From NCBI GenBank assembly GCA_017531315.1, contig JAFXLH010000081.1:1-34593 (forward strand): a stretch of 34,593 nucleotides of DNA, written 5' to 3'. The position numbers and the translations under genes are program-made. This document shows, piece after piece, positions 1-34,593 of this stretch. How positions within the stretch are numbered: the stretch's first letter is position 1; every line of letters begins with the position of its first letter. Below the pieces are notes generated by a model. That model ran no database searches, had not been told where the DNA came from, and saw only the letters and a list, made by a program, of their open reading frames with translations. Origin of the DNA: Bacillota bacterium (GTDB lineage: Bacteria > Bacillota > Dehalobacteriia > UBA4068).

Positions 1-43
1 CCGCGCCTGCAAAAAGACGAAAACTTCATCATCACGCTGGAAC

Positions 44-70
44 AAAAAAGCCACTCCATTCGGAGTGGCT
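44..70 (-). terminator. Intrinsic terminator after recN
   Basis: A perfect 9-bp stem (arms at 49-57 and 62-70, 4-nt loop) is followed on the minus strand by six T residues (44-49). It lies 14 bases past the recN stop and ends the nadK-argR-recN unit. The plus-strand side has only a short T run, so it probably works mainly leftward. Bases 1-43 hold no gene I can name. Confidence 0.85.
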
Positions 71-83
71 TTAATTATGCTTA

Positions 84-1736
84 TTACGCCTCCAGCAGCA
101 TTTCGCGGGCCTGGGCGATGGTGATATCGGTGATCTCCGCGCCTGCGATCATGCGGGCGATCTCTTCCACGCGCTCTTCGCCGCTGATGCGCCGCGCGCG
201 GGATACGGTGCGCCCACCTTCCACCGCTTTGCTGATATGGATCTGATCCGCCGCCTTGGCCGCCAGCAGCGCGGCATGGCTGACGCAGATGGCCTGCGTG
301 GTGCGGCCGACCAGCGCCAGACGCTCGGCTACTGCAGAAAGGGCTCTGCCGCCGAGGCCGCTGTCCACTTCGTCGAAGACCAGCGTCGGTACCTGATCCA
401 GCTGGGAAAGCACTACCTTCATCCCCAGCACGATGCGCGAGAGCTCGCCGCCGGATGCCGTCTTGCTCACCGGCTCGAAGCCTTCGCCCGGGTTGGGGCA
501 GATCATGAACTGGGCGCGCTCATTGCCGTGGCGGCTGGGCGCGGTGGGCGGCAGGTCTACGCGGAACTGGGCATGCGGCATGCACAGCTGCACCAGCTCG
601 GCGGTGATAGCGGCAGAGAGCCGCTCCGCCGCAGCCGCACGCAGGGCGCTGAGCTGCTTAGCTTGTGCCGCATAGGCGGCTTCCGCTGCCGCCAGCTCCT
701 CTTCCAGCTGCGCCGAGCTTTCGCTCAAGTCGCGCAGCTCCTGCAATTCCTGCTCCGCCTCTTTGCGGTAGGCGATCAGGTCGTCGATGCTCTTCTGATA
801 CTTTTTACGCAGTCGCTGCAGCTGAGCCAGGCGGCTTTCCACCTCGTCCTGACGGCGGCTGTCACCACCGATGCTGTCGCGATAGCGGGATACTTCCATA
901 GCGATATCGTCTGCTTCGTAATAGAGGGAATCGGCGCGATCCGCCAGCTCCTGCAGCTGCTCATCCATCGCCGCAGCCTGCTTCAGGGATAGCGCGGCCA
1001 GACGCAGCTGGGTGCAGGCCTGATCGGAAAGGGCGGTTACTACCTCATCGCTGAGGGCCGTCAGCTTTTCGCTGCTGGCCAGACGGCGGCTTTCCGCCAT
1101 CAGCTGCTCCTCTTCCCCGGCGACCAGACGCGCCTTCTTCAGCTCTTCGCATTGGAAGGCCAGCCAGTCGATGCGCTGCTCACGCGCCGCACCGTTCTTT
1201 TCATAATCATCCAGCGCCTTGCGCGCCGCATCCAGCCGGGCATAGGCAGCGGCGGTCTGCTGCTTGGCGCCAAGCAGTGCCTCACCGCCGAAGTTATCCA
1301 GCAGCTGCAGCTGCTTGTCCTCTTCCAGCAGCGACATATGCTCCATCTGCCCGTGGATATTGATCAGCAAGCGCCCCAGCTGGCGCAGCTGTGCCAGCGT
1401 GACGGTGCGGCCGTTGAGGCGGCAGATATTGCGCCCGCCGCGCACCAGCTCACGGGAGAGGATGACCGTATCTTCCACATCCGCGCCGGCAGCCAGCAGC
1501 AGCTCCTGCGCTTCTGCCGGATACGGGGCAAAGAAGCTACCCTCGATCAGCGAGCGATCGCAGCCATCGCGGATAAAGCCATCGCCGCCGCGGCCGCCGA
1601 TCAGCAGCGATACCGCGTCGATCATCAGCGATTTGCCCGCGCCGGTCTCACCGGTGATGGCATTCAGCCCCTCACCCAGCTGCACCCGGCTCTGCTCGAT
1701 CAGGGCAAAATTTTCTACATACAGTTCGGCAAGCAT
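84..1736 (-). CDS. recN: DNA repair protein RecN
   Basis: SMC-like ATPase that acts early in recombinational repair of double-strand breaks, tethering broken ends. The 550-residue length is normal for the family. An N-terminal Walker A (GETGAGKS, residues 29-36) follows the typical start MLAELYVENFALI. A long central coiled-coil region is rich in Ala, Glu, Gln and Leu. The C-terminal ATPase half carries the signature SGGELSR and a Walker B/D-loop segment (LVFDEVDSGLGGRA). The stop is doubled (two TAA codons in tandem). It starts 16 bases after argR and is the last gene of nadK-argR-recN, an order common in Bacillota, where spoIVB and spo0A often follow. Here a terminator follows at once. Confidence 0.97.
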   Translation of the reverse strand: MLAELYVENFALIEQSRVQLGEGLNAITGETGAGKSLMIDAVSLLIGGRGGDGFIRDGCDRSLIEGSFFAPYPAEAQELLLAAGADVEDTVILSRELVRGGRNICRLNGRTVTLAQLRQLGRLLINIHGQMEHMSLLEEDKQLQLLDNFGGEALLGAKQQTAAAYARLDAARKALDDYEKNGAAREQRIDWLAFQCEELKKARLVAGEEEQLMAESRRLASSEKLTALSDEVVTALSDQACTQLRLAALSLKQAAAMDEQLQELADRADSLYYEADDIAMEVSRYRDSIGGDSRRQDEVESRLAQLQRLRKKYQKSIDDLIAYRKEAEQELQELRDLSESSAQLEEELAAAEAAYAAQAKQLSALRAAAAERLSAAITAELVQLCMPHAQFRVDLPPTAPSRHGNERAQFMICPNPGEGFEPVSKTASGGELSRIVLGMKVVLSQLDQVPTLVFDEVDSGLGGRALSAVAERLALVGRTTQAICVSHAALLAAKAADQIHISKAVEGGRTVSRARRISGEERVEEIARMIAGAEITDITIAQAREMLLEA

Positions 1737-1752
1737 GGTTCCAGCCTCCGCT

Positions 1753-2208
1753 TTACAGGGCCAATTCCTGGATCTTGCGCATCAGGGCATGGCAATCGTC
1801 ATTTTCATGCGCCAGCATAAAGATGGTATCGTCACCGGCGATGGAGCCGGCAAATTCGGAAAAGCCGAGGCCTTCGATGCAGGCGGCAACGCCCTGCGCC
1901 GCGCCGGGCAGCGTGCGGATGACGATGATGAAGTGGGTGATCTCCATGCGCAGCAGGTTATCGCGCAGCATACGCTTGGCGCGCTCCAGATTATTGCCGG
2001 AGATGCTTTCCGGCGGCAGGCTGTAGCGGAAGCCGCCATCGCCGCCCGCCACTTTGATCAGGCCCATTTCCTTAATATCGCGGGAGATGGTGGCCTGAGT
2101 GATATTAAAGCCGTGATGACGCAGCTCGTCCGTCAGCTGGCACTGCGTTTCGATCGGCTTCTGGCTGATAATATCGCGGATAACTTTCTGTCTGCTGCTT
2201 TTGACCAT
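1753..2208 (-). CDS. argR: Arginine repressor ArgR
   Basis: Arginine-responsive transcription factor that represses arginine synthesis and, in many Bacillota, activates its breakdown; it works as a hexamer. The 151-residue length is standard. The N-terminal winged-helix domain contains QATISRDIKEMGLIKV (about residues 38-53). The C-terminal oligomerisation and arginine-binding domain shows the TLPGAAQ and GSIAGDDTIF motifs, including the GDD that contacts arginine. The start has a strong GGAGGT site 10 bases upstream. It sits between nadK and recN, as in many Firmicutes. No ARG box was identified in its 53-base upstream gap. Confidence 0.97.
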   Translation of the reverse strand: MVKSSRQKVIRDIISQKPIETQCQLTDELRHHGFNITQATISRDIKEMGLIKVAGGDGGFRYSLPPESISGNNLERAKRMLRDNLLRMEITHFIIVIRTLPGAAQGVAACIEGLGFSEFAGSIAGDDTIFMLAHENDDCHALMRKIQELAL

Positions 2209-2261
2209 GGGTAGTTACCTCCAAATATATTGATCCCCTGCATCAGGGGGCGATTCCCAAA

Positions 2262-3104
2262 TTACTCGTTACGATAGAGCTTTTCTTTGATGCGGCTGAA
2301 GTAGTGGCCTTCGCCGAAGCGCACCATCTTCACATGATGCTCCGCCGCGCCTATCTGCAGCCGGTCGCCCGCCTGCAGGGCGCAGCAGCCCTGCCCGTCG
2401 GCGGTGAGCAGGCCGCGCTCGCTGCCGTGGCAGCATATCTCCACCCGGCTATTGGGGCCGATAACCAGCGGGCGGGAGAAAAAGCTGTGCGGGCAGATGG
2501 GCACCAGCAGCAGCACATCCGTACCCGGCGCCACCAGCGGTCCGCCGGCCGAGAAGGCATAGCCGGTAGAGCCGGTGGGCGTGGCCACGATAATGCCGTC
2601 CGCCTGATAATTGTGCAGCATCTCGCCGTCTACCGTTACCTCCAGCTGCACGGTGCGCGAATACTCCAGATTGTTGATGACAAGATCATTCAGCGCCACG
2701 AAGCTCTCGCCGCTGCCGTCTTTGCGGATAAGGCTGCCGCTGAGCAGCATCCGCTGCTCAGTGCGATAGCTGCCGCTGAGCAGCTGCGGTATCACTTCTT
2801 CCAGCTGTTCCGGCTCGGTCTCGGCCAAAAAGCCCAGCTTGCCTAAATTGACGCCCAGCAGCGCCACGCCGTAGGGCGCCAGCGCGCGGCCGGCCGCCAG
2901 TATCGAGCCATCGCCGCCTAATACTACCGCCACCTCACAGCCGGAAAAGTCTATCTCCGCCAGCTGGCGCAGCTCCAGCGGCTCGCCAAATACGCCCTCG
3001 CAGACCGCCCCGTGGGCTTTCAGCAGGTAGAGCGCCTGATGAGCTATCTGCAGATTCTCCGCCTTTTTGCCGTTATACAAAACTGCACAGCGCAAATTCA
3101 TCAT
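2262..3104 (-). CDS. nadK: NAD kinase
   Basis: Phosphorylates NAD to NADP (ATP or polyphosphate donor) in the cytosol. The 280-residue length is typical. The nucleotide-binding motif is GGDGS at residues 63-67 (GGDGT in most members), followed by GVNLGKLGFL. The usual NE pair is ND here (LNDLVI, residues 138-143). The conserved block DGIIVATPTGSTGYAFSAGGP lies near 169-189. The ribosome-binding site is odd: CGGAG directly abuts the first of two tandem ATG codons, so initiation may use the second ATG or a later codon. A hairpin with a T tract ends only 6 bases upstream of the start and a consensus promoter lies just beyond it. First gene of nadK-argR-recN. Confidence 0.95.
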   Translation of the reverse strand: MMNLRCAVLYNGKKAENLQIAHQALYLLKAHGAVCEGVFGEPLELRQLAEIDFSGCEVAVVLGGDGSILAAGRALAPYGVALLGVNLGKLGFLAETEPEQLEEVIPQLLSGSYRTEQRMLLSGSLIRKDGSGESFVALNDLVINNLEYSRTVQLEVTVDGEMLHNYQADGIIVATPTGSTGYAFSAGGPLVAPGTDVLLLVPICPHSFFSRPLVIGPNSRVEICCHGSERGLLTADGQGCCALQAGDRLQIGAAEHHVKMVRFGEGHYFSRIKEKLYRNE

Positions 3105-3110
3105 CTCCGT

Positions 3111-3146
3111 AAAAAATGGCCGGTAACCAATATTAAGTTACCGGCC
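3111..3146 (-). terminator. Hairpin plus T tract between tlyA and nadK
   Basis: A perfect 10-bp stem (3118-3127 with 3137-3146, 9-base loop) is followed on the minus strand by six T residues (3111-3116). It has every feature of an intrinsic terminator for the rbgA-to-tlyA operon. However, a good promoter (3158-3186) starts transcription about 5 bases before this hairpin, and the nadK ribosome-binding site follows the T tract immediately. The hairpin would therefore also be the whole 5' leader of nadK and could act as an attenuator or a 5' stabilising stem. Confidence 0.8.
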
Positions 3147-3157
3147 CTCATATACAC

Positions 3158-3186
3158 ATTTTACATCAATATACATGAATATGCAA
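3158..3186 (-). promoter_or_regulatory. Putative sigma-A promoter for nadK-argR-recN
   Basis: On the minus strand TTGCAT (3181-3186), a 17-base spacer and TAAAAT (3158-3163) match the housekeeping promoter pattern in an AT-rich gap after tlyA. The start site is expected near 3151, just ahead of the hairpin at 3118-3146. Confidence 0.6.
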
Positions 3187-3204
3187 GGAATATTTGCATA
3201 AAAT

Positions 3205-4014
3205 TCATTTACCCAAATGCTCTGCCGCCGCGGCTACGATCGCTTCCGCATGCAGCTCCGGCTGGGGATGCGTACCCTTCTTCGCCAGCAGCAGATACTC
3301 GATATTGCCTTCCGGCCCGGTGATGGGAGAGAAATCCAGCCCGATCGGCGTCACGCCCATTTCCGGGCAGGCGGCGAGTATGCCCTGCACCACTTCTAAG
3401 TGCGTAGCGGCATCGCGTACCACGCCCTTTTTGCCCACCTTATCGCGCCCGGCCTCGAACTGCGGCTTGATCAGCGCTACCAGCAGGCCGTCCTCTTTGA
3501 GGCAATGCTGCAAAGCGGAGGGCAGCAGCACCTTCAGCGAGATGAACGAGGCATCCACCACGATCATATCCACGGGCGGCGAGATCAGCTCCGCATCCAA
3601 ATAGCGGGCATTGGTCTTTTCCATCACGGTGACGCGCTCATCCTGACGCAGCTTCCACGCCAGCTGTCCGTAGCCCACATCCACCGCATAAACATGCGCC
3701 GCACCGTTCTGCAGCGCGCAATCGGTGAAGCCGCCGGTGGAAGCGCCGATATCCAGCACCCGCAGGCCGGTCATATCCAGATCGAACACCTGCACCGCCT
3801 TGGCCAGCTTCAGCCCGCCGCGGGAGACAAAGGGCAGGCGCTCGCCGGTGAGGCGGATATTTACATCTTCCGGGTAGTTCTGCCCCGGCTTATCCGCCCG
3901 CTGCTCGCCGATCCACACCTCGCCGGCCATAATGGCGGCCTTGGCGGCATCGCGCCCGGTGAACAGCCCGCGCTCTACCAATATCTGATCCAGTCTTTTC
4001 TTCTCTTTAGCCAT
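3205..4014 (-). CDS. tlyA: TlyA family rRNA 2'-O-methyltransferase
   Basis: SAM-dependent rRNA ribose methyltransferase of the TlyA/HlyA family, known in mycobacteria to modify 16S and 23S rRNA and often mislabelled hemolysin. The 269 residues comprise an N-terminal S4 RNA-binding domain (about 7-64) and an FtsJ/RrmJ-like domain. The latter shows SRGGLKL (64-70), the SAM-binding stretch VLDIGASTGGFTDC (86-99), VDVGYGQLAW, VDASFISL and KPQFE. The ribosome-binding site CGGAG lies 5 bases before the ATG. It is 24 bases after dxs and last in its operon; dxs-tlyA-nadK-argR-recN is a conserved Bacillota order. Confidence 0.95.
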   Translation of the reverse strand: MAKEKKRLDQILVERGLFTGRDAAKAAIMAGEVWIGEQRADKPGQNYPEDVNIRLTGERLPFVSRGGLKLAKAVQVFDLDMTGLRVLDIGASTGGFTDCALQNGAAHVYAVDVGYGQLAWKLRQDERVTVMEKTNARYLDAELISPPVDMIVVDASFISLKVLLPSALQHCLKEDGLLVALIKPQFEAGRDKVGKKGVVRDAATHLEVVQGILAACPEMGVTPIGLDFSPITGPEGNIEYLLLAKKGTHPQPELHAEAIVAAAAEHLGK

Positions 4015-4038
4015 AATAACTCCGTTTACTTATTGCGC

Positions 4039-5904
4039 CTATTTATTGAACCAGCGTTCCTGTATCTGCGCCGCCAGATTCAGCGCGGTGAGGCCGTAGC
4101 GCTGGAACAGCTGATCGCGGGTAGCCTGCTGGATGAATGCTTTGGGGAAGCCGATGCTCAGCACGTCCACGCTATTTGGCAGCGCGGCGCGGCAGGCTTC
4201 GCCGAAGCCGCCATCGACGATATTATCTTCGATAGTGGCAATACGCGGGCAGCTCGCGGCCACTTCCATCAGCTCCGCCGGCAGCGGCTGCAGGAAGCGC
4301 GCATTATAGACCGCCGCCTTGATGCCCTGCTTCAAGAGCAGCTCGGCCGCCTTTTCCGCCACGGCGCACATCGGGCCCACGGCGAAGATGGCGCAGTCCG
4401 CGCCGCTTTTGCGCAGCTCCGCATGTCCGTAGACCAGCGGCTCGCCCAAGCTTCCCACTTCCGCCTTGCCGCGCGGGTAGCGCATGACAACCGGCGCATC
4501 GAGGCTTACCGCATAGGGCAGCATCGCCTGCAGCTCGGCGGCATTTTTCGGTGCCAGCATGGTCAGGCCGGGGATGGAGCGGAGGAAGGAGATATCGAAG
4601 ATACCCTGATGCGTTTCGCCGTCATCGCCCACGATACCGGCGCGATCCAGCGCGATCACCACCGGCAGCTGCGGCATGCAGATATCGTGCAGCAGCTGGT
4701 CATAGGCGCGCTGCAGGAAGGAGGAATAGAGCGCCACGATGGGGCGCGCCCCGCCTGCCGCCAGACCGGAGGCGAAGGTGAGCGCATGCTCTTCGGCAAT
4801 GCCCACGTCGAAGAAGCGCTGCGGGTGCTGCTCGGCAAAGGCGGCAAGGCCGGTGCCGATGCTCATAGCGGCGGTGATGCCGACGATGCGCTCATCCTTT
4901 GCCGCCATATCCACCATCGCTTCGGAAAAAGCATTGGTATAGCTGTAATCTTTATGCAGCACCTTGCCGCTTTCGATATCGAAAGGCGCGGTGCCGTGGA
5001 AGCGTTCCGGATGCTCCTCGGCCGGGGCATAGCCGTGGCCCTTATGCGTCAGCACATGCAGCAGCACCGGGCCGTCCACCTCTTTGGCGCGGGAGAACAT
5101 CTCGATCAGCGCCGGGATATCGTGGCCGTCCACCGGGCCCATATAGTTCAAGCCCATTTCTTCAAAGAGCAGGCCTTCGCGGTTCAGCGTATTGCTCTTT
5201 ACCGCGTCTTTGGTAATATCCAGCGCGCGGAACAGCGGCTTGCCCACCAGCGGGATATTGGGCAGGCTCTGCTTCACGCCCTTTTTCAGCTTCAGATAGC
5301 CGGGAGAAGTACGCATCCGCAGCAGGTATTTGGCCAGCGCGCCCACATTGGGGTCGATGCTCATCTCATTATCGTTTAAAACCACGATCATCTTGGTCTG
5401 GTTGAAGCCGACATTGTTCAGCCCTTCCCAGGCCAGACCGCCGGTCAGCGCGCCGTCGCCGATCACCGCCACCACCTGATGGTCGCGCCCGGCAATATCA
5501 CGCGCCGCCGCCAGACCCAGCGCCGCCGAAATGGAGGTGCTGGCGTGCCCCGTCTCGATCACGTCGTAGGGGCTCTCGCAGCGCTTGGGGAAGCCGCTAA
5601 GGCCTGCCACGCTGCGCAGGGTGGTAAAAGCCTCGCGGCGGCCGGTGATGATCTTATGCGTATAGCACTGATGCCCCACGTCCCATACCAGCTGGTCGGT
5701 GGGCGTATCGAAGGCATAATGCAGCGCCAGCGTCAGCTCCACCGCGCCTAAGTTGGGCGCCAGATGCCCGCCGCGCACGCTCACCACCTGAATGATGTAT
5801 TCGCGCAGCTCGGCAGCGAGCTGATCCAGCTGCTCCACGCTTAAACGGCGCAGGTCGGCCGGGTCATTGATCTGCGGCAATAATTTTTCCTGCAAATTTT
5901 CCAT
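4039..5904 (-). CDS. dxs: 1-deoxy-D-xylulose-5-phosphate synthase
   Basis: First enzyme of the MEP isoprenoid pathway: condenses pyruvate and glyceraldehyde-3-phosphate, using thiamine diphosphate, to DXP. DXP also feeds thiamine and pyridoxal synthesis. The 621 residues match the family. Visible features are WDVGHQCYTHKIITGR (about 74-89), the thiamine diphosphate/Mg motif GDGALTGG (149-156) with its distal Asn, and the pyrimidine-domain segment DRAGIVGDDGETHQG. It follows yraN by 19 bases, with GAGGT before the ATG. Its lipid products ultimately supply undecaprenyl phosphate for the wall cluster at the other end of the window. Confidence 0.98.
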   Translation of the reverse strand: MENLQEKLLPQINDPADLRRLSVEQLDQLAAELREYIIQVVSVRGGHLAPNLGAVELTLALHYAFDTPTDQLVWDVGHQCYTHKIITGRREAFTTLRSVAGLSGFPKRCESPYDVIETGHASTSISAALGLAAARDIAGRDHQVVAVIGDGALTGGLAWEGLNNVGFNQTKMIVVLNDNEMSIDPNVGALAKYLLRMRTSPGYLKLKKGVKQSLPNIPLVGKPLFRALDITKDAVKSNTLNREGLLFEEMGLNYMGPVDGHDIPALIEMFSRAKEVDGPVLLHVLTHKGHGYAPAEEHPERFHGTAPFDIESGKVLHKDYSYTNAFSEAMVDMAAKDERIVGITAAMSIGTGLAAFAEQHPQRFFDVGIAEEHALTFASGLAAGGARPIVALYSSFLQRAYDQLLHDICMPQLPVVIALDRAGIVGDDGETHQGIFDISFLRSIPGLTMLAPKNAAELQAMLPYAVSLDAPVVMRYPRGKAEVGSLGEPLVYGHAELRKSGADCAIFAVGPMCAVAEKAAELLLKQGIKAAVYNARFLQPLPAELMEVAASCPRIATIEDNIVDGGFGEACRAALPNSVDVLSIGFPKAFIQQATRDQLFQRYGLTALNLAAQIQERWFNK

Positions 5905-5923
5905 TTGTACCTCTTTATCGCTT

Positions 5924-6271
5924 TTAAAGCAAAAAATCCTCTATCAGTTCCACTTCCCCCTGCGGCAGCAGCACCGCCGCAGAGATGAAGCAGCATTCGG
6001 GCTCGGATGCATAATTCTCGGCCAGATAGCAGGCGGCGGCTTTGGCGATCTGCCCGCGCTTATGCGCGTTCACCGCTTCCTGCGGGGCGCCGTGCGCGCT
6101 GCCGCGCCGCGCCTTCACTTCCACAAAGCAGAGCTTCCCGCCCAGCTTTGCGATAATATCCACTTCGCCGTAGCGGCAGCGCCAGTTGCGGGCGACTATC
6201 TCGTAGCCTGCCTGCTGCAGCGCCTGCGCCGCCAGCTCTTCGCCGCGCTTACCGGTGCTCAGATTGCTCAT
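5924..6271 (-). CDS. yraN: YraN/UPF0102 family endonuclease-like protein
   Basis: Small protein (115 residues) of the UPF0102 family, with a restriction-endonuclease-like fold and no firmly assigned role. It shows GKRGEELAAQALQQAGYEIV at the N-terminus, then GEVDIIA and FVEVKAR, which together form the D-(D/E)xK nuclease core. The ATG at 6271 is chosen because AAGGAG lies 7 bases upstream and because it begins one base after the rnhB stop; a longer frame upstream only overlaps rnhB. The rnhB-yraN pairing is common in bacteria. Confidence 0.92.
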   Translation of the reverse strand: MSNLSTGKRGEELAAQALQQAGYEIVARNWRCRYGEVDIIAKLGGKLCFVEVKARRGSAHGAPQEAVNAHKRGQIAKAAACYLAENYASEPECCFISAAVLLPQGEVELIEDFLL

Positions 6272-6272
6272 A

Positions 6273-7028
6273 TCACTGCTCCTTGCCGGTAAAGCTGAGC
6301 CGCTGGATGGGCGACGGGCCGCACTCGCGCACCGCCTGCCGATGCTTGGCGGTGGGGTAGCCCTTGTGCCCGGCATAGCCGTAGGCGGGGTACATAGCGT
6401 CGAACTTCTGCATGATGCGGTCGCGGTGATTCTTGGCGAGGATGCTGGCCGCAGCGATGGAAACGCTCACCGCGTCGCCGTGGACAAGCCCCGTCTGCGG
6501 GATGCCGATATGCGGTATCTCCAGCGCATCGATCAGCAGATGCTGCGGCTGCACCGTTAGCTTATTCACCGCGCGGCGCATCGCCAGCAGGGCCGCCTGC
6601 AGAATATTGATCTCGTCTATCTTCTCGTGGTTCACACCGGCCACCGCCCAGGCAATGGCCTTTTGCTTGATCTGCTCTTCCAGCTGCAGGCGCACCTTTT
6701 CGCTGAGCTTCTTCGAATCGTCCAGCTGCCAGATGCGGCAATCCAGCGGCAGGATAACCGCCGCCGCCACTACCGGCCCGGCCAGCGGCCCGCGCCCGGC
6801 CTCATCGATGCCGCAGATCAGCGTAGTGCCGCGTTCCTGCAGCCAGCGCTCATAGGCGCTCATGGCGATGAGGCGCTGCTCTTCGGCGGCGCGGCGGGCT
6901 AAGTGCGCCTCTGCCACAGCGCGGAATTCGGCGTCTTCATGCTCGGCCAGCGCCTCCACTACGCCCAGCGGCGCATCGAAGCTTTTGCAAATGCGTTTGG
7001 CAGCTGCCAGCTCACTGCTTCTGCTCAT
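6273..7028 (-). CDS. rnhB: Ribonuclease HII
   Basis: Cleaves RNA in RNA-DNA hybrids and removes ribonucleotides misincorporated in DNA. The 251 residues include an N-terminal extension of about 70 residues, as in Bacillus RnhB. The catalytic start is CGIDEAGRGPLAGP, with the Asp-Glu pair. Further motifs are DDSKKLSEK, LIDAL and AAASILAKNHRD. The start at 7028 is set by GGAGG 6 bases upstream and overlaps the end of rbgA by 17 bases, implying translational coupling. A longer open frame upstream has no ribosome-binding site. The rbgA-rnhB-yraN order is common in Firmicutes. Confidence 0.96.
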   Translation of the reverse strand: MSRSSELAAAKRICKSFDAPLGVVEALAEHEDAEFRAVAEAHLARRAAEEQRLIAMSAYERWLQERGTTLICGIDEAGRGPLAGPVVAAAVILPLDCRIWQLDDSKKLSEKVRLQLEEQIKQKAIAWAVAGVNHEKIDEINILQAALLAMRRAVNKLTVQPQHLLIDALEIPHIGIPQTGLVHGDAVSVSIAAASILAKNHRDRIMQKFDAMYPAYGYAGHKGYPTAKHRQAVRECGPSPIQRLSFTGKEQ

Positions 7029-7962
7029 CGGCGGCCTCCGCGAATACTTCATCCGCCTTTTCCAAAGAGAGGCGGCCCAGCTTGCCGGCGCGGTATTCCT
7101 GCAGCAGGATCGGCGCGGCGTCTTCATAGCGCACGGTGCCGCCGGGGCCCAGGAGACCGCGGCTGCGGCCGATGGCGGTGAAGATCTCATCCGCCGTTTC
7201 CGGCAGTTCTTTCAGCTTATAGCGCTCCATCAGCGCCTGCGGAGCATTATCCTTCAGCCACAGCGCCAGATCGCCCGCCACCTGATACATGGGGAAGGCG
7301 GCATCGCTGATGCAGCCGATGACAGCGAGGCAAAAGGCGGTATGATAATTGGCAAAACGCGGCCAGAGCAGGCCGGGAGTATCGAGCAGCTCTACGCCGG
7401 CGCCGGTTTTCACCCACTGGCGGCCACGGGTGACGCCGGGCTTGTTGCCGGTTTTGGCCGAAGACTTGGGCGAGAGCGCATTGATGACGGTGGACTTGCC
7501 GCAGTTGGGCACGCCGATGATCATAGCACGCGGATCACGCGGCTGCAGGCCCTTGCGTACCAGCTTTTCGCGGAAGGGCTTGCCGGCCTTCAGCAGGGCG
7601 GCCTGCAGATCTTTTAAGCCCTCTTTGCGCGCGGCATTTACCGCTACCGGGATATAGCCTTCTTTCTTATAGCGGGCGATCCACAGCTTGGTCTGCTGCG
7701 GGTCGGCGAGGTCGGCCTTGTTCAGCAGCAGCAGATGCGGCTTGCGCTTGGCATACTGCGCCAGATCGGGGTTGCGGCTGCTGAAGGGTGCGCGGGCGTC
7801 CACCACTTCCACCAGCATATCTACCAGCGCCAGATCCTCTTCCATACCGCGGCGGGCCTTGACCATATGGCCGGGGTACCAGTGGATCTGCTGATGGTAG
7901 CCGCGGGTCACGGTATCGCCGCTTTGCATTTCCTGCAGCAGTTCGTCGTATTTTTCGCTCAT
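7012..7962 (-). CDS. rbgA: Ribosome biogenesis GTPase RbgA (YlqF)
   Basis: Circularly permuted GTPase needed for late assembly of the 50S subunit in Bacillota. The motifs come in permuted order: G4 NKAD at residues 81-84, G1 GVPNCGKST (150-158), G3 DTPG (194-197). The N-terminal HWYPGHMVKA stretch and the C-terminal helical RNA-binding region are typical; length is 316 residues. A GAGAGG site lies 8 bases before the ATG. It leads the operon rbgA-rnhB-yraN-dxs-tlyA, under an extended -10 promoter at 8025-8054. Confidence 0.97.
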   Translation of the reverse strand: MSEKYDELLQEMQSGDTVTRGYHQQIHWYPGHMVKARRGMEEDLALVDMLVEVVDARAPFSSRNPDLAQYAKRKPHLLLLNKADLADPQQTKLWIARYKKEGYIPVAVNAARKEGLKDLQAALLKAGKPFREKLVRKGLQPRDPRAMIIGVPNCGKSTVINALSPKSSAKTGNKPGVTRGRQWVKTGAGVELLDTPGLLWPRFANYHTAFCLAVIGCISDAAFPMYQVAGDLALWLKDNAPQALMERYKLKELPETADEIFTAIGRSRGLLGPGGTVRYEDAAPILLQEYRAGKLGRLSLEKADEVFAEAADEQKQ

Positions 7963-7998
7963 CGTAAAAACCTCTCTTATAGCTTAAAAGCGCGCAAA

Positions 7999-8026
7999 AT
8001 GCGGCCAGAATATCATCTGACCGCAT
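7999..8026 (-). terminator. Hairpin after aroK, overlapping the rbgA promoter
   Basis: An 11-bp stem with one wobble pair (7999-8009 with 8016-8026, 6-base loop) lies 38 bases past the aroK stop. It is followed on the minus strand by TTTT, GCGCGC and TTTT, a weak T tract. It overlaps the -10 element of the rbgA promoter, so only read-through transcripts from aroK can form it fully. It is probably a weak aroK terminator. Confidence 0.5.
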
Positions 8027-8054
8027 TATACCACAAATGTTGCACACTTGCCAA
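8025..8054 (-). promoter_or_regulatory. Promoter of the rbgA operon
   Basis: On the minus strand TTGGCA (8049-8054), an 18-base spacer and a perfect TATAAT (8025-8030). A TG one base upstream of the -10 makes it an extended -10 promoter. The start is expected near 8018, leaving a leader of about 55 bases before rbgA. Confidence 0.75.
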
Positions 8055-8064
8055 TATTAAGCTG

Positions 8065-8619
8065 TTAACTGATGCCGCAGCAGCGCCGATATTGTTCGGC
8101 TATCAGCAGCGCTGCCTCTTCTACGCTGATCTCGCCGGTATTGACGATGAGATCGGCATTTTCCGCATAGGGCTGCTGCCGCTGCTCCAGTAGCGCCGCG
8201 ATATTTTCTTTATCCACGCGGCTAAGCGGCATGGCGCGGTTGCTCTTGCGGCTGATGCGCTGCAATATCACCTCCGGCGGGGCTTGCAGCAGCACGAAGT
8301 AGCCCTGCTCTTTGAGCGGCTGCAGGCGCTGGCCGCTCGGCTCGCTGATGCTGCCGCCGCAGGCTACCACCTGATGCTCTTTTTGCGAGAGCTTGCGTAT
8401 CACCAGCTCTTCTTCAGAGCGGAAGCGTATTTCGCCGTGCTTTTTGATCAGGCGCGGCAGGGGCATGCCGGTGACATCCGCTATCGCTTCATCGGTATCG
8501 ACAAAATCATAGTCCAGCTCCCGCGCCAGATGGCGGCCCACCACCGTTTTGCCGCTGCCCATGAAGCCGATCAGCACGATATTTTTCTTTTCCGCCATTT
8601 GTTGTTCGGTATTTGCCAT
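8065..8619 (-). CDS. aroK: Shikimate kinase
   Basis: Phosphorylates shikimate in the chorismate pathway for aromatic amino acids and folate. The protein has 184 residues. The Walker A is GFMGSGKT (18-25), the Asp pair binding Mg and shikimate is in VDTDEAI (40-46), and the shikimate-binding Arg lies in EIRFRSEEE. The usual CGGG loop reads CGGS, and the lid reads RAMPLSR rather than the common RPLL type. The ATG at 8619 is preferred because GGTGG lies 4 bases upstream; the frame stays open further upstream without a ribosome-binding site. It is monocistronic in appearance, with a structured leader of about 130 bases and sigK upstream. Confidence 0.93.
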   Translation of the reverse strand: MANTEQQMAEKKNIVLIGFMGSGKTVVGRHLARELDYDFVDTDEAIADVTGMPLPRLIKKHGEIRFRSEEELVIRKLSQKEHQVVACGGSISEPSGQRLQPLKEQGYFVLLQAPPEVILQRISRKSNRAMPLSRVDKENIAALLEQRQQPYAENADLIVNTGEISVEEAALLIAEQYRRCCGIS

Positions 8620-8651
8620 TTTTCCACCAACCTTTTTTAGGGACTCCGTAC

Positions 8652-8723
8652 GGGTGTTGCGAAGATATCTCGGAACAATAAATTCGCAGCCACACCCCCA
8701 TTTACCTGCCCTTTTATTCCGAG
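8652..8723 (-). promoter_or_regulatory. Structured leader of aroK, possible H-type pseudoknot
   Basis: Two helices are visible on the minus strand. Helix A pairs 8683-8697 with 8652-8663 (12 bp, 3-base bulge at 8689-8691). Its loop contains a 7-base segment (8669-8675) perfectly complementary to 8717-8723, outside helix A. The two helices interleave, which is the layout of a pseudoknot. Helix A ends about 25 bases before the aroK ribosome-binding region, with no T tract after it, so any control would act on translation. It matches no riboswitch class I can recall. Chance pairing is not excluded. Confidence 0.35.
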
Positions 8724-8753
8724 CTGATACGACAGCAACCGAGCAAATGCGAC

Positions 8754-8786
8754 AAAAAAGGCGCATTTGCCACAGCAAACCGCGCC
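8754..8786 (-). terminator. Intrinsic terminator after sigK
   Basis: Minus-strand stem of 11 bp with one bulge (8760-8770 with 8775-8786, loop 8771-8774), followed by six T residues (8754-8759), 55 bases past the sigK stop. It is flanked by a perfect 10-bp inverted repeat (8800-8809 and 8747-8756) whose distal arm includes half of the T tract, so an alternative fold could mask the terminator. Confidence 0.8.
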
Positions 8787-8841
8787 GAAAAGCAGTTACT
8801 TTGTCGCATCCGCCCGCATTTTGGCGAAAAGTTTTTGCCCC

Positions 8842-9519
8842 CTACTCTTCCACCTGCAGCGCCCGGCGCAGCTTGGCGATGGCCTTCTTTTCCAGCCGGG
8901 AGACATAGGAGCGCGAGATGCCGAGGATGCCTGCTACCTGGCGCTGGGTCTGCTGCTCGCGGCCGTCCAGGCCGTAGCGGCGGGTCAGCACCAGCTGCTC
9001 CGTGGCATCCAGCACCGAGAGCGCGCCGCGCATCTGCTGCCGCTGCTCATCTGCCGCCACCTGCTCTATCAGGTCGGTATCCTCTTCCGCCAGTATATCC
9101 AGCAGCGACATCTCGTTGCCCTCCTTATCCACGCCCACCGGGTCGAAGAGCGAGACCTCGCCCTTGGCATGGCGGGTGGCGCGGATGTGCATCAAGATCT
9201 CATTTTCGATGCAGCGGGCGGCATAGGTGGCCAGGCGCGCGCCCTTATCCGGCTGGAAGCTGTTGATGCCCTTGATCAGGCCGATGGTGCCGATGGAGAG
9301 CAGGTCGTCGCGGTCGATATTGGTGGATTCGAATTTCTTGGCCACATGCGCCACCAGCCGCAGGTTATGCTCGATGAGCTTGTTTTTGGCGCTGCCGCGC
9401 ACTTGGGCATCTGTATCGGCAAGGCGGGCGATGGTCTCTGCCTCTTCCGCGGCGGAAAGCAGCGGCGGGAAAATATTATTGTTCAGGTACGCGATAAAAC
9501 AGCTGCATTTGACGGCCAC
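8842..9519 (-). CDS. sigK: SigK-family RNA polymerase sigma factor
   Basis: Sigma-70 family factor closest in pattern to sporulation sigma-K. It begins AYLNNNIFPPLL after a very short N-terminus, then shows region 2 (NLRLVAHVAKKF, LLSIGTIGLIKGINSF, ATYAARCIENEILMHIR), the linker SLFDPVGVDKEGNE and region 4 with helix-turn-helix TQRQVAGILGISRSYVSRLE. The GTG at 9519 is chosen because GGAGG lies exactly 7 bases upstream, giving 225 residues; a TTG further up (9552) has no ribosome-binding site. From this start only 9 residues precede AYLNNN, so the membrane-bound pro-sequence of Bacillus pro-sigma-K appears absent. A small hairpin (6-bp arms) lies just before the ribosome-binding site. Whether the host sporulates cannot be told from the window. 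Confidence 0.85.
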   Translation of the reverse strand: MAVKCSCFIAYLNNNIFPPLLSAAEEAETIARLADTDAQVRGSAKNKLIEHNLRLVAHVAKKFESTNIDRDDLLSIGTIGLIKGINSFQPDKGARLATYAARCIENEILMHIRATRHAKGEVSLFDPVGVDKEGNEMSLLDILAEEDTDLIEQVAADEQRQQMRGALSVLDATEQLVLTRRYGLDGREQQTQRQVAGILGISRSYVSRLEKKAIAKLRRALQVEE

Positions 9520-9611
9520 GGCGCTACCTCCGCTAAGTGTTTTCCTTAGCAATCTATGCCGCCGCCTGCCACCGCGTACCTTGTCTTATGCCTGCTACAG
9601 CCCGGTTTATT

Positions 9612-10790
9612 TCACCAATTCTGCAAATCGCGGATATTTTGCAGCAGCGTTTCTGCGATCAGCCGCGCCTGCCACCGCGCCCCCTCCAGCCATACCACCG
9701 CGATCAGCCGCTCCTCGCCGATAAGCTGCGCGATATGCCAGCTGCCGCCTTCGCCCGCCGCGCTGCTCAGCAGCTGCGTATGCGCCTCGGTGAGCGGCGT
9801 GACCAGCGGCGGCTCGGGCAGCGGCGCATCCGGCTGCCACAGCCACTCGCCCTGCTCTCCCCGCACGCCCAGCGCCAGAACCGGTGTGATACGCCGCCCC
9901 GTGCCCGCCAGCAGCGCCAGCTGCGCCGCCTGCAGGGTGCTGATGCCCTCGCCTATGGCCACATCTGCGCTATACCCCACGGGCAGCGGCGGGAAGCTTA
10001 AATCCTGCCCGCAGGCCGCCTGCAGGTGGTCGATCAGCGGCTGCAGCTGCGCCTGCGGATGCGCTGCCAGCGCCGCTTCCGCATCGGCGGCCGCCCAGGC
10101 ACGCAGCGCGCCGTCTGCCGCATCCACCAGCACTATCGCCCCGCGCTGCCCGCCTAATGCCTGCTCCGCCAGCTGCTGATAGTCGGCATCCAGCGTCAGA
10201 CACAGGGTATTCCCTACCCCGCCCGCCACGCGGAACAGACCGTTGCCACAGTAGCTGCCACGCGCATCGATATTGGCGGCGATCTGCCCGCCGCCCCGCC
10301 CCTGCAGAAAGGAGTCATACTGCGCCTCCAGCCCGCCCGGCGGCTCGGCGCTGCCGATCAGCCACGCCGCATGACTCGTCTGCCGCTGCGGCAGCTCCAC
10401 AAGATGCACCGCCGCGATATCCGCCGCCATGAGGGCCGCCGCCTGCGCCTCGGTGAGGCCGCGCCGCAGCACCAGCATCTGCTGCCCCGCTACCTGCTCC
10501 GCCAGCTGCTCCTCGCCGATGCCCAGCAGCTGCGCCAGCTCTGCCGCATCCGCGCCCAGCTGCGCCGGGAACAGCAGCAGCGCCGGGGCAAGCGCATCGG
10601 TGAAGCTGCGCCCATAGCGGTCGACGATAGCGCCGCGGTCGTACTGGTAGTAATCTGCGGCGACGGTGCTCTGCGCCGCCATCGCCGTCTGCGCGCCGGG
10701 CTGCAGGGCGGCACGCGCCGCAGCCGCCGTGGGCAACAGCAGCAAAGCCACCAGCAGCCAGCCGACGATGCGGATACGCTTAATGCTCAT
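9612..10790 (-). CDS. Penicillin-binding-protein-like protein lacking catalytic motifs
   Basis: Membrane-anchored, 392 residues: one N-terminal transmembrane segment (about 8-26), then class B PBP landmarks. RGAIVDRYGRSF (52-63) resembles the PBP dimerisation motif. GGLEAQYDSFLQGRGGG (152-168) matches the conserved GLE-x-x-YD block. LTLDADYQQLAEQAL and GAIVLVD (198-223) match the entry into the transpeptidase domain, and VAIGEGISTLQAAQLA (277-292) matches the late 'IGQG..TPLQ' block. The catalytic SxxK, SxN and KTG motifs are not found, and the protein is much shorter than SpoVD/FtsI (about 550-700). It is therefore probably a non-enzymatic PBP scaffold; an eroding gene is the alternative. 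The frame is intact, with GGGAG 9 bases before the ATG. sigK follows 92 bases downstream, suggesting a shared transcript. Confidence 0.7.
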   Translation of the reverse strand: MSIKRIRIVGWLLVALLLLPTAAAARAALQPGAQTAMAAQSTVAADYYQYDRGAIVDRYGRSFTDALAPALLLFPAQLGADAAELAQLLGIGEEQLAEQVAGQQMLVLRRGLTEAQAAALMAADIAAVHLVELPQRQTSHAAWLIGSAEPPGGLEAQYDSFLQGRGGGQIAANIDARGSYCGNGLFRVAGGVGNTLCLTLDADYQQLAEQALGGQRGAIVLVDAADGALRAWAAADAEAALAAHPQAQLQPLIDHLQAACGQDLSFPPLPVGYSADVAIGEGISTLQAAQLALLAGTGRRITPVLALGVRGEQGEWLWQPDAPLPEPPLVTPLTEAHTQLLSSAAGEGGSWHIAQLIGEERLIAVVWLEGARWQARLIAETLLQNIRDLQNW

Positions 10791-10842
10791 ACAGGTATGC
10801 TCCCTTGAAGCTAATCTTTGTTGCTAGTATGCCCAATTGTAC

Positions 10843-10875
10843 AAAAAAACGGCGGGAGCAAGCCCCCGCCCTACA
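10843..10875 (-). terminator. GC-rich hairpin with T tract, TGTAGGG-type repeat
   Basis: On the minus strand a TGTAGGG lead runs into a GC-rich stem (10851-10859 with 10862-10870, one mismatch) followed by seven T residues (10843-10849). It looks like an intrinsic terminator built from a short dispersed repeat; its end motif is shared with the element at 10943-10994. It sits between the coaBC terminator and the PBP-like gene. Confidence 0.55.
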
Positions 10876-10899
10876 TTTAATCATCTCTTGATATGCAGC

Positions 10900-10928
10900 A
10901 AAAAAGCACCCTCATACGAGGGTGCTTT
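10900..10928 (-). terminator. Intrinsic terminator of the yicC-to-coaBC operon
   Basis: Perfect 11-bp stem (10903-10913 with 10918-10928, 4-base loop) followed on the minus strand by six T residues (10900-10905, partly in the stem). It lies about 80 bases past the coaBC stop. Confidence 0.85.
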
Positions 10929-10942
10929 GAATCAACACATAT

Positions 10943-10994
10943 TTGTAGGGGCGACCAGTGGTCGCCCGCGGGCGTGCAATGCACGCCCCTACAA
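10943..10994. repeat. Nested palindromic repeat element (52 bp)
   Basis: Perfect 11-bp outer inverted repeats (10943-10953 and 10984-10994; outer sequence TTGTAGGGGCG) enclose two further perfect palindromes: 8-bp arms at 10949-10956/10960-10967 and at 10970-10977/10981-10988. The TGTAGGGGCG ends and the double-hairpin layout resemble short intergenic repeats common in gut Bacillota. It sits between the coaBC stop and its terminator. Confidence 0.75.
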
Positions 10995-11005
10995 GGGATC
11001 GTCCG

Positions 11006-12205
11006 TTAAAAGCGCGGCAGTTCGCTGATCGCCTTAATTATCTGCCGTCCCGCCGCTCTCTTGCTCATCATCTCCCACTCCTCCGTCTTATCGGGAGAAA
11101 TGGCGGTGATGATATTGGTATCGCCGTCGAAGCCGGCGCCGGCCTGTGCCACGTTATTGGCGATGATCAGGTCCAGATTCTTTTCCACCAGCTTTTTGGT
11201 GGCGTAGGCGGCCAGATTTTGCGTCTCAGCGGCAAATCCGACCAGGATATGATCGCCCTTATCGGCGCCAAGGCCTTTCAGGATATCATTATTGGCGACC
11301 AGCTTGATCTCCATGCCGCCGCCCTTTTTGATCTTCTGCTCGGCTTGCTGTTCCGGGCGGTAATCCGCCACCGCCGCCGCCATCACTACGATGTCGTATT
11401 CGGCATAGGCCTCGCGCACCGCCGCTTCCATCTCGGCGGCGGAAGTGACGCGCACGCACTTGACGCCCGCCGGCACGGGCAGCGAGCAAGGGCCGCTGAC
11501 CAGCAGCACCTCGGCGCCCGCTTCAACCGCGGCAGCGGCTACGGCATAGCCCATCTTGCCGCTGGAACGGTTGCCGATAAAGCGCACGGGGTCGATGTAT
11601 TCGTAGGTAGGGCCGGCTGTTACCAGCACTCGGCGCCCGGAGAGCAACCGGCCTTCAGCAAAAAAATCCGTGATATACTGCTTGATATCCTCTACCTTCG
11701 CCAGGCGGCCTCTGCCTATCGCACCGCAGGCGAGTCTGCCTTCGCCCGGCTCGATGAAGCGGCAGCCGCGCGCAGAGAGAGTCTTGATATTGGCCTGAGT
11801 GGCGGGGTTGGCATACATATCGCAATGCATGGCCGGAGCGAAGATGATCGGCGCACTGGTTGCCAGCAGCGCCGCAGATACCAGCTCATCGGCAATGCCG
11901 CAGGCGGCCTTGGCAATGATATTGGCGGTGGCAGGCACTACTAAAAACAGATCGCAGGAAGCGATATCGATATGCGGCACATGGAAGTCGGCATCCAGCG
12001 AGTTGATATCGCAGGCCACCGGACGGCCGGACAGGGTCTTCATCGTCAGGGGCGTGATGAATTCGCAGGCAGACTTGGTCATGGCGACCGTTACTTCCGC
12101 TCCCTGCTGATTCAGCCAGCTGACGATATCCGCTGCTTTATATGCAGCAATACCGCCGGTGATACCGACGGTAATTTTTTTGCCGGAGAACAGTTTCTCA
12201 CTCAT
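11006..12205 (-). CDS. coaBC: Bifunctional CoaBC (phosphopantothenoylcysteine synthetase/decarboxylase)
   Basis: Performs two steps of coenzyme A synthesis: CoaB couples 4'-phosphopantothenate to cysteine (CTP-dependent), CoaC decarboxylates the product with FMN. In 399 residues, the CoaC flavoprotein domain comes first: GITGGIAAYKA, the catalytic His in HVPHIDIA, PAMHCDMYANPAT and the ACGAIGRGRLA flap. The CoaB domain begins VLVTAGPTYEYIDPVRFI and holds NRSSGKMG, AAVADYRP and a KIKK lysine motif. It overlaps rpoZ by 8 bases, with GAGG inside rpoZ, so the two are coupled. Last gene of the operon. Confidence 0.97.
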   Translation of the reverse strand: MSEKLFSGKKITVGITGGIAAYKAADIVSWLNQQGAEVTVAMTKSACEFITPLTMKTLSGRPVACDINSLDADFHVPHIDIASCDLFLVVPATANIIAKAACGIADELVSAALLATSAPIIFAPAMHCDMYANPATQANIKTLSARGCRFIEPGEGRLACGAIGRGRLAKVEDIKQYITDFFAEGRLLSGRRVLVTAGPTYEYIDPVRFIGNRSSGKMGYAVAAAAVEAGAEVLLVSGPCSLPVPAGVKCVRVTSAAEMEAAVREAYAEYDIVVMAAAVADYRPEQQAEQKIKKGGGMEIKLVANNDILKGLGADKGDHILVGFAAETQNLAAYATKKLVEKNLDLIIANNVAQAGAGFDGDTNIITAISPDKTEEWEMMSKRAAGRQIIKAISELPRF

Positions 12206-12482
12206 CGCAAGCGTCCTCTTCTACTTCTTCGGCTGCCTCGATTTCGGCAGCAACTTCTTCAGCAGCATCTTCTTCCACCACGGGAGCTTCCGCCTTATGC
12301 CAGGAAAGTTCGCCGGCGGCGATCTCTTTCAGGGCTTCGGAGACGGGGTTGACGCCCGGGGTGGCAGCCAGCGCGGGATTGGCGGTGATGGCCGCACGGG
12401 CACGCTTGGCCGCAACGATAACCAAGGTATACTTGGAATCGGCCTGCTGCATCAATTCATTGATAGACGGAGAGTTTAACAA
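12198..12482 (-). CDS. rpoZ: RNA polymerase omega subunit
   Basis: Omega helps fold and assemble the beta' subunit. The 94 residues contain the conserved N-terminal pattern PSINELMQQADSKYTLVIVAAKRARA and, after a short middle, a strikingly acidic tail (about 25 residues, mostly Glu, Asp and Ala) longer than in many homologues. Initiation is probably at TTG (12482), with a perfect GGAGG 8 bases upstream. It lies 27 bases after gmk; gmk-rpoZ-coaBC is a widely conserved order. Confidence 0.93.
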   Translation of the reverse strand: MLNSPSINELMQQADSKYTLVIVAAKRARAAITANPALAATPGVNPVSEALKEIAAGELSWHKAEAPVVEEDAAEEVAAEIEAAEEVEEDACDE

Positions 12483-12509
12483 AACTCTTACCTCCTTATA
12501 ACTGGTAGC

Positions 12510-13070
12510 TTAGTGATTGGCCAGTATGGCTTCTATTTCTGCCACGGCGTCTTCAACCACATGGTTTACTACCCGGTAGTCGTAAGCATCTGCCAGCGCC
12601 AGTTCGGACTTGGCCTTTTCCAGTCGCTGGGCGATGGCGGCGGCATCTTCGGTACCGCGGCCCAGGATGCGGCGCTGCAGCTCTTCCATAGAAGGCGGCA
12701 GCAAAAAGATGAAGACCGCATCGATGCCGGAATCTTTCACCTGCATAGCGCCCGCAGTATCAATATCCAGCAGCACCGTCTGACCGGCGGCGAGGCGTTG
12801 CTCCACCTCGCTGCGCAGCGTGCCGTAGCGATTATTGAAATGCGCGGCATGCTCCAGAAATTCGCCCTTTTCCACCGCGGCGGCAAATTCTTCATGGCTG
12901 ATGAAGTAATAATTGACGCCGTGCACCTCGCCTGCGCGCGGTGCGCGGGTGGTCGCCGATACGGAAAAGGTCATTTCCGGGTGCTTTTCCAGCAGTCTGG
13001 CGCATATCGTACCCTTGCCGACGCCGGAAGGGCCGGATATCACCAGCAGTTTTCCTTTAGGGGCAGTCAT
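12510..13070 (-). CDS. gmk: Guanylate kinase
   Basis: Converts GMP to GDP with ATP, feeding GTP pools. The 186-residue length is normal. Features are the P-loop GPSGVGKG (13-20), TTRAPRAGEVHGVNYYF, which binds GMP, and LLDIDTAGAMQVK. It starts 3 bases after remA, whose last codons supply a G-rich ribosome-binding site. In Bacillus, Gmk is inhibited by (p)ppGpp; that knowledge links this gene to relA and codY in the same window. Confidence 0.97.
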   Translation of the reverse strand: MTAPKGKLLVISGPSGVGKGTICARLLEKHPEMTFSVSATTRAPRAGEVHGVNYYFISHEEFAAAVEKGEFLEHAAHFNNRYGTLRSEVEQRLAAGQTVLLDIDTAGAMQVKDSGIDAVFIFLLPPSMEELQRRILGRGTEDAAAIAQRLEKAKSELALADAYDYRVVNHVVEDAVAEIEAILANH

Positions 13071-13073
13071 AGG

Positions 13074-13349
13074 CTAATCCCCCATTTCTTCCGCCGCATC
13101 GATGCCCTTGATGCCGGCAAAGCGGCCGGCCACCGTTTCCGGCTGGATGGCGGAAAGAATGATATGCGAGCTATCGGTAACGATGACGGCGCGGGTGCGG
13201 CGGCCGCAGCTGGCGTCGATGAGCATGCCGCCCTCGCGGGCTTCCATCACCAGACGCTTGATCGGCGCGGATTCCGGGCCGACGATGGCCACGACGCGTT
13301 CTGCCGCCACCATGTTACCAAAACCGATATTAACTAACTTTTGAGGCAT
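13074..13349 (-). CDS. remA: RemA/DUF370 DNA-binding regulator
   Basis: Small (91 residues) member of the RemA (YlzA, DUF370) family. In Bacillus subtilis RemA is a ring-forming DNA-binding protein that activates biofilm-matrix and osmoprotection genes. The start [14 protein letters not shown] and the segments [33 protein letters not shown] and [15 protein letters not shown] are family hallmarks. It lies between the mIHF-like gene and gmk; yicC-remA-gmk-rpoZ-coaBC is the usual Bacillota arrangement, interrupted here by mihF. Confidence 0.95.
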
Positions 13350-13370
13350 ATGACTACCTCCCTAAGCTAA

Positions 13371-13679
13371 TTAGCCAAGACGAGCCAGCAGTTCGGCCTT
13401 CTGACGGGCGCCCAGACCCTGTACGCGGCGGGATTCATCGATGCCGATCTCTTCCATGATCTTGGCAGCGGTGATCTTACCGACCTGAGGCAGGGATTCC
13501 AGCAGATATTTTACGCGCATTTTGGCGTAGACTTCGTTTTCGGCTTCTTCCAGTACGGTAGCGAGAGCGAGGTTGCCGGCTTTCAGTTCTTTACGAACTT
13601 CCATACGCTGGCTGCGGATTTCCTGAGCCTTCTTCAGAGCTGCGGTTCTGTCTTTTTTGGAAAGTTTCGGGATAGTCAT
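13371..13679 (-). CDS. mihF: Actinobacterial-type integration host factor (mIHF-like)
   Basis: 102-residue basic protein matching the mIHF family: an N-terminal helix rich in Lys/Arg/Ala (KLSKKDRTAALKKAQEIRSQ), the helical segment YLLESLPQVGKITAAKIMEEIG and the hallmark RRVQGLGARQKAELL, which forms the H2TH DNA-binding region. In mycobacteria the homologue is an essential nucleoid protein needed by phage L5 integrase. The start at 13679 has GGAGG 8 bases upstream; the frame extends further only into yicC. Its place upstream of gmk-rpoZ-coaBC is the same as in Mycobacterium, although the rest of this operon is Bacillota-like. Confidence 0.88.
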   Translation of the reverse strand: MTIPKLSKKDRTAALKKAQEIRSQRMEVRKELKAGNLALATVLEEAENEVYAKMRVKYLLESLPQVGKITAAKIMEEIGIDESRRVQGLGARQKAELLARLG

Positions 13680-13713
13680 TTTTGTTACCTCCAGTTTTTT
13701 GTTTCTGCATTGA

Positions 13714-14595
13714 TTACTCAATGTTTTGGATCTGTTCTCTGATTTTTTCCAGTTCGCTCTTGCATTCGATGACCAGCTTGCTGATCTCGAGCGAATTGGA
13801 CTTGGAACCGGTAGTGTTTACCTCGCGGTTCATTTCCTGCAGCAGGAATTCCAGCTTGCGGCCGATCGGCTCCCTGGCTTCCAGCAATTCGGCAAACTGC
13901 AGCAAATGGCTGTTCAGGCGGGTCAGCTCTTCGCTGATATCGGCATGATCGGCAAACAGCGCCACTTCCTGTGCCAGACGGCCGGCATCCACCGGGGCGC
14001 CGCCCATCAGCTCGCCGATGCGGGCATGCAGCTTGCGGCTGTATTCCTGCGGTACGGCGGGGGCCAGCTCGGCGATGCACGCCACATTGGCTTCGATGAC
14101 CGCCTTGCGGCTAAGCAGGTCGGCCTTAAGCTCGGCGCCTTCGCGTTCGCGCATAGCGATGAAAACGGTGAGCGCCTGATCGAGCGCCTGCTGCACGAGC
14201 ACGGTGATCGCCTCCAGATCTTCTTCCGCTTTTTCGTTGACGATAACGCCGGGAAAAGCGGCGATCTGGCGCAGGCTGACCGCCTCTTCCTGCAGGGGAA
14301 GGGCCTCTGCCAGTTCGTTCAGGGCATTATAATACGCAATAGCCAAATCCTTGTCAACAGTCAATCTACAGTTTTTGGCAGAAATTTCTTCAAAAGAGCA
14401 AAAAACATCTACTTTACCGCGGGAAATGCGGCTCTGGATGCCTTTTTTGATCGTTTCTTCCACAGCTGCCAGCTGGCGCGGCAGGCGCACATTGGTTTCC
14501 AGAAAGCGCTGGTTGACAGATTTCATCTCCAGCGTAAAGCGATAATCCGCATCGGCAGCTTCGCCGCGGCCGTAGCCGGTCATGCTCTTGACCAT
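13714..14595 (-). CDS. yicC: YicC family endoribonuclease
   Basis: YicC/YloC family protein (293 residues), recently assigned as an endoribonuclease family with a role in small-RNA turnover in E. coli. It has the diagnostic N-terminus MVKSMTGYGRGEA, then KSVNQRFLE, SRISRGKVDVF and the C-terminal DUF1732 block (REPIGRKLEFLLQEMNREVNTTGSKS). The ribosome-binding site AAGGAGG is strong. It is the first gene of the operon down to coaBC and is divergent from rqcH across 136 bases. I see no convincing minus-strand promoter there. Confidence 0.95.
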   Translation of the reverse strand: MVKSMTGYGRGEAADADYRFTLEMKSVNQRFLETNVRLPRQLAAVEETIKKGIQSRISRGKVDVFCSFEEISAKNCRLTVDKDLAIAYYNALNELAEALPLQEEAVSLRQIAAFPGVIVNEKAEEDLEAITVLVQQALDQALTVFIAMREREGAELKADLLSRKAVIEANVACIAELAPAVPQEYSRKLHARIGELMGGAPVDAGRLAQEVALFADHADISEELTRLNSHLLQFAELLEAREPIGRKLEFLLQEMNREVNTTGSKSNSLEISKLVIECKSELEKIREQIQNIE

Positions 14596-14663
14596 GGCAG
14601 TTCCTCCTTAAAGCATAAACTTATCAGTTATTCGCTTCTCTCGCGGCAAATCCTGCCTTTTTC

Positions 14664-14692
14664 TTGACATTTTCCCTGCTTCAAGCTATTTT
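14664..14692 (+). promoter_or_regulatory. Promoter of rqcH
   Basis: Perfect TTGACA (14664-14669), a 17-base spacer and TATTTT (14687-14692) on the plus strand. The start is expected near 14699, about 33 bases before the rqcH ATG, which has AAGGAGG 5 bases upstream. Confidence 0.75.
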
Positions 14693-14731
14693 AGTAGTAT
14701 CAGATCATGCCTTTCCGCAAAGGAGGAAGCT

Positions 14732-16465
14732 ATGGCTTTTGACTGCTACGCGCTGGCCGCCGCCTGCCGCGAGATCAATAAAACCTGCGCCGATACGCGC
14801 ATCAATAAAGTACATATGCCGGACCGCCACACCCTGCTGCTGCGCTTCCACGGGCGCGAGGGGCAGGGCAAGCTGCTGCTCTCGGCTCATCCGCAGCAGG
14901 GGCGCATCCAGCTGACCGAGCTTAGCTACGAGAACCTGCCCAGCGCACCGCCCTTTCTGATGGCGATGCGTAAATGGCTGGAGGGCGCAGCCATCCTCGG
15001 CATCCGCCAGACCCCCTATGAGCGCGTGGCGGAGCTGGAGCTGATTGTGCGCGACGGCATCGGTGACCGCAAGAAAGCGCGCCTCATCATCGAGATCATG
15101 GGCAAGCACAGCAATATCATCCTCGTCGACGCCAATGACCGCATCATCGACGGCATCCGCCGCTACGACAGCACGCTCTCCCAGTACCGCGAGGTGCTGC
15201 CCGGCTGCCGCTATCTCCCGCCGCCGCCGCTGGACAAGCTGCTGCCGCCCATCGAGCCGGCCGCCCTGCGCGAGCAGCTGATCTGCAGCGAGCCGCCGCT
15301 TGCCGCCACCGTGAAGGCGCGCATCGCCGGCCTGTCGCCGCTTGCCGCCAAGGAGATACTGGCCGGGCTGCCCGCCGAGCCGCGCCAGCTGGATGGCGAA
15401 GACTGGCTGCGCCTCTCCGCCGAGCTGGAGCGCTTCGCCCACATCTACGAGGGCAGCGAGGGCGCGCCCACCCTGCTGCAGCCGTCTACCGGCGCATCCG
15501 ATGTAGCGGCCTGGCTGCCCGCCGCCTGGGAAGCGCAGCCGCATGTGCAGTTCGATAGCATCTCTGCCGCGCTGGACGCCTGCTATGCGGTGAAGAATCG
15601 TGACGCCGCCTTTTCCGCGCGCCGCCGCAAGCTGGAAAAGCTGCTGGCGCAGCAGATAGGCCGCATGGAAAAGAAGATCGGCCTGCAGGAGCAGGACTTA
15701 GAAAAGTTCCTCGGCCGCGAAGACGATAAGCTGAAGGGCGATATGCTGGCCGCCTACCAGTACTACCTGAAGAAGGGCCTCGCCGATATCAGCCTGCCCA
15801 GCTTCGAAGACCCCAATGTGCTGGTAAGCATCGAGCTGGACCCCGGCCTCAACCCGCAGGAAAATATCACCCGCTATTACCGCCGCTACAGCAAGGCGAA
15901 AAAGGGCCGCGACCATATCCTGCCGCATCTCAATCAGAACCGCGAAGAGCTGGCTTATCTGCAGAGCATCTCCGCCGCGCTGGATATGGCAGAGGCAGAT
16001 GGCGACCTCAATGCGCTGGAGCAGGAGCTGCTGGCCGCCGGCTATATCAAGAAGCAGCCGGAGAAGCGCAAGGACGCCAAGAAGGATGACGAAGCGCTGC
16101 CGCCGCGCCGCGTGATTTCCGCCGACGGCTTCACCATCCTCATCGGCCGCAACAACCGCCAGAACGACCGCCTGACCCTGAAGGAGGCCGCCGCCACCGA
16201 CATCTGGCTGCACGCGCAGAAGATTCCCGGCAGCCACGTGATCATCCGCGCCGAAGGCCGCCCCGTGCCGGATAGCACCATCGCCGAGGCCGCCGCCTAT
16301 GCCGCCTGGTACAGCAAGGGCGGCAGCGCCGGCAAGACAGCCGTGGACTACACCACCGCCGATCAGGTGAAAAAGCCCGCCGGCGCCAAGCCGGGCATGG
16401 TCATCTACTTCCAGCAAAAGACGCTCTATGTAGAACCGCAAGAACCGAAAGAACCGCAGGAATAA
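14732..16465 (+). CDS. rqcH: Ribosome quality control factor RqcH (NFACT/FbpA family)
   Basis: Bacterial Rqc2/NEMF homologue. It binds stalled 50S-peptidyl-tRNA complexes and recruits Ala-tRNA to add C-terminal alanine tails for degradation; older annotation calls the family fibronectin-binding. The 577 residues contain the NFACT-N domain (MAFDCYALAAACREI, RINKVHMPDRHTLLLRF, IIEIMGKHSNIILVD), a helical middle with a coiled-coil arm (about 290-420) and the C-terminal NFACT-R domain (DGFTILIGRNNRQNDRLTLK, DIWLHAQKIPGSHVII). The tail ends in a short Glu-Pro-Gln/Lys repeat encoded by three 9-base units. The only plus-strand gene here, apparently monocistronic with its own promoter and terminator. 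Confidence 0.96.
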   Translation: MAFDCYALAAACREINKTCADTRINKVHMPDRHTLLLRFHGREGQGKLLLSAHPQQGRIQLTELSYENLPSAPPFLMAMRKWLEGAAILGIRQTPYERVAELELIVRDGIGDRKKARLIIEIMGKHSNIILVDANDRIIDGIRRYDSTLSQYREVLPGCRYLPPPPLDKLLPPIEPAALREQLICSEPPLAATVKARIAGLSPLAAKEILAGLPAEPRQLDGEDWLRLSAELERFAHIYEGSEGAPTLLQPSTGASDVAAWLPAAWEAQPHVQFDSISAALDACYAVKNRDAAFSARRRKLEKLLAQQIGRMEKKIGLQEQDLEKFLGREDDKLKGDMLAAYQYYLKKGLADISLPSFEDPNVLVSIELDPGLNPQENITRYYRRYSKAKKGRDHILPHLNQNREELAYLQSISAALDMAEADGDLNALEQELLAAGYIKKQPEKRKDAKKDDEALPPRRVISADGFTILIGRNNRQNDRLTLKEAAATDIWLHAQKIPGSHVIIRAEGRPVPDSTIAEAAAYAAWYSKGGSAGKTAVDYTTADQVKKPAGAKPGMVIYFQQKTLYVEPQEPKEPQE

Positions 16466-16473
16466 GCAAACAC

Positions 16474-16505
16474 AAAGTCCCCGCAAAGGCGGGGACTTTC
16501 TTTTC
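16474..16505 (+). terminator. Intrinsic terminator of rqcH
   Basis: Perfect 11-bp stem (16474-16484 with 16489-16499, loop AAAG) followed by CTTTT, starting 9 bases after the rqcH stop. Confidence 0.85.
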
Positions 16506-16514
16506 CAGCTTCTC

Positions 16515-16618
16515 CAGCCGCGGCAAATAGACGCTTTTGGCAAGGCGCAAGGGCCGCAGACATAGTGGGCCTATTTCAAGGCCCGGCAACACAGCCAAAA
16601 CGGCTATTTGTCCGGCTG
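16515..16618. repeat. Imperfect palindromic element (about 104 bp)
   Basis: Arms at 16515-16541 and 16594-16618 are inverted repeats over about 25 bases with a few mismatches and gaps (shared blocks CAGCCG, CAAATAG, TTTTGGC). An inner GGGCC/GGCCC pair lies at 16551-16555/16580-16584. It sits between the convergent rqcH and 6S RNA terminators and contains no plausible gene. Layout and position suggest a REP/MITE-like dispersed repeat or a structured RNA; I cannot count copies in the genome. Confidence 0.65.
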
Positions 16619-16623
16619 CATAC

Positions 16624-16650
16624 AAAAAGAGCCGGCTAATGCCGGCTCTC
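16624..16650 (-). terminator. Intrinsic terminator of the 6S RNA gene
   Basis: Perfect 9-bp GC-rich stem (16628-16636 with 16641-16649, loop TAAT) and a run of five T residues on the minus strand (16624-16628), about 14 bases beyond the 3' end of the 6S closing stem. Confidence 0.85.
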
Positions 16651-16662
16651 TTGCTTTAGATA

Positions 16663-16849
16663 TAAGCCCCCACCCTGCCGTGATCACCTCGGTTTTGAAC
16701 CTGCTCTAGGCAGGTGGGATGCCTCCCATGCACTTTCGCCTTCCCCTCTTGCTCATGGGGCCTGACGGCGGCGCACGAAGTACAGCGTCCCTTTGTAAAT
16801 GTGTTGGATCAAAACAATGGCGATACACGCACAGCGCAGGGTTACTTAC
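16663..16849 (-). ncRNA. ssrS: 6S RNA
   Basis: A rod-shaped RNA of about 187 nt with the secondary structure of 6S RNA, the promoter-mimicking regulator that binds housekeeping RNA polymerase. The closing stem pairs 16844-16848 with 16663-16667 and 16836-16842 with 16672-16678. A second stem pairs the region just inside (10 bp with one bulge and one wobble). A further GTTTTGA/TCAAAAC stem follows. Beyond it lies a central open region whose 3' side holds a small ACCTGC/GCAGGT hairpin, then a long upper stem. The 5' block CCCTGCGCTGTGCGTG resembles the conserved 6S start. A consensus promoter and a terminator bracket it. RNase P and tmRNA hallmarks are absent. Confidence 0.82.
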
Positions 16850-16855
16850 ACCGCT

Positions 16856-16884
16856 ATTATACCAAGCATCGGCCGGCCTTACAA
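16856..16884 (-). promoter_or_regulatory. Promoter of the 6S RNA gene
   Basis: Minus-strand TTGTAA (16879-16884), a 17-base spacer and a perfect TATAAT (16856-16861) with TG one base upstream (extended -10). The predicted start near 16849 coincides with the 5' edge of the 6S closing stem. Confidence 0.8.
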
Positions 16885-16909
16885 CCGGTAAATAGCCCCA
16901 TACAAAATT

Positions 16910-16940
16910 AAAATCCCCGCCGTAAAAGCGGGGATTTTTT
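16910..16940 (-). terminator. Terminator of hisS-aspS
   Basis: Perfect 11-bp stem (16910-16920 with 16928-16938, 7-base loop), 18 bases past the aspS stop. On the minus strand the T-rich stretch is part of the stem and continues as AATTTT; on the plus strand six T residues follow, so it may act in both directions and shield the 6S gene. Confidence 0.75.
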
Positions 16941-16957
16941 GGTATAAACGCAGCTAA

Positions 16958-18739
<1,782 letters not shown>

Positions 18740-18795
18740 AAACATTCTCCTTTATTTTCAAGTTGCTTTATCATCAAATTTGCATAATGCAAACT

Positions 18796-20079
18796 TTATG
18801 CCATTTTGCTTTGGATATGCGCGGTCACTTCGGCAAGCGCTACTTCCACCTGTTCGCCGGCCTGCATATCTTTTACCTGCGCCACGCCGCGGGCAAACTC
18901 ATCGCCGCCGAGGATGACGGCAAAGCGGGCGCCCTCGCGGTTGGCTGCTTTGAACTGCGCCTTCATCCCGCGGGAGAGCAGGTCGAAATCGACGCGCAGC
19001 CCGGCTTTACGCAGCTCCTGCCCCAGCGCAAAGGCACGCTGCTGAGCAGCGGCATCGTCGCCGGTGGCGATAACGTAGACGTCCAGCCCGGTCTCCACCT
19101 CGATATCCAGCCCCTGCGCCTTCAGCGCGCCGAAGATGCGCTCGATGCCGGCCGCGAAGCCGACGGCGGGGATGGACTGGCCGCACACCTCTTCCATCAG
19201 GCCGTCATAACGGCCGCCGCCGCAGACGGCGCTCTGCGCGCCGATGCCGCCGGAGAGGATTTCGAAGGCAGTCTTGGTGTAGTAGTCCAGGCCGCGCACC
19301 AGACGGCTGTCCAGATGATAAGGGATGCCACTGGCGGTGAGGATGGCCTGCACGGAAGCGAAGTGTCCAGCACACTCTTGGCACAGGTACTGGTCAATAG
19401 TGGGCGCACCAGCAGCAAGATTCTTGCAGTTGGGGTTCTTGCAGTCGAGGATACGCATCGGGTTGCGCTCAAAGCGATCCTGGCAGGTGCCGCACAGCTG
19501 CGGCAGCGCCGGACGCAGGTGTTCCTGCAGCGCTTTGCGGTATTCGGCGCGGCACTTGGGGCAGCCGACGCTGTTCAGGTGCAGCTCCAGGTCTTTGAGG
19601 CCGAGGCGGGAGTAGATATCCCAGGCCAGGCAGATGGCTTCTGCATCGGCAAAGGGAGAATTGGTGCCGATCACTTCGATGCCGAACTGATGGAACTGGC
19701 GGAAGCGGCCGGCCTGCGGGCGCTCGCAGCGGAACATCGGGCCGATGTAGTAGAGCTTCTGCGGCTGCTGCGGGCGGCCGTACAGCTTATGCTCGCCAAA
19801 GGCGCGGCAGGTGCTGGCGGTATTTTCCGGGCGCAGGGTGATGGAGCGGCCGCCGCGGTCGGCAAAAGTATACATCTCCTTCTGCACGATATCCGTGGTC
19901 TCGCCCACGCCGCGCTGGAACAGCTCGGTGTATTCGAAGATGGGGGTGCGGATCTCGCCGTAGCCGTATTCGCGGCAGATCTCTCGCAGCAGCTCTTCTA
20001 CCTTCTGCAGCTTTTCGCTGCTGATATCTTCGCCGCCGGGCAGGAAGTCATTGGTGCCCTGAGGTTTGATGATAGCCAT
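18796..20079 (-). CDS. hisS: Histidyl-tRNA synthetase
   Basis: Class II synthetase charging tRNA-His. The 427 residues are typical: N-terminal GTNDFLPGGE, motif 2 MFRCERPQAGRFRQFHQFG, the histidine-binding RLVRGLDYYTKTAFEI, GGGRYDGL, and motif 3 GFAAGIERI. The C-terminal anticodon domain begins near LDVYVIATG. A cysteine-rich insertion (CPKC, CGTC, CKNPNC, CQEC) of the kind frequent in Firmicutes HisRS is present and may bind zinc. GGAG lies 7 bases before the ATG. A His-specific T-box leader and a consensus promoter precede it. Confidence 0.97.
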   Translation of the reverse strand: MAIIKPQGTNDFLPGGEDISSEKLQKVEELLREICREYGYGEIRTPIFEYTELFQRGVGETTDIVQKEMYTFADRGGRSITLRPENTASTCRAFGEHKLYGRPQQPQKLYYIGPMFRCERPQAGRFRQFHQFGIEVIGTNSPFADAEAICLAWDIYSRLGLKDLELHLNSVGCPKCRAEYRKALQEHLRPALPQLCGTCQDRFERNPMRILDCKNPNCKNLAAGAPTIDQYLCQECAGHFASVQAILTASGIPYHLDSRLVRGLDYYTKTAFEILSGGIGAQSAVCGGGRYDGLMEEVCGQSIPAVGFAAGIERIFGALKAQGLDIEVETGLDVYVIATGDDAAAQQRAFALGQELRKAGLRVDFDLLSRGMKAQFKAANREGARFAVILGGDEFARGVAQVKDMQAGEQVEVALAEVTAHIQSKMA

Positions 20080-20103
20080 AAGTTATCTCCTTAATTTTGC
20101 TTG

Positions 20104-20351
20104 AGAAAAAAATAAATCGCCCCTATATACATAGGGACGATGTGATCGCGGTGCCACCCTGTTTGAGCCTGCCGGATACGGCAAGCCCCTCTCTTTGGCA
20201 TAACGGCGCCTTGACCGGGTACCGTTTTGGCGGTACCGGCTCCCGAGTGTTCTCCCCTGCCGCCACGACAAGCCGCCTTACAGCCAAAGGGCAGCTCTCT
20301 CTGGGACGATTCTACGGCAAAAGACCTCGTTCACAGCCTTTTGATATTAAC
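20104..20351 (-). promoter_or_regulatory. T-box leader, histidine-specific
   Basis: A cis-acting RNA that senses uncharged tRNA-His and prevents termination. The T-box sequence AGGGTGGCACCGCG is at 20147-20160. The terminator follows (stem 20116-20126 with 20131-20141, then a T-rich tract to 20104). Upstream is a stem I region starting CCAGAGAGAGC, whose 3' side reads GAACACTC. The expected specifier there is CAC (20247-20249), a His codon, in agreement with hisS. A further stem with GGTACCG/CGGTACC arms lies near 20217-20237. It fills the 332-base gap before hisS. Confidence 0.93.
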
Positions 20352-20357
20352 ATTACG

Positions 20358-20386
20358 ATTATATTTCAGCCGGGCGGGTTTGTCAA
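20358..20386 (-). promoter_or_regulatory. Promoter of the hisS-aspS operon
   Basis: Perfect TTGACA (20381-20386), 17-base spacer and perfect TATAAT (20358-20363) on the minus strand. The -35 hexamer overlaps the centre of an inverted repeat, GCGGGTTT/AAACCCGC, which could be an operator or the remains of the upstream gene's terminator. Confidence 0.88.
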
Positions 20387-20411
20387 TAAAAACCCGCGCC
20401 GACTGCCGTTT

Positions 20412-21080
20412 TCAGTTAAAGGGGATGGAATGCAGATCGATATCCTCATCCATATAGGGGTTATGCTCGATCTCGTACCACAGCACGGATTCCGCGTCGT
20501 GACCGGGCAGGATGCGCAGGTCTACATCCAGCGGCATCACCTTCTCGATCAGCGAGCGGCGCAGCAGCTCCAGATCGCCGCCGGGGAAATCGCAGCGGCC
20601 CACATTGCAGCGGAACAGCGTATCGCCGGTGAAGAGCAAGTCGTCCACGCGCAGCATGATGCAGCCGGCGCTGTGGCCGGGCGTGTGGATGACCTGCATG
20701 GTCATATTGCCCACCGGGATACGGTCGCCGTCTTTAAGCAAGATATCGGCCGGGCCGCAATCATCCGGCTTGGCGGTAAAGAGGAAGGAGAGCGTCTGCA
20801 CCGGGCTGCACAGCGCCTCGGCTTCCGCTTCGTGGATCATGATCGGCGCGCCGGTCAGCTCCTTGATAGCGAGATTGCTGGCGACATGGTCGTAGTGGCA
20901 ATGGGTGTTGATGATGCCCACCACCTGATAATCGGTGCGTTCCAGCGTCTTGATGATGCGGATGGTCTCCCCGCCCGGATCGATGACCACGGCTTTGCGC
21001 GTATCGCGGCAGGCAAGGATGTAGCAGTTGACATCCGGCACATACATGTGCAGCTTATGAATAATATATCTTTCTTCCAT
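20412..21080 (-). CDS. MBL-fold metallo-hydrolase (glyoxalase II-like)
   Basis: 222-residue metallo-beta-lactamase fold hydrolase. The metal ligands are all visible: THCHYDH (His60, His62, Asp64, His65), His136 in HTPGHSAG, Asp153 in TGDTLF and His194 in LPGHD. It resembles the short YcbL/YqgX group of hydroxyacylglutathione-hydrolase-like proteins, so a thioester substrate is likely, but the substrate cannot be told from sequence. The relA-dtd-MBL-hisS-aspS neighbourhood is common in clostridia. It starts 15 bases after dtd. Confidence 0.88.
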   Translation of the reverse strand: MEERYIIHKLHMYVPDVNCYILACRDTRKAVVIDPGGETIRIIKTLERTDYQVVGIINTHCHYDHVASNLAIKELTGAPIMIHEAEAEALCSPVQTLSFLFTAKPDDCGPADILLKDGDRIPVGNMTMQVIHTPGHSAGCIMLRVDDLLFTGDTLFRCNVGRCDFPGGDLELLRRSLIEKVMPLDVDLRILPGHDAESVLWYEIEHNPYMDEDIDLHSIPFN

Positions 21081-21095
21081 GTGGCTGCCTCCGTT

Positions 21096-21548
21096 TTATT
21101 CTGCGGCCAGGCTGCTTTCCAGCATAATGGTCACCGGGCCGTCGTTGATGATCTCTACCTGCATATCGGCGCCGAATTCGCCGCATTGCACCGGCACGCC
21201 CTGCTCGGCCAATTTCACAAGGAACAGCTCATAGAGCGCCTTGGCCTCCATGGGCGGTGCGGCCGGTTCGAAGCCGGGACGGTTGCCACGGCGGGTATCC
21301 GCATAAAGCGTGAACTGCGAGATGACCAGCGCTTCGCCGCCGATATCGCGCACGGACAGATTCATTTTGCCCTGTGCATCGGCAAATACTCGCAAAGCCG
21401 CCGCCTTTTTGGCGAGGAATTCCACGTCGGCCGCCGTATCGCCGCGACCTACGCCCAGCAGCATCACGTAGCCACGGCCGATGCTGCCCTTCACTTTGCC
21501 CTCAATAGTAACGCTGCCGCGGCTGACGCGCTGCAACAACAGTTTCAT
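21096..21548 (-). CDS. dtd: D-aminoacyl-tRNA deacylase
   Basis: Removes D-amino acids (and glycine) wrongly attached to tRNA. The 150 residues have both hallmarks: SQFTLYADTRRGNRPGF (about 97-113) and the cis-proline motif NDGPVTI near the C-terminus. The start codon shares one base with the relA stop (TGATG), so translation is almost certainly coupled. Confidence 0.96.
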   Translation of the reverse strand: MKLLLQRVSRGSVTIEGKVKGSIGRGYVMLLGVGRGDTAADVEFLAKKAAALRVFADAQGKMNLSVRDIGGEALVISQFTLYADTRRGNRPGFEPAAPPMEAKALYELFLVKLAEQGVPVQCGEFGADMQVEIINDGPVTIMLESSLAAE

Positions 21549-23737
21549 CAGCGTTTACCTCCGTTATTGCTGCCGGTTCTGGTGCGGTGCACATCGTACA
21601 CATCTTTGACACGGCGCAGGCGCGCCATGATCAGATCCAGCTGATCCAGCGAGGTCACTTCTACTTTTACCTGAATGGTGGCGGTGTTCTTTTTCTTGTC
21701 GGCGAAGATGTTGATGCCGTTCAAGGGCGTTTTGCTCTCCGCCAGCACAGACATCACATCCATCGCCAGATGGTCGCGGTCGAAGGCGAAGGCTTCCAGC
21801 TCTGCCTGGAAGACGCCGCTCTGGCCGCCCGCCCAGCCGACGGTGATGAGGCGGCCCGGCTCTACCTGCTGGTAGCGGCGGGCATTGGGGCAATCCGCGC
21901 GGTGCACGGATACACCGCGGCCACGGGTCACGTAGCCGACGATGGCGTCGCCCGGCAGCGGCTTGCAGCAGCTGGCCACGCGCACCATCACATCGTCCGC
22001 GCCCTCTACCCAGATGCCGTCCGGCGAGGTGGTATGACGCTCGGGCGCCAGCTTGATCGTTTCTTCTTCCGTCCCTTCGTTGCGGCGCAGCGCATCGCGC
22101 AGGCGGCCTACCAGCAGCTCTGCACGCAGCTGACCGGCGCCGAGCCCGGCCATGATGTCTTCGACATCCTTGAAGCCGTAGCGGCGGGTCGACTCTGCAA
22201 ACTCATCCATCTTGATCAGCTGCTGCGGATCGAGATTGAACTTGCGGCATTCGGCGGTGAAGGCGTCACGGCCCAGCTGAATATTCTCGTCGCGCTTTTC
22301 TTTGCGGAACCATTGGCGGATCTTGTTTTTGGCCTGCGGCGTATGCACCACATTCAGCCAGTCGCGCGAGGGGCCGCGGCCCTTCTGCGTGAGGATCTCC
22401 ACGATATCGCCATTCTTCAGCTGGCTGGTCAGCGGCACCAGGCGGCGGTTGACACGCGCACCTACGCACTGATGGCCGACATCGGTATGGACGCGATAGG
22501 CGAAGTCGAGCGGGCCGGAACCGGCCGGCAGCTCATAAACGTCGCCGCGCGGGGTGAATACATAAATATTTTCGGCAAAGAGGTCGCCCTTGACCTCTTC
22601 CATGAATTCCTGAGAATCCTTTACATCCTGCTGCCATTCCAGCATCTGACGCAGCCACTCGACCTTTTCGTCGAAGTTTTCTACCGCGCTCCTGCCTTCC
22701 TTGTAGCGCCAATGCGCGGCGATACCGTATTCGGCGGTGCGGTGCATCTCCCAGGTGCGTATCTGCACCTCAAAGGGCACGCCGTCTTCGGCGATCAGCG
22801 TGGTGTGCAGCGACTGGTAGGCGTTCTGCTTGGGCATGGCGATATAGTCTTTGAAGCGGCCCGGCAGCGGTTTCCAGCGGGTGTGGATGATGCCGAGCGC
22901 CGAGTAGCAGTCGGTCAGGTCGTCGACGATGACACGGATGGCGTACAAGTCGAAAATCTCGCTAAGCGCCTTGTTCTGACGGCGCATCTTGTTGTAGATG
23001 CTGTAGAAGTTTTTGACGCGGCCGTTTACTTCCGCCTTGATGCCGGCCTTGGCCAGATCCTCGATGATCATCTGACAATGCTGATTGATGAAGCGGTCGC
23101 GTTCCGGCGCATCATCGGCCAGCTGACGCTTGATATCTTCTACCGCATCGGCTTCCAGCACGGCGATGGAGAGGTCTTCCAGCTCGCTCTTCAGGCGCGA
23201 TACACCGAGGCGATGCGCCAGCGGGGCGAAGATGGTCAGCGTCTCTTCGGCGATCTCCAGACGGCGCTTGGGGCTGCGGTGGGTGCCGATGGTACGCATA
23301 TTGTGCAGGCGGTCGGCCAGCTTTACCAATACGATGCGGATATCCTTGGACATAGCCAGGAACATCTTGCGTAAGTTTTCCGCCTGCGCCTCCTGACGGG
23401 AAACGAAGCGCAGCTTGGAGAGCTTGGTCACACCCTCTACCAGGCGCAGCGTATCTTCGCCGAAGCGCTCTGCCAGCTCTTCCGGCGTGACAGAAGTATT
23501 TTCGATCACATCGTGCAGCAGGCCGGCCATGATGGCCACGTCGTCCATCTGCAGCTGGCAGAGGATGCTGGCCACGGCAAGCGGGTGGATGATATAGGGC
23601 TCGCCGGAATCGCGCAGCTGACCGTCATGAGCCGTAAGGGCGCAGTTGTACGCAGCGCGCAGCAGCTCGCTGTTGGAAGACGGGTTGTACAACTTCGCCT
23701 GCTCGATGATCTTTTCGATAGTTACGGCTGATGACAT
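21548..23737 (-). CDS. relA: (p)ppGpp synthetase/hydrolase Rel
   Basis: Long RelA/SpoT homologue (729 residues) that makes and breaks the stringent-response alarmone. Order: HD hydrolase domain (about 25-175), synthetase domain with GRVKNFYSIYNKM, RFKDYIAMPKQNAYQSLHTT and EVQIRTWEMH, TGS (NIYVFTPRGDVYELP), a zinc-finger-type Cys region (CCKPLPGD, HRADCPN) and a C-terminal ACT domain. In the hydrolase the metal and catalytic residues Arg42, His51, His75, Asp76, Glu79, Asp142 and Asn146 are present, but the last residue of HDxxED is Asn80 instead of Asp. The synthetase residues look intact. It starts after a hairpin between codY and relA and is followed by dtd. Confidence 0.96.
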   Translation of the reverse strand: MSSAVTIEKIIEQAKLYNPSSNSELLRAAYNCALTAHDGQLRDSGEPYIIHPLAVASILCQLQMDDVAIMAGLLHDVIENTSVTPEELAERFGEDTLRLVEGVTKLSKLRFVSRQEAQAENLRKMFLAMSKDIRIVLVKLADRLHNMRTIGTHRSPKRRLEIAEETLTIFAPLAHRLGVSRLKSELEDLSIAVLEADAVEDIKRQLADDAPERDRFINQHCQMIIEDLAKAGIKAEVNGRVKNFYSIYNKMRRQNKALSEIFDLYAIRVIVDDLTDCYSALGIIHTRWKPLPGRFKDYIAMPKQNAYQSLHTTLIAEDGVPFEVQIRTWEMHRTAEYGIAAHWRYKEGRSAVENFDEKVEWLRQMLEWQQDVKDSQEFMEEVKGDLFAENIYVFTPRGDVYELPAGSGPLDFAYRVHTDVGHQCVGARVNRRLVPLTSQLKNGDIVEILTQKGRGPSRDWLNVVHTPQAKNKIRQWFRKEKRDENIQLGRDAFTAECRKFNLDPQQLIKMDEFAESTRRYGFKDVEDIMAGLGAGQLRAELLVGRLRDALRRNEGTEEETIKLAPERHTTSPDGIWVEGADDVMVRVASCCKPLPGDAIVGYVTRGRGVSVHRADCPNARRYQQVEPGRLITVGWAGGQSGVFQAELEAFAFDRDHLAMDVMSVLAESKTPLNGINIFADKKKNTATIQVKVEVTSLDQLDLIMARLRRVKDVYDVHRTRTGSNNGGKR

Positions 23738-23748
23738 AGCTTCTCTCC

Positions 23749-23790
23749 GAAATAAAATAAATGTCGGGGCGCAGTTTATCCTACGCCCCG
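23749..23790 (-). terminator. Hairpin between codY and relA
   Basis: A 10-bp stem with one wobble (23765-23774 with 23781-23790, 6-base loop) is followed on the minus strand by a T-rich but interrupted run (23749-23764). It looks like a weak terminator after codY, yet the relA ribosome-binding site GGAGAG begins directly after it, so it also lies in any transcript that reaches relA. Confidence 0.6.
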
Positions 23791-23807
23791 CTTACAGCAA
23801 AACATAA

Positions 23808-24593
23808 TCAGTTTTCGGCTTTGTTCAGTTTTTCCAGTTCCTCACCCAGCGTAGAGTTGACGATGCGGATATTGGTACCCTTCATACCCAGGGAGCGCAC
23901 CTCAACAATACCGGCCGATTCCAGCTTACGCAGCGCATTGACGATAACGGAGCGGGTGATGCCGTGCTGATCGGCCACCTTGGAGGTGACCAGCAGGCCG
24001 CCGTCTTTGCCCAGTTCATCAAAAATATGGCGTACCGCATCCTGCTCGGTGTAAGAAAGGCTTTCCAGAGCCAGCGCTACCATGGCGCGCTGACGGGCGA
24101 TCTCGCTCAGCTTTTCTAATCTGGCGCGCATCATTTCCATACCGATAACGGTGGCGGAAAGCTCTGCCAGGATCTGGTCGCCGCTATCGAACTCGCCGCT
24201 TTTGGAAAGCACCAGCGTGCCCAGGCGATCACCGCCGCCCATGATCGGCACGGTGGTGGTCAGCTTGCCTTCCAGCAGGCACTTATCGTACACGCCAAAG
24301 GCACAGGCGCCGCCGCGGTCGATATTGATGCGGGCTTCCGTGCATTTCAGCAGCTCTTCGTTCGATTGCAGAGGATACTGTTCGGTTTTGGTAGCGATCT
24401 CTTCCATAGCGGGGCAATGGAAGCCATCGATGAAAGCATAGCCAAGCATACGGCCGGAGGCGCTGATGATATAGACATTGGTATCCATATTTTCGCACAG
24501 GGTCTTTGCCATATCGGCAAAGCTGATCGGGTGGCCGGCAGCTTTTTGGATGATCTTATTGATCTCTCTGGTTTTATCAAGCAGCGTTTTCAC
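23808..24593 (-). CDS. codY: GTP- and branched-chain-amino-acid-sensing regulator CodY
   Basis: Global regulator of Bacillota that represses starvation genes when GTP and branched-chain amino acids are plentiful. The 261 residues contain an N-terminal GAF domain (LLDKTREINKIIQ, ending near 150), a long linker helix and a C-terminal winged helix (about 180-250) with the invariant stretch ITRSVIVNALRKLESAG (212-228) and RSLGMKGT. It follows ftsZ by 45 bases with GGGAGG before the ATG, and relA comes next. This position, between a division gene and rel, differs from the codV-clpQY-codY operon of Bacillus. Confidence 0.96.
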   Translation of the reverse strand: MKTLLDKTREINKIIQKAAGHPISFADMAKTLCENMDTNVYIISASGRMLGYAFIDGFHCPAMEEIATKTEQYPLQSNEELLKCTEARINIDRGGACAFGVYDKCLLEGKLTTTVPIMGGGDRLGTLVLSKSGEFDSGDQILAELSATVIGMEMMRARLEKLSEIARQRAMVALALESLSYTEQDAVRHIFDELGKDGGLLVTSKVADQHGITRSVIVNALRKLESAGIVEVRSLGMKGTNIRIVNSTLGEELEKLNKAEN

Positions 24594-24638
24594 GTTTTCC
24601 TCCCGGCGGAACGAGTCCGTCTTCGTTAGGAATTTGTC

Positions 24639-25739
<1,101 letters not shown>

Positions 25740-25831
25740 CTGTTAGTTAGCCCCCTTTATCTCCCCGGCCGGCTTTCCTGCCGCACTCGGAGCGTTCATC
25801 TGCAAGCAGATTTACTTATAATCATAGATAG

Positions 25832-25874
25832 AAGAATATTCTTTATCATACCGCAAATCCCTGCTAAAAAGCAA
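25832..25874 (-). promoter_or_regulatory. Promoter of ftsZ with a palindrome at the start site
   Basis: On the minus strand TTGCTT (25869-25874), an 18-base spacer and TATGAT (25845-25850). A perfect 12-bp palindrome AAGAATATTCTT (25832-25843) follows the -10 and covers the expected start (about 25838), a position suited to an operator. Further down the leader is a second palindrome, ATCTGC-AA-GCAGAT (25798-25811). No known regulator's box was matched. Confidence 0.6.
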
Positions 25875-25921
25875 GTATCCGCCATAAATTATCCGGCAAA
25901 AGCGGCATTGAGCAGATAATA

Positions 25922-26707
25922 TCACCAATAATTGATCACAGGCTTGTCCGTAAGCCGCACATCCACATAAGCGATGCGCGACAGGCGGCCGTTTTCTTCC
26001 GCATTAGCCACGATGGCCTGATACATGAGGAACTTTTCGCGGATATCCGCAGAATCGCCCAGGCGTATCTCCAGCCCGGCATTGGTGTAGAGGTAAATAT
26101 CCTGCACATTGCCCACATCGATCTCGCCCACTTCGCCCATGAAGTTGCTTTCCAGCGAGTTGATGATGCGCATACCGGCGGCGATCTGCTCACCTTCGAT
26201 GGTGTAGCCGGGGCCTACCCCCTTGGGGAAGCTGGTGATGCCCAGCAGCAGCGGCAGCTTCAGCCCCTCCAGCACATCCAGGCGCTCCAGCACGCGGCCG
26301 CTCTCATCCACGGCGAGGAAGTGGCCGTCGCCGCCATCCACCAGCGCCACCGCCTGCCGCTCTTCCACCACGATACGCAGCTTATTGGGCAGACGGTAGG
26401 TGGCTTCCACGGCTTTGATGCGCGGTTCGATGGCGATCCACTTTTCCATCACGTCTTCTTCCACGGCAAATACGCTCATGCCTAAGTCCACGCGGGAAAG
26501 CTTGATGATCTGCTCATCGCTGACCCGGTCATTGCCGGTGATGCGGATCTCGGCGATGTCGAAGATCGGCGAGCGCGCCAAAAAGAAGCCGCCCACGCCC
26601 ACGCAGATCAAAAAGACCAGCATGACCAGCCAGCGCAGCATATAGCTGCGTCTGCGTCTGCGCCGATAAAGGCCGATATCCGTAATATCGCTGCGCCGTC
26701 TTTCCAT
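25922..26707 (-). CDS. ftsQ: Cell division protein FtsQ/DivIB
   Basis: Bitopic membrane protein of the divisome that links FtsB/FtsL to the septal synthase. The 261 residues have a short basic cytoplasmic tail (many Arg), one transmembrane segment (about 24-44), a POTRA domain (FDIAEIRITGNDRVSDEQI) and the FtsQ beta domain. The ATG at 26707 is preferred over a GTG four codons upstream because GAGG lies 6 bases before it. It follows murA by 52 bases. Confidence 0.9.
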   Translation of the reverse strand: MERRRSDITDIGLYRRRRRRSYMLRWLVMLVFLICVGVGGFFLARSPIFDIAEIRITGNDRVSDEQIIKLSRVDLGMSVFAVEEDVMEKWIAIEPRIKAVEATYRLPNKLRIVVEERQAVALVDGGDGHFLAVDESGRVLERLDVLEGLKLPLLLGITSFPKGVGPGYTIEGEQIAAGMRIINSLESNFMGEVGEIDVGNVQDIYLYTNAGLEIRLGDSADIREKFLMYQAIVANAEENGRLSRIAYVDVRLTDKPVINYW

Positions 26708-26758
26708 TCCTGACCTCACTATCTGACCACACGGTGGGCATAGTCTTATACATAGTCT

Positions 26759-26764
26759 ATTATA
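26759..26764 (-). promoter_or_regulatory. Possible extended -10 promoter before ftsQ
   Basis: A perfect TATAAT with TGC just upstream overlaps the murA stop codon on the minus strand. No good -35 is seen 16-18 bases upstream. It could give ftsQ its own transcript start near 26752, but may be a chance match. Confidence 0.35.
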
Positions 26765-28073
26765 GCATCAATATTTGCCGATTGCGATAGTTATTTTCGT
26801 CTTTTATTGGCAGGATGCGGCGAATATCCGCGCCGAGGCGTACCAGCTTCTGTTCCGGCTGCTCGTAGCCGCGCCGCAGATGCATCAGCCCGCCCAGCCG
26901 GCTCTCCCCTTGCGCCGCCAGCGCGCCGATCAGCAGCGCCGCCGCCCCGCGCAAATCCTGCGCCTGCAGCACCGCCCCCTTCAGCGGCATCCCCACCACC
27001 ACCGCCAGCTCCTCCTCCACGCCGATCACCGCGCCCAAGCGCTGCAGCTGCGCCGCATGGTGGTAGCGATTTTCGAACACCGTCTCGCGGATACGGGAGA
27101 GGCCCACCGCCGTGGCGGCAGCGGCCATCAGCGGCGCCTGCAGGTCGGTGGGGAAAGCGGGGTACGGCCCGGTAGTCACCTCTGCCGCCTGCAGCCGCCG
27201 CCGGGCGGCTATAGTGAGCCCACGCGGCTGCTGCCGCACTTCTGCGCCCATCTGCTGCAGGATGCGCCACAGCTCCGCATTTTCCGCAGCCGCATAGTCC
27301 CGCAGCAGCAGCTCGCCGCCGCAGGCTGCCGCCGCGCAGGCCCAGGTGCCGGCTTCGATGCGGTCGGGCGGCAGGCGGAAAGTTCCGCCATCCAGCCGCT
27401 CTACGCCGCAGATGCGGATGCGGCTCTCCCCTGCGCCCTCTATCTCCGCGCCCATCGCCCGCAGGCACTCGGCCAGGAATACCACCTCCGGCTCGCGCGC
27501 CGCATTTTCCAGCACCGTCTCGCCCCGCGCCAGCACCGCCGCCAGCAGCACATTTTCCGTAGCGCCGACGGAGGGGTAGCCGAGCCGGATCTGCGCCCCG
27601 CTGAGGCCGTCCGCCCGGGCGACGATGCTCTCTTCCGCCACCTCTATCTGCGCGCCCAGAGCCTGCAGCGCAGAAAAGTGCAGATCGAGCGGGCGGCGGC
27701 CGATGGCGCAGCCGCCGGGCAGGGGCAGCTCCGCATAGCCGCAGCGGGCCAGCAGCGGCCCCAGCAGCAGGCTGCCGGCGCGGAAGCTACGCATCAGCGG
27801 CGCGGGCGGGCAGGAGCAAAGAAGCTTATCCGCGGCAAAAGTAAAGGTGCTGCCGGCCGGGGATATCGCCACCCCGTAATGCCGCAGCACCTCACACATA
27901 CTATGCACGTCCCGAAGTTCGGGCAGATTTTCTATCGCCAGCGGGCTGTCCGTGAGCAGCACCGCCGCCAGAAGCGGCAGCGCCGCATTCTTGCTGGCGG
28001 AAAGCTCTATCTCCCCTACCAGCTGTTTGCCGCCGCAGATAAGCAGTTCTTCCTGATAATAATTTTCCGCCAT
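26760..28073 (-). CDS. murA: UDP-N-acetylglucosamine 1-carboxyvinyltransferase MurA
   Basis: First committed step of peptidoglycan synthesis: transfers enolpyruvate from PEP to UDP-GlcNAc. The 437-residue length is slightly above the usual 420. Key residues: Lys28-Asn29 in SASKNAALP, catalytic Cys122 in PGGCAIGRRPLDLHF (the fosfomycin target), Asp310 in FPTDLQAP, and the late Arg in RRGYEQPEQKLVRLGA. It is notably rich in Ala, Arg and Leu, and its DNA is among the most GC-rich in the window. CAGGAG lies 6 bases before the ATG. It lies between murB and ftsQ. Confidence 0.96.
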   Translation of the reverse strand: MAENYYQEELLICGGKQLVGEIELSASKNAALPLLAAVLLTDSPLAIENLPELRDVHSMCEVLRHYGVAISPAGSTFTFAADKLLCSCPPAPLMRSFRAGSLLLGPLLARCGYAELPLPGGCAIGRRPLDLHFSALQALGAQIEVAEESIVARADGLSGAQIRLGYPSVGATENVLLAAVLARGETVLENAAREPEVVFLAECLRAMGAEIEGAGESRIRICGVERLDGGTFRLPPDRIEAGTWACAAAACGGELLLRDYAAAENAELWRILQQMGAEVRQQPRGLTIAARRRLQAAEVTTGPYPAFPTDLQAPLMAAAATAVGLSRIRETVFENRYHHAAQLQRLGAVIGVEEELAVVVGMPLKGAVLQAQDLRGAAALLIGALAAQGESRLGGLMHLRRGYEQPEQKLVRLGADIRRILPIKDENNYRNRQILML

Positions 28074-28101
28074 GGCATGCTCCTGTTCCGGAGCCGCTCA
28101 C

Positions 28102-29013
28102 TTAGAATTCGCCGATCATCTTTACTTCCGGTTCCAGCTTGAAGCCGGTATTGGCAAAGACGCGCTGCTGCACCTCTTCGATCACGCCGCGCACATCGGC
28201 CGCCGTAGCACCGCCCAGGTTGACGATGAAGTTGCCGTGCTTGACGGAGACCTGCGCGTTACCCACACGCAGACCGCGCAGGCCGGTCACTTCCACCAGT
28301 CGGCCGGCATGGTCGCCCTCCGGATTGCGGAAGACGCTGCCGCAGCTGGGGAATTCCAGCGGCTGCTTGAGGCAGCGCTGCTGATTGTAGTGGCGGATCT
28401 GCGCCAGCGACTCTTCACGCGGGCAGGCGGGCAGCTGAAGCGTGACATTGGCCACGATGGCGGGCACATCGAACAGATTGCTGTTGCGATAGGCAAAAGT
28501 GAGCTCTTCGGCCCCAATAGTTCTTTTGTGACCATTATATTCCACCACTTCGATGGCGGTGACCAGCGGGCCGATATTGTAGCCGTAAGCGCCGGCATTC
28601 ATGCGTACCGCGCCGCCGATGCTGCCGGGGATACCGCCGGCAAAAGCCAGACCGCCCAGCGAGCGCTCAGCCGCTTCGATGGCCAGGCGCGGCAGCAGAA
28701 CACCAGCCCCGGCGGTAACGGTATCGCCCAGCCAGCGGGTGCCGGTGAGGCAGTTGGCGGTGCGGATGACCGCGCCGCGGATGCCCTTATCCCCTACCAG
28801 CAGATTGCTGCCATTGCCGATGGCGATCCACGGCAGGTCGTGTTCGTGCAGGTAGGCCATGATGGCGGCCAGCTCGTCGGTATCCGCCGGCTGCAGCAGC
28901 AGGTCGGCCGGGCCGCCGATCTTCCACGTGGTATAGCTGCTCATCGGCGCATCTACCAGCACCGGAGCCTTGGTCAGAAGCTGCAGTTGCTGGGCATATT
29001 GCTGTTTATCCAT
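28102..29013 (-). CDS. murB: UDP-N-acetylmuramate dehydrogenase MurB
   Basis: FAD enzyme that reduces UDP-GlcNAc-enolpyruvate to UDP-MurNAc with NADPH. The 303 residues of the short (type II) form show SSYTTWKIGGPAD (25-37), GNGSNLL (66-72), GIPGSIGGA (127-135), the catalytic Ser in CGSVFRNP and the final Glu near EVKMIGEF. The ATG at 29013 has GGAG 7 bases upstream and lies 10 bases after the murC stop; a longer frame upstream only overlaps murC. Confidence 0.97.
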   Translation of the reverse strand: MDKQQYAQQLQLLTKAPVLVDAPMSSYTTWKIGGPADLLLQPADTDELAAIMAYLHEHDLPWIAIGNGSNLLVGDKGIRGAVIRTANCLTGTRWLGDTVTAGAGVLLPRLAIEAAERSLGGLAFAGGIPGSIGGAVRMNAGAYGYNIGPLVTAIEVVEYNGHKRTIGAEELTFAYRNSNLFDVPAIVANVTLQLPACPREESLAQIRHYNQQRCLKQPLEFPSCGSVFRNPEGDHAGRLVEVTGLRGLRVGNAQVSVKHGNFIVNLGGATAADVRGVIEEVQQRVFANTGFKLEPEVKMIGEF

Positions 29014-29023
29014 AGTTTTTCTC

Positions 29024-30436
29024 CTAATTATCCTTTTGCAGTACATGGGCGGCAAAGCCTTCCGCCGCCTGGCGGATATTGCCCGCGCCCATCACCAGCA
29101 CCAGATCGCCGGGCTGAGCCAGCGTCTTCAGCTGCTCCACCACGGCAAAAATATCCGGCGCATAGTGCATCTTGTCGAAGCCCTGCTGCGCGGCGGTGTC
29201 GATGATCAGCCGCGCGTCCACGCCGGGGATCGGCGGTTCGAAGGCCGGGTAGATCTCATTTACCACCACCAGATCCGCCTCGGCCAGCGCCGCGGCAAAT
29301 TCGCGGTAATGCGCCTGCGTGCGGGTGTAGCGATGCGGCTGGAATACCGCCAGCAATCGCTTGGGCGCACAGCCGCGCGCCGCACGGATGGTAGCGGCGA
29401 TCTCCGTGGGATGGTGGGCATAGTCGTCGATGACGCGGATCTCGTCCGTTTTCGCCAGCTCTTCGAAGCGGCGGCCGGTGCCGGTGAAGCGGCCCAAAGC
29501 CGCAGCCGCCTCGTTGAAGCTGAGGCCCAGCTCCATGCCGACGATCAGCGCAGAGAGCGCATTGCCGATATTGTGTTCGCCGGGCAGCAGCAGCTGCAGA
29601 CGGCCGAGGAATTCTTCGCCTCTGTAAATATCCGCGCCGATGCCGCCGTTATTATGCGCCATATTTTTGGCATTGTAATCGGCCGGCTGCTGCAGGCCGT
29701 AGCTGATGCAGCGGGCAGGCGCGTCGGCCATGATCTCGCGGCAGATGGGGCAATCGGCGCACATCACGGCGAAGCCGTGCGGCGGCAGCTGCGCCACATA
29801 CTGGCGGAAGGCCTGCTTGATATGTTCAAGATCACCGTAGTGATCCAAGTGGTCGCTTTCGATATTGGTGATGACGGCGATCTCCGGATAGAGCAGCAGG
29901 AAGGTGCCGTCGCTCTCATCCGCCTCCGCCACCAGATAGGCGCCGTCGCCCGGCTTGGCATTGCTGCCGATCAGCGGCAGGATGCCGCCGATGACTACCG
30001 TGGGGTCCATGCCGCACAGCTCCAGCATCGTGGAAATCATGCCGGATACGGTGGTCTTGCCATGCGTACCGGCCACGCCGATGCCCTTGCGGGTACGCAT
30101 CAGGTAGGCCAGCAGCTCGGCGCGGCGGTATACGGGCAGACCGCGGCGGCGGGCTTCCGCCATTTCCGGGTTGGCCTCGGTGACTGCAGAAGAATAGACC
30201 ACCGCCTCCGCATCGGCAGGCAGATTCTCTGCCGCATGGCCGTAGCTGATATGCGCGCCTTCATTTTCCAGCACTTCGGTGAGGCGGCCGCGTTTCACAT
30301 CCGAGCCGCTGATGCCAAAGCCCTGCCCCAGCAAAATGCGGGCGATGGCGCTCATGCCAATGCCGCCGATGCCGATAAAATGCAGCTTCTTTTCCATATG
30401 CTTTTCGCAATGATTTTCGCTGTGCTGCTGTTCCAT
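29024..30436 (-). CDS. murC: UDP-N-acetylmuramate-L-alanine ligase MurC
   Basis: ATP-dependent ligase adding L-alanine to UDP-MurNAc. The 470 residues show the N-terminal Rossmann motif GIGGIGMSAIA (22-32), the P-loop GTHGKTT (123-129), EADESDGTF, the ligase motif NIESDHLDHYG and the late DDYAHHPTEI. The first ATG has a distant AAGGAG (12 bases) and a nearer GGAAG; a second ATG 13 codons on is less well placed. It follows murG by 23 bases. Confidence 0.97.
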   Translation of the reverse strand: MEQQHSENHCEKHMEKKLHFIGIGGIGMSAIARILLGQGFGISGSDVKRGRLTEVLENEGAHISYGHAAENLPADAEAVVYSSAVTEANPEMAEARRRGLPVYRRAELLAYLMRTRKGIGVAGTHGKTTVSGMISTMLELCGMDPTVVIGGILPLIGSNAKPGDGAYLVAEADESDGTFLLLYPEIAVITNIESDHLDHYGDLEHIKQAFRQYVAQLPPHGFAVMCADCPICREIMADAPARCISYGLQQPADYNAKNMAHNNGGIGADIYRGEEFLGRLQLLLPGEHNIGNALSALIVGMELGLSFNEAAAALGRFTGTGRRFEELAKTDEIRVIDDYAHHPTEIAATIRAARGCAPKRLLAVFQPHRYTRTQAHYREFAAALAEADLVVVNEIYPAFEPPIPGVDARLIIDTAAQQGFDKMHYAPDIFAVVEQLKTLAQPGDLVLVMGAGNIRQAAEGFAAHVLQKDN

Positions 30437-30459
30437 TCTTCCGCGTAGCTCCTTAAAAC

Positions 30460-31551
30460 TTACTTGACCAGATCGTAGCCGATATCGGCTATCCTTTCTG
30501 CCGCCTGTTCCGCTGCCAAAGAGCGGCTGGCCGCAGACATTTCTTTTAGTTTATCACTATTTGCCAGCAGGGGCAATACCGTGGCGGCAAGAGTTGCGCC
30601 ATTAAGCGCCTCATCTTCCACCACCACCGCCGCACCCACGGCGGCAAACTGGCGCGCATTGTAGCGCTGGTGGTCATTGGCAGCGAAGGGATAGGGCGCA
30701 AGCAGGCACGGCTTGCCTAAGTACGCCGCCTCGGCGAGGAAGGACGCCCCGGCGCGCGCGGCGATGAAGTCCGCCAGCACCAGCGCATGCTGCATCTGCT
30801 CCAGGTAAGGCAGCAGCAGCAAGTCCTCATGCTGCGGCGCGGCGGCCTTCAGCTGCTCGTAGTGGCGCTTGCCGGTAAGGTGGATGATGCGGATGCCCGA
30901 TTCGAGCAGCTCTTCGTAGCTCCCGGCGGCGGCATTGTTCAGCTTCAGCGCGCCCTGCGAGCCGCCGGTGATCAGCAGCAGCGGCTTGCCGTCAGCCGGG
31001 AAGCCGAAATATTCGCGCGCCGCCTGCACATCTGCCGCGATGATCTCGGGGCGCAGCGGCAGCCCGGTCAGGTGGTGGCGCTCCGGATGCGGGAAATGCT
31101 CTCCCGCCGCGGCAAAGGTAAGACAAACAGCAGCAGCCCGGCGCGCTAAGAAGCGATTGGCCAGGCCGGGAAAAGCATTCTGTTCGTGGATCAGCGTGGG
31201 GATGCCGAGCCCCTGCGCCGCGGAAAGCACCGGCGCGGAAACGAAGCCGCCGGTACCGATGACCAGTTGCGGCGCAAATTCTTTCAGGCGCTGCTTCGCC
31301 AGATCGCGCCCCTGCTTATCCACCGCCAGATCGCGGATGATAGCGGGGAAGCGGCGGCGCAGCCCCACCGCCGGCACGGGCACAAAGCCGAAGCCGGCAT
31401 TGGCGGCGAACTGCTGCTCCATCGAATCCGGGCAGCCCATATACAGCACCTCCGCACCGCGGCGGCGGAATTCGGCAGCGATGGCCAGCGCGGGGTAAAT
31501 ATGCCCGCCCGTACCGCCACCGGAGACAACTATACGCATACTATTACGCAT
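30460..31551 (-). CDS. murG: Lipid II synthase MurG
   Basis: Peripheral membrane glycosyltransferase adding GlcNAc to lipid I to make lipid II. The motifs are GGGTGGH near the N-terminus (about 11-17), GTGGFVSAP, HEQNAFPGLANR and, in the UDP-GlcNAc-binding half, ITGGSQGALKLN and ADFIAARAGASFLAEA. The ATG at 31551 is chosen because AGGGG, inside the end of ftsW, lies 8 bases upstream; a GTG (31560) and a later ATG (31539) are alternatives. One base separates it from the ftsW stop. Confidence 0.96.
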   Translation of the reverse strand: MRNSMRIVVSGGGTGGHIYPALAIAAEFRRRGAEVLYMGCPDSMEQQFAANAGFGFVPVPAVGLRRRFPAIIRDLAVDKQGRDLAKQRLKEFAPQLVIGTGGFVSAPVLSAAQGLGIPTLIHEQNAFPGLANRFLARRAAAVCLTFAAAGEHFPHPERHHLTGLPLRPEIIAADVQAAREYFGFPADGKPLLLITGGSQGALKLNNAAAGSYEELLESGIRIIHLTGKRHYEQLKAAAPQHEDLLLLPYLEQMQHALVLADFIAARAGASFLAEAAYLGKPCLLAPYPFAANDHQRYNARQFAAVGAAVVVEDEALNGATLAATVLPLLANSDKLKEMSAASRSLAAEQAAERIADIGYDLVK

Positions 31552-31552
31552 A

Positions 31553-32692
31553 TCATTCACCCCTGTTGCCCAAGCGGGAAATATTCAGCAGCAGACCGAC
31601 GATACCCAGCGAAATGACCAGCGAGGTACCGCCGTAGCTGATAAAGGGCAGCGTAACGCCGGTGACCGGCAGCACGCCCGTAACAACGCCTAAGTTGACA
31701 AAGGCCTGGAAGCCGATGCTGGCCGTAAGCCCCATCGCCGCCAGCGAGCCGTACATATCCGGCGTGCGGATGGCGATGATCATGCCGCGCCAGATAAAGA
31801 GGGCGAAGAGGACGATGATCAGCATACCGCCCAGGAAGCCCATCTCTTCTGCCCAGACGGAGAAGATGAAGTCGGTATGGCGCGCCGGCAGGTAGTACCA
31901 CTTGGAGCCGCCGCTGCCCAATCCCACGCCGGTCAGCCCGCCGTTGCCCAGCGCCATCAGCGACTGGGTGATCTGCCAGGTGGCGTCGCTGGTATAGGCG
32001 GGGTTCCACGGGTCCAGCCAGGCCATGATGCGCTCCGAGCGGTAGCCCACGGTCATGATCGCCAGCGCGATCACACCGCCGCCGCCTAAGCCCACGCCCA
32101 CTACATACTTTAAGTCCAGCCCCGCCACAAACAGCATCAGCACCCCCGCCACCGCCACGACAAAGGCGGTAGAAAGGTCGCGCTGGCCTAAGATCATGCC
32201 GGACGCCAGCACGATAGCCGCCAGCGGGTAGCCGTAGTAGCGGCCCTTCTGGTAGCGGTAGGGGTAGAACTGGCTGAGGAAAAAGGCCACCGTGAGCGGG
32301 ATGAGGAATTTGGCAAATTCCGAGGGCTGGAAGCTGAACGAGCCTACCTCCAGCCAGCGGAAAGCGCCGCCGCTGTCATCCATAGCGCCGGCATAGCGCA
32401 GCACCAGCATCAGCGTAAAGAGGCAGATCATGCAGACAAAGCCGGGCAGAGTCAGCTTCTTGATCCATTCATAGGGGAAATTGGCGGCGATAGCCATGCC
32501 GATGAAGCCGAGCAGCGCCGCAAAAGCCTGCTTCTTCAGGAAGTAGAAAGTATCGTTATAGGGATAGTAAGAGGCAAAGTACTGGCTGGCAGAAAAGACC
32601 ATAATGATACCCAGGCTGGTCAGCGCCAGGGTGATGCACAGCAGCCACCAGTCAATGCCGCCCCTATTCTTTTCTGCCGGTAATTTGTTCAA
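31553..32692 (-). CDS. ftsW: Septal peptidoglycan polymerase FtsW (SEDS family)
   Basis: SEDS glycosyltransferase that polymerises lipid II at the septum with a class B PBP. The 379 residues have about ten hydrophobic segments. SEDS marks include FRWLEVGSFSFQPSEFAKF, QRDLSTAFVVAVAG, the loop SLMALGNGGLTGVGLGSG, and the end TLPFISYGGTSLV. The start is probably TTG (32692), with GGAG 8 bases upstream; the frame stays open further into murD without a ribosome-binding site. It is placed between murD and murG; SpoVE would be an alternative label. Confidence 0.94.
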   Translation of the reverse strand: MNKLPAEKNRGGIDWWLLCITLALTSLGIIMVFSASQYFASYYPYNDTFYFLKKQAFAALLGFIGMAIAANFPYEWIKKLTLPGFVCMICLFTLMLVLRYAGAMDDSGGAFRWLEVGSFSFQPSEFAKFLIPLTVAFFLSQFYPYRYQKGRYYGYPLAAIVLASGMILGQRDLSTAFVVAVAGVLMLFVAGLDLKYVVGVGLGGGGVIALAIMTVGYRSERIMAWLDPWNPAYTSDATWQITQSLMALGNGGLTGVGLGSGGSKWYYLPARHTDFIFSVWAEEMGFLGGMLIIVLFALFIWRGMIIAIRTPDMYGSLAAMGLTASIGFQAFVNLGVVTGVLPVTGVTLPFISYGGTSLVISLGIVGLLLNISRLGNRGE

Positions 32693-32709
32693 TGCCAATT
32701 CTCCTATAT

Positions 32710-34062
32710 CTATTCTTCGGTCACGATCTGCTTGAAGCGCTCGCCGCGCACCATGTAGTTGGGGAAGGCGTCCCAGCTGGCACAGGCGGGAGAAAAGAGC
32801 AGCGTATCGCCTTCGCGGCACTCGGCCATCGCCATCCGCACCGCCGTATCAAAATCGGCCGCCAGCGCATAGCTGCCATAGCCTGCCGCATCGGCCGCCG
32901 CCTTTATCGCAGGCGCGGTGGCGCCGGTGATGATGCAGTAACGCACCTTCTCCTTCACCAGCTGCAGCAGCGGGTGGAAGTCGCTGCCTTTGTCATAGCC
33001 GCCCAGTATCATCACCAGCGGCGAAGCGAAGGCTTCGATGGCCTTGGTGGTGGAATCGGGGTTGGTGCCCTTGGAATCGTTGTAATAATCCACGCCGTTT
33101 TTGCGGCAGACGAATTCGAGACGATGCTCCACGCCGCGGAAATCGCGCAGTGTCGCCGCGATCTGTTCCGCGCTGATGCCCTGCGCCAGCGCCGCGGCAG
33201 CCGCCGCCATGGCGTTCTGCCAGTTGTGGCGACCCTTGATATATATTTCCTCTGCGCGGATAAGATGCGTGTATTCCGCGCCGCGCTTGATGCGGATATC
33301 GCCGTCACACAGCTCCAGCCCATCCTGATCCGCCGCCAGCGGAGCCAGCGAGAACCACAGCTTGCGCGCCGGGGTGAGCGCCGCGGCACGGATGCACCAC
33401 TCGTCATCCGCATTCAGCACCGCCGTATCCGCCGCCGTCTGATGGGCGAAAATTTTCGCCTTGGCGGCGAAGTACCCCTCGATATCGCCGTGGCGGTCGA
33501 GGTGGTCGGGGGTGAGGTTCAAAAAGAGCGCGGTATTGATATGCAGCTCGCGGCTGTCTTCCAGCTGAAAGCTCGAAAGCTCCGCCACCACCGAGCCGCC
33601 GAAGCCGCCCATGCGGCCCACCAGCGGCGCACCGATATTGCCGCCCAGCAGCGTAGCGCGCCCCGCCTGCCGCAGCATCAGCTCCAGCAGCGTGGTCGTG
33701 GTAGTCTTGCCATTGGTGCCGGTGATGCCGATAAAGCGCGGCGCGGCATCTGCGGTAAGATATGCCAGCTCTATCTCGCCGATGATCGGCGTTTTGGCTT
33801 CCGCCAGCTGCACCAAGAGCGGATGCGTGGGCGGGATGCCGGGGCTTTTCAGGCACAGATCGAAGGCGCCGGCGGGAATTTGCCCGCCTAAGCACATTTC
33901 TACGCCCAGAGCGGCCAGTTCTGCCGCTGCGGCGCCGAATTTTTCCGCGCTGCGGTCGTCAAACAGGGTCACCTTGCTCCCCTGCCCCACTAAATAGCGG
34001 CAGACGGCCTGCCCGGAAAGGCCGCCGCCGACCACGATAATATTTTTACCTGCCAAATCCAC
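32710..34062 (-). CDS. murD: UDP-N-acetylmuramoyl-L-alanine-D-glutamate ligase MurD
   Basis: ATP-dependent ligase adding D-glutamate to UDP-MurNAc-Ala. Features are VVGGGLSGQAV at the N-terminus, the P-loop GTNGKTT (115-121), ELSSFQLE, NLTPDHLDRHG, GVEHRLEFV and NDSKGTNPDST, which orders the D-Glu site. Two GTG starts are possible. The one at 34062 (AGAAGG about 10 bases upstream) gives 450 residues beginning like most MurD. The one at 34089 overlaps the mraY stop by 7 bases, but no ribosome-binding site is seen. No base composition change relative to neighbours. Confidence 0.96.
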   Translation of the reverse strand: MDLAGKNIIVVGGGLSGQAVCRYLVGQGSKVTLFDDRSAEKFGAAAAELAALGVEMCLGGQIPAGAFDLCLKSPGIPPTHPLLVQLAEAKTPIIGEIELAYLTADAAPRFIGITGTNGKTTTTTLLELMLRQAGRATLLGGNIGAPLVGRMGGFGGSVVAELSSFQLEDSRELHINTALFLNLTPDHLDRHGDIEGYFAAKAKIFAHQTAADTAVLNADDEWCIRAAALTPARKLWFSLAPLAADQDGLELCDGDIRIKRGAEYTHLIRAEEIYIKGRHNWQNAMAAAAAALAQGISAEQIAATLRDFRGVEHRLEFVCRKNGVDYYNDSKGTNPDSTTKAIEAFASPLVMILGGYDKGSDFHPLLQLVKEKVRYCIITGATAPAIKAAADAAGYGSYALAADFDTAVRMAMAECREGDTLLFSPACASWDAFPNYMVRGERFKQIVTEE

Positions 34063-34082
34063 TTTAAGCAGACCTTCTTTCT

Positions 34083-34593
34083 TTAGCACAAGAGCAGCGT
34101 TGCTGCCACAAATACGGCAGAAGCCGCCCAGAACGTGTAGACCACGCGCAGTTCCGACCAGCCGCCCAGTTCATAATGATGATGCAGCGGCGCCATGCGG
34201 AAAATACGCTTGCGGCGCAGCTTGAAGCTGAATACCTGCAGCATTACCGAGCAGGCTTCCAGCAGATAGAGCATACCGAAGAGCAAAAACAGCACTTCGC
34301 CGCGGCAGATCACCGCGATACCCGCCAGCGAGCCGCCCAAAGCGAGAGAACCGGTATCGCCCATGAAGACGCGCGCCGGGTGACGGTTGAAGTAGAGGAA
34401 GCCGAGGCAGCCGCCCACACCGGCCGCCGCCGCCAGAGGCCGCGCGCGCAGATCCGGCAATGTCACAGAAAGCATACCCGTCATCTGCACCACCTTGGCG
34501 GTGACTACGGCAAAGCCGGCAAAGACGCTCACCGAGACGCCGCTCGCCAGCCCGTCCAGACCGTCGGTAAGGTTGACGGCATTGACCATGCCC
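34083..34593 (-). CDS. mraY: Phospho-N-acetylmuramoyl-pentapeptide transferase MraY (C-terminal part)
   Basis: Integral membrane enzyme transferring phospho-MurNAc-pentapeptide to undecaprenyl phosphate (lipid I). The 5' end is beyond the window; about 169 codons remain of about 320. They cover NAVNLTDGLDGLA with its catalytic Asp residues, the loop FNRHPARVFMGDTGSLALGG, and the late MAPLHHHYELGGWSE, whose histidines are conserved, with several hydrophobic segments. The stop overlaps a possible murD start. First visible gene of the wall cluster. Confidence 0.96.
   Translation of the reverse strand, partial: GMVNAVNLTDGLDGLASGVSVSVFAGFAVVTAKVVQMTGMLSVTLPDLRARPLAAAAGVGGCLGFLYFNRHPARVFMGDTGSLALGGSLAGIAVICRGEVLFLLFGMLYLLEACSVMLQVFSFKLRRKRIFRMAPLHHHYELGGWSELRVVYTFWAASAVFVAATLLLC

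Follow-up and report, generated by a model that had tools for sequence, protein, structure and literature searches.

A sigK-linked class B penicillin-binding protein that has lost its transpeptidase core and kept its pedestal

What remains of a penicillin-binding protein when its catalytic core is gone, and is what remains still at work? This question is raised by a frame next to a sigK-type gene in a 34,593-nucleotide stretch of a Bacillota genome (contig JAFXLH010000081.1), referred to below as the window. The frame is open across 392 codons, as an earlier note on this DNA had stated, and its product resembles the class B penicillin-binding proteins (bPBPs). The features of the locus are collected in Table 1. 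The protein contains a single lysine (0.3% of its residues) and 19% alanine; lysine makes up 2.2 to 7.9% of 13 other proteins encoded in the window. Its anchor ends in PTAAAARA, so that a cleavable signal peptide, with cleavage and release of the protein, is also possible. Elsewhere in the window, a 279-residue protein encoded at positions 14,705 to 15,544 lies beside yicC, as it does in seven of the 20 stretches fetched from relatives; it has no match in NCBIfam (E up to 0.01) or Pfam (E up to 1e-5).

Table 1. Positions of the bPBP gene, its parts and its neighbours in the window.
Feature	Positions	Strand	Length	Remarks
Class B PBP (bPBP), PBP3-type, without transpeptidase core	9,612–10,790	−	392 aa	
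AAGGGAG, likely ribosome-binding site	10,800–10,806	−		9 nt before the ATG; read from sequence
N-terminal hydrophobic anchor	10,710–10,790	−	residues 1–27	read from sequence
Pedestal (dimerisation) domain and first transpeptidase strands	10,095–10,658	−	residues 45–232	conserved
Segment not itself alignable	9,978–10,094	−	residues 233–271 (39 residues)	
Diverged transpeptidase remnant	9,726–9,977	−	residues 272–355	homology weak but real
sigK-type sporulation sigma factor gene	8,842–9,552	−		intact; next gene downstream, same strand
coaBC	11,006–12,205	−		upstream neighbour
Palindromic repeat, begins TTGTAGGGGCGACC	10,943–10,994		26-nt arms	81% complementary; occupies the gap that metK fills in relatives
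FtsW/SpoVE-type SEDS polymerase gene	31,553–32,821	−		dcw cluster; putative partner

The PBP_dimer domain (Pfam PF03717) was found in the window protein with an E-value of 2.5e-4 and 22 bits, slightly below the cut-off of 24.4, and the genome-wide scan with PF03717 does not list this place. Pfam gave no match to the transpeptidase domain (PF00905) or to PASTA in the protein. A pattern scan of the whole protein found no SxxK, SxN or [KRH][TS]G (KTG) anywhere, which bears out the earlier report of their absence and leaves no cryptic SxxK. The active-site zinc tetrad (Cys, Cys, His and the Cys of SCN), whose pattern occurs in 20 of 20 aligned orthologues, is absent as well. The orthologues carry the SxxK helix, the zinc ligands and SxN where the window protein has residues 233 to 271. 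With a profile built from the 20 orthologues, residues 1 to 235 scored 137.5 bits, in agreement with the claim that the anchor and a dimerisation-type domain are kept, and residues 272 to 355 scored 10.4 bits. The segment from 232 to 392 taken alone reached 13.6 bits, the best of 1000 shuffles reaching 2.1.

The loss amounts to about 150 residues relative to the orthologues (stop-to-stop frames of 542 to 651 aa, with one over-long frame of 789) and to about 336 relative to the 728-aa frame of the genome's own SpoVD-type bPBP; the earlier note had put it at about 150 to 300 residues relative to SpoVD/FtsI. A six-frame profile search of positions 8,801 to 12,500 gave a match in this frame alone and no hidden transpeptidase elsewhere. 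A frameshifted gene with its motifs in another frame is thus ruled out, and the view that this is no fresh frameshifted pseudogene stands. A single-sequence structure prediction gave a useless model (mean pLDDT 39, pTM 0.27). The catalytic core has been lost in frame, and the anchor, the pedestal and the reading frame have been kept.

We searched 61 genomes, the window's own and 60 relatives, and the window protein was matched in 52 of them. Stretches were fetched from 20 of the 51 other matched genomes, and 20 proteins were aligned. All 20 are full-length bPBPs with SxxK (as P-A-S-x-x-K), SxN and KTG in register; motifs were judged by alignment register, as the KTG pattern alone can also match the pedestal. 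Both the transpeptidase and the pedestal domain exceed the Pfam cut-offs in the five orthologues scanned (5/5). The gene order in relatives is coaBC-metK-PBP-sigK, and the window gene is found at the same locus. coaBC and sigK were each present in 11 of the 20 fetched stretches, several of which stop at contig ends. metK is present in the stretches of ten of the 11 genomes with coaBC; it lies between coaBC and the PBP gene in L027, L029, L033 and L036, and in L039 with one extra gene between. Judged by sequence match and gene order, the window gene is the orthologue of the full-length bPBP at this locus. The SigK-type neighbour named in the earlier note is real, with 292 bits to the SigK subfamily model NF004471 (cut-off 252) and 286 bits, just below the cut-off of 298.65, to TIGR02846.

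Within the family, 13 of the 19 other genomes match the window protein (E up to 0.001), one of them (G009) probably through its SpoVD-type gene and another (G019) through a contig-end fragment; three of the six family genomes without a match are less than 85% complete. In other genomes of the family and order, identity to the window protein over the matched part does not exceed 43%. The short form did not turn up in any of the relatives searched; the genus of the window is represented by one genome. Two other short copies, in G019 (216 aa) and G058 (322 aa), were rejected, their frames lying at contig ends.

The sigK gene itself is split in two relatives. In G022 (L074:6638-13167, contig C1), the N-terminal half is on the + strand and the C-terminal half about 6 kb off on the opposite strand; between them, a 594-aa frame resembling a serine recombinase and transporter-like genes were read from the sequence. 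With the halves on opposite strands, rebuilding sigK would need an inversion rather than a skin-type excision, and an assembly error is possible. In G011 (L073:6670-9803, contig C4), the two parts of sigK share one orientation and lie about 2.3 kb apart, separated by a recombinase-like frame of 567 aa; this may be a minimal skin-like element.

The best match among solved structures was 7RD0 for all three orthologues tested, with small margins over the SpoVD structure 7RCZ (155 versus 151, 141 versus 137 and 140 versus 133 bits); for the window protein alone, 7RD0 is not listed at E up to 0.01. 7RD0 is Clostridioides difficile PBP3, described as a catalytic protein with an active-site zinc that is inhibited by beta-lactams (PMC9334274). 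PBP3 is given as the product of cd630_12290 (CD1229) (PMC12713402); the sigma-F regulon includes CD1229, and sigK is CD1230 (PMC3789822). By these locus numbers, the PBP3-sigK neighbourhood is shared with C. difficile. The assignment of the window gene to the PBP3 type is based on the 7RD0 match, the sigK neighbourhood, the separate SpoVD-type bPBP in the same genome and the other bPBP found near mreB in relatives. NCBIfam names neither the window gene nor five scanned orthologues above a cut-off; the best match of the window protein is pbp2_mrdA, far below threshold (52.9 versus 455 bits). A degenerate elongasome PBP2 was considered and rejected, as a separate bPBP with a frame of 621 to 643 aa lies near mreB in five relatives (G005 C69, G007 C14, G008 C100, G011 C9, G016 C20). 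Upstream of the window gene, a -10-like GGGCATACT lies 44 nt away without a -35, and a full sigma-F promoter match was found in none of 21 upstream regions. A non-enzymatic bPBP beside SigK, linked to sporulation, as the earlier note had proposed, is upheld by the motif loss and by the PBP3-type orthologues, among whose stretches the sigK neighbour recurs. The new spore-coat component suggested there is not, and what emerges instead is a protein derived from a sigK-linked bPBP already known, which has been studied for its part in septal peptidoglycan synthesis.

The gene may nevertheless be a decaying relic, a real possibility that we think somewhat improbable. PBP3 would no longer be needed, its core would have been lost, and the gene would be drifting to full loss as in genus g4 of the same family, the frame staying open by luck and recency in a GC-rich genome. 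Genus g4 lends weight to this explanation: in G015, 515 nt and no PBP gene separate the end of metK from sigK, and G003, which belongs to that genus too, gave no match either. The locus has also been disturbed: metK has departed from between coaBC and the PBP gene, two metK pieces lie on other contigs, and the palindromic repeat, found at a single place in the window, stands in its place. Against decay, the ribosome-binding-like site is still in position before the start codon.

The sporulation and wall-synthesis setting bears on the relic as well. SpoIVA, the SigK of the window and a second SigE/SigK-like sigma factor were found in the genome, along with two transpeptidase-domain proteins above cut-off, a SpoVD-type bPBP and a class A-like PBP. 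The SpoVD-type bPBP (contig C158) has PASTA and the catalytic motifs, and scores 416 bits to 7RCZ and 687.3 to NCBIfam spoVD (cut-off 688). The class A-like PBP is cut by a contig end and was named from its sequence. Since SpoIVA, the SpoVD-type bPBP and both sigma factors are present, a lost sporulation pathway is not indicated. One SEDS protein was found in the genome, the FtsW/SpoVE-type polymerase of the window, and no MreB, two matches looking like DnaK-family proteins when read from the sequence; such single absences are uncertain in an assembly that is 89.8% complete. A reduced machinery of this kind would suit a PBP that is no longer needed, and no MreB-strength match was found in 13 of the 20 family genomes, the calls in other genomes resting on score and frame length. 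However, in six relatives where no MreB was found (G001, G002, G006, G013, G014, G017), the copy is still full-length and has every motif. Losing the elongation machinery is thus not by itself enough to make the gene useless, and erosion coupled to MreB loss alone was rejected. In seven relatives that gave no MreB-strength match, a divergent SEDS domain occurs in an unusually long frame (598 to 787 aa) near a short bPBP with a frame of 446 to 496 aa (G001:C58, G002:C59, G003:C39, G010:C95, G015:C4, G018:C76, G019:C4); this pair was not found in the window's genome.

The pattern of constraint is domain-specific, which a relic would not readily show. Among columns at least 80% identical in the orthologues, the window protein keeps 35 of 44 in the pedestal (80%; orthologues 82 to 98%) and 15 of 33 in the remnant (45%; orthologues 71 to 100%), where the alignment is partly insecure. 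Leave-one-out profile scores are 128.5 bits for the pedestal (orthologues 150 to 268) and 14.0 bits for the remnant (orthologues 81 to 123). The pedestal values are both lower than those of every orthologue. Branch lengths were compared in 13 taxa on a tree fixed from six neighbouring genes in 17 genomes, with sigK missing or partial in some, the mismatched sigK of G010 dropped and several inner nodes supported at 43 to 64. On the window branch, length rises from 0.42 (control genes) through 1.06 (pedestal) to 2.3 (remnant). Its pedestal-to-control ratio of 2.5 exceeds that of every other taxon compared (0.67 to 2.10), and its remnant-to-control ratio is 5.5 (others 0.66 to 3.12). Both parts have thus evolved faster, the remnant most, as expected if the whole gene were decaying. 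The remnant-to-pedestal ratio is 2.18 for the window and 2.74 for G001, the latter on short branches.

Base composition points in both directions. GC at third codon positions stays at 0.83 to 0.85 from the pedestal to the end of the frame, versus 0.51 to 0.58 in three neighbouring intergenic gaps, and a relic would not be expected to maintain it. At codon positions 1 and 2, GC is raised above that of the 12 other window genes measured, which relaxed constraint would produce. The absence of any stop or frameshift over the 392 codons was set against a simulation of neutral drift in the last 121 or 160 codons (400 runs per setting, indels at 5% of substitutions). At drift to 60% amino-acid identity, the frame stayed open in 3 to 40% of runs when stops alone were counted; the share that also escaped any frameshift was no more than 2.5% with 121 codons and 0.25% with 160 codons (residues 233 to 392). 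At drift to 90% identity, 17 to 37% of runs remained open and unshifted. The simulation speaks against a relic to the extent that the assumed indel rate holds and the loss is not recent; it is suggestive, and not proof, of a frame kept by translation through most of the divergence.

A second explanation is that the tail has taken on a new activity, as a remodelled enzyme or a binding domain rather than a dead transpeptidase. Residues 316 to 392, which do not align securely with the transpeptidase profile, would leave room for this: the remnant alignment is insecure past about residue 316, profile alignments of the far tail are uninformative, residues 300 to 392 alone score -0.7 bits to the orthologue profile, and the place of KTG is not securely alignable. 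Residues 272 to 315 still match the transpeptidase profile, however, one orthologue matches the window protein to residue 355 (E 7e-4), and no family match to the tail was found in Pfam (E up to 1) or NCBIfam (E up to 0.01), which together make a recruited tail quite unlikely. Less probable still is a misjoin within the contig that produced a shortened gene, for although the assembly is in 193 contigs and incomplete, this would explain neither a homologous in-frame remnant more diverged than the pedestal nor why lysine is almost missing throughout the protein.

We therefore favour, over a decaying relic, a working non-catalytic PBP3-type protein that helps septal peptidoglycan synthesis, and give this reading about an even chance of being right. 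The gene is the orthologue of a sigK-linked, sporulation-induced class B PBP, the PBP3 of C. difficile. This lineage has lost the SxxK helix together with the zinc site, SxN and KTG, and has retained the frame, the membrane anchor and the pedestal. The product would be held in the membrane of the (polar) septum, where its pedestal might touch a SEDS-bPBP pair (FtsW/SpoVE with SpoVD) or a class A PBP, and SpoVD or the class A PBP would perform the cross-linking.

Several lines of evidence support such a helper: the locus shared with full-length orthologues that are catalytic by motif in 20 of 20 cases and match 7RD0 best; a pedestal better conserved than the remnant, both by columns and by leave-one-out scores; the open frame, the third-position GC kept to its end and the drift simulation; and the presence of a SpoVD-type bPBP, a class A-like PBP and FtsW in the genome. 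Studies of C. difficile add to these, as they describe a PBP3 with its own serine mutated that promotes asymmetric division of SpoVD catalytic mutants, as well as uncontrolled septation of PBP1 transpeptidase mutants (PMC12713402, PMC12539705). The mechanism of this non-catalytic effect on the septum is called unclear by their authors (PMC12713402, PMC12539705). The pedestals of bPBPs are believed to be activators of SEDS polymerases (PMC8078798). The window protein retains the part that a non-catalytic septum role might need. The helper is weakened by its occurrence in one genome only, by a pedestal branch that, relative to control genes, is the longest of 13 taxa, by the GC content at codon positions 1 and 2, by genus g4 without the gene, by the lack of a sigma-F promoter match and by the useless structure model. 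In addition, the serine mutants keep their transpeptidase domain, so that a role of the pedestal alone goes beyond the C. difficile evidence. The more specific proposal, that a natural bPBP has shed its transpeptidase core and works via anchor and pedestal only, the non-catalytic septum-regulating function of PBP3 being what selection keeps in this spore-forming bacterium, is put forward tentatively, as falling just short of an even chance.

A PBP3-type, sigK-linked bPBP is known; a natural copy without the catalytic core, its pedestal kept, appears to be new. A literature search on inactive or truncated bPBPs, mostly at the level of titles and abstracts, returned no naturally core-less bPBP with a kept pedestal. 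Such a natural version suggests which part of PBP3 could suffice, and would offer a minimal construct for finding partners. If the gene is instead a relic, the loss of a PBP3-type gene has been caught half-way, in a family where most genomes show no MreB.

The window protein can be compared with four known systems. With PBP2 (MrdA) of the elongasome it shares its best, though far sub-threshold, NCBIfam match, whereas MreB-bearing relatives have a separate bPBP within about 3 kb of mreB that is not the sigK-linked gene. With the SpoVD/FtsI-type bPBP of the dcw cluster it has in common the pedestal and the membrane anchor; the separate SpoVD-type gene of its own genome has catalytic motifs and PASTA, and the window protein lacks both. 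Bacillus subtilis PBP 2B is reported to show that a bPBP can serve division without catalysis (PMC5656894), but that work concerned a point mutant made in the laboratory, whose domain was still present, whereas the core of the window protein is naturally gone. C. difficile PBP3 is likewise a bPBP without PASTA that adjoins sigK, by locus number, and whose catalysis is dispensable for its septation effect in mutants. It differs in being catalytic and zinc-binding, whereas the window protein has none of the motifs.
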